Of a stretch of 54,896 nucleotides of DNA, positions 1 to 54,896 are shown piece by piece. The notes beneath the pieces were generated by a model that saw only the letters and a list, made by a program, of their open reading frames with translations, did not search any database and was not told the origin of the DNA. Position 1 is the first letter of the stretch; each line of letters opens with the position of its first letter. The stretch covers positions 1 through 54,896 of the forward strand of contig JALSJJ010000168.1 in the NCBI GenBank assembly GCA_026989375.1, read 5' to 3'. The translations under genes and the position numbers were made by a program. This DNA is from Rhodothermus sp. GTDB lineage: Bacteria; Bacteroidota; Rhodothermia; Rhodothermales; Rhodothermaceae.

Positions 1-1
1 G

Positions 2-967
2 CTGTTGCGTCGGCCTGTAGTACTAACCCGGGTGACCGCCATACTTTACGCCCTTGGGGCACTTTCGGCGCTGGTGGCCTTCCTGAGCGGACGTGCAGCG
101 GCCGACGGTCTGGATCTTCCTTCGTCCGTTATTCCGGCTGTCTCAGCCCATGCCGACTGGGCCGAGCGAACACTATGGTTTTTTGGTATCTTCGCATTGA
201 TTCGATTAGGACTGGCCTGGTGGCGGCATCCGCTGGCGCGAGCGGCCTGGATACATGGATTGCTGCTTGTGTTTGGGGCTGGTGGATTATGGTTGCTTTA
301 CCAGACAGGCGAACGCGGCGCCGAACTGGTCTATGCGCACGGTCTGGGCGTTTCGACCGTGCATGAACTGGAAGCGGAGCGCGACTCGCTGGCGCGCGAG
401 CTTCGCCTCTTGCTGGCCGCTGCGCAGTTTGAACAGCAACCCAACGGGGGCTGGCACTGGATGCCAGGTCCCGGAGCCGAACAGGTGCTTGCCGACTCGT
501 TTACTCTTCACGTCGGCGACCTGTCCGCGTTGACGCTGCAGTCCGGATCAGACGGGCTGCGCCTGACGCTCGATCATCAGGAACTTTTGTTCACCGGTCC
601 CGGCATCCTTCCAGGTACCGAGTTTTCCGTACAACTGCAGCGTGACAGCCTTGAAGGCGTCGTTCGCCTGGTCTATCACCTGCAGGACGCCCGCAACTAT
701 GATTTCCTGGAAATTGGCCCGCGATATATCCGTCAGGGCCGCCTGATCGATGGTCAGGAGCGCTTTTTTGACGAATCTTCTTTAACAGAAACAGGATGGC
801 TTGAGGTGCGCGCAATCGCCTATGGTACGCACTTCCGGGGATATGTGAACGGCCAGATGCGCGTGCACGGCCACGGCCCGGCCGCCCGCCCGGGCCCGGC
901 AGGGCTGTATCTCAAAGGCCCGGGTACGCTTCGCCTACGCTCACTGACCGTCCAGCCGGTTCAATGA
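2..967 (+). CDS. DUF2231-like membrane protein with C-terminal LamG-like domain (5' end cut by window)
   Basis: The reading frame is open to the left edge (CTG at 2-4, possible TTG start at 5), so the true start probably lies upstream. Three hydrophobic segments lie within about the first 105 residues. The first segment, the HADWA...LWFFGIFALIRL stretch and the GAELVYAHGLGV motif resemble DUF2231 predicted membrane proteins. In that family a His-Pro-containing first helix comes earlier and would be outside the window. After a short coiled stretch (HELEAERDSLAREL), the last 190 residues look like an all-beta LamG/DUF1080-type sandwich (NYDFLEIG, GYVNGQ). It is followed by metal-handling genes on the same strand, which suggests an envelope role in that block. 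No enzymatic function can be assigned. Confidence 0.6.
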   Translation: MLRRPVVLTRVTAILYALGALSALVAFLSGRAAADGLDLPSSVIPAVSAHADWAERTLWFFGIFALIRLGLAWWRHPLARAAWIHGLLLVFGAGGLWLLYQTGERGAELVYAHGLGVSTVHELEAERDSLARELRLLLAAAQFEQQPNGGWHWMPGPGAEQVLADSFTLHVGDLSALTLQSGSDGLRLTLDHQELLFTGPGILPGTEFSVQLQRDSLEGVVRLVYHLQDARNYDFLEIGPRYIRQGRLIDGQERFFDESSLTETGWLEVRAIAYGTHFRGYVNGQMRVHGHGPAARPGPAGLYLKGPGTLRLRSLTVQPVQ

Positions 968-1037
968 AGTGTAAGGATTTCACTAACTCGACGTCTGTGC
1001 TTATGGAACTGCGTCATACCACTAACCGGCATCCACC

Positions 1038-1703
1038 ATGGACCGTTACGACTACGGGCTCTGGCCTTTAGTGATTGTTTCGTCGCTCCTGTTTATTGGC
1101 TTTGCTTTCTGGTTTGCCCGTCCAAAACACCGGGCAGAATGGCGCACCTTCGGCATCTTTTCTGCCTTCGTGGTAGCGCTGTTCACCGAAATGTATGGCG
1201 TCCCGCTCACATTATATCTGCTCTATGGCTGGCTGGCCGCACGCTATCCCCAACTGAGCCTGTTCGCTCATGAAAACGGCCATCTCTGGCAGCTCCTGTT
1301 CGGCCTTGAAGGGGAGGCACACTTGAGTTTCCTTCACGTGCTCAGCTATGGGTTCATTGGGGGCGGGCTCTGGCTCGTGGCTGCTGCCTGGAAAGTGCTT
1401 TACCAGGCCCAGCGTAACGGTACTCTGGCGGTTACCGGCCCTTATGCTCGCATTCGTCACCCCCAATATACGGGCTTCATCCTGGTACTGATCGGCTTTC
1501 TCATTCAGTGGCCCACCCTGATCACGCTGCTGCTCTTTCCCGTGCTGGTTAGCCTGTATGTTGGGCTGGCCCGCCGCGAAGAAAGGCACCTGCAGGTTCA
1601 ATTTGGTCCTGCCTATACGGCTTACCGTGCTCAGCTTCCCGCTTTCCTGCCGCGCCCCGGTCGACGCTATCATCCCGTTCCTGCACACCATCCCGAGGTA
1701 TGA
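1038..1703 (+). CDS. Isoprenylcysteine carboxyl methyltransferase-like membrane methyltransferase
   Basis: This is a polytopic membrane protein of 221 residues. The C-terminal half carries the ICMT/PEMT-family signature: a GPYARIRHPQYTGFIL motif, then hydrophobic helices, then an R-R-E-E-R-H stretch and FGPAYTAYRAQLPAFLP. In the family this region binds S-adenosylmethionine and methylates a small lipophilic or prenyl-like acceptor. The substrate here is unknown. The stop overlaps the next start as ATGA at 1700-1703, so it is translationally coupled to the sigma factor. ICMT-like genes are often found next to copper-resistance genes, which fits the context but does not define a reaction. Confidence 0.78.
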   Translation: MDRYDYGLWPLVIVSSLLFIGFAFWFARPKHRAEWRTFGIFSAFVVALFTEMYGVPLTLYLLYGWLAARYPQLSLFAHENGHLWQLLFGLEGEAHLSFLHVLSYGFIGGGLWLVAAAWKVLYQAQRNGTLAVTGPYARIRHPQYTGFILVLIGFLIQWPTLITLLLFPVLVSLYVGLARREERHLQVQFGPAYTAYRAQLPAFLPRPGRRYHPVPAHHPEV

Positions 1704-2251
1704 CCATGTCCACCCGTAAATCCCAACAACCTGAGCTGGCAACGCTACTTGCCCGGAGCGGCCAGCAAATGCTGGCCTATATCCAGTACAAAGTACATGA
1801 TCCACACTTAGCCGAAGATATTTTACAGGACAGCCTGCTTAAGGCACTGCAAGCTGCTCCCAACCTGCGCAGTCGCGAAAAACTGGTGCCCTGGTTTTAT
1901 CGCATCGTTCAACGCGCCCTGGCCGACGCCTATCGCAAACGTAGACGGACGCAACAAGCCTATCAGTATTATGCGGATACGTTTGAGGAGGCGACGATGT
2001 CCCCTGAAGATCGCGAAAGGATCTGCCGCTGCTTCCAGGAGCTGCTGCCCACGCTGCGACCTGCTTATCGACGCCTGATTGAAGCGATCGATCTGAACGG
2101 TAAACGTCCCAAAGAGGTCGCGGCAGAATTAGGGATTACCCCGAACAACCTGCACGTGCGGCTTCATCGGGCGCGTCGTCAGCTTCGACAGCGCCTGGAG
2201 GCCGCCTGTATTTCCTGTCCCCATTATACTTACTTTGACTGTGACTGCTAA
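1700..2251 (+). CDS. ECF-type sigma factor with cysteine-rich C-terminal tail
   Basis: A 183-residue sigma-70 family protein. Region 2 spans about residues 15-85 (AEDILQDSLLKAL, WFYRIVQRALADAYRKRRR). Region 4 spans about 110-168, with a helix-turn-helix (PKEVAAELGITPNNLHVRLHRARRQLRQRL). The protein ends in a short tail with Cys170, Cys173, Cys181 and Cys183 (C-x2-C-x6-C-x-C), and has a CxC pair at 109/111 in the linker. No anti-sigma gene is adjacent. Cys-rich tails are known in metal-responsive CorE-type ECF factors and in SigZ-like factors. Since copB starts 17 bases after the stop, a copper-sensing role is a reasonable inference. The ATG at 1700 overlaps the upstream stop; ATG 1706 is an alternative start. 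Confidence 0.85.
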   Translation: MTMSTRKSQQPELATLLARSGQQMLAYIQYKVHDPHLAEDILQDSLLKALQAAPNLRSREKLVPWFYRIVQRALADAYRKRRRTQQAYQYYADTFEEATMSPEDRERICRCFQELLPTLRPAYRRLIEAIDLNGKRPKEVAAELGITPNNLHVRLHRARRQLRQRLEAACISCPHYTYFDCDC

Positions 2252-2268
2252 CCCAACCGGAAAGAGCC

Positions 2269-4398
2269 ATGACCGGTGCTAATCGTTCGCATATGGAACA
2301 TGGGTCTCACGAACACAAAGACCATCCAGAGGCGCATCATGTCCATCATGCACCGTCCCAGACGGAAGCGTCAACCGTACAGGAGGCGCATGCGCATCAT
2401 CATGATCACCACAAGCATCATGATCATCATGAACATCACGACCACCATGCGCATCACGCGCACATGGTCGAAGACTTCCGGCGTCGCTTTTGGATCTCGC
2501 TGGTACTAACGATTCCTATTCTGGCGCTTTCGCCCATGATCCAGGCGTTCCTGGGGCTGGGCGACGCGCTGCGCTTTCCGGGCGACCTGCTGGTGCTCTG
2601 GGCGCTCTCATCCGTCGTGTTCTTCTATGGCGGTTGGCCTTTTCTGAAGGGGCTGTTCGACGAGCTGCGCCAGCGCAACCCCGGCATGATGACGCTCATT
2701 GCGATCGCTATTGCTACAGCCTATCTCTACTCCAGTGCGGTAGTGTTCGGGCTGGCGGGCAAGATCTTCTTCTGGGAGCTGGCCACGCTGATCGATGTCA
2801 TGCTGCTGGGGCACTGGATTGAAATGCGTTCGGTACTGGGCGCTTCTCGTGCCCTGGAAGAACTGGCCCGCCTGATGCCCTCTGAGGCGCATAAGGTCCT
2901 CCCTGATGGCTCCATTCAGGACGTTCCCCTGGATCAACTTCACGCCGGTGATCGCGTGCTGGTGCGTCCCGGCGAAAAAATCCCGGCCGATGGTGTGATT
3001 GTCGAGGGGCACACGACCGTCAACGAGGCCCTGCTGACTGGCGAATCAGCCCCGGTCGAAAAGAAAGTCGGCGATACGGTCATTGGCGGTGCTATCAACG
3101 GCGAGGGCTCGCTGGTCGTCGAAGTGCAGAAGACCGGCGCGGAAAGCTACCTGTCTCAGGTGATCGAGCTGGTACGGCAGGCGCAGGAGGCTAAATCGCG
3201 CACCCAGGACCTGGCCAACCGGGCTGCGCGATGGTTGACCATCGTCGCGCTGGGCGGAGGCGGCCTGACGCTGGCCGTCTGGACGCTGCTGATAGGACAG
3301 CCCTTCGACTTTGCGCTCGAACGGATGGTAACCGTCATGGTCATTGCCTGTCCTCATGCCCTGGGCCTGGCCGTTCCTCTCGTCGTGGCGGTCTCTACAG
3401 CCCTTTCGGCGCAGCATGGTCTGCTCATTCGCGACCGCACCGCTTTCGAAAATGCGCGCAATCTGCAGGCCGTCATTTTTGACAAGACGGGCACCTTGAC
3501 CGAAGGACGCTTCGGGGTCACCGACACGCTGGTTTTCCAGGACGGTCTTTCCGAAGAGGAACTGCTTCGCTTGGCCGCAGCGGTCGAGCAGCATTCCGAA
3601 CACCCCATTGCCCGAGGAATTGTCGAGGCGGTGGCACAGCCGCTTGCAGCGGACGACTTTCAGGCCATTCCAGGGAAAGGAGCGCGCGCCCGGGTCAACG
3701 GCCAGGAGGTGCTGGTTGTCAGCCCGGGCTACCTTCGCGAGCATGGGCTGGAGGTTCAGGATGCGCGGGTTGATGCCCTGGCTGAACAGGGCAAGACGGT
3801 GGTGTTTGTCGTGCGTGACGGCCAAGTTGCCGGTGCCATTGCGCTGGCCGACGTGATTCGGCCCGAATCGCGAGAAGCTGTGAAACAGCTCAAGCAGATG
3901 GGCCTGCAGGTCATGATGCTCACGGGCGATAACCGTCGCGTAGCCGCCTGGGTTGCCCGCGAAATCGGGCTGGACGACTACTTCGCCGAAGTGCTCCCCG
4001 ATCAGAAAGCGGCCAAAGTCAAAGAAGTGCAGCGGCGCGGTCTGCGCGTGGCGATGGTGGGCGATGGCATCAACGATGCGCCCGCCCTGGCACAGGCCGA
4101 TGTAGGTATCGCGATCGGAGCGGGCACCGACGTGGCGATTGAGACGGCCGATATTGTGCTGGTGCGTAACGACCCGCGCGACGTGGTCTCGATCCTTCGG
4201 CTGAGCCGGGCCACCTATCGCAAGATGGTGCAAAATCTCTGGTGGGCCGCCGGCTACAACATCGTAGCCATCCCGTTGGCCGCCGGCGTGCTCTACAAGC
4301 TGGGTCTGCTGCTGGGTCCGGCGGTGGCAGCGGTGTTCATGTCGGCCAGCACCGTAATTGTCTCGATCAACGCCCGCTTCCTGAAGGTAGAGAAATAA
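2269..4398 (+). CDS. copB: Copper-exporting P1B-type ATPase, CopB-like
   Basis: A 709-residue heavy-metal P-type ATPase of the inner membrane. In order: a very His-rich N-terminus (about residues 1-70, runs of HH and DHH with no CxxC metal domain), two helix pairs, an actuator TGESAPVEK motif near 265, the membrane metal site CPH at 361-363, the phosphorylation motif DKTGTLTEG from 405, an SEHP motif near 443, and the hinge GDGINDAP from 598. The CPH motif together with a His-rich N-terminus is typical of the CopB (P1B-3) group, reported to move Cu(II) or Cu(I), rather than CPC CopA pumps. The neighbouring cupredoxin and Cys-rich sigma factor fit copper export. A terminator lies 28 bases after the stop. 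Confidence 0.94.
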   Translation: MTGANRSHMEHGSHEHKDHPEAHHVHHAPSQTEASTVQEAHAHHHDHHKHHDHHEHHDHHAHHAHMVEDFRRRFWISLVLTIPILALSPMIQAFLGLGDALRFPGDLLVLWALSSVVFFYGGWPFLKGLFDELRQRNPGMMTLIAIAIATAYLYSSAVVFGLAGKIFFWELATLIDVMLLGHWIEMRSVLGASRALEELARLMPSEAHKVLPDGSIQDVPLDQLHAGDRVLVRPGEKIPADGVIVEGHTTVNEALLTGESAPVEKKVGDTVIGGAINGEGSLVVEVQKTGAESYLSQVIELVRQAQEAKSRTQDLANRAARWLTIVALGGGGLTLAVWTLLIGQPFDFALERMVTVMVIACPHALGLAVPLVVAVSTALSAQHGLLIRDRTAFENARNLQAVIFDKTGTLTEGRFGVTDTLVFQDGLSEEELLRLAAAVEQHSEHPIARGIVEAVAQPLAADDFQAIPGKGARARVNGQEVLVVSPGYLREHGLEVQDARVDALAEQGKTVVFVVRDGQVAGAIALADVIRPESREAVKQLKQMGLQVMMLTGDNRRVAAWVAREIGLDDYFAEVLPDQKAAKVKEVQRRGLRVAMVGDGINDAPALAQADVGIAIGAGTDVAIETADIVLVRNDPRDVVSILRLSRATYRKMVQNLWWAAGYNIVAIPLAAGVLYKLGLLLGPAVAAVFMSASTVIVSINARFLKVEK

Positions 4399-4425
4399 CG
4401 TGGCTTTCCTTCGGGCGCTGCTGTA

Positions 4426-4452
4426 AGAAAGACGCCCTGCGGGCGTCTTTCT
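4426..4452 (+). terminator. Rho-independent terminator after copB
   Basis: A perfect 12-bp inverted repeat (4426-4437 pairs with 4441-4452) with a 3-base loop. The right arm ends in a T-rich run (GTCTTTCTTT). It lies 28 bases past the copB stop, and the next gene starts at 4488, so it should end or attenuate the copB transcript. Confidence 0.85.
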
Positions 4453-4487
4453 TTATGGACGCACTGAGGAGCTAACCACGAAGCACC

Positions 4488-4859
4488 ATGCTGGCGCTTT
4501 TACTTGTCGGACTGGGGGGCATCATCCTACTGGCCTTGCTGCTATGGCCCTGGCCCGGACGTCGCGTGCGCCTCCAGCCCGGCACCAACGGGATGCAGGA
4601 GGCCCATATTCAGGTGGGACCAGACGGCTTCCATCCGAGACGGCTCCAGGCACTGGCCCACTATCCTATCCGACTCATTTTCCACCGGGACCCACACGCG
4701 CCCTCCTGTACCCGCCAGCTCTATCTCCTGTCCTGGGGCCGAAAAGTCTCCTTCCAGAAGGCCTCCGAGGCCCAGGTCGAACTGCCCCCTACTGCGGCCG
4801 GCACCTACACCTTCTCGTGCATGCGCGGCCGCCTGAAAGGCACGCTTCAGCTTACTTAA
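4488..4859 (+). CDS. Cupredoxin-domain protein associated with copper ATPase
   Basis: A 123-residue protein with an N-terminal membrane anchor (about residues 2-20, ending in WPWPGRR) and a beta-rich cupredoxin-like domain. It shows IQVGPDGFHPRRL, PIRLIFHRDPHAPSCTRQL and a C-terminal YTFSCMRGRLKGTLQL. The same layout is found in cupredoxin-domain proteins beside copper-transporting ATPases. His and Cys in HRDPHAPSC and Cys in FSCMRG are plausible copper ligands. Its likely role is to bind copper on the outer face of the inner membrane. It follows the copB terminator and is 12 bases before the FAD oxidoreductase, so it probably shares a transcript with the latter. Confidence 0.8.
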   Translation: MLALLLVGLGGIILLALLLWPWPGRRVRLQPGTNGMQEAHIQVGPDGFHPRRLQALAHYPIRLIFHRDPHAPSCTRQLYLLSWGRKVSFQKASEAQVELPPTAAGTYTFSCMRGRLKGTLQLT

Positions 4860-4871
4860 ACAAAGACGCTC

Positions 4872-6047
4872 ATGAACAAGCAGACCGATGTACAGATCAT
4901 TGGCGCTGGGCCTGCTGGCCTGACAGCAGCCATTACCCTGGCCCGCGCTGGCGTAAAGGTCGAGGTCTTTGAGCAGGCGCCCGAAGTCGGCGCCCGCTTT
5001 CACGGCGACTTTCAGGGACTGGAGAACTGGTCCACCGAAGAAGATGTGTGCGACTTTCTGACTTCGCTGGGGCTTGAAATCAACTTTCAGTGCGTACCCT
5101 ACACGGAAGGTGTCTTTTATGATCCTTCGCTGGAAGGCTTTCCGATCCGGACCCGGCGCCCCTGGTTTTACCTGATCACGCGGGGTCCACAGCCCGGCTC
5201 ACTGGATCAGGGTTTGAAGCAGCAGGCCCTGGAGGCCGGGGTTACGCTGCATTTTCGGCGGCGCGTGGAACGCATCACAGGTGCCCCCGTCATCGTGGCG
5301 ACCGGTCCCCATGCAGCCGATGCCATCGCCCGGGGGTTGGTCTTTGAAACCGATTACCCGGACGCCTGCTATGGCTTTCTGGACGACCGCATCGCGCCAC
5401 GGGGTTATGCCTATCTGCTGGTGCATCGGGGACGGGCTACACTGGCAACCTGCCTGTTCGATGATTTTCCGCTGGCCCGTGTGTACTTCGAACGTACGTT
5501 AGAGACGGTCAGCCGCGTTGTACGCATGCCCGTTCGGAATCCCCGCGTTTTTGGCGGATATGTCAATTTTGCGCTGCGCGACACGTGGACACGCGGCGAC
5601 CGCGTCTATTTTGTAGGCGAACGGGCGGGCTTTCAGGACGCCCTCTGGGGATTCGGGCTCCGCTATGCGCTCTGGTCTGGCTATCTGGCTGCCCGTGCCA
5701 TTCTGGAACAGGCCGACTACAATGCATGGTGCCAGAAGTATCTCGTCCCGTGGATGCAGACGTCGCTGGCCAATCGGTTTCTCTATAATCAACTGGGCAA
5801 TCATGGGTACCGTTGGATGTTACAGCGACTCAGCCAGGCGGATGTGTTGCAGGAGCTGCGGCGGCAGTATCAGCCTTCGAAACTCAAACAGCGACTGTAC
5901 CGGGTGGCCCGCCACCGTCTGCTGCCCAGGCTCCGTGAACAGGCCTGCCGAGAAACCAACTGTACCTGCCTCTGGTGCCGACATGGCAAGCATGTGGATC
6001 ACACGGCGCTGCAGGAATGTGTACAACGCCAGTTTGCCCCCTCCTAA
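4872..6047 (+). CDS. FAD-dependent oxidoreductase (geranylgeranyl-reductase-like) with Cys-rich tail
   Basis: A 391-residue flavoprotein. The N-terminus carries a dinucleotide-binding GAGPAGL motif (residues 11-17) followed by an E at the end of the second strand (VEVFEQAP). A second FAD motif is seen as GDRVYFVGERAGFQDALWGFG. The fold matches the geranylgeranyl reductase/aromatic hydroxylase group. The C-terminal 35 residues hold Cys359, Cys364, Cys366, Cys369 and Cys383, an unusual cluster that could bind copper or another metal. It lies in the copper block directly after the cupredoxin. The substrate is unknown. Confidence 0.75.
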   Translation: MNKQTDVQIIGAGPAGLTAAITLARAGVKVEVFEQAPEVGARFHGDFQGLENWSTEEDVCDFLTSLGLEINFQCVPYTEGVFYDPSLEGFPIRTRRPWFYLITRGPQPGSLDQGLKQQALEAGVTLHFRRRVERITGAPVIVATGPHAADAIARGLVFETDYPDACYGFLDDRIAPRGYAYLLVHRGRATLATCLFDDFPLARVYFERTLETVSRVVRMPVRNPRVFGGYVNFALRDTWTRGDRVYFVGERAGFQDALWGFGLRYALWSGYLAARAILEQADYNAWCQKYLVPWMQTSLANRFLYNQLGNHGYRWMLQRLSQADVLQELRRQYQPSKLKQRLYRVARHRLLPRLREQACRETNCTCLWCRHGKHVDHTALQECVQRQFAPS

Positions 6048-6135
6048 AAGAACACCGTTGAAAACTTAGGGGCAAAAATATTCTTCCTTTGCCCGTTGCT
6101 TCTTGCCTTTCATGTAGCCCCGGGCTATCATAGGA

Positions 6136-6597
6136 ATGATTTCCTCTAAACTGACCACCGGGGGAATTATGCTGGGAGTTTTTGCCTTCCTGACTGGCCT
6201 TTTCTTTTCCGCAGCGCCTTCAGACACCGCCGCGGTTCAGCAGACCGTTGCCCGCTTTCATGAAGCACTCGCGCAGGGAGACAGCGCTACCGTCGCCCGA
6301 CTGCTGCTGGACGATGTGGTCATCCTGGAAGGGGGACGTCATGAGTCCAAAGCGGAATATTTGGGCCACCATTATGGCCGGGATGTGGCCTTTCTGCAGG
6401 CCATGCAGCGCCGCATTGTCTGGCAGCAAGTGCGGGTAGCGGGTGAGCTGGCCTACGTGAGCACCGTATCACGCCTGCGCGGTACGTTTCGGGAGCGGTC
6501 GTATGATCTTTCCAGCGCGGAATTGCTGGTTTTGCATCACACGCCTGACGGCTGGCGCATCGGTGCCATTCACTGGTCCTCCGCGCCTTATCGATAG
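6136..6597 (+). CDS. Exported NTF2-like (SnoaL/DUF4440-type) protein
   Basis: About 150 residues with a hydrophobic N-terminal segment (LGVFAFLTGLFFSAAPSD) that reads as a signal peptide, then an NTF2-like cone fold: a helix with ARFHEALAQGDSATVARLLLDDVVILEGG, and closing strands LVLHHTPDGWRIGAIHWSS. Proteins of this fold are small ligand-binding or enzymatic domains, and no catalytic function can be read here. ATG 6136 gives a better charged signal peptide (SSKL), but ATG 6169 has the stronger ribosome site (GGGGGA five bases before), so the start is uncertain. It closes the metal-handling block on the plus strand. Confidence 0.65.
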   Translation: MISSKLTTGGIMLGVFAFLTGLFFSAAPSDTAAVQQTVARFHEALAQGDSATVARLLLDDVVILEGGRHESKAEYLGHHYGRDVAFLQAMQRRIVWQQVRVAGELAYVSTVSRLRGTFRERSYDLSSAELLVLHHTPDGWRIGAIHWSSAPYR

Positions 6598-6691
6598 AAA
6601 CACGCGCTACCCCAGAAGTAAACGGTTTTACCTCGCAGTTTAGGTCAACCCCCCGGCGCTATGCTCGGGAACGGAGTTCTTTTCCCTTCAT

Positions 6692-9028
6692 ATGTTCTGC
6701 AAAACAGACGCTCCCGGGATGCTGCGCTGGTATCATCTTTTCAGAAGCAAGCCCCGAGCTACCGTTCGCCCCCCCAAAAAAGGCTGGATGCCTGCGCTCT
6801 GGGCTTCACGGATACCGCTGACCCATATCCAGAACTTTAAAGAGGTCTTTCACGCCCTCGTCGAGAATCGAGATAACCTCGCTTATGCCTGGCGTATCCT
6901 GCGCGACGGGGTCTGTGACGGGTGTGCACTGGGCACCAGCGGCCTGGAAGACTGGACGATCGAGGGCGTCCATTTATGCAATGTCCGTTTACGGCTACTT
7001 CGGCTCAACACGATGCCCGCACTGGATTTCAGCCGACTGGCCGACGTCGAAGCGCTTCGCCGCTTGCGTGCCCGGGACTTGCGCATGCTGGGCCGCTTGC
7101 CCTATCCGGCCATCCGCCGAAAAGGTGAGCGCGGCTTTCGTCGCATTTCCTGGGATGAAGCGCTGGAGCTGATTGCCGAACGTATTCGCGCAACCGATCC
7201 GGAGCGTCTCTATTTCTACCTGACCAGCCGGGGCCTCCCCAATGAGACCTACTATGTAGCCCAGAAGGCCGTTCGCGCCATCGGCACCAATAACATTGAT
7301 AACTCGGCCCGCATCTGCCACTCACCCAGCACTTCTGGGCTTAAACCAACACTGGGGGTTGCGGCTACAACCTGCTCATACACCGATCTGATCGGCACCG
7401 ACCTGATCACCTTCCTGGGTTCAAATGTGGCCAATAACCAGCCGGTCATGATGAAATATCTCTATCATGCGAAAAAGGCCGGCACGCAGGTCGTGCTGAT
7501 CAATCCTTATCCCGAGCCAGGCATGTTGCGCTACTGGGTCCCCTCTGACCTGGAAAGCGCGTTGTTTGGCACGAAGATCACGGATTATTTCTTTGCCGTA
7601 CGCCCGGGTGGCGATCTGGCTTTTCTCTATGGCACAATCAAGGCCATGATCGCAAAAGGACTGGTGGACGAAGCTTTTATCCACCAGCACACAGTCGGCT
7701 TTGACGAACTCCGGGCTCTGCTGGAGGCCACCTCCTGGGAGACGCTGGAAGCGCAGAGTGGCCTGACCCGGCAAGACATGGAATCCTATGCGGAGCTGGT
7801 AGGGCAGGCGGAACGGGCGGTGTTCGTCTGGGGCATGGGGATTACGCAGCATGCCTCGGGCGAGGCCAATGTCTATGCCATTGTGAATCTGGCCCTGACC
7901 CGAGGTTTTGTGGGACGTCCCGGTTGTGGCTTAATGCCCATTCGCGGACATTCGGGCGTCCAGGGGGGTGCCGAAATGGGCTGTTACGCCACTGTCTTTC
8001 CGGGAGGTAAGCCCATCAATGCCGAAACGGCCGCCTGGCTTTCAGAGCAGTACGGTTTTCCGGTGCCCGACCGTCCCGGCCTGACCACGGCTGAAGCGCT
8101 GCAGGCTGCCCGCAAAGGGGCGCTGGACGTGCTGTTTGCCGTAGGCGGCAACTTCCGAGAAGTGCTTCCCGACCCGCAGGGTATTGACGAAGCCCTTCAG
8201 CGCATTCCCCTTCGGGTGCACATGGACATCGCCTTATCGACGCAGATGCTGGTCGATCCGGCGGATACCGTACTCCTGCTTCCAGCTACCACACGCTATG
8301 AAATCCCCGGTGGCGTCACTGAGACTTCTACAGAACGCCGGGTGATTTTCAGTCCAGAGATTCCCGGACCACGGATTCCTGAAGCGCGCCCGGAGTGGGA
8401 AGTCTTTGCAGAGCTGGCGGCGCGCGTGCGCCCGGACCTGGCCGACAAGGTACGTTTCCCCAACACAGCAGCCATCCGGGAAGAAATTGCCCGGGTGATC
8501 CCGATGTACGATGGCATCCAGCACCTGCACAAAAAAGGCGACGCCTTTCAGTATGGCGGCCCCCGCCTGTGCGAAGGCTGGCGCTTCCCCACCCCGGACG
8601 GTAAAGCGCACTTTCAGGCCGTCCCGCTTCCTGACCTTGACCTGCCTGAAGGTGCCTTCCGGGTAGTTACGCGGCGTGGCAAACAGTTCAACAGCATGGT
8701 ACACGAGGACGTGGATCCTCTGAACGGATTACCCCGGGATGCGATCCTGATCAGCCGCGCCGACCTGCAGCGCCTGGGCCTGAAAGAAGGGGAACATGTC
8801 GTGGTCGAAAACGAACACGGCCGGCTCAAGGGGCGCCTGTTTGCTGCCGACATGGCGGCCCGTTCGCTGCAGGTGCACTGGCCCGAAGGCAACGTGCTGG
8901 TTCCGCCTGAGATCCTCTCCCCCCAGGCCCGTATTCCCGCCTACAAGGAAGTCGTGGCTTACCTGCGTCCGCTGTCTTCCCTCGAAACATCGCAAACGCG
9001 CAGCGCCGATACGGTTTTTCATCTATGA
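6692..9028 (+). CDS. Molybdopterin oxidoreductase, FdhF/YdeP family
   Basis: A 778-residue molybdenum enzyme. Near the N-terminus it has Cys75, Cys78 and Cys96 (GVCDGCALG ... HLCNVRL), a partial iron-sulfur pattern as in the YdeP family. Molybdopterin domains follow (FRRISWDEALELIAERI, GSNVANNQPVMMKYLYHAK, ATTRYEIPGGVTETSTERR, SRADLQRLGLKEGEHVVVENEHG). The sequence NSARICHSPSTSGL places Cys209-His210 where formate dehydrogenase H has selenocysteine-His, so a Cys-type active site is likely. The substrate is uncertain: formate dehydrogenase-like, but the family is poorly characterised. fdhD overlaps its stop by 4 bases, which supports the need for a sulfurated cofactor. Confidence 0.87.
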   Translation: MFCKTDAPGMLRWYHLFRSKPRATVRPPKKGWMPALWASRIPLTHIQNFKEVFHALVENRDNLAYAWRILRDGVCDGCALGTSGLEDWTIEGVHLCNVRLRLLRLNTMPALDFSRLADVEALRRLRARDLRMLGRLPYPAIRRKGERGFRRISWDEALELIAERIRATDPERLYFYLTSRGLPNETYYVAQKAVRAIGTNNIDNSARICHSPSTSGLKPTLGVAATTCSYTDLIGTDLITFLGSNVANNQPVMMKYLYHAKKAGTQVVLINPYPEPGMLRYWVPSDLESALFGTKITDYFFAVRPGGDLAFLYGTIKAMIAKGLVDEAFIHQHTVGFDELRALLEATSWETLEAQSGLTRQDMESYAELVGQAERAVFVWGMGITQHASGEANVYAIVNLALTRGFVGRPGCGLMPIRGHSGVQGGAEMGCYATVFPGGKPINAETAAWLSEQYGFPVPDRPGLTTAEALQAARKGALDVLFAVGGNFREVLPDPQGIDEALQRIPLRVHMDIALSTQMLVDPADTVLLLPATTRYEIPGGVTETSTERRVIFSPEIPGPRIPEARPEWEVFAELAARVRPDLADKVRFPNTAAIREEIARVIPMYDGIQHLHKKGDAFQYGGPRLCEGWRFPTPDGKAHFQAVPLPDLDLPEGAFRVVTRRGKQFNSMVHEDVDPLNGLPRDAILISRADLQRLGLKEGEHVVVENEHGRLKGRLFAADMAARSLQVHWPEGNVLVPPEILSPQARIPAYKEVVAYLRPLSSLETSQTRSADTVFHL

Positions 9029-9894
9029 ATACACTACAACGGGGCACGCGCATTGACCGTATCGAAGCCCTGCGCTTCGACGGGGCGGCGATGCATCCCG
9101 TCGAAGAGGCCATCATCGTAGAAGAACCCCTGGAGCTCCGGTTGGTGTACTTCGACGAGGGGCATCCGAAGCATACCCGTGTGACCGTTACCATGCGCAC
9201 GCCGGGCCACGATGTAGAGCTGGCCATCGGGTTTTTCTTTGGAGAAGGCATTATTCAACAATATCGTGACATCGACCGATTTGAGCACACAGGCCCTTCG
9301 GGTGATCGCCCCAATAACCGAAACATCCTGACCGTTACGCTGAAACCCTATGTGTCGGTCGATCCCTTTCGTCTGGAACGCCACTTTCTGACCGCGGCCA
9401 GCTGCGGTCTTTGCGGGAAGGCCGCGCTGGAGACCGTCCGAGTCGGAGGCTACCCGTCCCTACCGGCCGGACCTTTGCTTGCACCGCAGCAACTCTGTGA
9501 GCTACCCCGGATGCTCCGAAATGCCCAGGCGCTTTTCAACAAGACCGGAGGGTTGCATGCAGCGGCTCTTTTCAATGCCGAAGGACGCCTGCTGGCCCTG
9601 CATGAAGACGTGGGCCGTCATAACGCACTGGATAAGTTGATTGGCCATTTCCTGCTGGAAGAAAAAGCGGCCTTCTTGCGACACGGCATTCTGCTGCTCA
9701 GCGGCCGAGCCAGCTTCGAGCTGATACAAAAAGCTGCCCGGGCTGGTATTCCTGTCGTGGCAGCCGTTGGCGCCCCCTCCAGTCTGGCCGTCGATCTGGC
9801 CCGGGAATGCGGCATGACGCTGATCGGCTTCTTACGCAACGGCCGTTTCAACGTGTACAGCGGTCAGGAACGAGTGACTTCCTCCCCTCACTGA
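9025..9894 (+). CDS. fdhD: Formate dehydrogenase accessory sulfurtransferase FdhD
   Basis: A 289-residue FdhD. The family passes sulfur from a cysteine desulfurase to the bis-MGD cofactor of formate dehydrogenase-type enzymes. It has the CGLCGK motif with Cys127 and Cys130, and conserved blocks VEEPLELRL, GHDVELAIGFFFGEGII, GGLHAAALF, EDVGRHNALDKLIG and LLLSGRASFELIQKAARAGI. The ATG overlaps the upstream TGA (ATGA at 9025-9028), so the two genes are coupled. The stop codon at 9892 lies at the edge of a decayed insertion sequence, so the last few residues (TSSPH) may come from the insertion end. Confidence 0.95.
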   Translation: MNTLQRGTRIDRIEALRFDGAAMHPVEEAIIVEEPLELRLVYFDEGHPKHTRVTVTMRTPGHDVELAIGFFFGEGIIQQYRDIDRFEHTGPSGDRPNNRNILTVTLKPYVSVDPFRLERHFLTAASCGLCGKAALETVRVGGYPSLPAGPLLAPQQLCELPRMLRNAQALFNKTGGLHAAALFNAEGRLLALHEDVGRHNALDKLIGHFLLEEKAAFLRHGILLLSGRASFELIQKAARAGIPVVAAVGAPSSLAVDLARECGMTLIGFLRNGRFNVYSGQERVTSSPH

Positions 9895-9895
9895 A

Positions 9896-9916
9896 GTGAA
9901 GGGCTTCCCGCTTCAC
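9896..9916. repeat. Hairpin at the end of the IS200/IS605 remnant
   Basis: The arms GTGAAG (9896-9901) and CTTCAC (9911-9916) pair around GGGCTTCCCG. The hairpin lies directly after the stop codon of the minus-strand tnpB remnant and overlaps its first bases, which is where IS200/IS605 elements carry their right-end hairpin. It also lies 2 bases past the fdhD stop and could help end that transcript. Confidence 0.6.
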
Positions 9917-10080
9917 AGGGGATAGTTATCCCCTCCACGGGCATAAGCTCGGGGCAGTTCACCCCTACCACCCTCTTGTATCAGCATAGCGTTGCCATCC
10001 CTATCATGCTCTGTTCCACACCTCGGACATTTCCATTTCCGGTCAGAAAGCCCGAACCGATGGCCACGGCATAGGCAATG
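9913..10080 (-). pseudogene. C-terminal remnant of IS200/IS605-family TnpB
   Basis: On the minus strand, one frame encodes about 55 residues ending at the TGA at 9913-9915. The readable part includes LSDRKWKCPRCGTEHDRDGN, then a Gly/Arg-rich tail ending RGGDNYPL. The W-x-CPxCG-x2-HDRD-x-NA pattern is the hallmark of the TnpB C-terminus: half of its zinc ribbon plus the last RuvC aspartate region. The other Cys pair is reduced to an HCLCRG stretch, and nothing upstream continues the gene. Everything before the zinc ribbon is gone, so this is a dead fragment. It lies between fdhD and the cold-shock terminator. Confidence 0.82.
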
Positions 10081-10114
10081 GAAAACCCGGCAGCCTGGCC
10101 ACTACCGGGTTTTC
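10081..10114 (-). terminator. Terminator of the cold-shock gene
   Basis: A perfect 10-bp inverted repeat, GAAAACCCGG (10081-10090) and CCGGGTTTTC (10105-10114), with a 14-base loop. It lies 20 bases past the minus-strand cold-shock stop. Read on the minus strand, the right arm ends in TTTTC. Confidence 0.7.
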
Positions 10115-10134
10115 TGGGGGTGTGCAACAGGCAC

Positions 10135-10347
10135 CTACATGTCCAGTCGCTGCACGTTGACGGCCTGGAGTCCTTTGGGCGTGCGACGGATTTCAAAACG
10201 CAACCGCTCCCCTTTACGCAACTCTTCGCCGTAGCCCAGCCCGGCTACGGCCGTCCGGTGTACGAAGACGTCTTCGCCTCCGCCATCCTGCTCAATAAAG
10301 CCGTAGCCCTTCTCTGCACTGAACCACTTGACAGTACCCTGAGACAT
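10135..10347 (-). CDS. Cold-shock protein, CspA family
   Basis: A 70-residue single OB-fold protein of typical family length. Both RNA-binding motifs are present: KGYGFIE (RNP1) and DVFVHRTAV (RNP2). The start GTVKWFSAEKGYG is canonical. It binds single-stranded RNA or DNA as a chaperone, in cold shock or in normal growth. It is transcribed alone: the neighbours on the plus strand point away, and a hairpin follows its stop. The linker GGGEDVFVHRTAV differs slightly from E. coli CspA, but all key aromatic residues (W9, F10, Y16, F18) are kept. Confidence 0.96.
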   Translation of the reverse strand: MSQGTVKWFSAEKGYGFIEQDGGGEDVFVHRTAVAGLGYGEELRKGERLRFEIRRTPKGLQAVNVQRLDM

Positions 10348-10505
10348 AACGCAACCTGTGTGTACTGGGACCGGAAGACTTCCGCGCTGTCAGGCAGAAA
10401 TGCCATGCAGGCAACGAAAGGACACCGGTCGGTGAAACAAATACATCAACACAAGACTGCAACGGCTGGTTATATTGCGGGTTCCAGACAGACCACTGAT
10501 TGCTA

Positions 10506-11237
10506 ATGGTCAGGCATGCATGGATTGGCACCTCGGGCTGGGCGTACCGCCACTGGCGCGGCGTGCTTTACCCGACGGACGCGCCTTCCCGTCAGTGGTT
10601 TGACCACTACGCACGCGTGTTCGATACGGTTGAACTCAACAATACGTTTTACCATCTTCCCCGCCCTGCCACGGTGCACCGCTGGCACGATCAGGCCCCA
10701 CCGGGCTTCCGCTTTGCCGTTAAGGTCAGTCGCGTCATTACGCACCAACGTCGCCTCCGCGACTGCGCCAACGCGCTGCAGACCTTTTTCAACGCCATAG
10801 CTCCCCTTGAAGAACATCTGGGTCCGCTGCTTTACCAGTTACCTCCCGGCCTTCACGCCGATCTGGAACGTCTGGCGTCGTTCGTCACGCTGTTGCCCGA
10901 CGGCTATCTGCACGTCTTTGAATTCCGTCACCGAAGCTGGTTCACAGAAGAGGTGCATCGCTTCCTACTGACGCACAACCTGATCTTCTGCATACACGAC
11001 TGGTCTCGGCTCGACGTACCCTGCTGGGCAACCGGTCCGGCCATCTATGTGCGCTTCCACGGAACGACCGGGCGTTACGCCGGTGGCTACGACGAGACTA
11101 CGCTCCGGCAGTGGGCCGAACGCATTCGCTCGTGGCTGAACGAGGGCCGCGACGTGTATGTGTATTTCAACAACGACGTGGGCGGGCACGCCGTCCGGGA
11201 TGCACGTACGCTGAAAAGCCTGTTGGCTACCGACTGA
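10506..11237 (+). CDS. DUF72 (YecE-like) protein
   Basis: A 243-residue TIM-barrel-like protein of the DUF72 family. Characteristic segments are IGTSGWAYRHWRGVLYP at the start, FDTVELNNTFYHLPRPATVHRWHDQAPPGF, KVSRVITHQRRL, LLYQLPP, FEFRHRSWF and YVYFNNDVGGHAVRDA near the end. The biochemical role of the family is not established. ATG 10506 is preferred over the in-frame TTG at 10500 because the conserved IGTSGWAY block then begins 9 residues in, as usual. It is monocistronic, between cold-shock and nirK units. Confidence 0.9.
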   Translation: MVRHAWIGTSGWAYRHWRGVLYPTDAPSRQWFDHYARVFDTVELNNTFYHLPRPATVHRWHDQAPPGFRFAVKVSRVITHQRRLRDCANALQTFFNAIAPLEEHLGPLLYQLPPGLHADLERLASFVTLLPDGYLHVFEFRHRSWFTEEVHRFLLTHNLIFCIHDWSRLDVPCWATGPAIYVRFHGTTGRYAGGYDETTLRQWAERIRSWLNEGRDVYVYFNNDVGGHAVRDARTLKSLLATD

Positions 11238-11353
11238 TCCACCGAGCAAACACCGCTTCGCCAGACCTTTCCGACCGACCTGATCCGCTCATCTTTGCCA
11301 ACTCCATGTTCTCCGCTGCTTTTGTTTGAGGAAACGCCTCCCTCAAGGGACTG

Positions 11354-11382
11354 AAAAAGGGCGGGTGCCTCGGCACCCGCCC
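11354..11382 (-). terminator. Terminator of the nirK-azurin unit
   Basis: A perfect 10-bp GC-rich stem (11359-11368 with 11373-11382) and CTCG loop. On the minus strand it is followed by TTTTT (complement of AAAAA at 11354-11358). It lies 34 bases past the azurin stop, a textbook rho-independent terminator for that operon. Confidence 0.92.
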
Positions 11383-11416
11383 CACAGCCTGATTGCTCAG
11401 GCGTATACCTCCCCCA

Positions 11417-11860
11417 TCAGCCAGTCGCTTTCCCCGAAACGACCATCGTGCCCTGCATCATGGTATAGTGCCCGGGGAAAGTGCAGATGTAACGATACCG
11501 GCCAGGTTTGTCCGGTGCCTTGAACGTTACTTCTACGGTCTCGCCGGGCTGCGCCACCTCTGTGTAGGCCAGGATAGCCGGATCATCCGGCACATAGTCC
11601 GGATCGGTGATAGCAGCCGTACCCACACGATTCACAACAGCCGGACTGTCGGTGTTCAGTACCACCACGTTGTGCGGCATCACCGTTGCTGTATTCCTGA
11701 AAACGATCCGCACGGTCTCGCCCGGCGCCACCGTAAATTCAGTCTGCTTGAACTTCAGCTCATCGCCGACCGGCTCAATCACGATTTCCTTCACGGGTTC
11801 GGCCTGGCCCCCTACCCCGATGAGCAGCAGGCCCAGCCATAACAGGCTACGACGTATCAT
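11417..11860 (-). CDS. Azurin/plastocyanin-like type 1 copper protein
   Basis: A 147-residue exported blue copper protein. The start at 11860 is fixed by a strong ribosome site (GGAGGA eight bases upstream) and by a signal peptide (MIRRSLLWLGLLLIGVGGQA). Longer frames upstream overlap the nirK coding region and are rejected. Type 1 copper ligands are visible: His63 (MPHNVVV), Cys126, His131 and Met135 (CTFPGHYTMM), with azurin-like spacing C-x4-H-x3-M. It lies 25 bases downstream of nirK and is probably cotranscribed, so it is a good candidate for the periplasmic electron donor to nitrite reductase. Confidence 0.93.
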   Translation of the reverse strand: MIRRSLLWLGLLLIGVGGQAEPVKEIVIEPVGDELKFKQTEFTVAPGETVRIVFRNTATVMPHNVVVLNTDSPAVVNRVGTAAITDPDYVPDDPAILAYTEVAQPGETVEVTFKAPDKPGRYRYICTFPGHYTMMQGTMVVSGKATG

Positions 11861-11885
11861 GGTTGTTCCTCCACAGGTTGATATT

Positions 11886-12950
11886 TCAGGCAGGACTGGG
11901 GTAGTAAATATCCGGTTGCTCAGGTCCTTCCACCTCCAGCACGGCCAGCAGTCCTTTACGGGCCACCCGCGTAAGCGCGTGATCAACCAGCTTGACCGGA
12001 CCAGGTACCGGCAACCGCATATGAAAGATGCCGCAGCTTCCCGGCGGAACGGCGACCGTCTGCGCATTGCGATCAGGATTGCTCAGGATAGCTCCCTCCC
12101 GCCAGGCATAGGAGAGCACATTCCCGATCGGATGGAAGTTACTCGTTACATTCGGGCCGCCAACCGCCAGGAAAATCCGCACTGTCTCACCCACCCGGGC
12201 CTTCATGGCACCATAGCGATCGGCCGTTAAACCGTACTTGGCCCCATTGAAGAGCACGTAGGTAGGCTTCTCCTCGAAAAGCTTCTCAAAATCAAAGTTG
12301 TGATGTCCCGGCTCACCCGGCTGCTTGTCCGTATAGAGCTCATGCTGGCCGAGATAAAACTCCCGATCAACCGGCGGTAGCCCTTCCGGAGGCTCCACCA
12401 GAATCATCCCGAACATACCGCTGGAAATGTGATAGTCCAGGTCAGGCACGGCACAGTGGTACACGAAAGCCCCTGGATACAGACAGCGGAAACGAATCGT
12501 TTTCGACTGACCGGGCGCCACCAGCGTATGTGCAGCCCCACCGCCGGGCCCATAGACCGCATGGAAGTCGACGTTATGCGGCAGGTGGTTCGTAGAAGGG
12601 TTCTCAAGCGTCAGGTTGACCACATCACCCTGCCGCACACGAATCAGAGGGCCGGGAATCTGCCCATTGTAGGTCATGAAGTTAAAGGTCACGCCTGGCT
12701 CGATCTCGGCCACCACCTCTTCGACACGCAGCGTAATGTCGTGGGTGATGGGCCAGTCCCGATGAATTGGCGGTGGAATGTCAGAAGGATCGGCCGCTAC
12801 ACGCGCCACACGACGCCCCATGGGTCCTGTAGCAACACGGGACGGACGGCTATGCCCTTCGGCATCCAGCGACAATCCCGACGTAATCAGTCCACCCGCA
12901 GCAGCCACCCCCAGACCTTTCAGAAAATCACGGCGCGAACTGGCTTTCAT
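11886..12950 (-). CDS. nirK: Copper-containing nitrite reductase (NO-forming) NirK
   Basis: A 354-residue two-cupredoxin enzyme reducing nitrite to nitric oxide in the periplasm. The N-terminus SSRRDFLKGLGVAAAGG is a Tat signal. Type 1 copper ligands: His125, Cys166, His174, Met179. Type 2 copper ligands: His130, His165 and His324 (KLVDHALTRV). The catalytic pair is Asp128 (HNVDFH) and His273 (SNFHPIG). All metal ligands are intact. A strong ribosome site (GGAGGA) lies before ATG 12950. No nitric-oxide reductase gene is seen in the window, so NO must be handled elsewhere or released. Confidence 0.96.
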   Translation of the reverse strand: MKASSRRDFLKGLGVAAAGGLITSGLSLDAEGHSRPSRVATGPMGRRVARVAADPSDIPPPIHRDWPITHDITLRVEEVVAEIEPGVTFNFMTYNGQIPGPLIRVRQGDVVNLTLENPSTNHLPHNVDFHAVYGPGGGAAHTLVAPGQSKTIRFRCLYPGAFVYHCAVPDLDYHISSGMFGMILVEPPEGLPPVDREFYLGQHELYTDKQPGEPGHHNFDFEKLFEEKPTYVLFNGAKYGLTADRYGAMKARVGETVRIFLAVGGPNVTSNFHPIGNVLSYAWREGAILSNPDRNAQTVAVPPGSCGIFHMRLPVPGPVKLVDHALTRVARKGLLAVLEVEGPEQPDIYYPSPA

Positions 12951-12974
12951 GGTATCCTCCGGGTTCGTTGATGG

Positions 12975-13019
12975 TTGACAGAATCAATTTCAACTAAATA
13001 GTACTTTATCTAAATAAAG
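12975..13019 (-). promoter_or_regulatory. Putative nirK control region with two inverted repeats
   Basis: The 119-base leader before nirK is AT-rich and holds two dyads. One is CTTTAT-CTAA-ATAAAG at 13004-13019, a perfect 6-bp palindrome. On the minus strand it lies between a TTGG and a TACTATTTAG that resembles the Bacteroidota -7 element, a suitable place for a repressor. The second is TTGACAGAATCAA at 12975-12987, like an FNR/DNR half-site pair (TTGA...TCAA) but one base shorter than the usual spacing. Regulation by oxygen or NO is inference. Confidence 0.4.
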
Positions 13020-13069
13020 CCACCAAGAAGCCCTCATGAAATGCCAGGCAAGGGCTGGCGAAACGTCTG

Positions 13070-13558
13070 TTAATCGATGCTACCTGTCATAACAGTTACC
13101 AGCCACACGGGATCATACAGACCGTGCAGCGTTCCGGCTCGTTCACGAAACGCCACTGTTTCAACGACGGCCAGCCCACCGGCCGGCAGGCGCACGCTGG
13201 CGCCGGTTAGCCAGCGCACCAGTTCACCCAGGTCGGGCTGATGACCGACGGCGAGTAGCGTATCACCCGGGGTATAGGCCTGCACCAACAGTTCCAGCTC
13301 GGCCGGGCTGCATCCCGGTGCCAGTAGCCGATCTTCGACGACGGGCACACCCAGCGCAGCAGCCACTGCCCGGGCAGTCTGCACGGCTCGACGGTAGGGA
13401 CTGCTATAGACAGCGTTCAGCGGAAGCTGCATACGGCGCAGAGCCTCCCCCAGATGACGGGCTATCTGCTGGCCGGCTTCAGTGAGCGCCCGTTCGTGGT
13501 CGGGCTGACCGGGCGCGGCCGGCTGGGCCTCGGCATGGCGAAGTAAGTAGAGCCGCAT
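13070..13558 (-). CDS. sixA: Phosphohistidine phosphatase SixA-like
   Basis: A 162-residue histidine-phosphatase superfamily protein. It begins MRLYLLRHAEA, where Arg7-His8 form the RHG-type catalytic motif (here RHA, as usual in SixA), followed by YSSPYRRAVQTARAVA and the second catalytic His in LAVGHQPDLGELVRWLTG. SixA removes phosphate from histidine phosphotransfer domains. The size and the short C-terminus match SixA rather than phosphoglycerate mutase. The partner phosphoprotein is not in the window. It is transcribed toward nirK, whose promoter region begins after its stop. Confidence 0.88.
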   Translation of the reverse strand: MRLYLLRHAEAQPAAPGQPDHERALTEAGQQIARHLGEALRRMQLPLNAVYSSPYRRAVQTARAVAAALGVPVVEDRLLAPGCSPAELELLVQAYTPGDTLLAVGHQPDLGELVRWLTGASVRLPAGGLAVVETVAFRERAGTLHGLYDPVWLVTVMTGSID

Positions 13559-13873
13559 AGCTCAATTGCGAAGGCGTGTTGCGTGATCGGAGCATTTGTT
13601 GAACATGCGGTGTACGGTTCATCGGCTCACCATCTTCTGAACACCACCACGCTTCATCCAATGTGCTACACCCTGAAAAAAACCGGTCGATCCCCTTCTG
13701 CCTGACAATAATTCGATGTCCTACTCAAGGCATTGGCCCTGTCGTTCAAGTGGCCCTGGCCGTGATTGATCCGGGCAGTAGCCCCATCTAACCCCCACCC
13801 TTTGGGCTCGCTGTACAGTTCAGGAGTGATTGTCGTGCACGCGCACAATTGTCGGATAGTGAGACGATTGCTC
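13559..13873. other. 315-base region without a supported gene
   Basis: This region lies between two minus-strand genes (NRDE and sixA). A minus-strand frame at 13666-13848 has no recognisable domain and no ribosome site. No insertion-sequence ends or long repeats were seen. It probably holds the sixA promoter; AT-rich patches are near 13675 and 13700. Confidence 0.5.
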
Positions 13874-14644
13874 TCAGGTCCCCATACAGCTTACCCGGTA
13901 GTAGCGTGTTTCGAGGGGGCGACCGCCAGTTCCGAAGGTGCGCTCCACGAACGTAAGCGCTCCTTTGCGCTCCCAGAGAATCACGGTCGAGCTGCGCGTG
14001 CCGTACAGGGAGGTTACCACAAAAATCGCAGAAAGTCGGCGCTCCCATTCATATCCCAGTCCGGTTTTCGGCAGCGCTTTGTCGGGTGCTGGTGTGCGGT
14101 CGGCCAGTAACGTTAGCAGCACTTCTGGATCAATAGCATCCGTTTTCAGAATCTGCTCGAAGCGCTCCAGTCCGCGGCTGACCTTGGGCCAGCGCGTGCC
14201 CAGCAGGTGATTGCTGAGGCCATACAGACCAGGCGCCAGTACTTCGACCCCATCGTTCCGATTCGATCCGTAGGCCAGCGTCTCGGGATCTCCCACCAGC
14301 AAGTTGAACCCGTTGTAGGCTGTTCCTTCAGCCAGTACACGTTTGAGGTAGGCCTCGGGCGGTTCATTGCCCTGCAAAAAGTCACGTGGCAGCAGGCCGC
14401 GCGAACGTCGGCCGGTAGCCCGCCGATCTGGCTCCCGGTAATTAGTCACCAGCGCCAGACGTCCCCTTCGCGAAATACCCAGCCAGGTGCCACTTGCCTC
14501 CAGGTCGCGCCCGGCCAGCACGTCAGGTGCCTCGGGCCACCAGTGTGCCGGTGCCGAAGGCCGTGCATAAAACTCATCCCGGTTAGCTGCCAGCACCAGC
14601 CGATAACGTGGATGCTGCTCATACGCCCAGAGTACCAGACACAT
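13874..14644 (-). CDS. NRDE (TANGO2-like) family protein
   Basis: A 256-residue protein of the NRDE/TANGO2 family, related in fold to N-terminal nucleophile hydrolases. It begins MCLVLWAYEQHP with Cys2, which would be exposed after removal of Met, and carries the naming motif ANRDEFYARPSAPAHWW, then LAGRDLEASGTWLGISRRG and NYREP. Later blocks GLYGLSNHLL and GTRSSTVIL are also typical. The bacterial function is unknown; eukaryotic TANGO2 has been linked to heme or lipid handling. It is divergent from the T9SS cargo gene, sharing a 76-base intergenic region. Confidence 0.9.
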   Translation of the reverse strand: MCLVLWAYEQHPRYRLVLAANRDEFYARPSAPAHWWPEAPDVLAGRDLEASGTWLGISRRGRLALVTNYREPDRRATGRRSRGLLPRDFLQGNEPPEAYLKRVLAEGTAYNGFNLLVGDPETLAYGSNRNDGVEVLAPGLYGLSNHLLGTRWPKVSRGLERFEQILKTDAIDPEVLLTLLADRTPAPDKALPKTGLGYEWERRLSAIFVVTSLYGTRSSTVILWERKGALTFVERTFGTGGRPLETRYYRVSCMGT

Positions 14645-14720
14645 AGTGCGTCTTTCTTGCTTGTTTTGCTCTTATTTCTTACATTTTGATAAAATTCGGC
14701 ATATTGTACTGTCCACAGTT

Positions 14721-15914
14721 ATGTGTTACACCTGTCGTCACTACATGCTGACCCTCTTGTTCGTGGCCGGCATAACCCTTCCGCTACAGGCTCAGTTTAC
14801 GTTAAATGCTGACAACTTTCAGGTCCTGATTGGTAAAGCCTATGCCAGCACCATATACAATGTCGATTTTGGCGACACGCAGGACGAACAGGCTCAGACG
14901 CGACTGGCCCTTCAGGCGCTGATTGACAAGCGAGGCCCTTCGCAGACCTGGGACTTTACCACACTGAACTATCAACCTCCGACCACCTCGTCGGTGCCTT
15001 ATCTGGCGTACGACAACAGTCTGCCGGGCGCTGCTGATTTTCCCGATGCGGACCATGCCATCCTGCTGGGTAATGCCTACATTTACGGGAGTCTGCTTCC
15101 AGATGACGGGAACTATTACTACGGGCTGGCCGCTGGCGACTCGACGCTGACGTTGCCTGAACGTTTTCCGGTCCTGAAATTTCCGCTCACCGATGGCATA
15201 AGCTGGCAGTGGCCATCCATGCCGGCCACCGACCTGGCCCTTATTGCGCGTTTTCTGACTGCCCTTACCGGCGACAGCACGATCATCCAGACGTACGAAC
15301 AGTACCGGGAGCTGCTTCAAGGTGCCACGGTGCAGATTTTCTGGGAAGTGGATGCCTATGGGACACTGGTAACCCCGGCCGGATCGCGCGAAACGCTCCG
15401 CATCAAACGCACTGTGCGCGTCAGTGGCGTGACGGGTTTCTCGCAGCCGCTGGACATCTTTATCAGCTATTTCTGGATCTCTGCCGACTGGCGACAGCCC
15501 AACCCTGTAGAAATCATTCAGGCAGAAATTGCTACCACGATTTCTGTCTCGCAGGGCTTTCCACCGCTCATCACGCAGGTGCCGAGCGGTGCCTACTACG
15601 CCATCTCAACGTTCCGACCGGTGGCAAGGGCGCCGGTACCCGACCGGCCAACCGTGGTAGTAGAGGGACCTTATCCCAATCCGACGAACACCGGACAGAC
15701 CATGCTGACGCTGACCCTTCCCACCGCACAGCCGGTCGTCGTACGCATCTACAACCTGCTCGGCCAGGAAGTGGCCCAGCCTTTTGTGGGACAACTGCCG
15801 GCGGGGACTCATCGCCTACCTGTCGTCTCCCGCAACTGGCCAGCCGGCCTGTACCTTTGTCGCATAGAGGTTGGCCTGCAACACTGGACGCGCCGGCTTG
15901 TGGTGATGCGCTAA
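14721..15914 (+). CDS. Secreted protein with type IX secretion C-terminal sorting domain
   Basis: About 397 residues. A signal peptide (MLTLLFVAGITLPLQAQ) starts at ATG 14745, or 8 residues earlier at 14721; the longer frame back to 14646 is unlikely. The central part has no domain I recognise. The last 80 residues form a T9SS sorting domain: GPYPNPTNTGQTMLTLTL, VVVRIYNLLGQEVAQPF, LPAGTHRLPV, and WPAGLYLCRIEVG. In the family this domain directs the cargo through the T9SS pore, after which it is removed or anchored. PorD and a PorV/Q-like protein in the same window support the system being present. Confidence 0.82.
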   Translation: MCYTCRHYMLTLLFVAGITLPLQAQFTLNADNFQVLIGKAYASTIYNVDFGDTQDEQAQTRLALQALIDKRGPSQTWDFTTLNYQPPTTSSVPYLAYDNSLPGAADFPDADHAILLGNAYIYGSLLPDDGNYYYGLAAGDSTLTLPERFPVLKFPLTDGISWQWPSMPATDLALIARFLTALTGDSTIIQTYEQYRELLQGATVQIFWEVDAYGTLVTPAGSRETLRIKRTVRVSGVTGFSQPLDIFISYFWISADWRQPNPVEIIQAEIATTISVSQGFPPLITQVPSGAYYAISTFRPVARAPVPDRPTVVVEGPYPNPTNTGQTMLTLTLPTAQPVVVRIYNLLGQEVAQPFVGQLPAGTHRLPVVSRNWPAGLYLCRIEVGLQHWTRRLVVMR

Positions 15915-16525
15915 GCGCTCCGCGAGGGACACTTGTACACGACGACCAGCTCCGGTGCAGGCCGACGGCGGTTGCAAAAGGCATAACGTACGGCCACAAA
16001 GTCTTCAGGATCGAGGGTTTCAGCCCATTTTCGCACGGCTTCAGCTTCCTCGTTCCCACCCGGGTGTCCCGGATAAGCGACGACAGTCAACACTCCTGCA
16101 GGACGTAGCAGTGGTAGGGCCGCATCAAGTGCGGGCAACGTGGTCTCCGGTCGCGTAATGCATGAACGGTCGGTTCCACCGGGCAGATACCCCAGGTTGA
16201 ACATAATGGCCCCGAGGCGTCCATGGCAGGTCGGAGGAATCGCCTCCGCCATCTGATCATGGCTTTTCTGAAAAAGCGTAACTCGACGGTCCAGTGCCGC
16301 CGCTTTCAGGCGCTGGCGCGCCCGTTCCAGCGCTTCTTTCTGTACATCGAAGCCGTAGACGTGTCCCTCCGCCCCTACCAGCTGCGCCAGAAATAACGTA
16401 TCGTGTCCGTTACCCACGGTCGCATCAATGGCCACCTCGCCTGGCTGCAGCACCGCCGCTACGATCTGATGCGCCAGCGTCGTCCATTCAAGAAAAAATG
16501 GCCGATCTGTTGGATTGTCCCACAT
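15911..16525 (-). CDS. mnmM: tRNA 5-aminomethyl-2-thiouridine methyltransferase-like (MnmM/YtqB family)
   Basis: A 204-residue Rossmann-fold methyltransferase. The SAM site is seen as AIDATVGNGHDTLFLA (residues 32-47), followed by VYGFDVQKEAL. The family signature FNLGYLPGGTDR (from 109) separates YtqB/MnmM from other small methyltransferases. The characterised Bacillus enzyme methylates wobble uridine modifications in tRNA. Assignment here is by family motif. Its stop overlaps the convergent T9SS cargo gene by 4 bases, and it starts 52 bases from the divergent aroB. Confidence 0.85.
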   Translation of the reverse strand: MWDNPTDRPFFLEWTTLAHQIVAAVLQPGEVAIDATVGNGHDTLFLAQLVGAEGHVYGFDVQKEALERARQRLKAAALDRRVTLFQKSHDQMAEAIPPTCHGRLGAIMFNLGYLPGGTDRSCITRPETTLPALDAALPLLRPAGVLTVVAYPGHPGGNEEAEAVRKWAETLDPEDFVAVRYAFCNRRRPAPELVVVYKCPSRSA

Positions 16526-16577
16526 TTATCCTAAATTTCTGGGACCAGCCATTGTACTGGTGGGTTTTTCTATAAAG

Positions 16578-17714
16578 ATGAACGCCTTCCAAGGTAAGCT
16601 GCAACCCGCCGTCGTGGTCCATCATGTGACCATATCGGGCGGCCGAGATTATCCGGTCGTGATCGATTCCCTGAAGACGCTACCAACGTGGCTCGGTCGT
16701 CTGGGGCTCCGGCAGGGGCGCTGTCTGATTGTCACCGACGAGCATGTAGCCCGGCTTCATCTGGCCCCACTTCAGACCCTTCTGGAAGCAACGGGGTGGC
16801 TGCCTCATGTGCTGGTGTTACCTCCGGGAGAATCTACCAAAGCGCTCCCTTACCTGGAACGTATCTACGACGAAGCGCTGCGCTGGGGGATTGACCGGCG
16901 TACGCCTGTGCTGGCTTTTGGCGGTGGCGTAATCGGTGACCTGGCGGGCTTTGCAGCGGCGACCCTGCTGCGCGGACTGCCACTTGTGCAACTACCCACC
17001 ACGCTAATTGCCCAGGTCGACAGTGCTATCGGTGGCAAAACCGGCATCAACCACGCTCTTGGCAAAAACCTGATCGGTGCCTTTCATCAGCCGGCCCTCG
17101 TGTTAGCCGACCCGTCGCTGCTGCAGACGCTCCCTGAACGAGAATGGACCAGCGGGCTGGCCGAGGTGGTCAAACATGCGCTGATCGGCGACCCGGCGCT
17201 GTTCGAGCTGTTGGAAACCCGCTGGCAGGATGTCCTGCAACGCACGCCGGCGCTTTTGCCCGAGCTAATTGCCCGAGCGGCTGCTGTCAAGATTCGGGTG
17301 GTTGCGCAGGACGAGCGCGAAGTCGGGCTGCGAGCCATTCTAAACTTCGGTCACACGTTCGCGCACGCCATCGAACGCGTGGCCGGATACGGACACTTTA
17401 CGCATGGCGAAGCCGTAGCGCTGGGTATGCTGGCCGCACTCTGGCTGTCGCATCAACGCCATCCGGATCTGCCCTTTGATCGCATCCGTACATTACTGCA
17501 GCGCCTGCCAGTGTCCGCATCGCCCGCCCCCCTGAACTTCGAGGCGCTGCGGGAAGCCATGCAGGTGGACAAAAAAACGCTGGCTGGCCGGCTACGCTTT
17601 GTACTGTTGCGCCGCCTGGGAGAAGCCTACCTTACCGACAAGGTAACCGAAGCCGAACTGCAGGCTGCCTGGCGCTTCGCGTGCGAAAGTCGCCGGACAG
17701 TCGTAAGCTTCTAA
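16578..17714 (+). CDS. aroB: 3-dehydroquinate synthase
   Basis: 378 residues, the normal length for AroB, which converts DAHP to 3-dehydroquinate in the shikimate pathway using NAD and a divalent metal. NAD-binding and active-site blocks: PPGESTK, AFGGGVIGDLAGFAAATLLRG, PTTLIAQVDSAIGGKTGIN and NLIGAFHQP. Metal-binding residues lie in GLAEVVKHALI, LNFGHTFAHAIE and GHFTHGEAVALGM. ATG 16578 is chosen because an upstream in-frame start at 16515 would overlap the mnmM start and add a non-homologous leader. It is probably cotranscribed with tamB, 13 bases downstream. Confidence 0.96.
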   Translation: MNAFQGKLQPAVVVHHVTISGGRDYPVVIDSLKTLPTWLGRLGLRQGRCLIVTDEHVARLHLAPLQTLLEATGWLPHVLVLPPGESTKALPYLERIYDEALRWGIDRRTPVLAFGGGVIGDLAGFAAATLLRGLPLVQLPTTLIAQVDSAIGGKTGINHALGKNLIGAFHQPALVLADPSLLQTLPEREWTSGLAEVVKHALIGDPALFELLETRWQDVLQRTPALLPELIARAAAVKIRVVAQDEREVGLRAILNFGHTFAHAIERVAGYGHFTHGEAVALGMLAALWLSHQRHPDLPFDRIRTLLQRLPVSASPAPLNFEALREAMQVDKKTLAGRLRFVLLRRLGEAYLTDKVTEAELQAAWRFACESRRTVVSF

Positions 17715-17727
17715 TATCTACCTCACC

Positions 17728-20700
17728 TTGCCCGTACGTGTACTCGGACATATCGCTCGCCGACTGTTGTTGCTGGCGGCCGGCATACTGGTCGTCAGTG
17801 GTGTCCTCTTTATGGCACTGACGCACACCCGCGTCGGACGTGACTTTGTTCGGGCTCAGTTGGAGGCGGCTTTTCATACGTTCCTGAACGGTCAACTCCA
17901 GATCGGCCGACTGGATGGCAACTTGATCCGTGGTCTGTATGCCACTCACGTGCGACTCTACCTGCCAGATGGCCAGCTCCTGCTGGCCGTCGATTCCGTA
18001 GCGCTCCGTCCTTCCTGGCGCCTGCTTTTTCGACGTACTCTGGCCTTACGACGACTGGAGCTGTTTCATCCCAAACTTTTTCTGCGTTACGAGCACGGCC
18101 GCTGGCATTTTCCTCAGCGTGCTGACACGAGCGCTGCTTCGAAACGCTCACACTGGGCGCTATCCATTGCCGAGCTCCAACTATATGACGGGGTCATCCA
18201 GACCAATCGCATTGGCCCGGCTCCTGAAGCCGTACGACAGCAACAGCTCTTTGACTACACACAAACGCGCCTGGACAGCCTGACCCTTCAGGCCACCCTC
18301 GAATACTATCCGGATCGACTGCTGCTCGATCTCCTGCAGCTCCGGGCTCACCTGACCTCACCTGATCAATCCCTGCGCTACCTGTCCGGTCAGCTTCTTC
18401 ATCAGGAAGGCCGCTGGCTTTTACCTCGCCTGGAGCTGGCGTTGGACAAAACGCTGTTGTCGGTCAGTGGTCAGCTTATTCCAGGCACGTCTATGGCCGA
18501 ATCGGCCCTGGAGCTGGAGCTGCATACCGGAACCCTTGACTTTACCGAACTGCGTCGGCTGTTTCCAGCCCTTCCTCTACAAGAGGCAGTCGACATCACC
18601 GGGCGCCTGCACGGCACCCTCAACGGCCTGGTCCTGGACCGGTTGGAGTTGGCCGCAGTTGACAGCCGCCTCCACCTGGAAGGGACGCTGCTGGGGCTGC
18701 CCGATTCGCTGGACTTCGACTTGCTGATCGTTGGCACCGGACTGAAAAGCGCTATGCTGGCCACCCATTGGCCCACCGCACCCCTTCCAACCACGTTTCG
18801 AACAAACACGCCGACCTCCCTGCGCCTGGAGATGCGCGGTCTGCTGGACCTCACATCGCTACGCCTGCAACGCCTGGAAGGCCAAGGCCACTTGCAGGGG
18901 CTTCCCGGCATGCTGGAAGGGCTGTTTCGCTTTGTCCGAAAGGATACGGACGCGCCGCTGACTTATGAAATGCAGGCTCGTCTGCACAATGTACAACCCA
19001 CCTATCTGTGGCCCAACAGTCCATTGCATACCTCGCTTACCGGTCAAGTTGCGTTGCATGGGCAGGATTCCCGACAATTTGATCTCCATCTCCGGCTGGA
19101 CCCTCGCCCGTTCGGTGGCCATGCAGGTGACTCACTGCTTTTCACCCTGCAGCGAAGCGGCTCCCGCTTCTGGGCTACATTCGTCCTTCCACAGCAGACC
19201 GGCCACCTCACAGCTACGGCGTTTTATCAGGTCACACCCAAAACACATCGCTTTCGGATGCAGGCCATAGCCCAGCAATTCGACCTGGGTCCTTATCTGC
19301 ATCCTGATACGCTACATACTCGAATTAATGCCACACTTTCCCTGGAAGGTTCAGGACACGACTGGCCGCATCTGACAGCTACCGCCCACCTGACGCTGGA
19401 TTCTTCTTTTGCTCAGCGGGCCGATCAATCCTGGAGGCTCTTACCGGCCTCCCTCCTCCTGCGGCTGACGCACGCGGATACTGTGCGGTATCGGTTGCAG
19501 GTTTCAGGCGATCTGCTCTCCGCGGACCTTCGAGGCAACCTGCCCCCTTCCCAGCTCTTCCGGATCCTCCGCCACTGGCAACACGCTTTTGCCCGTGCTT
19601 TCCATCGGCAGACCGATAAGCCTTTCTACCGTTTTCCTCATCCTTCTCAAGCATCTCCTCTGGCTTCCGCTCTCCCCCGACTGTCCTTGCAGGGGAAGCT
19701 GCAGGTACACCGCCTCGACTGGTTACAGCCACTGGCCGGTCTACCAACCATACGTACCGATCTGACCGGAACCCTGTGGGCGCAGGCAGATGCCGACACG
19801 CTCCAGCTTACCCTGGAAGTCCAGGCCGATACGCTGCAGATAGACTTCCTCCAGCAGCAAAACGTCCGAGGACGCCTTCAACTTGCTACCGGTCGCGTGG
19901 TCGATCGCTCACTAATCGGGCTGTTCGAATGGCGGAGCGCCCGCTTGCAGCAGTTGCGGCAGGTGCGACTGGTGGGTTACCTGCAGCCGGGAGAAATGCA
20001 GGTAAGCCTTAGCAGCCAGCCCGACACAACCGGTGAAACGCTACGCCTGACCGCCACGCTGGACCTGCTGGAGCGTTTCAATCGACTGACCCTCCAGGAG
20101 TTCTTCTGGCAGGTTCGTAATTATCGCTGGCATCTGGCGCGGCCGGCTCGCCTCGATCTGTATGCTGACGCCGTGGTAATTTACCCGGCCATTTTGTACA
20201 ACCAATCGGTCACCGATACAACGGCTGGCCGCATTGAGCTACGAGGGCTGCTTTCGGCGCAGCCTACGGATACGGCCTATGTGGCGCTGCATGGCATCGC
20301 ATTGCAAGAGCTCACCCATGCACTGGGCCGCGGCCGTAACCTGTCCGGTCGCCTGGACGGAGAACTCAGCCTGGTAGGTGCGTTCGGCATGCCCCAGCTG
20401 GCCGGTTTTCTACGCATTCACCACCTGTACTATGACCAGCATCCGCTGGGTACCTTCCGGCTTGTCAGCCACTACATACCGGGATCGCCCTGGCTTGCAC
20501 TGGACGCCCGCCTGGATCCCGATCCCACCACAGGTGCCACGAACCGACTTCGGTTGTTCGGCACCGTCCGCCTTCCTTCGACCAACGAGGCTGGCCAACT
20601 GGACCTGCATCTGGAAACCAGGCACGCCGATGCCTTCTTTTTCACGTACATCTTTCCCAATCTAATCGCCAACGTACAGGGTTACTTCGTCGGCCGGGGG

Positions 20701-22302
20701 CGCATCACCGGAACCTTCCGACGCCCCATCTTTAATGCTGCCCTGCAGCTATATGCAGGAGCTTTTGAGATTCCCCGTTTCAATCTGCACTACCGGCTGG
20801 CAGGATCCGTCCTTGTAGATGAAACCGGCCTGCTGCTCGAGGGCGTACACCTGCAGGATCCAAATGGCGGACAGGCCCGCGTGGATGGCCGCATTTTCTT
20901 TAACGATTATCGGTTCTTTTCCTTTGGCCTGACAGCCCGTCTGGAAGGCTTGCAGGTCATGAACGTCACCTACAGCCGGAATCTTCCATTTTATGGCAAA
21001 ATATGGGGACAGGGTACGTTCACGCTGAGCGGCCCGCTCTACAGCGCCCGGTTACAAACAGCCGACGGTCAAATACTCCCCAAAAGTGAGATTTACATCC
21101 CACTGGCCGAAACCGGCCCCGAGACAGACGAAGCGTTCATTATCTTTGCCGACTCGACAGGCCATATTCCGGAACGACCAACCCGTCGCACCAATCTGCT
21201 GGCCGGTCGCCCGCCGGGCGAGCGACCTTTTCTGGACGGGCTGGACCTGGATTTGAACCTGTTGGCACCGCAGGGCACTACGGTCCGGCTGGTGATCGAC
21301 CCCCTGCTGGGTGATGTCATCAACGCCCGCGGTAGCGGTCGGCTACAGATTATCCGACAGGAAGGTACCTTTCAGGCCTTTGGACAGTTGAACGTAACCG
21401 AAGGCGATTATTTGTTCACAGCCGGTGAAATCTTCGTACGTCGCTTCCTTATCGAAGGGGGTACGATTACCTGGGATGGGGATCCTATCAACGCACGACT
21501 TGATCTGCAGGCGGCCTATCGTACCCGTGCTTCCCGCGCCGGCCTGCCGGGCACGCTGGGCCAGGGCTCCGGCCTGATTCCCCTTATCGTTCAGATGCAC
21601 ATTACCGGACGCGTCGAAACGCCTCAGGTCAACCTGCGCCTGGCGGTAGACCGATCGATCAATGAACCACTGGCCGGCTACGAAAGCCTGGAAGCCCTGC
21701 TCAATCAGCCCGAACGCGCCGCCGAATATGCCACCAGCGTCCTGCTGACCAATTCGTTCCTCCTCACCACCGAACGCACCGATCCGGAAACGCTCACCTC
21801 CTCGGGCAACCAACTGGCTTTCAACAGCCTCTCACAACTCATCGCCAGCCAGCTCAATCGCTATCTGAGCCAGGTACTTCCCAACGTTGATCTGTTGCTG
21901 GGGGTGCAGGGCGAAGGAGCTCAGCGACTGGACGTTACCTATGGCGTGGCCCTGCGTCTGCTCAATGAACGTCTGATCATCCGCGGCCAGGGTGTCTATC
22001 GCGGAGAAAACACAGTCAACGGCCAACAAAACCTGCTGGGCGAATTTATCGTGGAGGTGCGATTGACGCCCAGCGTATCGGTACAGGTGTTCTACCGTCG
22101 TGAAGACGACGTACTCAACGACTACACACTGACCAGCATCACGGGCGCTGGCTTTTCCTATCAGACTGACTTCCCCAGCTGGCGTCGTCTGTTGCGCCGA
22201 CTCTTTGGTTGGCTGATTCCGGATCGTTCTACTTCCGCCTCCCCACCCCTGACCCAGGCTGGCAACAACGCGCCGCAGGCCAACGTTGAACACCGTCGCT
22301 AA
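17728..22302 (+). CDS. tamB: Translocation and assembly module protein TamB
   Basis: A 1524-residue AsmA/TamB-like protein that spans the periplasm and is thought to move phospholipid or assist outer-membrane protein assembly. It has a single N-terminal membrane anchor (RRLLLLAAGILVVSGVLFMAL), about 1100 residues of repetitive beta-strand sequence, and the conserved DUF490 domain in roughly the last 400 residues (QGTTVRLVIDPLLGDVINARGSG, FTAGEIFVRRFLIEGGTITW, ...GVALRLLNERLIIRGQGVY). The start is TTG at 17728: the first in-frame ATG (17813) would cut into the anchor. No tamA or bamA is nearby. Confidence 0.9.
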   Translation: MPVRVLGHIARRLLLLAAGILVVSGVLFMALTHTRVGRDFVRAQLEAAFHTFLNGQLQIGRLDGNLIRGLYATHVRLYLPDGQLLLAVDSVALRPSWRLLFRRTLALRRLELFHPKLFLRYEHGRWHFPQRADTSAASKRSHWALSIAELQLYDGVIQTNRIGPAPEAVRQQQLFDYTQTRLDSLTLQATLEYYPDRLLLDLLQLRAHLTSPDQSLRYLSGQLLHQEGRWLLPRLELALDKTLLSVSGQLIPGTSMAESALELELHTGTLDFTELRRLFPALPLQEAVDITGRLHGTLNGLVLDRLELAAVDSRLHLEGTLLGLPDSLDFDLLIVGTGLKSAMLATHWPTAPLPTTFRTNTPTSLRLEMRGLLDLTSLRLQRLEGQGHLQGLPGMLEGLFRFVRKDTDAPLTYEMQARLHNVQPTYLWPNSPLHTSLTGQVALHGQDSRQFDLHLRLDPRPFGGHAGDSLLFTLQRSGSRFWATFVLPQQTGHLTATAFYQVTPKTHRFRMQAIAQQFDLGPYLHPDTLHTRINATLSLEGSGHDWPHLTATAHLTLDSSFAQRADQSWRLLPASLLLRLTHADTVRYRLQVSGDLLSADLRGNLPPSQLFRILRHWQHAFARAFHRQTDKPFYRFPHPSQASPLASALPRLSLQGKLQVHRLDWLQPLAGLPTIRTDLTGTLWAQADADTLQLTLEVQADTLQIDFLQQQNVRGRLQLATGRVVDRSLIGLFEWRSARLQQLRQVRLVGYLQPGEMQVSLSSQPDTTGETLRLTATLDLLERFNRLTLQEFFWQVRNYRWHLARPARLDLYADAVVIYPAILYNQSVTDTTAGRIELRGLLSAQPTDTAYVALHGIALQELTHALGRGRNLSGRLDGELSLVGAFGMPQLAGFLRIHHLYYDQHPLGTFRLVSHYIPGSPWLALDARLDPDPTTGATNRLRLFGTVRLPSTNEAGQLDLHLETRHADAFFFTYIFPNLIANVQGYFVGRGRITGTFRRPIFNAALQLYAGAFEIPRFNLHYRLAGSVLVDETGLLLEGVHLQDPNGGQARVDGRIFFNDYRFFSFGLTARLEGLQVMNVTYSRNLPFYGKIWGQGTFTLSGPLYSARLQTADGQILPKSEIYIPLAETGPETDEAFIIFADSTGHIPERPTRRTNLLAGRPPGERPFLDGLDLDLNLLAPQGTTVRLVIDPLLGDVINARGSGRLQIIRQEGTFQAFGQLNVTEGDYLFTAGEIFVRRFLIEGGTITWDGDPINARLDLQAAYRTRASRAGLPGTLGQGSGLIPLIVQMHITGRVETPQVNLRLAVDRSINEPLAGYESLEALLNQPERAAEYATSVLLTNSFLLTTERTDPETLTSSGNQLAFNSLSQLIASQLNRYLSQVLPNVDLLLGVQGEGAQRLDVTYGVALRLLNERLIIRGQGVYRGENTVNGQQNLLGEFIVEVRLTPSVSVQVFYRREDDVLNDYTLTSITGAGFSYQTDFPSWRRLLRRLFGWLIPDRSTSASPPLTQAGNNAPQANVEHRR

Positions 22303-22326
22303 CCCAAAAGCTACCTGGCAAATACC

Positions 22327-24576
22327 TTGGCACGCAAGAAAAAAGCATCCGGACAGCAACAACCCACCGTTTCTAAGACCCGACGTTCCCCCACTCGTCT
22401 ACAGATCCGGCGGTCAATTCTTTCGCTACTGCGTAACAACGCCCACAAAGCCTTTCGTCCCAAAGAGCTGGCTAAGCTGCTGGACCTGCGCGACTACAAG
22501 GCTTACCAGCGTTTCTGGGAGGTCCTATCGGAGCTGGAACATCAGCATCTGGTGGCCCGCGTTAAGGGGGGACGCTACACCTACGAGCGCCGTCCCTATC
22601 GCGTCGAAGGCATTCTACGCGTGCATCCACAGGGCTACGGGTTTGTGGAAGTCGAGGGCCAGGAAGAGGAAGACATCTACATCAGCGAAGCCCACATGGG
22701 CACGGCGCTCGATGGCGACCGTGTACTGGTAGGGCTGGCGGCACCCGCACGCGGCAAGCGCCGCCGTGAGGGCGAAGTGCTCAAAGTGCTGGAGCGCCGG
22801 CGTACCCGAACGGTCGGGACGTTCTATCCACGCGGTGCCTTTGCCCTCGTTGTACCTGACAATCCACGCCTGACCCGCGACATCTATGTACCCTACAAAG
22901 CTTTCAACGGGGCTCGCGCTGGCGACAAAGTGATCGTCTCCATCGATCGCTTTGAGGATCCCAAAGCTTCGCCCGAAGGCCGCGTGCTCGAAGTGCTTGG
23001 TCCGGCCAGTGACCCCCGTGTGCAGGTGCTGGCGCTGGCACTCAGCAAAGACATCCGTACTGGTTTCCCTGAAGCAGCCCTTAAGGAAGCCGAACGCATT
23101 CCGGACACTATTCCTGCACGCGAATACCGCCGTCGGCTGGATCTGCGTGACCGCGAGGTCTTCACAATCGACCCCGCCGACGCCAAAGACTTCGACGACG
23201 CCCTGCACCTGCGTCAGTTACCCAATGGCCACATCGAGGTAGGCGTGCACATTGCGGACGTCAGCTATTACGTCCGACCGGGCTCTGCACTTGACGAAGA
23301 GGCGTATCAGCGCGGCACCAGCGTCTATCTGGTGGATCGCGTCATTCCCATGCTCCCCGAAAAGCTTTCCAACCAGGTCTGCTCGTTGCGTCCAGGCGAG
23401 GATAAGCTGACTTATTCGGTCCTCATGGAGCTGACCCCCGCGGCGCAGGTTGTGCACTATCAGATCCGGGAAACCATCATCCACTCTCGACAGCGTTTCA
23501 CCTACGAAGAAGCGCAGGCCATCATCGACGGCGCCGATCATCCGCTGGCCGAGCCTGTACGCCAGGCCCACCAGCTGGCCCAGCAACTTCGCAGGACCCG
23601 CATGAAAGCCGGCGCGATTGACTTTGATTTACCTGAGGTCAAAGTTGAACTGGATGAAGCTGGCAATCCAGTGCGTCTCTATCGCAAGGAGCGGCTTGCT
23701 GCCCATCAGCTGATCGAAGAGTTTATGCTACTGGCCAACCGGCTGGTGGCCGAGACGATCGGCAAGCGTCCCGAGGCACCCCCTTTTGTCTATCGTATCC
23801 ACGATCGGCCCGATGCGGAGAAAATCCGCCAGCTTGCCCAGTACGTGCGGGTTTTTGGCTATCGCCTGGAAATCGAAGAGGGCAGTGTCGCTTCCGGCGC
23901 ACTCAACGCGTTACTGCAACAGGTAAAAGGAACCCCTGAAGCGCCTGTTATCGAAGAAGCGGCACTTCGTGCTATGGCTAAAGCCCGTTACTCAACGCAG
24001 AACATCGGCCACTATGGGCTGGCGTTCGACTTCTATACGCATTTTACCAGCCCGATTCGGCGTTACCCTGACCTGATGGTCCACCGCTTGCTCAAGCAAT
24101 ATCTGAAGCAAACAAAGCAAGCGCCCGCCGTCGATGCCGATGAACTGGAGGCCCGTTGCCAGCACTGTTCCGAACGAGAGCGAGCGGCCGAAGAAGCCGA
24201 GCGCGACTCGGTGCGCTTCAAACAGGTACAGTACATGCAGCAGCACGTAGGCGAACGGTTCCGCGGAGTTGTCAGCAGCGTCACCAATTTCGGGGTATTT
24301 GTCGAGCTCGAAGGCGTGTGGGTCGAGGGGTTGGTGCACGTGCGAGATATGGGCGACGATTATTACGAGTACGACGAACGCCGCTACACACTACGCGGGC
24401 TTTATTCAGGCAAAAGCTATCGTCCGGGCGACGTAGTCGAGGTAATGGTCGTACGTGCAGATCCGACCACGCGACAGATCGACCTGCGCTTTGTCGAGCC
24501 CTCAACCGACGCGGCTGCTACCCCCCGTCGCCGTCGTCGGCGAAAGCGCGCGCAAGCGCCCGGCGCTGCGCGCTGA
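22327..24576 (+). CDS. rnr: Ribonuclease R
   Basis: A 749-residue RNase II-family 3'-5' exoribonuclease that degrades structured RNA. Domains in order: a winged-helix N-terminus with a KKK-rich start (residues 1-85), cold-shock domains ([19 protein letters not shown]), the catalytic RNB domain with [17 protein letters not shown] holding the metal-binding aspartates, then [18 protein letters not shown], an S1 domain ([19 protein letters not shown]), and a basic tail ([10 protein letters not shown]). Start is TTG at 22327, 24 bases after tamB. The 3' end overlaps the convergent hemL by 59 bases, so the basic tail is encoded opposite the hemL C-terminus. Confidence 0.96.
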
Positions 24577-25828
24577 GCGTCTGTTCCAACTCACGTTCGC
24601 CATGGGCTGTGGAGAAGAAGAAGGCCTCGAATTGCGACGGCGGTAAATAGATGCCCTCTTCCAGCATGGCATGAAAGTAACGGGCGAAGCGCTGCGTATC
24701 GCATCGGCGAGCTGTCTCGTAGTCCACGACCCGTTCCGAAGTAAAGAACAGGGTGGCCATGGCGCCCACCCGTGTGAAGTACAGGTTCAATCCCAAGCCT
24801 TTCAGATTTTCGCGGACGCCGGCTTCCAGCGCCGCACCAAATGCCTCCAGGCGCTCATAGAGGTCGGGTGTATCGGCGATCTTACGCAGCACGGCATAGC
24901 CCGCGGCCATGGCTAATGGATTGCCAGAAAGCGTACCTGCCTGATAGACAGGACCTCTGGGCGCCACGTATTCCATGATCTCGCGCCGCCCACCGTAGGC
25001 TCCTACCGGCAGACCGCCCCCGATGATCTTGCCCAGCGTGGTCAGATCAGGCAATACTCCATAGCGCTCCTGCGCGCCCCCGCGTGCCACCCGAAAGCCC
25101 GTCATCACCTCGTCAAAGATCAGCAGGATGCCGTGCCGGTCGCAAAGTCTCCGCAGCCCTTCCAGAAAGCCCGGTTCGGGAGGCACGCATCCCATGTTCC
25201 CGGCCACAGGCTCCAGAATAATGGCGGCAATCTCCCCATCGTTCGCCGCTACAAGCTGTTCAACGTGCTGCAGGTCGTTGAACCGAGCCAGCAGCGTGTC
25301 CTGTGCCGTGCCCGGCGTCACCCCGGGGGAATTGGGCTGGCCAAAGGTGAGCGCCCCACTTCCGGCAGCAATCAGGAAAAAGTCGGCATGCCCATGATAA
25401 TGCCCTTCGAACTTGATGATTTTGGGACGCCCTGTGTACGCACGTGCCAGACGCACGGCGCTCATGGTCGCCTCGGTACCCGAGTTGACCAGGCGCACCA
25501 TCTCAATCGAAGGGACCAGCTCACAGATCAACTCGGCCACCCGCACCTCGAGCTCGGTGGGCGCTCCAAAGGAAGGCGAACGCGTAGCGGCCTCCTGGAT
25601 GGCCCGTACGACCTCAGGAGCAGCATGGCCGAAGAGCATCGGGCCCCAGGAGCCGACGTAATCGATATAACGATTGCCATCAACGTCCTCGATATAGGCG
25701 CCCGTTGCTCGTGCAATGAATGGCGGCGTTCCCCCTACACTGCCAAATGCTCGAACTGGCGAGTTTACCCCTCCCGGAATGACCCGCTGTGCCGCCTCAA
25801 AAAGGGCCTGACTCTGCGATAGCTGCAT
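24518..25828 (-). CDS. hemL: Glutamate-1-semialdehyde 2,1-aminomutase
   Basis: 436 residues, PLP-dependent aminomutase forming 5-aminolevulinate in the C5 heme pathway. Signature blocks: [11 protein letters not shown] at the start, [38 protein letters not shown], the PLP aspartate in [13 protein letters not shown], the PLP lysine in [18 protein letters not shown], and [13 protein letters not shown]. The last 20 residues ([12 protein letters not shown] region) overlap the rnr 3' end on the opposite strand. It starts 2 bases after hemH ends, so hemH and hemL form an operon transcribed leftward. Confidence 0.97.
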
Positions 25829-25830
25829 CT

Positions 25831-27162
25831 TTAGGAGGCGGGCCGTTTGGGTTGCATCGAAGGTTTAGGCGGCGCCGGGCTTTCCGGCTGCGTTCGTGCC
25901 GGCCCACACTCTGAAGGTATCCAGCACCGTGCTTCCGTGATGTGTTCGCACTGGTGGCAACGCGTCTTACGCACCCGTGGATGATAGCGAGGCAACTCGT
26001 CGAGCGGACGAACAGGATACGGTGTAGTATCCGGCATACCATCGCCCGCAGGACCTGTCGCTTCGGGAGCTACCGGCAACCGAAGCTGGGCCACCGTCAC
26101 CTCAGCCAGGGCTTCAATGAATAGCGGATGACAATTCAATGCCGGCATCACTTCGTAATGAGTAATTCCGAACTGCTCGGCCTCCTCGCGCACTTCGATA
26201 TCCAGCTCAAAAGAAGTTTCAATATGGTCGGTCACGAACGCCACCGGAACCATCAGTACTGCCTTTACGCCCTGGCGTCCCAGCTCTGCCAGCTTGTCGG
26301 GTGTGCTCGGAGTCAGCCACTCGCCCGGCCCCACCTTACTCTGAAACGATACGTGATAGGGCAGGTCATGGCCTCGATAAGCCATGACCCGATCCACCGT
26401 GGAATGGATCAGACAGCAGTAGGGATCACGTCGTTCCTTCATTTCGATCAGCGGCGTGCCGTGTGCGCTGAAGACCAGATGGACCTCTGTGCGTACCGCT
26501 TTAGGAAAGCGTTGCAGCGCCTCGTCGATGCGCTCACTGATTGCCTGAATATACTTGGGATGGGCAGCATATTCGTACACGTAGGTGGTGGGCCAGCGTG
26601 GGATCTCACCTTCCTGCTCTAACACCCACCAATACAGTAGTGAAGAACCGGTCGTGGTCTTGGAATACTGCGGATAGAGCGGGAGCAGCACGACCTTGTC
26701 CACCCCTTCGGCCTGCATCTGCTGCGCTGCCTCCTCGCTGAATGGATGCCAGTAACGCATAGCGATATAGGTGCGGAAATGCACCCCGGCTGGCTGGCCA
26801 AAACGACGGTTCAACAGGCGCTCCAGCGCCTGGGCTTGCTCCCGCGTCAGTCGGTTCAGGGGCGATCCGCCTCCAATCAATTCATAATCCTTCCCCACTT
26901 TCTTGGCCCGCAGCCGAGCAATCAGCCGACAGAGCCAATGCCGCCAGACACCTTTCAGCGGCATATCGATAATCGCCGGATCCATGAACAAGTTGTACAG
27001 AAACGGCTCGACATCTGCAGTCCGCTCCGGTCCTCCGAGATTGAGCAGCACAACGCCGACTGTCTCTCCAGGATTGACAGAAAGAGGCGCCGAGGAAAAA
27101 TAGCCGCCGCGTACCAGGCGGTCGTCATACCGATAAAGTTTCAGAAACTGCCGAGGCGTCAT
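25831..27162 (-). CDS. hemH: Ferrochelatase with a cysteine-rich C-terminal extension
   Basis: A 443-residue ferrochelatase; the bacterial family is usually about 310-370 residues. Family blocks: [57 protein letters not shown], the metal-binding His in [37 protein letters not shown] and [15 protein letters not shown]. The extra 70 residues at the C-terminus contain Cys402, Cys405, Cys413 and Cys419 (C-x2-C-x7-C-x5-C), then a Pro-rich end. Some ferrochelatases carry a [2Fe-2S] cluster, so this may be a metal or cluster site. It is first in the hemH-hemL operon. Confidence 0.95.
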
Positions 27163-27288
27163 GGCCCTTACTCCTGCTTCAGGTTAGTACCCGGTTAGAG
27201 CCTGCACAAGATTGCCAGTTCCGGTTTTCTTTTGAAGTTTCCCCCAAAGCCGGCAACCTTGTCGAATCTCTGCAATTCTTAGATAGAT

Positions 27289-27320
27289 GTTTAACAATTA
27301 TCAGACGTTTAACAATTATC
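27289..27320. repeat. Tandem direct repeat upstream of pckA
   Basis: The 14-base unit GTTTAACAATTATC occurs exactly twice, at 27289-27302 and 27307-27320, with an 18-base period. It lies 68-99 bases before the pckA start and 127 bases or more from the divergent hemH start. Two identical half-sites on nearly the same helix face suggest binding of a dimeric regulator. The core TTAACAATT also occurs inverted at 32262-32270 before the inositol operon. Confidence 0.55.
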
Positions 27321-27387
27321 GGGAGCGCTTTTCCTATGCTTAAGCATAACGTGTAAGTTGAGACCTTGCTTTGAATTCATATCAAAA

Positions 27388-28983
27388 ATGATCAGGACAA
27401 TGGATCTGAAAGCCTACGGACTACACGTACCCTATGTGCTGCGCAACCCTTCTCCGGCGGTGCTCTACGAAGAGGCCGTTCGCTACGATGCACGTGCCGC
27501 CGTTGTCAGCAGTGGTGCGCTGGCCTGCACCTCCGGAGCAAAAACGGGACGCAGTCCGGCCGACAAGCGCATCGTCGAACACCCGGAAAGCCAGGAAAAC
27601 ATCTGGTGGGGCCCCATCAACATTCCGCTTGACGAACACACCTTTCTCATTAACCGCGAGCGGGCTATTGATTACCTGAACACGCGCGACCGGTTGTATG
27701 TCATCGATGGGTTTGCCGGATGGGACCCCAAATACCGGATCAAGGTGCGAGTGATCTGTGAGCGGCCCTATCATGCCCTTTTCATGCATAACATGCTCAT
27801 TCGACCCACCCGGGAAGAGCTGGCGCAGTTTGGTAAGCCCGACTATGTGATCTACAACGCCGGGCGCTTTCCGGCCAATCGCTACACTTCCCACATGACC
27901 TCGAAAACCAGTGTTGACCTCTCGTTTGAGCGGGGTGAAATGGTCATCCTGGGCACGGAGTACGCCGGCGAAATGAAGAAGGGTATCTTTACCGTCATGA
28001 ACTACCTGATGCCCCTGCGGGGCATACTTTCGATGCACTGCTCGGCTAACGAAGGGCCAGAAGGTGATGTAACGCTGTTCTTCGGTCTGTCAGGCACGGG
28101 CAAGACCACGCTCTCGGCGGATCCCAAGCGCCGGCTGATCGGTGACGACGAACACTGTTGGACCGACGAGGGCATCTTTAACATTGAAGGTGGATGTTAC
28201 GCTAAAGTGATCAATCTCTCGCCGGAAGGCGAACCGCAGATTTACAACGCCATCCGGTTCGGGACCGTTCTCGAAAACGTGGTCTTCGATCCGGAAACGC
28301 GTGTGGTGGATTATGCAGACGCCTCCATTACGGAAAATACCCGGGCTTCTTATCCCATTGAGTTTATCGACAACGCCAAGATTCCCTGCGTGGGAGGGCA
28401 TCCGCGTCACATTATTTTCCTGGCCTACGACGCCTTTGGCGTACTCCCCCCCGTGGCCCGTCTGACCCCTGAGCAGGCCATGTACCATTTCATCAGCGGC
28501 TACACTGCCAAGGTCGCTGGCACGGAAGTGGGTGTGACCGAGCCCCAGGCTACATTTTCGGCCTGTTTCGGGGCTGCCTTCCTCGTATGGCATCCCTTCA
28601 AGTATGCCGAAATGCTGGCCGAGCGCATGCGGCGCCATAAGACACAGGCCTGGCTGATCAATACGGGATTGACAGGTGGCCCTTACGGAGTAGGTCAGCG
28701 CATCAAGCTGGCCCACACCCGGGCGATCATCGACGCTATCCACGACGGCACGCTGGCACAAATGCCTACCGTAGTGGATGAACGCTTTGGCTTTGCCATC
28801 CCTACCCGCTGTCCGGGCGTGCCGGACGAAATCTTGCAGCCGCGCCACACCTGGAGCGATCCGACGGCTTACGACGAGATGGCGGATCGTCTGGCCCGGC
28901 TATTTGCCCAGAACTTCGAAAAGTATCGCGCCGGGTGCGCTCGGGAAGTGGTTGAGGCTGGCCCCAGGGTGGTCAACACCTAA
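27388..28983 (+). CDS. pckA: Phosphoenolpyruvate carboxykinase (ATP)
   Basis: About 531 residues, the usual length. It converts oxaloacetate and ATP to PEP, CO2 and ADP at the start of gluconeogenesis. Motifs: [18 protein letters not shown], the kinase-1a P-loop [11 protein letters not shown], the metal-binding GDDEHCW, and [17 protein letters not shown] near the C-terminus. ATG 27388 and ATG 27400 are both possible starts; the alternative TTG at 27358 adds an unlikely leader. Neither start has a strong ribosome site. Two direct repeats lie upstream and a hairpin lies at the stop. Confidence 0.96.
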
Positions 28984-29015
28984 CCGTCGGCAGAGGGCTA
29001 CGTCGAGCGACGGTT
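28982..29015 (+). terminator. Putative terminator of pckA
   Basis: An 8-bp inverted repeat, AACCGTCG (28982-28989) and CGACGGTT (29008-29015), with an 18-base loop, followed by TCTTC. It begins inside the pckA stop codon. The stem is short and the T tract imperfect, so the assignment is modest. Confidence 0.45.
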
Positions 29016-29112
29016 TCTTCGGACATGATCAACCATTGCGTAGGTGGCAGGATTCCCCGGGCGATAGCGAACTCCAAGCGCAGATAGGGCCCGGAAATGC
29101 TTTCGTTTTTTC

Positions 29113-29877
29113 CTATGGTTGAACGGGTGAGCGGGCCAGTTCCAGCAAGCGACGTTCAGCATACGCAAGCATCTCAGGCGTATCCACATCCTGCCAGAAG
29201 CCATCGCCGATGTCGAGCGCAGCCATGCGGCGCACCCGGGCCAGCCGCCGTACGCCGTCGGACAACGACGCATCGCCCTGTTCCCGATAGACAGCTTCCA
29301 GCGCCTCCATCAACGCAAAGGTGCACACAAAAACACCTGTATCGATGGCATTGAAGTCGTTCAGGTGCTTGCCAATATCAACGATCCAGCCATCCTCAAC
29401 GTGCACCTTGGTGGCGTCGTCCAGGTCAAAGATCTGATCAACGCGGTAGTCGACCAGCAGCGTAGCCCCATCTTCGGGCGGCCGATGCGTGCGCACCAGC
29501 GCCATGAGCTCATCTCCCAGCACATGGTCGGCCATGGTTAGCAGAAACGGTTCCTGGCGCACATACGGCCGTGCCGCCAGTACAGAAAGGCCGTTTTGCA
29601 ACTCGTAATGCGGATTATGAGCAAAATGCACGCGAAGTGGTCCGCTGTAGTGTTGCGTTACCGCTTCGCGCACTTCTTCTCCGTGATAGCCCACGACAAT
29701 GACTACCTCCTTACAACCGGCCAGGGCCACGCTGCGCAACGTACGCAGAATCAGTGGCATGCCGGCCACCGGGGTAAGCGGCTTTAGCCGAAATCCCGGA
29801 CGGGCACCGGCCAGCCGCGAGCCCAGACCAGCCGCCAGCACAATGCCCGTCCGGGGTCCTGTGCCATCTGATGTCAT
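29113..29877 (-). CDS. Inositol-phosphate cytidylyltransferase-like nucleotidyltransferase
   Basis: A 254-residue NTP-transferase with the sugar-nucleotidyltransferase start motif VLAAGLGSRLA...KPLTPVAG, the core EVVIVVGYHGEEV, HFAHNPHYELQNGLSVLAA and LTMADHVLGDELM (metal-binding Asp), then FNAIDTGVFVC and DIGDGFWQDVDTPEML. This matches the cytidylyltransferase (IPCT) half of the enzymes that make CDP-inositol in di-myo-inositol-phosphate synthesis. Here it stands alone instead of being fused to the transferase. Its ATG overlaps the inositol-phosphate synthase stop by 4 bases. Confidence 0.82.
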   Translation of the reverse strand: MTSDGTGPRTGIVLAAGLGSRLAGARPGFRLKPLTPVAGMPLILRTLRSVALAGCKEVVIVVGYHGEEVREAVTQHYSGPLRVHFAHNPHYELQNGLSVLAARPYVRQEPFLLTMADHVLGDELMALVRTHRPPEDGATLLVDYRVDQIFDLDDATKVHVEDGWIVDIGKHLNDFNAIDTGVFVCTFALMEALEAVYREQGDASLSDGVRRLARVRRMAALDIGDGFWQDVDTPEMLAYAERRLLELARSPVQP

Positions 29878-31202
29878 TTCAGATTCTCGTAAAGCTCAAA
29901 CTCTTCGGAAAGATGCGTAATGGGCGACTCACCGCCCAGCACACGCAAGGTATTTTTCAGACGAATGTGCTGAATGAACAGGTCATGCTCGGGTACATGC
30001 CCTTCCTGGACATGCGGACTCTTGAAATAGAACGACAGCCATTCCTGAATGCCTTTCAGGCCAGCCCGAGCAGCCAGGTCCAGAAACAGGGCCAGATCCA
30101 GCACAATAGGAGCAGCCAGGATCGAATCCCGACACAGGAAGTTCACCTTGATCTGCATCGGGTATCCCATCCAGCCGAAGATGTCGATGTTGTCCCAGCT
30201 CTCTTTGGCATCACCGCGTGGCGGATAGAAATTAATGCGTACCTTGTGATAGAGGTCGCTGTAGAGCTCCGGGTACAGGTCGGGTTGCAGGATGGTGTCG
30301 AGCACCCCTGCTTTGGTCACCTCTTTAGCCCGAAAGCTATCGATGTCGTCCAGCACCTCGCCATCTCGATTCCCCAGAATGTTTGTCGAGAACCAGCCGC
30401 GCACGCCCAGCATGCGCACCTTGAAAGCAGGCGCCAGGGCGGTCTTGAGCATAGTCTGGCCCGTTTTGAAATCCTTTCCAGCAATTGGCACTCCTTTCGC
30501 CTCAGCCAACTGTTCCAGGGCAGGTACATCGGCCGAGAGGTTCGGGGCTCCGTTTGCATAGGGCACGCCCTCCATGATGGCCGCATAGGCATACAACTGA
30601 GAAGGCGTGATGGAAGGATCATTAGCTGCCATTCCCGCCTCGAAAGCCTCGATTGAGCGATGGCAATCGGACGGACGCGTGTACACCTCCGTCGAGCCGC
30701 ACCAGATCATGACCGCCCGGCTGGCTCCTGTTTTCTCGATCGTATCCCGGATGTCTTCGCGCAGCATTTCGGCCAGCTCCTTCTTTGTGCGGGCTTTTTT
30801 GACATTCGGCCCGTCAAGTCGGCGCACGTATTGCCGATCGAAAGCAGCCGGCATAGGACGAATGGTGCGCAGAAAGTCCTCCAGCGGCTTCAGGTCGCGA
30901 AGTTCGAGCACCCGGGCACGTAGGGCTGCCTCGTAGGCATCATCCGGGAAGATGTCCCAGGCCCCGAAAACCAGATCATTGAGCTCGGCCAAAGGTAAAA
31001 ACTCTTTGATCAGCGGGTTGCGTCCGGCCGAGCGACGTCCCAGTCGAATCGTTTGCATCTGCGTCAGCGATCCATAGGGGCGCGCACGTCCCTGCCGAAT
31101 TGCTTCAACTCCTGCCATGAACGTGGTAGCAACCGCGCCCAGTCCGGGCGTCAGCACCAGCAATTTGCCTTCTGGAGGCGCAATCGAGACAGCTTCGCTC
31201 AT
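29874..31202 (-). CDS. Inositol-phosphate synthase (MIPS)
   Basis: About 442 residues. It makes inositol 1-phosphate (L-inositol 3-phosphate) from glucose 6-phosphate using NAD. Family blocks: LVLTPGLGAVATTFMAGVEAI at the N-terminus (dinucleotide fold), VMIWCGSTEVYTRP, GVPYANGAPNLSADVPAL, IAGKDFKTGQTMLKTALAPAF and RGWFSTNILGNRDGEVLDD, which holds catalytic residues. ATG 31202 is chosen because GGAG lies 6 bases upstream; the in-frame GTG at 31214 is less likely. It lies between the CDP-alcohol transferase and the cytidylyltransferase on one transcript. Confidence 0.92.
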   Translation of the reverse strand: MSEAVSIAPPEGKLLVLTPGLGAVATTFMAGVEAIRQGRARPYGSLTQMQTIRLGRRSAGRNPLIKEFLPLAELNDLVFGAWDIFPDDAYEAALRARVLELRDLKPLEDFLRTIRPMPAAFDRQYVRRLDGPNVKKARTKKELAEMLREDIRDTIEKTGASRAVMIWCGSTEVYTRPSDCHRSIEAFEAGMAANDPSITPSQLYAYAAIMEGVPYANGAPNLSADVPALEQLAEAKGVPIAGKDFKTGQTMLKTALAPAFKVRMLGVRGWFSTNILGNRDGEVLDDIDSFRAKEVTKAGVLDTILQPDLYPELYSDLYHKVRINFYPPRGDAKESWDNIDIFGWMGYPMQIKVNFLCRDSILAAPIVLDLALFLDLAARAGLKGIQEWLSFYFKSPHVQEGHVPEHDLFIQHIRLKNTLRVLGGESPITHLSEEFELYENLK

Positions 31203-31234
31203 AGACAACTCCACTTTCAGGATGGTGAATTACA

Positions 31235-32251
31235 TTACCTTGATAGCCAGGCATCCGCCGGCTTCGCTTCCAACTGGCGGCGCAACCACAATCGGAATCG
31301 ACGGTTCCGTAAACGCTGCTGAATAATGAGCAGCAGATAGATCAGGTTGAGTCCTATCAGCTCAAACATAAAAAAAGCCAGCGGCCTACCATAGAGGCAG
31401 GCCACAAAAATGGCCAGCGTGCGATAATTTGAACTCATTACAGCCCAGCGACGCACCAGAGGCCGATGTACAAAGCGATACATCTGCCGTACTTTCTCCG
31501 GATATGAGAGCCGCTCCAGCGCTTTTTCCAGCAACTGCATCAGGGCGGGATCAGCCGCTCCCACACCGTACTGCACGCGCAGATAAACCAGATACAGCCG
31601 TCCCATCCACCGAGCCAGGCCCTGCTTCTGCGCCAGCGTTTCCTGAAAGGCTTCCGGCGTAACCGGCTTTGCCTGCTGCTTATTATGGACCCAGTAATCG
31701 TAGGCCTGGCGCTGAAACTCGTAGGTGCTGGCCTGGATAATGTGACTGATTCCGGCCGATACCGCCAGCACCCAGGCAATCCATCCAACCCCCGGATAAG
31801 TGGCCAGTGCCAGGCTGATGTAGATCAGGACAAAGGTGCCGTGGTCACAGAGTCCATCGAGTACTTTGCCAATCTCTGAAGTGCGTCCGGTAAGCCGGGC
31901 CAGCTGTCCGTCGGCACCGTCCATAACATGCCATCCCACCATCAGTAAAAACCCCAACACACTGGCTACCCAGGAGGTATAGTGGTAGTAAGCCACTGCC
32001 GCACCAGCCCCCATCGCCAGCCCTACCAGAGAAACTGTATTAGGATGCACCCCCCATCGTGCCAGACGCTGCACCAGTGCCCAGCTTAATGGATGAATAA
32101 TATATCGATTGGTCAGTTCTTCAATTTCTGGGGTGCGCCAGGCACGTTGCACTGCAGTCATCCCCCTCATGGCATCTTCGGTACAAGAAAGCGATAGCCC
32201 CAAACCGGCACGTTGACTCCTCCACTCAGCCAACCAGTCATAAGTTAGCAA
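31235..32251 (-). CDS. CDP-alcohol phosphatidyltransferase family protein (inositol-phosphate transferase-like)
   Basis: A polytopic membrane enzyme of up to 338 residues. The diagnostic motif D-G-x2-A-R-x8-G-x3-D-x3-D is intact at residues 114-136 (DGQLARL ... DGLCDH). The segment before it (LTNRYIIHPLSWALVQRLARWGVHPN) resembles the di-myo-inositol-phosphate-phosphate synthase half of thermophile enzymes. With the two downstream genes, the likely reaction is CDP-inositol plus inositol phosphate. Synthesis of an inositol phospholipid is the alternative. The TTG start at 32251 has GGTGA upstream; ATG 32170 or 32161 are possible shorter starts. It is first gene of the operon. Confidence 0.83.
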   Translation of the reverse strand: MLTYDWLAEWRSQRAGLGLSLSCTEDAMRGMTAVQRAWRTPEIEELTNRYIIHPLSWALVQRLARWGVHPNTVSLVGLAMGAGAAVAYYHYTSWVASVLGFLLMVGWHVMDGADGQLARLTGRTSEIGKVLDGLCDHGTFVLIYISLALATYPGVGWIAWVLAVSAGISHIIQASTYEFQRQAYDYWVHNKQQAKPVTPEAFQETLAQKQGLARWMGRLYLVYLRVQYGVGAADPALMQLLEKALERLSYPEKVRQMYRFVHRPLVRRWAVMSSNYRTLAIFVACLYGRPLAFFMFELIGLNLIYLLLIIQQRLRNRRFRLWLRRQLEAKPADAWLSR

Positions 32252-32415
32252 ATCGTCACCAAATTGTTAATAGCTGCCACGACGCGCAGAGATTTCAAAG
32301 ATGCTCCTTTCGCTGAATCACTGCGCCCGAACCAGGATGTCACCGACGGATTTCCTTTGGGACGCTGTGGTCAGCTTCAGGCTTGTCTATCGGCCGTGCA
32401 TTGTCGCTGTCCACG

Positions 32416-33429
32416 TTACGCATCACGCGACGCTTCACGGCGGCCCACAGTAACCGATGGTACATCGGAGGCTTTCAGACTCAGCCAGTCGCGGGGCTGG
32501 AAGAACCAGAGCGCAGCCTCTTCGGGAGATCCAGGCATCGGACGCCAGTCGTACTGCCAGCGCACTTCAGGGGGAAGGCTCATCAAAATGCTCTCAGCAC
32601 GGCCGTCTGACTCCAGGCCAAAACGGGTGCCCCGATCGTAAATCAGATTGAACTCCACGTAACGGCCCCGTCGCAGGAGCTGGAAGTGCCGCTCCCGCTC
32701 ACCATAGGGCATGTCCTTGCGACGCTCGACGATCGGCAGATACGAACGCAGGAAAGCACGTCCGGCCTCCCGTGTAAAAAAGAACGCTCCTTCGGGATCG
32801 TCGCGCAGGTAGTCGTAGAAAATGCCACCTACTCCGCGCATTTCGCCACGATGGGGCAGGTAGAAATAAGCATCACAGGCGGCCTTGAAACGCGCATAGT
32901 CAGCCACACCTGGATGCCGATCGCACACCTCCTTCCAGACCCGATGGAAGTGTTGCACATCTTCCAGAAAAGGATAGTAAGGGGTCAAATCGGCCCCTCC
33001 GCCAAACCATTGATCCTCCGGGTGAAAGAGATCTTCTCCCAGCGCAAAATAGCGGAAGTTGGCGTGGACACTGGGAACGTAAGGCGAGCGGGGATGAATG
33101 ACCAGGGAAAGTCCTGTAGCAAAAAACGGCGCCGGTTGCACACCAATGGCCCGGGCAGCCCGCTCAGACAGCCGCCCCCATATCGCCGACGTATTGACAC
33201 CGGCTTTCTCAAAGACGGCCCCGTTCTCCAGCACACAGGTTAATCCTCCACCGCCTTCGCGATAATTCCAGGAATCTCGCCGAAACTGGGCAGCGCCGTC
33301 AACGTCTTCTATAGCCTTGCAGATATGCAGCTGCAGCGCTTCCACAAAGCGCCGCACGCGATGCGCCATGGGAATATCGGTGCGCGGCTCTTCGCGTAGC
33401 CGATTGACGCGAGCATGATCATCCAGCAT
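32416..33429 (-). CDS. hemF: Oxygen-dependent coproporphyrinogen III oxidase
   Basis: About 337 residues. It oxidatively decarboxylates coproporphyrinogen III to protoporphyrinogen IX using O2. Blocks: WNYREGGGGLTCVLENGAVFEKAGVN, SLVIHPRSPYVPSVHANFRYF, WFGGGADLTPYYPFLED, FYLPHRGEMRGVGGIFYDYL and FNLIYDRGTRFGLESDGRAESI. ATG 33429 is chosen over the extension to 33504, which would overlap the divergent gene. ATG 33369 is an alternative. Use of HemF instead of HemN fits an aerobic life. It lies alone, not in the hemH-hemL operon. Confidence 0.96.
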   Translation of the reverse strand: MLDDHARVNRLREEPRTDIPMAHRVRRFVEALQLHICKAIEDVDGAAQFRRDSWNYREGGGGLTCVLENGAVFEKAGVNTSAIWGRLSERAARAIGVQPAPFFATGLSLVIHPRSPYVPSVHANFRYFALGEDLFHPEDQWFGGGADLTPYYPFLEDVQHFHRVWKEVCDRHPGVADYARFKAACDAYFYLPHRGEMRGVGGIFYDYLRDDPEGAFFFTREAGRAFLRSYLPIVERRKDMPYGERERHFQLLRRGRYVEFNLIYDRGTRFGLESDGRAESILMSLPPEVRWQYDWRPMPGSPEEAALWFFQPRDWLSLKASDVPSVTVGRREASRDA

Positions 33430-33454
33430 AACGCAACGACACAGGTTGGGGCTT

Positions 33455-33766
33455 ATGACGGTTCTGGAATATACGCCGAACGACGAGGAAATGCTGCCAT
33501 TCATTCACGACAGCCTGCGACAGTTGCAGGAAGCCGGCTACGAGGCCCGCTATATTCTGGTAGGACGCACGGCCTATCGCCGGCTGTGTAAAGCGATCGG
33601 GCGACAGTTTCAGCGCGGGGCCGGCCGATTTGAGACCTACCAGCACATTCCTATTGTCGTCGATCCATTCCGCGACGAAGAGGTCTGCGTGGTACCTGCT
33701 CCAGCCCTCTGTGCCGAATCCGTAGCAGGCTACCGAATGCCCTCCGGGCCGGCAGCTTCCAGATAA
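33455..33766 (+). CDS. Small protein of unknown function
   Basis: A 103-residue protein that I do not recognise. ATG 33455 has GGGG a few bases upstream and is 25 bases from the divergent hemF start. It shows an N-terminal acidic helix (NDEEMLPFIHDSLRQLQ), a strand-like YILVGRTAYRRLCKAIGRQF, then HIPIVVDPFRDEEVCVVPAP and a Pro/Ser-rich end. There is no signal peptide or membrane segment. The 3' end overlaps the convergent pseudouridine synthase by 37 bases. Codon use resembles the neighbours, which supports a real gene. Some similarity in rhythm to phage structural proteins was considered and not supported. Confidence 0.6.
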   Translation: MTVLEYTPNDEEMLPFIHDSLRQLQEAGYEARYILVGRTAYRRLCKAIGRQFQRGAGRFETYQHIPIVVDPFRDEEVCVVPAPALCAESVAGYRMPSGPAASR

Positions 33767-34458
33767 GCCAGCAGTCGATTCACCTGCACCCGAAACGCTT
33801 CGTCCCAGGATGAAGGAGCCGGAGCCGTCCAGCCCATGCGCTCACGACGGGTCGGGTGCGTAATCGACAGTTTCCAGGCATGTAACGCAATCTGGCCAGG
33901 AGCCAGCCACCGGCGCGCCCGATAGCGCCGATCTCCCAGGATGGGATACCCGCGAAAGGCCAGTTGCACCCGAATCTGATGCTTACGGCCGGTTTCAGGC
34001 ACCAGGTGCATCAGCGTCAGTCCGTTACGTGTCATCAGGGCCTGCCAGTGTAGCACGGCCCGTTTACCCCAGGGATGGTCCTCAGGCACCAGGCGCATGT
34101 GGTCACGGGCCGGCGCAATAAAATCCTCCCAGATTCCCTGCCCCTCCAGCATCCCCTCTACAAGCGCCAGGTACACTTTCTCCACAGTGCGCTCCCGAAA
34201 CTGCTGCATTAACCGGGCTGCTGCCTTCGAAGTGCGGGCCAGCACCATAACTCCAGACACCGGCGTGTCCAGCCGGTGTACCAGCCCCAGATAGACATTG
34301 CCTGGCTTGTTGAAGCGCTCCTTGATCAGCGCTTTGCCCAGCGAAAGTACAGTGGGCGCACCGCTGCGATCGCCCTGACTACGCAATCCGGGAGGTTTAT
34401 TGACTACCAGCAGGTGATTGTCCAGATAAAGCACCGGCAATTCTGCGATTTCCAGCAT
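33730..34458 (-). CDS. RluA-family pseudouridine synthase
   Basis: About 242 residues of the RluA/RluD catalytic domain with no N-terminal S4 domain. It converts uridine to pseudouridine in rRNA or tRNA. The catalytic Asp is in VHRLDTPVSGVMVLARTSKAA. Further blocks: LYLDNHLLVVNKPPGL at the start, EKVYLALVEG, ETGRKHQIRVQLA and GYPILGDRRYRA, then the C-terminal IALHAWKLSITHP. ATG 34458 is chosen because the longer frame (to 34659) has no matching sequence. The RNA target cannot be read from sequence. Confidence 0.9.
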   Translation of the reverse strand: MLEIAELPVLYLDNHLLVVNKPPGLRSQGDRSGAPTVLSLGKALIKERFNKPGNVYLGLVHRLDTPVSGVMVLARTSKAAARLMQQFRERTVEKVYLALVEGMLEGQGIWEDFIAPARDHMRLVPEDHPWGKRAVLHWQALMTRNGLTLMHLVPETGRKHQIRVQLAFRGYPILGDRRYRARRWLAPGQIALHAWKLSITHPTRRERMGWTAPAPSSWDEAFRVQVNRLLAYLEAAGPEGIR

Positions 34459-34851
34459 CGCGTCGTTTTGCCTCCCTTCTGCCGTTTGTTCACCTCCCAC
34501 GCAAACTTCCCCTGTTTGTTGTGTCAGGCGGTTCGCTATACCACCAGTACCGATCTCCAAACGAGCGTTGCATGGGAATGTCGTCCGGGACAATTTATTG
34601 CACGCTTTTTTGTTTCTGAAACATTTTAGGGAGCTGACGCCCCCTGCCCCACACCTCACGTGAACGGACGCGTAAGCGAACGATGTACTGCGTTGCCGGT
34701 CGATACTGCCGACATGCGGACGCTCCCCCGAGCTACCCGGTTAGCGCGGTCCTGCTCGTTTGGCATTCCCACTTTCATTCAGCACCTGCCGGCCGCACCT
34801 GAGGCCGGACGCCTCAACAGGCATGAGATATTGCCCGCTCCTGCCTGCCGC
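34459..34851. other. 393-base region without a supported gene
   Basis: It lies between the pseudouridine synthase start and the hemE stop. A 6-bp dyad, CCGGCC (34789-34794) and GGCCGG (34803-34808), sits 44 bases after the hemE stop (minus direction) and may end that transcript, though no T tract follows. The AT-rich stretch near 34590-34630 could hold the pseudouridine synthase promoter. No conserved coding frame was found. Confidence 0.5.
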
Positions 34852-35913
34852 TCATTCGGACGTGACCGGCACATAGTCGTGCACGGCCTCCACGAAGGCA
34901 CGCACGTGGTCCGGGTTATGGTCGGGATGCAGACCGTGACCCAGGTTGGCAATGTGTCCACGCGGTCCGAAGGCTTCGAGCATCCGATGAGTTAACCGGC
35001 GGATCGTTGCGGGTTCGGCATACAGGGCACAGGGATCCAGGTTGCCCTGCAGGGCCACGTGTCCACCGGTAAGCTTTCGGGCCTGTCGGGGATCAATGGT
35101 CCAGTCGAGTCCTACGACGTCGTAACCGGCCTCAGCCAGCTCGGCCAGCGCCGCATGAGCTCCTCGGGCGAACACAATGCGCGGCACCTCGGGTCGTGCT
35201 TTGCCAACTTCCTGGCCAAGGCGCTGAAGGTAGGGCAGCGCAAACGTGCGGAAAAGGTCCGGGCTCAGCACGCCGGCCCAGGAATCAAATACCTGCACCA
35301 CCTGGGCGCCGGCGTCAATCTGCGCGACCAGAAACTCCACGAGTACATCGGTCAGCAGCGTCAGCAGCCGATGGCTGGCTTCGGGCTGTCGATAGAGCCA
35401 GCCTTTGGCACGAGCGAACGTTTTACTGCCGCCACCTTCGACCATGTAGGCCATGAGCGTCCAGGGGGCCCCGCAAAAGCCGATAAGGGGTACGCGGCCG
35501 GCCAGCGCCTTCCGCGTCATTGTGATGGCTTCCAGCATATAATACAGGGCTTCGCGCACCTCCGGCCGCCGAAGTCGCCGCAGGTCTTCCACGGTTCGCA
35601 GCGGATCCGGAAAGTACGGTCCCCGTCCGGGAATCATCTCCACGCGCAATCCCAGCGCCTGCGGCACCACCAGGATGTCGGAAAAAATGATGGCGGCATC
35701 AAGTGGAAAGCGTCGAAGGGGTTGCAACGTCACCTCGGTGGCCAGTTCCGGCGTGCGCACCACCTCAAAAAAGGCTTCGTCAGCCCGAAGCGCTCGGTAC
35801 TCAGGCAGGTAACGCCCGGCCTGGCGCATTATCCAGACAGGGGTGCGTTCGACTGGCTCACGTCGTGCTGCGCGGAGCAGCAGATCGTTCTGAAGCGGAG
35901 GAAAGTTTTCCAT
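34852..35913 (-). CDS. hemE: Uroporphyrinogen decarboxylase
   Basis: A 353-residue enzyme converting uroporphyrinogen III to coproporphyrinogen III. Signature residues: [19 protein letters not shown] near the N-terminus, [79 protein letters not shown] and [23 protein letters not shown]. The length is normal. It is a single-gene unit on the minus strand, divergent from the kinase-like gene with 115 bases between. It supplies the substrate for HemF in the same window. Confidence 0.97.
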
Positions 35914-36028
35914 GGAATCTGTCCGATCGCCATGCAGTAAAAGCGCTGAGCCTATCGAAAAGCGGTGTGCTGAGTTCCCTTTTCGTTAAATCCGAACCGA
36001 AGACCATACGCTTCGTTGATCGGCCATA

Positions 36029-36661
36029 ATGTCTGCAGCAACGGGTATGACGGAAATCCCGAAGACCGCCGCTCTGTCCTATCGAGGTGAGCTGCTTCGC
36101 AAAGCGCTGCATCTGCTGGCGTTGATCATTCCAATCGGCATGTTGCACGTCCCCCGTCCGACGGCACTGGCCGTACTCTGGCCGCTGGCATTGGCTGCTC
36201 TTGGAGCCGACGTACTGCGCGCCCGCTGGCCGACGTTTCATCGCGTGATCCGAAAGCTTTTTGGTTACATGATGCGGCCCGAGGAACTACCGCCCGCCGG
36301 GGGTCCGCTCGCCATCAACGGTGCCACGTGGGTGCTGCTCTCCAGTGCTTTGCTGGCTACGCTGTTCCCCCTGTCGCTGGCTGCTACCGCCTTTGCCCTC
36401 TTCATGGTGGGTGACGCAGTAGCAGCCATTATAGGACGCCGTTTTGGCCGCCATTGCTGGCCTGGCAGCCGTCGCACCCTCGAAGGCTCACTTGCTTTTT
36501 TCGGAGCCGCCCTGCTCACCGTTCGGTTTTTTCCTGTGCCTTCCACCCATGGCGTGCTGGCTGCGCTGCTGGCCACGTTGCTGGAAGCGCTGCCACTTCC
36601 GCTCAACGACAACCTGCGTGTGCCACTCGCCGTCGCGCTGCTACTCTGGTTGCTACATTAA
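36029..36661 (+). CDS. Diacylglycerol/polyprenol kinase-like membrane protein
   Basis: A 210-residue polytopic protein. It shows the family features: GELLRKALHLLALIIPIGM at the start, then FALFMVGDAVAAIIGRRFGRHCWPGSRRTLEGSLAFF, and a C-terminal LPLNDNLRVPLAVALLL. These match the VTE5/SEC59/DGK1-type CTP-dependent kinases of phytol, dolichol or diacylglycerol, related to CDP-diacylglycerol synthases. The lipid substrate is unknown. The start may be 36029 or ATG 36047. No gene follows on the same strand for 580 bases. Confidence 0.8.
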   Translation: MSAATGMTEIPKTAALSYRGELLRKALHLLALIIPIGMLHVPRPTALAVLWPLALAALGADVLRARWPTFHRVIRKLFGYMMRPEELPPAGGPLAINGATWVLLSSALLATLFPLSLAATAFALFMVGDAVAAIIGRRFGRHCWPGSRRTLEGSLAFFGAALLTVRFFPVPSTHGVLAALLATLLEALPLPLNDNLRVPLAVALLLWLLH

Positions 36662-37244
36662 CCCGAATCGTACAGGCAGACACTTCCCCGGAATCTTAGC
36701 CTCCTGAAGCCACTATATATCGCTCCGCCGTACTGCTCGATAGACGATTGGACCGGGCCAGGTCCAGCCATTCGCCCCATGGCTATTCATAGCTCCCAGG
36801 TAATCGCATAGCCCACCGCCTTGAGTTTGAGCACACCCCACACCTGGTATTGTAGCCTTCTCACCTGCCACGATAACTGCTGTGCACAAGCTGACTGCCA
36901 ACAGGCCACGAAAGCCTTTTTGCGGAGTAAGCCGCCCAGAAGTTATGGCAAATGCCAATCGTTACACCGCGATTGTTCTCCTTGCCTCCCAAATGACCCA
37001 GGGCCGTTGCGACGTAGCTACCTGAAAGCTTTCTGCGGCACAGCGCTGGCTTTTCGCTATCAAAACAACCAATTTGCCCCTTTCATAACGAAGTAATCGG
37101 AAGCTCATCCGACAACGCGCCAACGTGCGAAGGCCTACGCTATCCCACCAACAGGCCCGGCCGTAGCAATCCGGGCGATGTGTTTATTTTCTCCGCGTTC
37201 GCTATGTTACCCCATAGCTCAGCGTACGGGGAAAAAAGCGTTCT
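36662..37244. other. 583-base region without a supported gene
   Basis: It lies between two plus-strand genes and is the largest gene gap in the window. A minus-strand frame of about 50 codons ends at the TGA at 36787-36789 and lacks a start codon. An overlapping 81-codon minus frame (36713-36958) has no known motif. It may be decayed coding sequence, or regulatory. An AT-rich zone at 37050-37100 could hold a promoter for the lipase. Confidence 0.45.
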
Positions 37245-38105
37245 ATGGCTGTGGCACGAATCCGACTCCAGGCGCCGACTTTTCCCGAGCCTCCGGTCAT
37301 CCCCCTGCGCTACCCGGTACTGCTGATGCACGGTCTGGGTGCGCTGGCACAACCCTGGCGCAAAAGCCAGTTGCATCCCATTGCCGAACACCTGCGGCAG
37401 TACGGCATTCGGGCCTATGCTCCCAACGTAGCCCCCTATGCCCCCATCGCCCAACGGGCTGAGCGATGGCGCCGGTTGCTGCTGGCCGTGCTCCACGAAA
37501 CGCGCGCCCCCAAAGTCCATCTGATTGCGCACTCCATGGGCGGGTTGGATGCCCGCTACTTGATCTCACGCCTTGACGGCTACCAGCATGTTGCCTCGCT
37601 GACCACGATCGCCACCCCCCATCGGGGTACCTCGCTGGCGCAGCTCGTGCTGGAGCGTCCTGCCTTCATGCGGCGCTGGATGGAGCATCTGGCCCGACAC
37701 CTCAGCCACCTGTTCCTCCCCGACGAGCCGGCTGCCCTGCTGGAAGCCGTTGCCCAGTTGACTCCTGCCTATGTCACCGAAGTATTCAACCCGGAAGTGC
37801 CCGATCACCCGAACGTTCCCTGTTTTTCATGGGCCGGCATGGCTGGTCCGGGTACTACGATCCCCATCACCCCCTGTATTGCCCCTCTGGCCCGCTATAT
37901 CTATCGACACGAAGGCCTCAACGACGGCTATGTATCGGTCCGGAGCGCCCGATGGGGCCACTTTTCGGGCACGCTACCCGTCGATCACCTGCGACAGGTC
38001 GGCGTGCACCTGGGGCCAGGTGCACGCTTCGACGAAAAAGCCTTTTTTTTGCACCTGTGCCGCCAGCTACTTCACACCATCGAAGCCATTGCGTTTGTAG
38101 ATTAA
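37245..38105 (+). CDS. Triacylglycerol lipase-like alpha/beta hydrolase
   Basis: A 286-residue hydrolase without a signal peptide. Features: an oxyanion-hole LLMHGLGALAQPW, the nucleophile elbow AHSMGG with Ser97 (the first Gly of GxSxG is Ala, as in many true lipases of Bacillus and relatives), LTTIATPHRGTSLA, the probable acid Asp227 in NDGYVSVRSARWG, and His248 in VDHLRQVG. The pattern is that of lipases or esterases that bind lipid substrates. It lies 33 bases before the S9 peptidase gene and is probably cotranscribed. Confidence 0.85.
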   Translation: MAVARIRLQAPTFPEPPVIPLRYPVLLMHGLGALAQPWRKSQLHPIAEHLRQYGIRAYAPNVAPYAPIAQRAERWRRLLLAVLHETRAPKVHLIAHSMGGLDARYLISRLDGYQHVASLTTIATPHRGTSLAQLVLERPAFMRRWMEHLARHLSHLFLPDEPAALLEAVAQLTPAYVTEVFNPEVPDHPNVPCFSWAGMAGPGTTIPITPCIAPLARYIYRHEGLNDGYVSVRSARWGHFSGTLPVDHLRQVGVHLGPGARFDEKAFFLHLCRQLLHTIEAIAFVD

Positions 38106-38138
38106 GCAGTCGTCCCAACGAAAAAACACGTTGTAGCG

Positions 38139-40868
38139 ATGATGCAACGAATCAGCGCCGGGCTGATCCTTCTGCTGCTTACTGTCTGCGTCCGGGCACA
38201 GTCCGGACGCCCCTGGACCGTCAAAGACATTCTGCGTCAGGAAACGCTCATCGAGTTGGAAATTGCCCCTGAAGGTCAGCGCATCGTCTGGGTACGACGC
38301 AAGGCCAACTTCGACAAAGATCGTTTTGAGACCGACCTGTTTCTGACCTACCTGAACCGGAAAGGCGCCGACGGTTTGCCGCTGACCGTGCAGCTCACCC
38401 GCAGCGGCAACAACCGCAATCCGCGCTGGAGTCCGGATGGCCGCTATATTGCTTTTCTTTCGTCCCGCAAAACTGGGGACGACGATAGCGCTGTGGGCAA
38501 TCAGCTCTGGCTGCTCGACACCTTCGGCGGCGAACCCTACCGCCTGACCGAGCTGGACGTTTCGGTGCAGGACTTTGCCTGGTTCGACAGTACGCGGCTG
38601 ATCTTTGCCGCCCGCGAAACGCCCACCTACGATGAACAGCAGCGCAAAAAACAGAAAGATGACGCACAGGCCATCGAAGACACCACGGAGTTCTATCCGG
38701 TTCGCCTTTTCCGCATTGCCCTCGGCTCAAAGAAAATCGAGCGTCTGACAGAAAATGAAGGGGAGATCCTGGAATTTGCTGTTGATCCTACCGGGCGTTA
38801 CATCGTCTATAGCATTGATCCCCACCCGGTTGATGCCGACGCACGGCATCAGCCCCGCCAGTACTTGCTGGACCTCGAGCGAAACGAAACCGTCGAGATT
38901 TTCGCCAAGCAGTATTTTGATCCGGGCCGTTTTATGTGGACACGCGACGGTGCCGGTTTCTACGCAAGTGATGAATTTGCTTCAGATCCAGAAAACGAGG
39001 GAGCGGGCATTACAAAGCTTTACTACTTTGACGTCGCCCGGCGCACCTATACCGAGGTACCGCTCGACTGGGAGGCCGGCGTCGGCTATGGGGGCTATCA
39101 GGTGGCTGCAGGCGGCCTACACGTGCAGCTTGCGGCCGGCCCCCGCATGGAACCTCGCTTTTACGAAAAGACCGCCAATGGATGGCGTGCTCATTCCGTT
39201 TCGGACGAACGACTGCGCCACAGCACCTCAATCCGCATCGGCCCTGACGGCCACACCATGGCTTTTGTGTACTCCCGAGCCGACTCGCTGCCCCAGTACC
39301 TGGTCGGAACCTATCAGCGCGGCCGTCTGCATAACGTCCGTCCCTTTGTGCGTCTGAACACCTATCTCAAGGATTACCCTATTCCTCGCGCGGAAGTAAT
39401 TTACTGGGAAGGCGCTGAGGGTGATACGATCAATGGCATCCTCTACTACCCCTTCAACTACCAACCGGGCCGTCGTCATCCCCTGATGGTGGTCATCCAC
39501 GGCGGTCCGAGCGGTGTCGATCTGGACGCCTGGCGAGCCGACTGGACCGTCTATCCACCTCTCTGGGCTCAACGCGGCGCCTTTGTGCTACGTCCTAATT
39601 ATCATGGCAGCGGGCACCACGGCCTGGCTTTCGTCGAGTCCATCAAAGGTCGCTATTACGAGCTGGAGCTGCCCGATATCATCAAAGGCATCGAGTATCT
39701 GGTCGATCAGGGGCTGGTGGATCCCGATTCACTGGGAGTCATGGGCTGGTCCAACGGCGCCATTCTGACCATCGCGCTGACCGTCGAATATCCAGAGCGC
39801 TTCAAGGTGGCCATGCCAGGCGCAGGTGATGTAAACTGGATCTCGGACTATGGCAACTGCGCTTTTGGGGTGCGCTTCGACGACTCATACTTCGGCGGGC
39901 CGCCTTGGGAGCGCCTGGACCATTACATTGCCAAAAGCCCCCTCTTTCGGCTACACCGCGTTGTTACGCCTACGCTGATTCATTTCGGCGATCGGGATAC
40001 GGCTGTGCCTACCGAACAGGGCTGGCAGCACTATCGGGCACTTCAGCAGCTTGGGAAAGCACCGGTGCGTTTCATTCTGTACCCTGACGAGCCGCACAGC
40101 TTTCGACGTCCTTCTCATCAGAAGCGCAAGATGGAAGAAGATCTGGCCTGGGCCGACACCTACCTGTTCGGCCGCACCTCGATGGCCGAGCGCCTGCGCC
40201 GGCGCGTGCTTCCCGAAAATGCCCCGCTGGCACTCCAGCTACGGGCCCGTCAGATTGCCCGGACGGCCAACGGCCACTACGGCATTGAGCAGCATGGCCT
40301 ATTGCTTCCGGAAATGGTACGGGTCAACGACACCCTGCAGGTCAGCCGTTTTGAAATCACGCGGGCACAGTTTCGTGCTTTCAAGCCGGACTACCCTGTA
40401 CCGCCCGGTACCGAAAACTATCCGGCCAGTGGCATCACGGCTGAGGAAGCGCGTGCTTATGTCGTCTGGCTCCGCCGCCAGACCGGGAAACCCTATCGCC
40501 TACCTACCCGAGACGAGCTGGAAATGCTTCAGCAAAAAGCCGGTCCTTCAGAAAATACCCTGGCCTACTGGTTGGGCTACTCGCCAAATCCAGACGAGCG
40601 TCGGCAGCTGGCAGACATACTGGCTGACTTTCGACCGGATGAGCTACTGCTACCGGTTGGTTCGCGCCCCCCAGGCAACGCCAGGGACCCGGATGCTCCG
40701 TTGCTGTATGATCTGGACGGCAATGTAGCTGAATGGGCGATAGGTAAAGACGGTCGTCTGGCGCCTGCCGGTGCGTCGGCGGTCACGGTGCGTGATCCGA
40801 GAACAAAAGCGGTGCCTCCCCCACCACCCGCTTTTATTGGGCTGCGGGTGGTGCTTTCGCACCGCTGA
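38139..40868 (+). CDS. S9 family peptidase fused to a formylglycine-generating-enzyme-like domain
   Basis: A 909-residue exported protein: signal peptide (RISAGLILLLLTVCVRAQ), a beta-propeller, then an alpha/beta hydrolase domain. Catalytic Ser538 is in MGWSNGAI; the usual GxSxGG reads GWSNGA. Asp620 (HFGDRDTAVP) and His653 (DEPHSFRRP) complete the triad. After about residue 710 comes a second domain: FEITRAQFRAF (from 738), YPASGITAEEARAYVVWLRR, YRLPTRDELEML, DLDGNVAEW (from 862) and FIGLRVVLS. This is a SUMF1/FGE-like fold, without the catalytic cysteines. The fusion is unusual. It overlaps the patatin gene by 35 bases. Confidence 0.88.
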   Translation: MMQRISAGLILLLLTVCVRAQSGRPWTVKDILRQETLIELEIAPEGQRIVWVRRKANFDKDRFETDLFLTYLNRKGADGLPLTVQLTRSGNNRNPRWSPDGRYIAFLSSRKTGDDDSAVGNQLWLLDTFGGEPYRLTELDVSVQDFAWFDSTRLIFAARETPTYDEQQRKKQKDDAQAIEDTTEFYPVRLFRIALGSKKIERLTENEGEILEFAVDPTGRYIVYSIDPHPVDADARHQPRQYLLDLERNETVEIFAKQYFDPGRFMWTRDGAGFYASDEFASDPENEGAGITKLYYFDVARRTYTEVPLDWEAGVGYGGYQVAAGGLHVQLAAGPRMEPRFYEKTANGWRAHSVSDERLRHSTSIRIGPDGHTMAFVYSRADSLPQYLVGTYQRGRLHNVRPFVRLNTYLKDYPIPRAEVIYWEGAEGDTINGILYYPFNYQPGRRHPLMVVIHGGPSGVDLDAWRADWTVYPPLWAQRGAFVLRPNYHGSGHHGLAFVESIKGRYYELELPDIIKGIEYLVDQGLVDPDSLGVMGWSNGAILTIALTVEYPERFKVAMPGAGDVNWISDYGNCAFGVRFDDSYFGGPPWERLDHYIAKSPLFRLHRVVTPTLIHFGDRDTAVPTEQGWQHYRALQQLGKAPVRFILYPDEPHSFRRPSHQKRKMEEDLAWADTYLFGRTSMAERLRRRVLPENAPLALQLRARQIARTANGHYGIEQHGLLLPEMVRVNDTLQVSRFEITRAQFRAFKPDYPVPPGTENYPASGITAEEARAYVVWLRRQTGKPYRLPTRDELEMLQQKAGPSENTLAYWLGYSPNPDERRQLADILADFRPDELLLPVGSRPPGNARDPDAPLLYDLDGNVAEWAIGKDGRLAPAGASAVTVRDPRTKAVPPPPPAFIGLRVVLSHR

Positions 40869-42108
40869 TTGTCGAGGTCGTCTGTGGATGACCGTTGCCC
40901 GGTGGGCGCCGCGGTGCGCCTTGCAGAAAGGCCGCGATGCGATCATGCTGGCGGCGGGCATCTTCGTAGCCAATCTCCAGGAGCTGGGCGATATAGTCCG
41001 GATCGAACAGCATCATACTGAGCGAGTCGGGTGTCTTCGTCTCGGTAGCGCCTAACCCCCAGGTAAGAAAACGCAAGGCGCCTTTAACAGGAGGCCGATA
41101 GTTAGCGGCCAGCTTACCCAGGTCCACCGAAGGCCGCAAGATCAGCAGACGAATCGGGCGAAGCCCGTTGCGCCGATGGGGTGGCAGTTTTTCTACAAGC
41201 CGATTGATGCGGGTCAACATGGCCGCATCCTGGTCGAGTGTGTCCAGGAAAATCGCATTGAGCATCAAGCCAAGAATCTGCGCAGCCGGTGGATAACCAG
41301 CTACGTCGTGCGCATCGCCTTCTTCCTGGCTGCGTTTGTAGCGCGTCGAGATAGCCAGAATAGCGTTGGCGCCCAGGTGAATGGCCGGTGCCAGCGGCGT
41401 TAGCAGACTGATCCCGCCATCTCCGTACCAGGCATTGCCCAGTCGGATAGCCGGGAACACCAGCGGCAGGGCCGCCGACGCCAGGATATGCTCAATGGTC
41501 AACGCGGTTCGCACACCCCGACGGTCAGGCCGTTCCCAGTCTTCAATATTGCGCCCTTCCACCCAGGTAACCGACTGGCCTGTCGAGTAGTTGGTCGTAG
41601 TAACGGCAAAGGCACGCAGCGTGCCTCGTTTCAGGTTGAAGGCCACGCCGTGCAACCGCCCATCGGTCGTCTGCAGGTGCCGTTTTAGAAAAGCCCGCAG
41701 CGGTGCGTTATCCACCAGACCACGCAGCGTGTCTTCTGGAAGGGGTTGCTCACCATTCGACCGCGCGCGCCGCAGCAGGGTGCGTAGCACCTTCCAGCGC
41801 GACTCCGGCTCCATTACATCCTCAAGACGAACGGCCTGCCAGGTCTGCACCAGGCGTACGGCGGCCTCTGGAAACGTACCGGTATGATTTGCCAGTTGGG
41901 CCGCGTTGATAGCTCCGGCTGAAACTCCGGTCAGAATCGTAAAGGCACGGTCCGGAAACGCTTCGGCAATGTACCGCAAGACGCCGGCCTGGTATGCCGA
42001 ACGCGCTCCGCCCCCACTGAGCACCAGCGCCCAGTCCCCCTGCGATCTGGACCGCTCCTTCCACGAGGACCACCAGCGACGCATAAATGCCATTCTTTCC
42101 CGATACAT
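40834..42108 (-). CDS. Patatin-like phospholipase
   Basis: A 424-residue protein of the patatin/RssA type. The nucleotide-like oxyanion motif is LVLSGGGARSAYQAGVL (residues 29-44), the nucleophile elbow GVSAG with Ser63, and the catalytic Asp230 in WYGDGGISLLTPL. These form the Ser-Asp dyad of lipid acyl hydrolases. No signal peptide was seen, so it probably acts in the cytoplasm on phospholipids or on acyl substrates. The C-terminal 11 codons overlap the convergent S9 fusion gene. Its start is divergent from the dprA-like gene, with 111 AT-rich bases between. Confidence 0.9.
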   Translation of the reverse strand: MYRERMAFMRRWWSSWKERSRSQGDWALVLSGGGARSAYQAGVLRYIAEAFPDRAFTILTGVSAGAINAAQLANHTGTFPEAAVRLVQTWQAVRLEDVMEPESRWKVLRTLLRRARSNGEQPLPEDTLRGLVDNAPLRAFLKRHLQTTDGRLHGVAFNLKRGTLRAFAVTTTNYSTGQSVTWVEGRNIEDWERPDRRGVRTALTIEHILASAALPLVFPAIRLGNAWYGDGGISLLTPLAPAIHLGANAILAISTRYKRSQEEGDAHDVAGYPPAAQILGLMLNAIFLDTLDQDAAMLTRINRLVEKLPPHRRNGLRPIRLLILRPSVDLGKLAANYRPPVKGALRFLTWGLGATETKTPDSLSMMLFDPDYIAQLLEIGYEDARRQHDRIAAFLQGAPRRPPGNGHPQTTSTISGAKAPPAAQ

Positions 42109-42219
42109 CTTTTTTATTCTGTAACAGATATCGACGATACTGAGAGAAAGTATAAAATAATGGATTGCTTTCCAGACCTTAACCTGTTACTTTCTTAATA
42201 GTCTGCCTGTATCGATCCC

Positions 42220-43113
42220 GTGACGGCCGCTACCCTCTTTGCCCTGGCGATTGCGCGGTTGTCGCCCAACGACTGGGCGACAGGAGGGTGGCTTGTACGC
42301 CACATAGATAGTCCTGAAGCCCTTTATGCCTACACTCCAGAGGCCCTTCAGGCCCATCTGGGCAATCGTCCTGAGGTTACGCGTCTGCTGGCTCAGCTCT
42401 TCAATGTTTCCTTCATGCGTCAGCTACTCACGCGGACCAGCACCGAACTGACCAGTCTGATCACCAGACGGGTACAGGTGCTGACGCCGCACGACGAAGC
42501 ATGGCCTGCTTCACTGGAAGCCCTGCCTCCACATCAGCGCCCTTTTCTGCTCTTTGCCTATGGCAATCTGGAGCTCCTGAAACAACCCACTGTGGCACTG
42601 CTGGCACGACCGCCTATCTCTGAGGCCGCCTACGAACGAGTCCAGGAGCTAACGCTGCACCTGGTTAAAGCTGGCTGCATCCCGATCACCGGCGCTCTCT
42701 CCGGCTTCGACGTAGCTCTACAAAAGCTCTGCCATAACGCGCCTCGTTCTCACCCGGCTATCATGATCGCTCACACCGGCTTGGCCCAACTCCTCCCCCC
42801 CATGCGTCCTGTGGCCACTGCCACCTTACGGGCCGGCGGCCTGTTGCTCTCCCCTTTTCTCATGGAACTGCGGCCAAACGAACGCCGAGACCGGCAGCGC
42901 GCTTTTATTCAGACAGCCCTGAGCCGGGCAACGGTCTTCATAGAACCTCGTCCGGATACGCCCGAACAGATCGCCCTTGACTGGGCTGTGCAGGCCCACC
43001 GGTCGGTCTTTGGCATCAGCACACGCACCATCCCAGAAGTACACCCCATTCGGGAATCGGTCGACTTCGAGTGGGTGGTGGAAGCGGCTCGCCACCCCTC
43101 TCCGAGCAACTGA
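42220..43113 (+). CDS. DprA-like DNA-processing protein
   Basis: A 297-residue protein. It contains a DprA/Smf-like Rossmann core: RVQVLTPHDEAWPASLEALPPHQRPFLLFAYGNLELL, then ELTLHLVKAGCIPITGALSGFDVALQK. DprA normally has GSR at the first strand turn and SGxAxGID. Here these read LARPPIS and TGALSGFD, so nucleotide or DNA binding may be altered. It is also shorter than most DprA, and no C-terminal winged helix is seen. Start is GTG at 42220 with no clear ribosome site. It ends 5 bases before the phosphomutase-like gene. It may be a diverged paralogue of the true dprA. Confidence 0.65.
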   Translation: MTAATLFALAIARLSPNDWATGGWLVRHIDSPEALYAYTPEALQAHLGNRPEVTRLLAQLFNVSFMRQLLTRTSTELTSLITRRVQVLTPHDEAWPASLEALPPHQRPFLLFAYGNLELLKQPTVALLARPPISEAAYERVQELTLHLVKAGCIPITGALSGFDVALQKLCHNAPRSHPAIMIAHTGLAQLLPPMRPVATATLRAGGLLLSPFLMELRPNERRDRQRAFIQTALSRATVFIEPRPDTPEQIALDWAVQAHRSVFGISTRTIPEVHPIRESVDFEWVVEAARHPSPSN

Positions 43114-43118
43114 AGCCC

Positions 43119-44045
43119 ATGGTGCTTCCACGCGTGCTGTTCATCTTTCTGGACGGGGTAGGGCTGGGGGAACCGCATCGGCACAATCCGCTGGCAGACG
43201 CCTGGTCTGGCCTGGCACAACTCACCTGCGGCCAGTCCTGGACAAGCCAGATCCATTGCTTCTGCAGGCCACACCATGTATTCCGCGCACTGGACACCAC
43301 CCTGGGCCTACCCGGCCTACCACAGAGCGGCACCGGACAGACCGCTCTGCTGACAGGCTTTAACGCACCACGCATTGCAGGCCGCCACTACGGCCCCTAT
43401 GCGCATTCCCGGACCCGTTCCGTGTTGGCCCGCTACAACATCTTTCGCCGGCTGAAAGACTACGGTCGTTCCGTAGCACTCGCCAACGCTTACCCACCTC
43501 CCTTCTTCGAACAGGCCCGGCAACGCAATCGCTGGAGTGTCACTACCCGTTGCTGTCAGGAGACCGGCGTCCGACTCCGGACGCTGGACGATCTGGCCCG
43601 TGGCGAAGCCCTTGCCGCTGATCTGACAGGCCAACGCCTGCACGAAGCCGGCTTTCCGGTTACCCCGCTTGACGAAACCAGCGCTGCCTACAACCTGATC
43701 AGACTGGCTCAGCAGTATGACTTTACCTTTTTCGAATACTTTCTGACAGACTATGCCGGTCACAGCCAGGATCTGAACCAGGCCCGGCAGGTACTGGCCT
43801 CACTGGATCGATTCTTCACAGAACTGCTTTCGCTGCTCAATCCTGCCCGCTATCTGCTCCTCATCACCAGCGATCACGGCAACCTGGAAGACCTGCGCGT
43901 GCGCACGCATACACGCAACCCGGTGCCGCTCATCGCCTATGGACGCGGGGCCATGGCCTTTCGCCATGCCCGTGACCTGCGGGACGTAACCCCCATGATC
44001 GTTACCCTGCTGGCCCCCCACGCTACTCCATGTCCCGAGCCATAG
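43119..44045 (+). CDS. Alkaline-phosphatase/phosphoglycerate-mutase superfamily metalloenzyme
   Basis: About 308 residues. It has the metal-binding start FLDGVGLGEP, the nucleophile segment LPQSGTGQTALLTGFNAP (Ser or Thr), EYFLTDYAGHSQDLNQAR and DHGNLEDLRVRTHTRNPVPLI, which carry the second metal site. These features match the superfamily of cofactor-independent phosphoglycerate mutase, phosphopentomutase and related phosphatases. It is shorter than iPGM, which has an inserted domain, so a phosphatase-like or phosphomutase-like function is possible and the substrate is open. The ATG is 5 bases past the dprA-like stop. The last 23 bases overlap the convergent S46 gene. Confidence 0.8.
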   Translation: MVLPRVLFIFLDGVGLGEPHRHNPLADAWSGLAQLTCGQSWTSQIHCFCRPHHVFRALDTTLGLPGLPQSGTGQTALLTGFNAPRIAGRHYGPYAHSRTRSVLARYNIFRRLKDYGRSVALANAYPPPFFEQARQRNRWSVTTRCCQETGVRLRTLDDLARGEALAADLTGQRLHEAGFPVTPLDETSAAYNLIRLAQQYDFTFFEYFLTDYAGHSQDLNQARQVLASLDRFFTELLSLLNPARYLLLITSDHGNLEDLRVRTHTRNPVPLIAYGRGAMAFRHARDLRDVTPMIVTLLAPHATPCPEP

Positions 44046-46296
44046 CTGTCCCAACGGCCGTGTCTTCAGGTACCAACGCACCGGTCGTCAGCTCTACCAC
44101 CAGCCGGTCGGCATGGTAAAGGTCGCGCAGCGCTTCAAGCACGCCTCGGCTATCGACGGCCACAGCACGCATTCCACGATCGGGCATGTAGATGTAGGTG
44201 CCTGCCAGGCCTTCAATGTTGCTGTCGAAAACCACCCCGACTAATTGCAGATGCTGGTCGATCAACGCCGAACCGGAGCTGCCTCCCGCAATGTCGGTGC
44301 TGGCCACCAGATTGAGCGGGGTAGTCCGCTCAAACGCCTTGTCTGGCGTCAACCATCGGGCCGGCAGGGTCCAGCTACTTCGCCCACGAAAGCTGTAAAA
44401 ACGATCATACATGCCGAAGAATGTGGTGAAGGGTGGCGCCTGCGTTCCGTTGTACGAATAGCCTTCAACACGGCCATCGGCAATGCGAAGCGTGCCGGTG
44501 CCATCGGGCGGTACCGTTCGACCGTAAACGGCAAATCGTAGAGCCGCCAGCCGGGCATTCAGAAAGCGCTCGCGGGCTTCAAACTGATCGAGCTGCTGAC
44601 CGAGCGTAAAGTACAGGGGACCCAGCACTTCGATCACCGGAACCGATGCATCGCCACTGTTCAGATATCCTTCGCGCAGCAACCGCGCAAAGGCTACCGA
44701 GTCTTTCAGCGCGGTACGCGCCACCAGATCACGGGCAACGTCAGCAGGTGATCGGTCCCCCAGTAGCCGTTGCACACTCGGATGCTGCGATCCCAGGTAA
44801 TCGTGCAATTCTTCCAGTCGGGCTGTGATGTAGCCTACCTCGACCGAGTCCGGCCAGTCTCGGATTCTAAGCGCCTCCTGACGCAACCTTTCCAGTCGAG
44901 CGCCCACAATTCCGCGCTGACGCATCAGGTCGTGTGCATAGCCAAAAAGGGCACGCAGCAAGATATGTGAGCTCAGGAGGGTGCTTGTACCAAAAAACTG
45001 AAAGGCAGCCGTCTGTGGTGCAGCCGCTGCTTTGCTACGCTGCAGCGCTTCGAGTTGCATAAATACGTTACCAAAGGAATTGCGTAGCGAGTCGTTGGCC
45101 ATCATACGGTCACGCAGCGCCTGCTCGGCCGCCCGCTTACGGGCCAGTAGGTACGGATCCCGCAATCCCTGTAGCTGCCCCTTCGTTGCCTTGATCATGT
45201 TTTTCAGGGCAAAGTACACGCTACGCAGCCCGTAGATGTTGGCCGAATCGGGTTGCTGGCGGATGTAGCGCTCCAGAATCTGTGCCCGGCGCTCCAGCAG
45301 TCTGAGCCGTTGCGGCAGCGTATAGTCGCGTTCGAATTCGAGCTGGCTCACGGTCAGATGACGCTGGGTAGCACCGGGATTGCCCACAGCAAAGACGAGC
45401 TGCCCCCGTCGGGCTCCTTCAGTACTCCAGCGGAAATACCAGGGACTTTTCAGCGGCTGCCCGTCGGCCCCGTAGATGCGCAGGAAGCTGACGTCCAGGC
45501 TATAACGTGGATACGTAAAATTATCGAAATCCCCCCCGAAGTAGCCAACACGCAGCTCAGGCGTCATGACCAGGCGCACGTCATGGTAGCGCCGCCAGAT
45601 ATAGGCGGTATAGCGGGCGCCATGATAGAGCGGTACAATTTCCACGTGCAGTGTTGTGTCGCGGTCCCGAACCTCCGCTTCGAGCTGCTGTTTGAGCCGC
45701 TCCAGGCGGCGGTTGCGCAGGCGCTCGCGCTCCACATCGTCGCGGATTTCCTCCAGGCCACGCACGATCTGCTCCGTGACGTCGCGTGCTTCCAGGAGCT
45801 GCTCAGCATACAGGCCCGGCAAGCGTCGTTCTTCCTGCAGCGAGTCGGCATAGAAACCCTCCTCCAGCAACGCCTCGCCCGGTCGGTCGATCAGGTCCAG
45901 GCTTTCCCAGGTACAATGATGATTTGTTACAACCAGGCCATGCGGCGAAACGAAGGCGCCGGAACAACGCCCGCTTTCAAAAACCAGCCGGAGCACTCCT
46001 CGCTGCGCATGCACCAACCAGGCTGAATCGGGGCGAAAACCATAGGTCGTTTCCCAGTAGTCCAGGGGCGGATTCTCAAAGGTCCAGAGCCGGCCGGTGT
46101 CGAACCGTCCAGCCCGCACGGTGTCAATTGCCGAGCGGAGGGGCAGCGTCGCTGCTTGTCTGACTGCTGTAGTTTCGGCTTCAGTCACAAGCGGCGGCAC
46201 ATCGGCCAGCCGGGCCGTTTCACGCGGTCCGGCACACCGTAGGCTCAGCACCCCCAGCGCCAGGATCCCTCCGGCAATCCAGCGGCAACGTATCAT
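44023..46296 (-). CDS. S46 family dipeptidyl-peptidase (paralogue A)
   Basis: A 757-residue peptidase that cleaves dipeptides from peptide N-termini, active in the periplasm or on the outer membrane. The N-terminus is a hydrophobic leader ending in SLRCAG, not a standard lipobox. The catalytic His is in LVVTNHHC (125-128), and the nucleophile Ser674 is in GGSSGSAL. The residue 18 positions after the Ser, which sets specificity (Gly in DPP7, Arg in DPP11), is Ser692 (VVFDSNIE). Its ATG overlaps the stop of paralogue B by 4 bases, so the two form an operon. Confidence 0.92.
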   Translation of the reverse strand: MIRCRWIAGGILALGVLSLRCAGPRETARLADVPPLVTEAETTAVRQAATLPLRSAIDTVRAGRFDTGRLWTFENPPLDYWETTYGFRPDSAWLVHAQRGVLRLVFESGRCSGAFVSPHGLVVTNHHCTWESLDLIDRPGEALLEEGFYADSLQEERRLPGLYAEQLLEARDVTEQIVRGLEEIRDDVERERLRNRRLERLKQQLEAEVRDRDTTLHVEIVPLYHGARYTAYIWRRYHDVRLVMTPELRVGYFGGDFDNFTYPRYSLDVSFLRIYGADGQPLKSPWYFRWSTEGARRGQLVFAVGNPGATQRHLTVSQLEFERDYTLPQRLRLLERRAQILERYIRQQPDSANIYGLRSVYFALKNMIKATKGQLQGLRDPYLLARKRAAEQALRDRMMANDSLRNSFGNVFMQLEALQRSKAAAAPQTAAFQFFGTSTLLSSHILLRALFGYAHDLMRQRGIVGARLERLRQEALRIRDWPDSVEVGYITARLEELHDYLGSQHPSVQRLLGDRSPADVARDLVARTALKDSVAFARLLREGYLNSGDASVPVIEVLGPLYFTLGQQLDQFEARERFLNARLAALRFAVYGRTVPPDGTGTLRIADGRVEGYSYNGTQAPPFTTFFGMYDRFYSFRGRSSWTLPARWLTPDKAFERTTPLNLVASTDIAGGSSGSALIDQHLQLVGVVFDSNIEGLAGTYIYMPDRGMRAVAVDSRGVLEALRDLYHADRLVVELTTGALVPEDTAVGTAMARDME

Positions 46297-48554
46297 TGTC
46301 CGTCTCCCTGGTTCATCAGCGCATCGGCTTCCTCCTCGGAGCGCACCAGCCGGCCCGTTGTCAACTCCAGTACCAGCCGATCAGCGTCATAGATCTCGTC
46401 TAACGCTTCCAGAATACCCCGCACATCAACGGCCACGGCCCGCATTCCGCGATCGGGCATATAGATGTAGTCGGCCGGCAGACTTTCGATGTTGCCGTCG
46501 AAAATAAGTCCGACCACTTCCAGCTTCGGGTTAATCACTGGCGATCCCGAGTTGCCGCCGATGATATCGGCCGTCGCCACAAAGTTAAGTGGCGTGGCGC
46601 GGTCAAACGTTTCCGGCGGATGCAGCCAGCGCTCGGGCAGATCCCAATCGGTGCCTGGTCCAAAGGCATAGTAACGCTCATAAAGACCATAGAAGGTGGT
46701 GTACGGCGGGGCCAGCGTGCCATTATACATATACCCTTTTACGACGCCATCGGCAATACGCAGCGAAAAAGTAGCATCGGGTGGCACCGACGTACCGTAC
46801 ACCTCGTAGCGGGCACGCCCGAGCTGGCTGGCAATCTCTTGCTGCTGCGCCGAAATACCCGCCCAGGCACTCTGAAAGGCCTGAAAACGTGGCCAGACGG
46901 TCGCCACCAGCTGGACGGCCGGATCCTCCATGGTCAGCGTGCCATCTGCCAGCGCCTGCGCCGTCCGTGATGAATCACTCAGCACAGTATTCTCGATGAT
47001 ATGACGGGCTACTGCCTCCGGCGTGCGCCCCTGCAGGAGCTGGCTGACTAGACGACTGTCTTCGCCCAAATAGCGGATGAAGTCCTCCAGACGCGCCTTC
47101 AGGTAGCGCCACTGCACCGGTCTGGGCTGGTCCGCTATCGCAAGGATCTCATCGCGCAGCTCGGCCAGTTGCGCGCCTGAGGCGCCTGCCTGCTGACGAT
47201 TCAGATAGATATAGGCCAGGATAGCCCGGCGAATCGCCGTGCTGCTGAGGCTACTGTTCGGGTTAAAAGCCAGGAAAGCCTGGAGCTCGGCGGCATATTC
47301 CCGTTGCTGTGAGACCAGTTCGGCCATGCGTTCAAAGAGCGGATCGTACGTGCGAGCCAGCGTCGAGTCGCGGCGTAGCGCCTCGCGGAAACGCTGCTCG
47401 GCATCCCGGCGGCGGGCAAGGATATAGGGATCACGCAACCCCTTGACCCGCCCGGTATAGAGCTTATCGGCATTGCTGAGCGAAAAGATCTCGTTACGGA
47501 TCTTCTCACGTTCCGGCCCCTCAGGCAATTCCCTCAGGTAGTCCTGCAGCGCAGCCATACGCGTCTGAATGAGCCGTAGAATAGCAGGTTCAAGTACATC
47601 GCGCCGGAATTCGAGCTGCGCAACGGTCTGCAGGCGGCTGGTCGAGCCCGGATTACCGATCACAAACACCACGTCGCCTTCTTCGACCCCTTCCCGACTC
47701 CAGCGGAAGTAATGGGGCGTGCGCAGCGGCTCGCCGTTTTCATCATAGATGCGGAAGAACGTCACGTCGAGCGCATAGCGTGGATAGGTGAAGTTGTCCG
47801 GATCACCGCCAAAGTAGCCCAGTTGCAGCTCGGGGGCCATCACCAGCCGCATGTCACGGTAGCGCTTGAAGATGTAGGCCGAGTACTTGGCCCCGTTGTA
47901 GAGCGAAATCACTTCGACGACGTAGCCGGCTTCTTCGCCCCCTTTTTCCTCCAGCAGTCGTTGCTCAATCGTCTCCATAGCCTGCTGGCGGGCCATAGCC
48001 CGTTCGGCGTCCGTCTCAGCCCCCTGCAGCGCGGCGTACACCTCGTCGGTTACATCGCGGATTTCGATGAGTTGGTCGGCATAGTAATCTTCAACGTGGC
48101 GTTCTTCTTCGAGGGAGCGCGCATAGAAACCGTTGTCCAGCAGGTTCTCTCCAGGACGACTGACAGCGACCACAGCCTCCCGACCGCAATGGTGGTTCGT
48201 CATCACCAACCCATTGGGCGAAACAAACGAAGCCGAGCAGCCCGGAATGCGCAAAGCGCCCAACCGCGCTTCTCGGAACCAGGCCGAATCAGGTCGAAAA
48301 CCATAGGCTTCCGCAAAATAATCGATCGGCGGATCCTCGAACGTCCACATCTTACCGTTATCAAAACGGCCAGCCCGTACGGTATCCAGTGCCAGGGTCA
48401 CCTGGGGCGACAGCGGAGCCTCAGGTACCGTAGGTGGAGGCGGCGGTACCGGTACCGGGGACGCCGGCTGCGTTGTCGCAGTAGGCTGACTTGTCGCACA
48501 TCCAACAAGCAGCACCAGGCTGAAGGGTAACAGGAAGCGTACAACTGACTTCAT
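46293..48554 (-). CDS. S46 family dipeptidyl-peptidase (paralogue B, DPP7-like)
   Basis: A 753-residue lipoprotein: signal MKSVVRFLLPFSLVLLVGC with a lipobox (LLVGC, Cys19), then a Pro-rich spacer (PVPVPPPPPTVPEAP). The catalytic His is in LVMTNHHCG, and Ser in GGNSGSPVI. The position 18 residues after the nucleophile is Gly (LIFDGNIE), as in DPP7, which prefers hydrophobic residues at P1. ATG 48554 is chosen; the open frame continues through the tRNA on the other strand and cannot be coding there. It is first in the tandem S46 operon. Confidence 0.94.
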   Translation of the reverse strand: MKSVVRFLLPFSLVLLVGCATSQPTATTQPASPVPVPPPPPTVPEAPLSPQVTLALDTVRAGRFDNGKMWTFEDPPIDYFAEAYGFRPDSAWFREARLGALRIPGCSASFVSPNGLVMTNHHCGREAVVAVSRPGENLLDNGFYARSLEEERHVEDYYADQLIEIRDVTDEVYAALQGAETDAERAMARQQAMETIEQRLLEEKGGEEAGYVVEVISLYNGAKYSAYIFKRYRDMRLVMAPELQLGYFGGDPDNFTYPRYALDVTFFRIYDENGEPLRTPHYFRWSREGVEEGDVVFVIGNPGSTSRLQTVAQLEFRRDVLEPAILRLIQTRMAALQDYLRELPEGPEREKIRNEIFSLSNADKLYTGRVKGLRDPYILARRRDAEQRFREALRRDSTLARTYDPLFERMAELVSQQREYAAELQAFLAFNPNSSLSSTAIRRAILAYIYLNRQQAGASGAQLAELRDEILAIADQPRPVQWRYLKARLEDFIRYLGEDSRLVSQLLQGRTPEAVARHIIENTVLSDSSRTAQALADGTLTMEDPAVQLVATVWPRFQAFQSAWAGISAQQQEIASQLGRARYEVYGTSVPPDATFSLRIADGVVKGYMYNGTLAPPYTTFYGLYERYYAFGPGTDWDLPERWLHPPETFDRATPLNFVATADIIGGNSGSPVINPKLEVVGLIFDGNIESLPADYIYMPDRGMRAVAVDVRGILEALDEIYDADRLVLELTTGRLVRSEEEADALMNQGDGQ

Positions 48555-48646
48555 AGGAGATCGCTGTTGTTTAAAGTCCGTTTCAAAAATAACGACTAAC
48601 CAGGCTCTACCTGCACGGATGGCTGGAACCTCTCTCTTTTCTGGAA

Positions 48647-48654
48647 TATATTTA
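48647..48654 (+). promoter_or_regulatory. Possible -7 element for the tRNA-Leu gene
   Basis: TATATTTA matches the Bacteroidota -7 pattern TAnnTTTG at seven of eight positions and lies 19 bases before the tRNA 5' end. No convincing -33 TTG element was found at the expected distance. Confidence 0.3.
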
Positions 48655-48673
48655 ATTCCCGAATGGAAAATGT

Positions 48674-48757
48674 GCGAAAGTGGCGGAACTGGTAGACGCG
48701 CGAGACTTAGGATCTCGTGGCCGCAAGGCCGTGGGGGTTCGAGTCCCCCCTTTCGCA
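48674..48757 (+). tRNA. tRNA-Leu (anticodon TAG)
   Basis: An 84-base class II tRNA with a long variable arm. The acceptor stem GCGAAAG (48674-48680) pairs with CTTTCGC (48750-48756); the discriminator base is A. The anticodon stem-loop CGAGA-CTTAGGA-TCTCG holds TAG. The variable arm is TGGCCGCAAGGCCG, and the T-arm is GGGGGTTCGAGTCCCCC. CCA is not encoded. The TAG anticodon decodes CUA and CUG. Confidence 0.97.
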
Positions 48758-48764
48758 CAACTGC

Positions 48765-48796
48765 AAAGCCCCTGCCGTCGACGGCAGGGGCTTTTT
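48765..48796. terminator. Bidirectional terminator between tRNA-Leu and the cystathionine gamma-synthase gene
   Basis: A perfect inverted repeat of 30 bases (48765-48794) centred on GTCGAC, with a 15-bp arm. TTTTT follows on the plus strand. It starts 7 bases after the tRNA and ends 5 bases before the convergent minus-strand gene stop, so it can serve both. Confidence 0.9.
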
Positions 48797-48799
48797 CAG

Positions 48800-50086
48800 T
48801 TACACTGCCTCCAGGGCCTGTTCCAGATCCAGGATGAGGTCGGCGGGGTGTTCAATGCCGACAGAGAGACGGATCAGGTTTTCGCGAATGCCGATACGGC
48901 GTTGTTCTTCTGGAGGAACGTCGGAATGAGTCATAGTAGCCGGGTGTTCAGCCAGAGATTCGGTGCTTCCCAGGCTCACGGCCAGTTTGATGAGCTGCAG
49001 GCTATTCAGAAATCGGAACGCTTCCGCTTCACCACCACGAACCTCGAACGAGATCATTGCGCCTGGACTTTTGCACTGACGTTTGAAGATCTCATACTGT
49101 GGATCGTCTTCCTTCAGATGGCCCAGGTAGTAGACGCGCTCCACTTTGGGATGCTCGACCAGAAAGTCGGCCACCCGACGGGCATTGCGGGCCTGCTTTT
49201 CCATGCGAATTTTAAGGGTCTCCAGACTTCGCATCAGGAGCCAGCCGGTCCAGGGGCCTGCCATTGATCCCGTAAAGGTACGCGTGGCCTTGATCGCTTT
49301 GATGATTTCCTTACTCCCCAGGGCGGCCCCGGCAATAACGTCGCTGTGTCCGCCTATGTACTTTGTCGCTGAATAGAGTACCACATGGGCACCGTGCTTG
49401 AGCGGGTGCTGCCAGAGTGGTCCCAGAAACGTATTGTCCACCATGACCAGCACGGGGCGATCCGAACGGCCGTAATCGCGGGCTATGCGCGCACACGCTT
49501 CCAGGTCCACCAGTTGGTTCGTGGGGTTAGCCGGCGTTTCCACATAGAGCACGCGCAGCCGATCGCCGATGCCCTTTGTTTCAATCAGCGCCCGCACTTC
49601 GTCTTCTGACGTACCGGCCATGAACCCTACCGGCTCAACCCCCCATTCGGGCAAGATGTGCTTCATCAGGTAGTCGGTCCCCCCGTAGATCGGCTCACTG
49701 TGCAACACCACGTCGCCCGGTCGAAGAAACGTAAGCAGTGAGACAAAGATCGCCGCCATGCCGCTCTCGAAGACAGCCGCCTCTTCGGCATCATCCCAGA
49801 GCGTAAGACGATCTTCCAGAATCTCCAGGTCCGGGTTGTTCAGACGACTATAAATGAGCCCGAGCTGCTCGGCCCGCTCCGGCTCGCGCAAGCCATAGGC
49901 CAGCTCGAAGAAGCGTTTGCCTTCTTCGGCTGACTGAAAAACAAAGGTAGAAGTCTGGAAGATGGGACACTTGAGCGCTCCTTCCGACCAGTCGGGCCGG
50001 TAGCCATAGCTCATCATCAGGCTTTCTGGATGCAGCCGATGGCCGTTGATCTCAGCTGGCCATTTGGGTTTGGGCTTACGTGCCAT
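48800..50086 (-). CDS. Cystathionine gamma-synthase family PLP enzyme
   Basis: A 428-residue trans-sulfuration enzyme acting in methionine or cysteine synthesis. PLP lysine in YSATKYIGGHSDVI; substrate-binding blocks YSRLNNPDLEILEDRL, ALFESGMAA-like AVFESGMAAIFVS, SEPIYGGTDYLM, YVETPANPTNQLVDLEA, VDNTFLGPLWQHPL, and SLGSTESLAEHPATMTHSDV. The Tyr-Gly-Gly in IYGGTDYLM argues against methionine gamma-lyase, which has Cys there. Cystathionine synthase versus O-acyl-homoserine sulfhydrylase cannot be told apart by eye. No met cluster surrounds it. The N-terminus has a short basic extension (ARKPKPKW). Confidence 0.9.
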   Translation of the reverse strand: MARKPKPKWPAEINGHRLHPESLMMSYGYRPDWSEGALKCPIFQTSTFVFQSAEEGKRFFELAYGLREPERAEQLGLIYSRLNNPDLEILEDRLTLWDDAEEAAVFESGMAAIFVSLLTFLRPGDVVLHSEPIYGGTDYLMKHILPEWGVEPVGFMAGTSEDEVRALIETKGIGDRLRVLYVETPANPTNQLVDLEACARIARDYGRSDRPVLVMVDNTFLGPLWQHPLKHGAHVVLYSATKYIGGHSDVIAGAALGSKEIIKAIKATRTFTGSMAGPWTGWLLMRSLETLKIRMEKQARNARRVADFLVEHPKVERVYYLGHLKEDDPQYEIFKRQCKSPGAMISFEVRGGEAEAFRFLNSLQLIKLAVSLGSTESLAEHPATMTHSDVPPEEQRRIGIRENLIRLSVGIEHPADLILDLEQALEAV

Positions 50087-50118
50087 AACGTGTATGAAGC
50101 TGTTTGCAAGGAACGCTT

Positions 50119-50304
50119 TTAGGGAAGCATATGCCGTAGATCAACCGTAGAATGCACTACTGCGTGCGCCCACAAAGGGCCGGGATAATGGTCCGCTTCA
50201 ATTCCGTGAGGCAAATGTTCTGAAAGAATCCCTGCAGCGGGAACGTCTTTAAGTTCGGAAACGCTTTCAGCAAATGCAAAACGTCCAGCAGGTTTTGCAC
50301 GCAT
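50119..50304 (-). CDS. Possible small gene of unknown function downstream of porD
   Basis: A 61-codon frame beginning 13 bases after the porD stop on the same strand and ending 32 bases before the cystathionine-synthase start. The product (begins MRAKPAGRFAFAESVS, ends ADHYPGPLWAHAVVHSTVDL plus RHMLP) has no recognised domain or membrane segment. Third codon positions are richer in A and T than in the neighbouring genes, so it may be a recent or decayed sequence. It could be a chance frame. Confidence 0.3.
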   Translation of the reverse strand: MRAKPAGRFAFAESVSELKDVPAAGILSEHLPHGIEADHYPGPLWAHAVVHSTVDLRHMLP

Positions 50305-50317
50305 CTTTACGAAGGCG

Positions 50318-51229
50318 TCACTGCACCATTCGATTATATGCTGACAGATGCGAAGGATCCAGCTCGCTCAGCAGCGCAAAGGCCTCCTGCGCAAGCCGTG
50401 ATCCTTCAAAAATGGCGGTCAGTTCCTGATATTTGGCCATGAAGAACAGGTCCATCACATAGGGACGCGCCACTTCCTGATGAAGCGCCTCCAGAGCGCG
50501 CAGCACGTCGAGCACAACAGCGCGTGCGGCTTCAGGATCCTGTACGAAGTGGTCCAGGCCTTCGAAGTGATATCGGAAATAGGCCTGTCGAATGGCCCGA
50601 TAGCGGGGGTCAAGCAATTGTGTAATCAGCGCGACACGGCTCCGATCGTCTCCGATCTGATTCCAGCCACTGGCACCGGCTGCCTGTGCCAGCTCGGCAA
50701 TACGTCGCGCTTGCTCGAAAAACGGGGTACCTCCCAGCTCACTGAACGTGTCGTAGTCGTACCCCAGCATGATGAAGGCATAAAAGTCCAGCACGGACGT
50801 CAGCGGATGAAACTGTTCTGGGTTGAAGATCAGCGGGGTGCCCTGTGGATACTCGAACTCCCAGTTTGGATCGCTGAGCTGGAGCACTGTCGTGTACTGC
50901 GTAGTGCCATAGATGGGACGGCGCGTAGCCAGCACGAGTCGGGCGCGAAAGCGCGTCAGCGTAACAGCGCTCTCGAAAAAGATCTGTACGGTACAATCGA
51001 TACGCTCAATCTCCTCAAAGGAGTCGTTTGTCCAGCGCCGTTCGTTCAGGTAGCGCCGGATCTGGTCCTCCAGCTCGCGCAGGTATTCGTACTGGGAGCC
51101 CTGGAGCTGCTGATAGTTGACCGAAACGTTACAGTTCAATTCCTGAGCCTGAAGCGGCACCGTAGCAATCAGTGCCAGCCCCAGTCCCAGCAACCATGCA
51201 CGTGCGCTGTATTGCCTGACTGAAGCCAT
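50318..51229 (-). CDS. porD: Type IX secretion protein PorD (DUF4835)
   Basis: About 303 residues. The signal peptide is ARAWLLGLGLALIATVPLQAQ. The DUF4835 family blocks are ELNCNVSVNYQQLQGSQYEY, RYLNERRWTNDSFEEIERIDC, ILQLSD-like LQLSDPNWEFEY, FHPLTSVLDFYAFIMLGYDYDTFSELGG and YRAIRQAYFRYHFEGLD. The family was named PorD in gingipain-secretion work; it is an accessory of the T9SS. ATG 51229 has a GGAG site; the frame to 51250 overlaps the divergent region. It is divergent from the PorV/Q-like gene with 101 bases between. Confidence 0.88.
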   Translation of the reverse strand: MASVRQYSARAWLLGLGLALIATVPLQAQELNCNVSVNYQQLQGSQYEYLRELEDQIRRYLNERRWTNDSFEEIERIDCTVQIFFESAVTLTRFRARLVLATRRPIYGTTQYTTVLQLSDPNWEFEYPQGTPLIFNPEQFHPLTSVLDFYAFIMLGYDYDTFSELGGTPFFEQARRIAELAQAAGASGWNQIGDDRSRVALITQLLDPRYRAIRQAYFRYHFEGLDHFVQDPEAARAVVLDVLRALEALHQEVARPYVMDLFFMAKYQELTAIFEGSRLAQEAFALLSELDPSHLSAYNRMVQ

Positions 51230-51330
51230 ACCGCTCCATGGTACGGCCACACGTAGCGCCGGTTTCCCATGTCGGTTGCGCCAGTTCGCCCCTGTTTTTC
51301 AGCAGCCGATCCGCATCTTGTAGAGATGTC

Positions 51331-52155
51331 ATGTCCGCAGGAAGACATATCGGCCTGCTGAGCATGCTGCTCACGGCCGGGCTGATCGGGGTCGCCCAGA
51401 GCCAGTCGTTAGAGGGAGGTGCGCGGGCCGTCGCGCTGGCCGGTGCCACCACAGCCCTGACCGCTGACGTCTGGGCACACGTGAACCCGGCTGCCTGGGC
51501 CGGTTGGCGGCAGGCGGCGTTATCGCTCATGGTCAGTCAGGCTTATGGCCTCGAAGCGCTGCGCCTTCGGGCAGCCACTTACGTCCAACCTGTTGCGCGG
51601 ATGGTGGTGGCGTCAGGGATCCGCACGTTCGGCTTCGACGCCTACCGGGAAACGCACCTGTGGCTCGGCCTGGCCCGCACCCTGCACCCGGCCACCCGCC
51701 GTCCACTCCACCTGGGCCTGAGCCTGCGCTACCAACATGTCAGCATCGAACGCTACGGTGCAGCCGGCGCACTTGGCCTCTGGGCCGGGCTACAGGCCGG
51801 TGTCTTTCCATGGCTGACAATAGGGATGGCGGCTACTAACCTGAATGCACCCCGACTGGCCGGCCGCGAATCGCTCCCCCGTACGCTACAGTTGGGCCTT
51901 GCCTATCATCCAGCGGCGCCGTTCCGGTTACTGGTGGACGTGTACAAAGACCTGCGCTTTCCTCCCGACTTCCGGGCAGGGCTTGAAATAAAGGCACTGT
52001 CTGCGTTGACGCTTCGCGCTGGTACGGGCACCTTGCCCGAACGTTTTACAGCAGGCTTCGGGCTGGCGATCGGTCCCCTGCAAACGGACGTCGCCGTCGA
52101 ATACCATGCGGTACTGGGCTGGTCTCCCGCGCTTTCGCTGACGATCGTCCGATAA
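51331..52155 (+). CDS. PorV/PorQ-like outer-membrane protein
   Basis: About 274 residues. The signal peptide is LLSMLLTAGLIGVAQSQ, followed by GGARAVALAGATTALTADVWAHVNPAAWA. The Gly-Ala-rich N-terminal pattern and repeated amphipathic strands are typical of the PorV/PorQ/UPF0164 barrel families. PorV carries T9SS cargo to the attachment complex, and PorQ is a paralogue. Which one applies cannot be told here. ATG 51331 is chosen. It overlaps no gene and is 6 bases before the HHH protein, so they form an operon. Confidence 0.72.
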   Translation: MSAGRHIGLLSMLLTAGLIGVAQSQSLEGGARAVALAGATTALTADVWAHVNPAAWAGWRQAALSLMVSQAYGLEALRLRAATYVQPVARMVVASGIRTFGFDAYRETHLWLGLARTLHPATRRPLHLGLSLRYQHVSIERYGAAGALGLWAGLQAGVFPWLTIGMAATNLNAPRLAGRESLPRTLQLGLAYHPAAPFRLLVDVYKDLRFPPDFRAGLEIKALSALTLRAGTGTLPERFTAGFGLAIGPLQTDVAVEYHAVLGWSPALSLTIVR

Positions 52156-52161
52156 GGTGCC

Positions 52162-54141
52162 ATGCATCTACGCGTGATCCTGCTGCTTCTTTCGGTGCCG
52201 GCATTGGCTCAGCCAGCCCGGCAGGACACGCTCCTGACATCCTTCGCCCTTGAAGCCGCCCTGGAGGGGCTGACAATCGATCCCGAAGCCATAGAGGAGC
52301 TGGCAGCCTGGCTGGACGAGCGGCGACAGGACCCGCTGGATTTGAATACGGCCTCGGCCAAAGAACTGGCACGCTTACCCGGGCTCTCCCTGCAACTGGC
52401 CCACCGCATCGTGCAGTACCGTCAGCAGCATGGTCCTTTCACCTCACCCGGGGCGCTACTACAGGTACAGGGTTTCTCTGAAGCGCTGTTGCGCCGGCTA
52501 CGTCCGTTCGTAAGCGTTCGTCCGTCTCGCCGTCCTGTTCACCTTGGTGGCTACGTGCTGCAGCGCCTCGACTACTACCGGTTAGCCTCGTCTGATCGCG
52601 ATCCTGGCCCACCCATCCGGTTGCAGACGCGCCTGCGGCTGCACTACGGTCGGCTCAAAACAGCCCTTACGCTTGAGAATGACCCTGGTGAGCCGTTCCG
52701 ATGGGATCCTGATACGCGCACGTATGGCTTTGATCATCAAGCGGGCTTCGTGGCCTGGCATGGCACCGGAAAGCTTCGGCAGCTCATCCTGGGTGACTTC
52801 AGTGCCCGCTTCGGCGCTGGCCTGATCCTCTGGTCGCTCCCGGCCATCGACAGCTATCAGGCACCTACCGACGCTCCCTTGCGTCTGGGGACAGGCCTGA
52901 CCCCGTACAGCGGCACCGATGAAATCCGCTACTTTCGGGGCCTGGCCCTGACGGTCATGCCCGCTCCAACTCTGACAGTTGCTCTTTTTGCTTCACGGCG
53001 TCGGCTGGATGCCCGACTCGACACGCTTCCCACCACTCGTCAGGCTGGCGTAGTCAGCCTGCCCGCCACGGGTCTGCATCGCACCGAAGCCGAACGAAGT
53101 CGCAAAGGCGTCCTCCGCGCCAATATGCTTGGTGGCGCGCTGACGCTCGAGCACAGTCGGGGAGCGCTGGGCCTGGTGGGCTACGTGGTTCGTTTCAGCC
53201 ATCCATTACAGCCAACGGAAGCGCTCCACAACCGACAGGCCTGGCGCGGCCGCACAGCCCGTACCCTGGGATTCTTCGGTCGGCTCCTGATCGGTCAGAC
53301 ATTGCTCCAGGCTGAGCTTGGCGGCACCCTTGGCCGCCCACCAGGTCTGGTGGCAGCGCTGTCCGGTCCGCTGGGCCGCTTTGCCCGGGGTACACTGGCG
53401 TTTCGTCATCTACCTGCACGCTTCGTCAGTCTGTATGGCGACCCCTTCGACACCCGAAGCGGCTCGCCTGCCGGTGAAACCGGCAGCTATGCTGGCCTGG
53501 AGCTCATGCCAGCACCGGACTGGAAGCTGCAAGCAGCCATCGATCAGCATCGGCTGAACTGGCCTCGATACGGACAGTTCTGGCCCACTACCGGCCGCGC
53601 ACACTGGATCCGACTTACCGTACATCCACGCCCCTGGCTGGAGACTTATCTGCAGTTCCGATACGACCGTGCCGAGCAACGCACGGAGGTGCTGGGTCCG
53701 GCTGCCGCCACCTTTGAAACCACAGCTCCCGAACACTACTTCGCCATCCGCTGGCATGGTCTCTATGCTTTCAGTACCACGCTGCATCTGGAAGCTCGCC
53801 TGGAGCACGTTCGACGCCTCCGCAATAAACGGCGTACCATTGGCTGGCTTCTCTACCAGGGCATCCGCTGGCGGCCACTCGCCGGGCTTCAGCTCGACGC
53901 CCGCCTGACATTCTTCGACAGCGACATGGGCCTGCTACTCTATGTCCCCGAACCCGGCCTGCGCTACAGCATGGGACTGGCTGCCCTGAGTAACCAGGGC
54001 CAACGCACCCTGCTACGGCTGCAACTGCGCCCCTTTGCGCGCCTGCTGCTTCAGATTCGGTATACCACCACCCTGACAGCAACAGCGGTCCGAAACCTCC
54101 GACGCACCTGGCAATTTTTGCTATTGTGGCAAATTAATTAG
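52162..54141 (+). CDS. Helix-hairpin-helix protein with probable outer-membrane beta-barrel
   Basis: A 659-residue protein with signal peptide (LRVILLLLSVPALAQPA), then a double helix-hairpin-helix domain of the ComEA type at residues 59-118 (LDLNTASAKELARLPGLS ... GFSEALLRRLRPFV), and about 530 residues of repeating short strands (RLRLHYGRLKTALTLEND, FLLLWQIN at the end) that read as a beta-barrel closing with an aromatic C-terminus. ComEA binds DNA in the periplasm. An outer-membrane protein with an HHH domain is common in Bacteroidota but of unknown role. Preceded by a PorV/Q-like gene. Confidence 0.78.
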   Translation: MHLRVILLLLSVPALAQPARQDTLLTSFALEAALEGLTIDPEAIEELAAWLDERRQDPLDLNTASAKELARLPGLSLQLAHRIVQYRQQHGPFTSPGALLQVQGFSEALLRRLRPFVSVRPSRRPVHLGGYVLQRLDYYRLASSDRDPGPPIRLQTRLRLHYGRLKTALTLENDPGEPFRWDPDTRTYGFDHQAGFVAWHGTGKLRQLILGDFSARFGAGLILWSLPAIDSYQAPTDAPLRLGTGLTPYSGTDEIRYFRGLALTVMPAPTLTVALFASRRRLDARLDTLPTTRQAGVVSLPATGLHRTEAERSRKGVLRANMLGGALTLEHSRGALGLVGYVVRFSHPLQPTEALHNRQAWRGRTARTLGFFGRLLIGQTLLQAELGGTLGRPPGLVAALSGPLGRFARGTLAFRHLPARFVSLYGDPFDTRSGSPAGETGSYAGLELMPAPDWKLQAAIDQHRLNWPRYGQFWPTTGRAHWIRLTVHPRPWLETYLQFRYDRAEQRTEVLGPAAATFETTAPEHYFAIRWHGLYAFSTTLHLEARLEHVRRLRNKRRTIGWLLYQGIRWRPLAGLQLDARLTFFDSDMGLLLYVPEPGLRYSMGLAALSNQGQRTLLRLQLRPFARLLLQIRYTTTLTATAVRNLRRTWQFLLLWQIN

Positions 54142-54218
54142 CCTAAGTAGATTATATTAAGTACCACTCCAAAGTGCCGATTTCTCTGGTAGTACATACA
54201 GAATTTTTATAAAGAACC

Positions 54219-54605
54219 ATGTCCAGGCCTTCCAAGCCACGGCTGCTGGCCGTCGAAGACAATCCCGAGACGCGCCTCCTGCTGCGCTATTTTCTACAGC
54301 AGCACTTCGACCTGTTGCTGGCCGCCTCGTTCGACGAAGCGCTGGCGCTTGCCCGTCAGGAACATGCCGAAGTGCTGCTGCTCGACATCAACCTGGGCGA
54401 ACAGCGCACCGGCGTGGACCTGCTCCGTGAACTCCGGGAGCGCCTCTCCTATCGCGACACGCCAGCTATTGCCTTCACAGCCTACGCACGCCCGGAAGAT
54501 CGGGAGCGCTTTCTACAGGAGGGCTTCGACGAATACCTGACCAAACCCTTCACCCGCCAGCAGTTGCTTCAGGCTATCGAGTCAGCCCGAAACCGTCGTT
54601 CCTGA
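54219..54605 (+). CDS. Single-domain response regulator
   Basis: A 128-residue CheY-like receiver domain with no output domain. The acidic pair is Glu13-Asp14 (AVEDNPETR), the phospho-acceptor Asp56 (LLLDINLG), the switch Thr87 (FTAYARPED) and Lys109 (LTKPFTRQQLL). It probably acts by protein-protein contact or as a phosphorelay intermediate. No histidine kinase is adjacent in the window. SixA, a phosphohistidine phosphatase, is 41 kb away and could act on such a relay, but this is only an idea. The leader is AT-rich and probably holds its promoter. Confidence 0.93.
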   Translation: MSRPSKPRLLAVEDNPETRLLLRYFLQQHFDLLLAASFDEALALARQEHAEVLLLDINLGEQRTGVDLLRELRERLSYRDTPAIAFTAYARPEDRERFLQEGFDEYLTKPFTRQQLLQAIESARNRRS

Positions 54606-54676
54606 GTTTTTGGCAAACGCAGATCCCACAACTCACTGTGACGTATCCGGTGAAAAGCCGGAACGAACTCCACACT

Positions 54677-54896
54677 ATGACCATGCCTCGTCTGTTCTTA
54701 CTTATCGTCCTGCTGCTCTGGACGGGCTGCCGATTCTCCCGCACCTACGACGTCCGCGGTCGCGTGGTCGGCTTTGGGGACGACCCGCACACGCTGTTCA
54801 TCCAGCATGAAGCGATCCCCGGCTACATGCCGACCATGACCATGCCGTTTCGCACGCCAGACACAGTGGCCGTCGCGCAGCTCAGGCTGGGAGATC
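54677..54896 (+). CDS. CusF/SCO-like copper-binding lipoprotein (3' end cut by window)
   Basis: An open frame of 73 codons running off the right edge. The start ATG 54677 (or 54683) is followed by a lipobox: RLFLLIVLLLWTGC, Cys18. Then comes a beta domain: YDVRGRVVGFGDDPHTLFIQHE and IPGYMPTMTMPFRTPD. The M-P-x-M-T-M-P-F motif is the copper(I)-binding signature of CusF-like domains and of the N-terminal part of many SCO-family proteins in this lineage. Whether a SCO thioredoxin-fold domain follows is outside the window. Confidence 0.75.
   Translation, partial: MTMPRLFLLIVLLLWTGCRFSRTYDVRGRVVGFGDDPHTLFIQHEAIPGYMPTMTMPFRTPDTVAVAQLRLGD

Follow-up and report, generated by a model that had tools for sequence, protein, structure and literature searches.

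The classification of S46 peptidases with Arg or Ser at position 673 as DPP11 reportedly goes back to the original work of Rouf et al. 2013 and Nemoto et al. 2017, and a third S46 group, in Bacteroides and outside the simple DPP7/DPP11 split, is reported by Nemoto et al. 2017. The described enzymes with which new S46 members can be compared are DPP7/DAP BII, i.e., P. gingivalis DPP7, P. mexicana DAP BII and S. maltophilia SmDPP7, the Arg-type DPP11 of P. gingivalis (S46.002; 4xzy) and the Shewanella-type DPP11s that carry Ser at 673 (SpDPP11 Ser684, SmDPP11 Ser667).

By the published rule, Gly at 673 denotes a DPP7 and Arg or Ser a DPP11 (PMC8048996, PMC8041751). The Shewanella-type DPP11 with Ser673 prefers Glu at P1, and the only Ser673 enzymes of S46 with measured specificity prefer acidic P1 residues, Glu above all (PMC8048996, PMC8041751). 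Thr650 and Asn670 are conserved in DPP11s, and Ile and Ala take their places in DPP7s; SmDPP11 and SpDPP11 were the DPP11s with Ser that entered this comparison (PMC6753110). The S1 pocket is lined by Gly673 and Ser677 in SmDPP7 (PMC8041751) and by Arg673 and Gly677 in PgDPP11 (PMC6753110). Here we compare with these enzymes two tandem S46 genes, A and B, of Rhodothermus sp., using PgDPP11 numbering for positions of the family.

Results

The window, i.e., the whole stretch of 54,896 nucleotides that was analysed, contains A and B head to tail on the minus strand (Table 1), and they are the only two S46 genes in this Rhodothermus genome. Pfam Peptidase_S46 (PF10459) matched both proteins end to end (E 1.7e-170 for A, 1.8e-177 for B). 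The two share 48% identity over 687 residues, and the closest named relative, from a Rhodothermus MAG, shows 87% identity in A. Both miss the 1200-bit cut-off of the NCBIfam Dpp7 equivalog, a model built on a distant group (171 bits for A, 208.5 for B). The ATGA overlap of the two genes is an arrangement typical of translational coupling. The start of B was placed at the ATG because a longer GTG-start ORF extends into a tRNA-Leu gene (48674-48758, plus strand) located a short distance upstream of B. A convergent ORF (43071-44045) and A share 23 bases at their 3' ends (44023-44045). Since B has a clear lipobox (LLVGC) and the lipobox-like LSLRC of A, with Cys21 and an atypical Arg, aligns with LMTAC or LAAC at the same place in relatives, both are probably lipoproteins.

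Table 1. Window coordinates of the S46 gene pair and of its specificity codons
Feature	Position	Strand	Remark
Gene A, S46 peptidase, 757 aa	44023-46296	-	
Gene B, S46 peptidase, 753 aa	46293-48554	-	start ATG 48554, end 46293
ATGA overlap	46293-46296	-	B stop (TGA) and A start (ATG)
A Ser692 codon AGC	44221-44223	-	P1 position; computed 46296 - 3*691
A Gly696 codon GGC	44209-44211	-	PgDPP11 677, covaries with 673; computed 46296 - 3*695
B Gly687 codon GGC	46494-46496	-	P1 position; computed 48554 - 3*686

The initial annotation had credited both paralogues with the catalytic His and Ser, and the triads are in fact complete: the equivalents of the S46 reference residues His85-Asp227-Ser655 are His127-Asp268-Ser674 in A and His122-Asp263-Ser669 in B. 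Equivalents of Asn218, Asn333 and Asp672, which bind the N-terminal amine, are also present in both, so that A and B agree with the full-length DPP7/DAP BII enzymes in triad and in the Asn/Asn/Asp set, although they are distant from them in sequence. Trp219 of the characterised members is replaced by Phe in A, in B and in their whole clade of about 200 relatives, and Trp219 is not a defining residue of the S46 family as a whole. Purifying selection on both genes is strong (dN/dS of 0.06-0.07 in A), and since the residues of a dipeptidyl-peptidase are intact as well, A is very probably active. An AF2 model of A built on an alignment of five rows (pLDDT 50.5, below 50 in the catalytic domain) does not permit reading of the pocket. 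In S46 enzymes an alpha-helical domain separates the two halves of the catalytic domain; for A the model has helices at 316-591, predicted with moderate confidence.

Eighteen positions after the catalytic Ser, A has Ser692 and B has Gly687, in agreement with the initial reading of both ORFs. The same count in PgDPP11 leads from Ser655 to Arg673, and the register is therefore correct; moreover, the HMMER alignment to DAP BII (3woj) and 4y06 is ungapped from the nucleophile to 673, where 4y06 reads Arg. A location of Ser692 away from the P1-specificity site, named beforehand as the outcome that would undo the proposal, is thus unlikely, as judged from an ungapped alignment of sequences. Nor is Ser692 a sequencing accident, because Ser at 673 is retained in seven of seven Rhodothermus genomes and the dN/dS of A is low.

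The aligned S1 positions 650, 670, 673 and 677 are Ile669, Val689, Ser692 and Gly696 in A and Ile664, Ile684, Gly687 and Ser691 in B. With Gly673 and Ser677, B matches DPP7/DAP BII, and the early description of B as DPP7-like at the P1 position is borne out; Ile650 and a hydrophobic residue at 670 are common to DPP7/DAP BII and both paralogues, whereas Ser673 and Gly677 set A apart. The Arg-type DPP11 has the family, the triad and a small residue at 677 in common with A, but Arg673, Thr650 and Asn670 where A has Ser, Ile and Val. The Shewanella-type enzymes share Ser at 673 with A, yet by the published comparison they keep Thr650 and Asn670 (PMC6753110), and A has neither. None of the S1 positions aligned in A holds a basic residue. 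The Arg-or-Ser673 rule would file A as a DPP11; on the aligned residues it does not settle A, because DPP11s, including the Ser type, keep Thr650/Asn670 and A has Ile/Val.

We then aligned 299 S46 proteins, collected from plasmid records and from the phylum to which the window belongs. Ser673 of the Shewanella/Stenotrophomonas kind was looked for in the plasmid records, and only Gly types were present there. The proteins split into a Trp219 set, which holds the characterised enzymes, and a Phe219 clade, which holds A and B. Enzymes with Arg673 have Thr650 in 64/66 cases and Asn670 in 65/66 (50/52 and 51/52 in the Trp set, 14/14 and 14/14 in the Phe clade). The alignment of members with Ser at 673, proposed at the outset, yielded 47 active Ser673 enzymes, all from the Phe clade; every one has Ile650 and a hydrophobic 670, and Thr650 or Asn670 was found in none of the 47. 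As judged from these aligned columns, Ser673 in the Phe clade accompanies a DPP7-like and not a DPP11-like pocket. The nucleophile motif GGSSGSAL of A, contrasted at first with GGNSGSPV of B, is present, but GGSSGS is unlinked to Ser673 (17/47 Ser673 and 10/146 Gly673 enzymes); it does not follow 673 on the tree and was rejected as a specificity mark.

Position 677 behaves differently. In the Phe clade, Ser677 is found in 139 of 145 Gly673 types and in 0/47 Ser673 types, a swap of Gly673/Ser677 against Ser673/Ala-or-Gly677, and the contrast between types at 677 is the largest of any alignment column except 673 itself. On a tree from which the pocket columns had been left out, 673 and 677 changed jointly in nine of nine independent switches (p ~0.004, for one of seven columns tried), and none of the pocket columns 651, 654, 658, 670 and 680 switched jointly with 673. 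Arg673 types have a residue other than Ser at 677 in 14/14 cases in the Phe clade and 50/52 in the Trp set. Because Ser677 occurs in only 4/28 Gly673 enzymes of the Trp set, the strict swap is, in the proteins sampled, a property of the Phe clade. Such coupling would be expected if the 673 side chain faces the pocket next to 677, and it provides independent evidence for Ser692 as a pocket residue. A longer gene conversion between A and B was rejected as the cause, as the columns on either side, 670 and 680, do not change with them; a very short conversion tract is possible.

Most Ser types belong to one old lineage with weak support at its base (49), in which 45 of 65 members have Ser; it includes several reversions to Gly, and Ser was gained separately at least once outside it. 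A falls into an all-Ser Rhodothermus group, and Gly is found in the related proteins L138 and L168 of a neighbouring family. B is a member of the other lineage, near the Arg types of the Phe clade, with 57% identity to the Arg type L052. The tandem order of a B-like gene followed by an A-like gene on the same strand recurs across many families of the order. Among the 76 genomes sampled from the order, a Ser type is present in 45, an Arg type in 14 and both in 3, compared with ~8 expected (Fisher p 0.002), with the types clustered by family; for this reason co-occurrence was set aside as a test of acid specificity and is suggestive only. Ser673 and Gly673 forms stand side by side in 26/76 genomes, and Gly, Ser and Arg types occur all together in three.

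The survey also revealed a 14-member group with Arg673, Thr650 and Asn670 (L048, L052, L057, L094, L134 and nine others), apart from the classical DPP11s; because it nests in the Phe219 clade, the DPP11 pocket has apparently more than one evolutionary origin. In eight genomes of one genus (L118, L119, L180-L185), the gene directly upstream of an A-like one of the Ser type encodes a full-length S46 paralogue from which the catalytic His and Ser, together with amine-binding residues, have disappeared (e.g., Arg-Asp-Asn for His-Asp-Ser); here an S46 pseudoenzyme and an active S46 form a tandem. Further candidate pseudoenzymes are L310, L311 and L322 of the Trp219 set, from another family of the same class, with the broken triads NDT, RDS and YSR. 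Three consecutive S46 genes, all with Gly673, are present in several genomes that belong to one family of the phylum (L098, L101, L102, L105).

Discussion

We hypothesize that A and B are made from one two-gene transcript and act as exported, probably lipid-anchored S46 dipeptidyl aminopeptidases. The conserved residues suggest that the equivalents of Asn218, Asn333 and Asp672 would hold the free N-terminus of a peptide, which would be cut after its second residue by a chymotrypsin-type Ser-His-Asp triad. The S1 pocket of B would be of the DPP7 type and accept bulky hydrophobic residues at P1. A would have a third type of pocket, with DPP7-like hydrophobic walls (Ile650, Val670) and the wall hydroxyl shifted from 677 to 673. 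Because this single hydroxyl lies in an otherwise hydrophobic, uncharged pocket, A would most likely release dipeptides with an uncharged P1 residue, smaller or more polar than those of B, and the pair would cover more sequences than either enzyme alone.

On the aligned residues, A represents a third class of S1 pocket in S46, conserved and active-looking; that its P1 preference is uncharged and shifted from that of B is the likeliest reading, with chances that seem to us about even. We propose more tentatively that A typifies a third S46 specificity class (Ser673, Ala/Gly677, Ile650, hydrophobic 670), widespread in Rhodothermales, for which P1 would be neither bulky hydrophobic nor acidic. 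The initial annotation had taken Ser at this position to be neither DPP7 nor DPP11 and had suggested a new P1 preference for A. The former is contradicted by the published rule, which already lists Ser673 as DPP11 of the Shewanella type with its preference for Glu, and Ser alone is no argument for the latter; without Thr650/Asn670, however, the pocket of A fits neither class, and to this extent the suggestion holds. A literature search found no biochemical data for members of the Phe clade, whose sequences lie far from those of the solved enzymes.

The main alternative is that A is a Shewanella-type DPP11, in which Ser673 selects Glu (and Asp) at P1, and that A and B form a DPP11/DPP7 pair as in many Gram-negatives. 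It draws on the published rule and on Glu preference as the only measured behaviour of Ser673 enzymes; the genomes with Ser and Arg types are also largely complementary in the order, as if these enzymes could be mutual substitutes, although lineage structure may explain this. We nevertheless consider it rather unlikely, as A and the 47/47 Ser673 enzymes are without the Thr650/Asn670 pair that characterised Ser-type DPP11s keep, no basic residue appears at the aligned S1 positions of A, and three genomes hold Gly, Ser and Arg types together.

The exchange of Ser between 673 and 677 could also be volume-neutral, leaving A as a second DPP7-like enzyme with B-like hydrophobic P1 choice and with its divergence elsewhere (P2, partner or regulation). 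The hydrophobic walls Ile650 and Val670 are indeed kept, the swap is reciprocal, many columns of the alpha-helical domain differ between A and B, and the repeated re-emergence of Gly673 within the Ser clade suggests a small functional cost. The coexistence of Ser673 and Gly673 forms in about a third of the sampled genomes and the role of 673 as the known determinant of P1 choice make this improbable. That A is an inactive or degenerate copy, for which the dead S46 paralogues that neighbour A-like genes in a genus of the order and the Ser in place of Asn before the nucleophile could be cited, is highly implausible with the triad and amine-binding residues intact, a dN/dS of ~0.07 and GGSSGS also carried by otherwise ordinary Gly673 enzymes.

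The reading of A as a third type of S1 pocket bears on how S46 sequences are classified. The one-residue 673 rule would call A a DPP11; if the comparison of pockets made here holds, an entire clade is an exception to this rule, and 673 needs to be read together with 650, 670 and 677. As thermophilic proteins, A and B may express and crystallise well. The repeated swap between Gly673/Ser677 and Ser673/Ala-or-Gly677 offers a natural experiment on how S46 peptidases change their choice of substrate.
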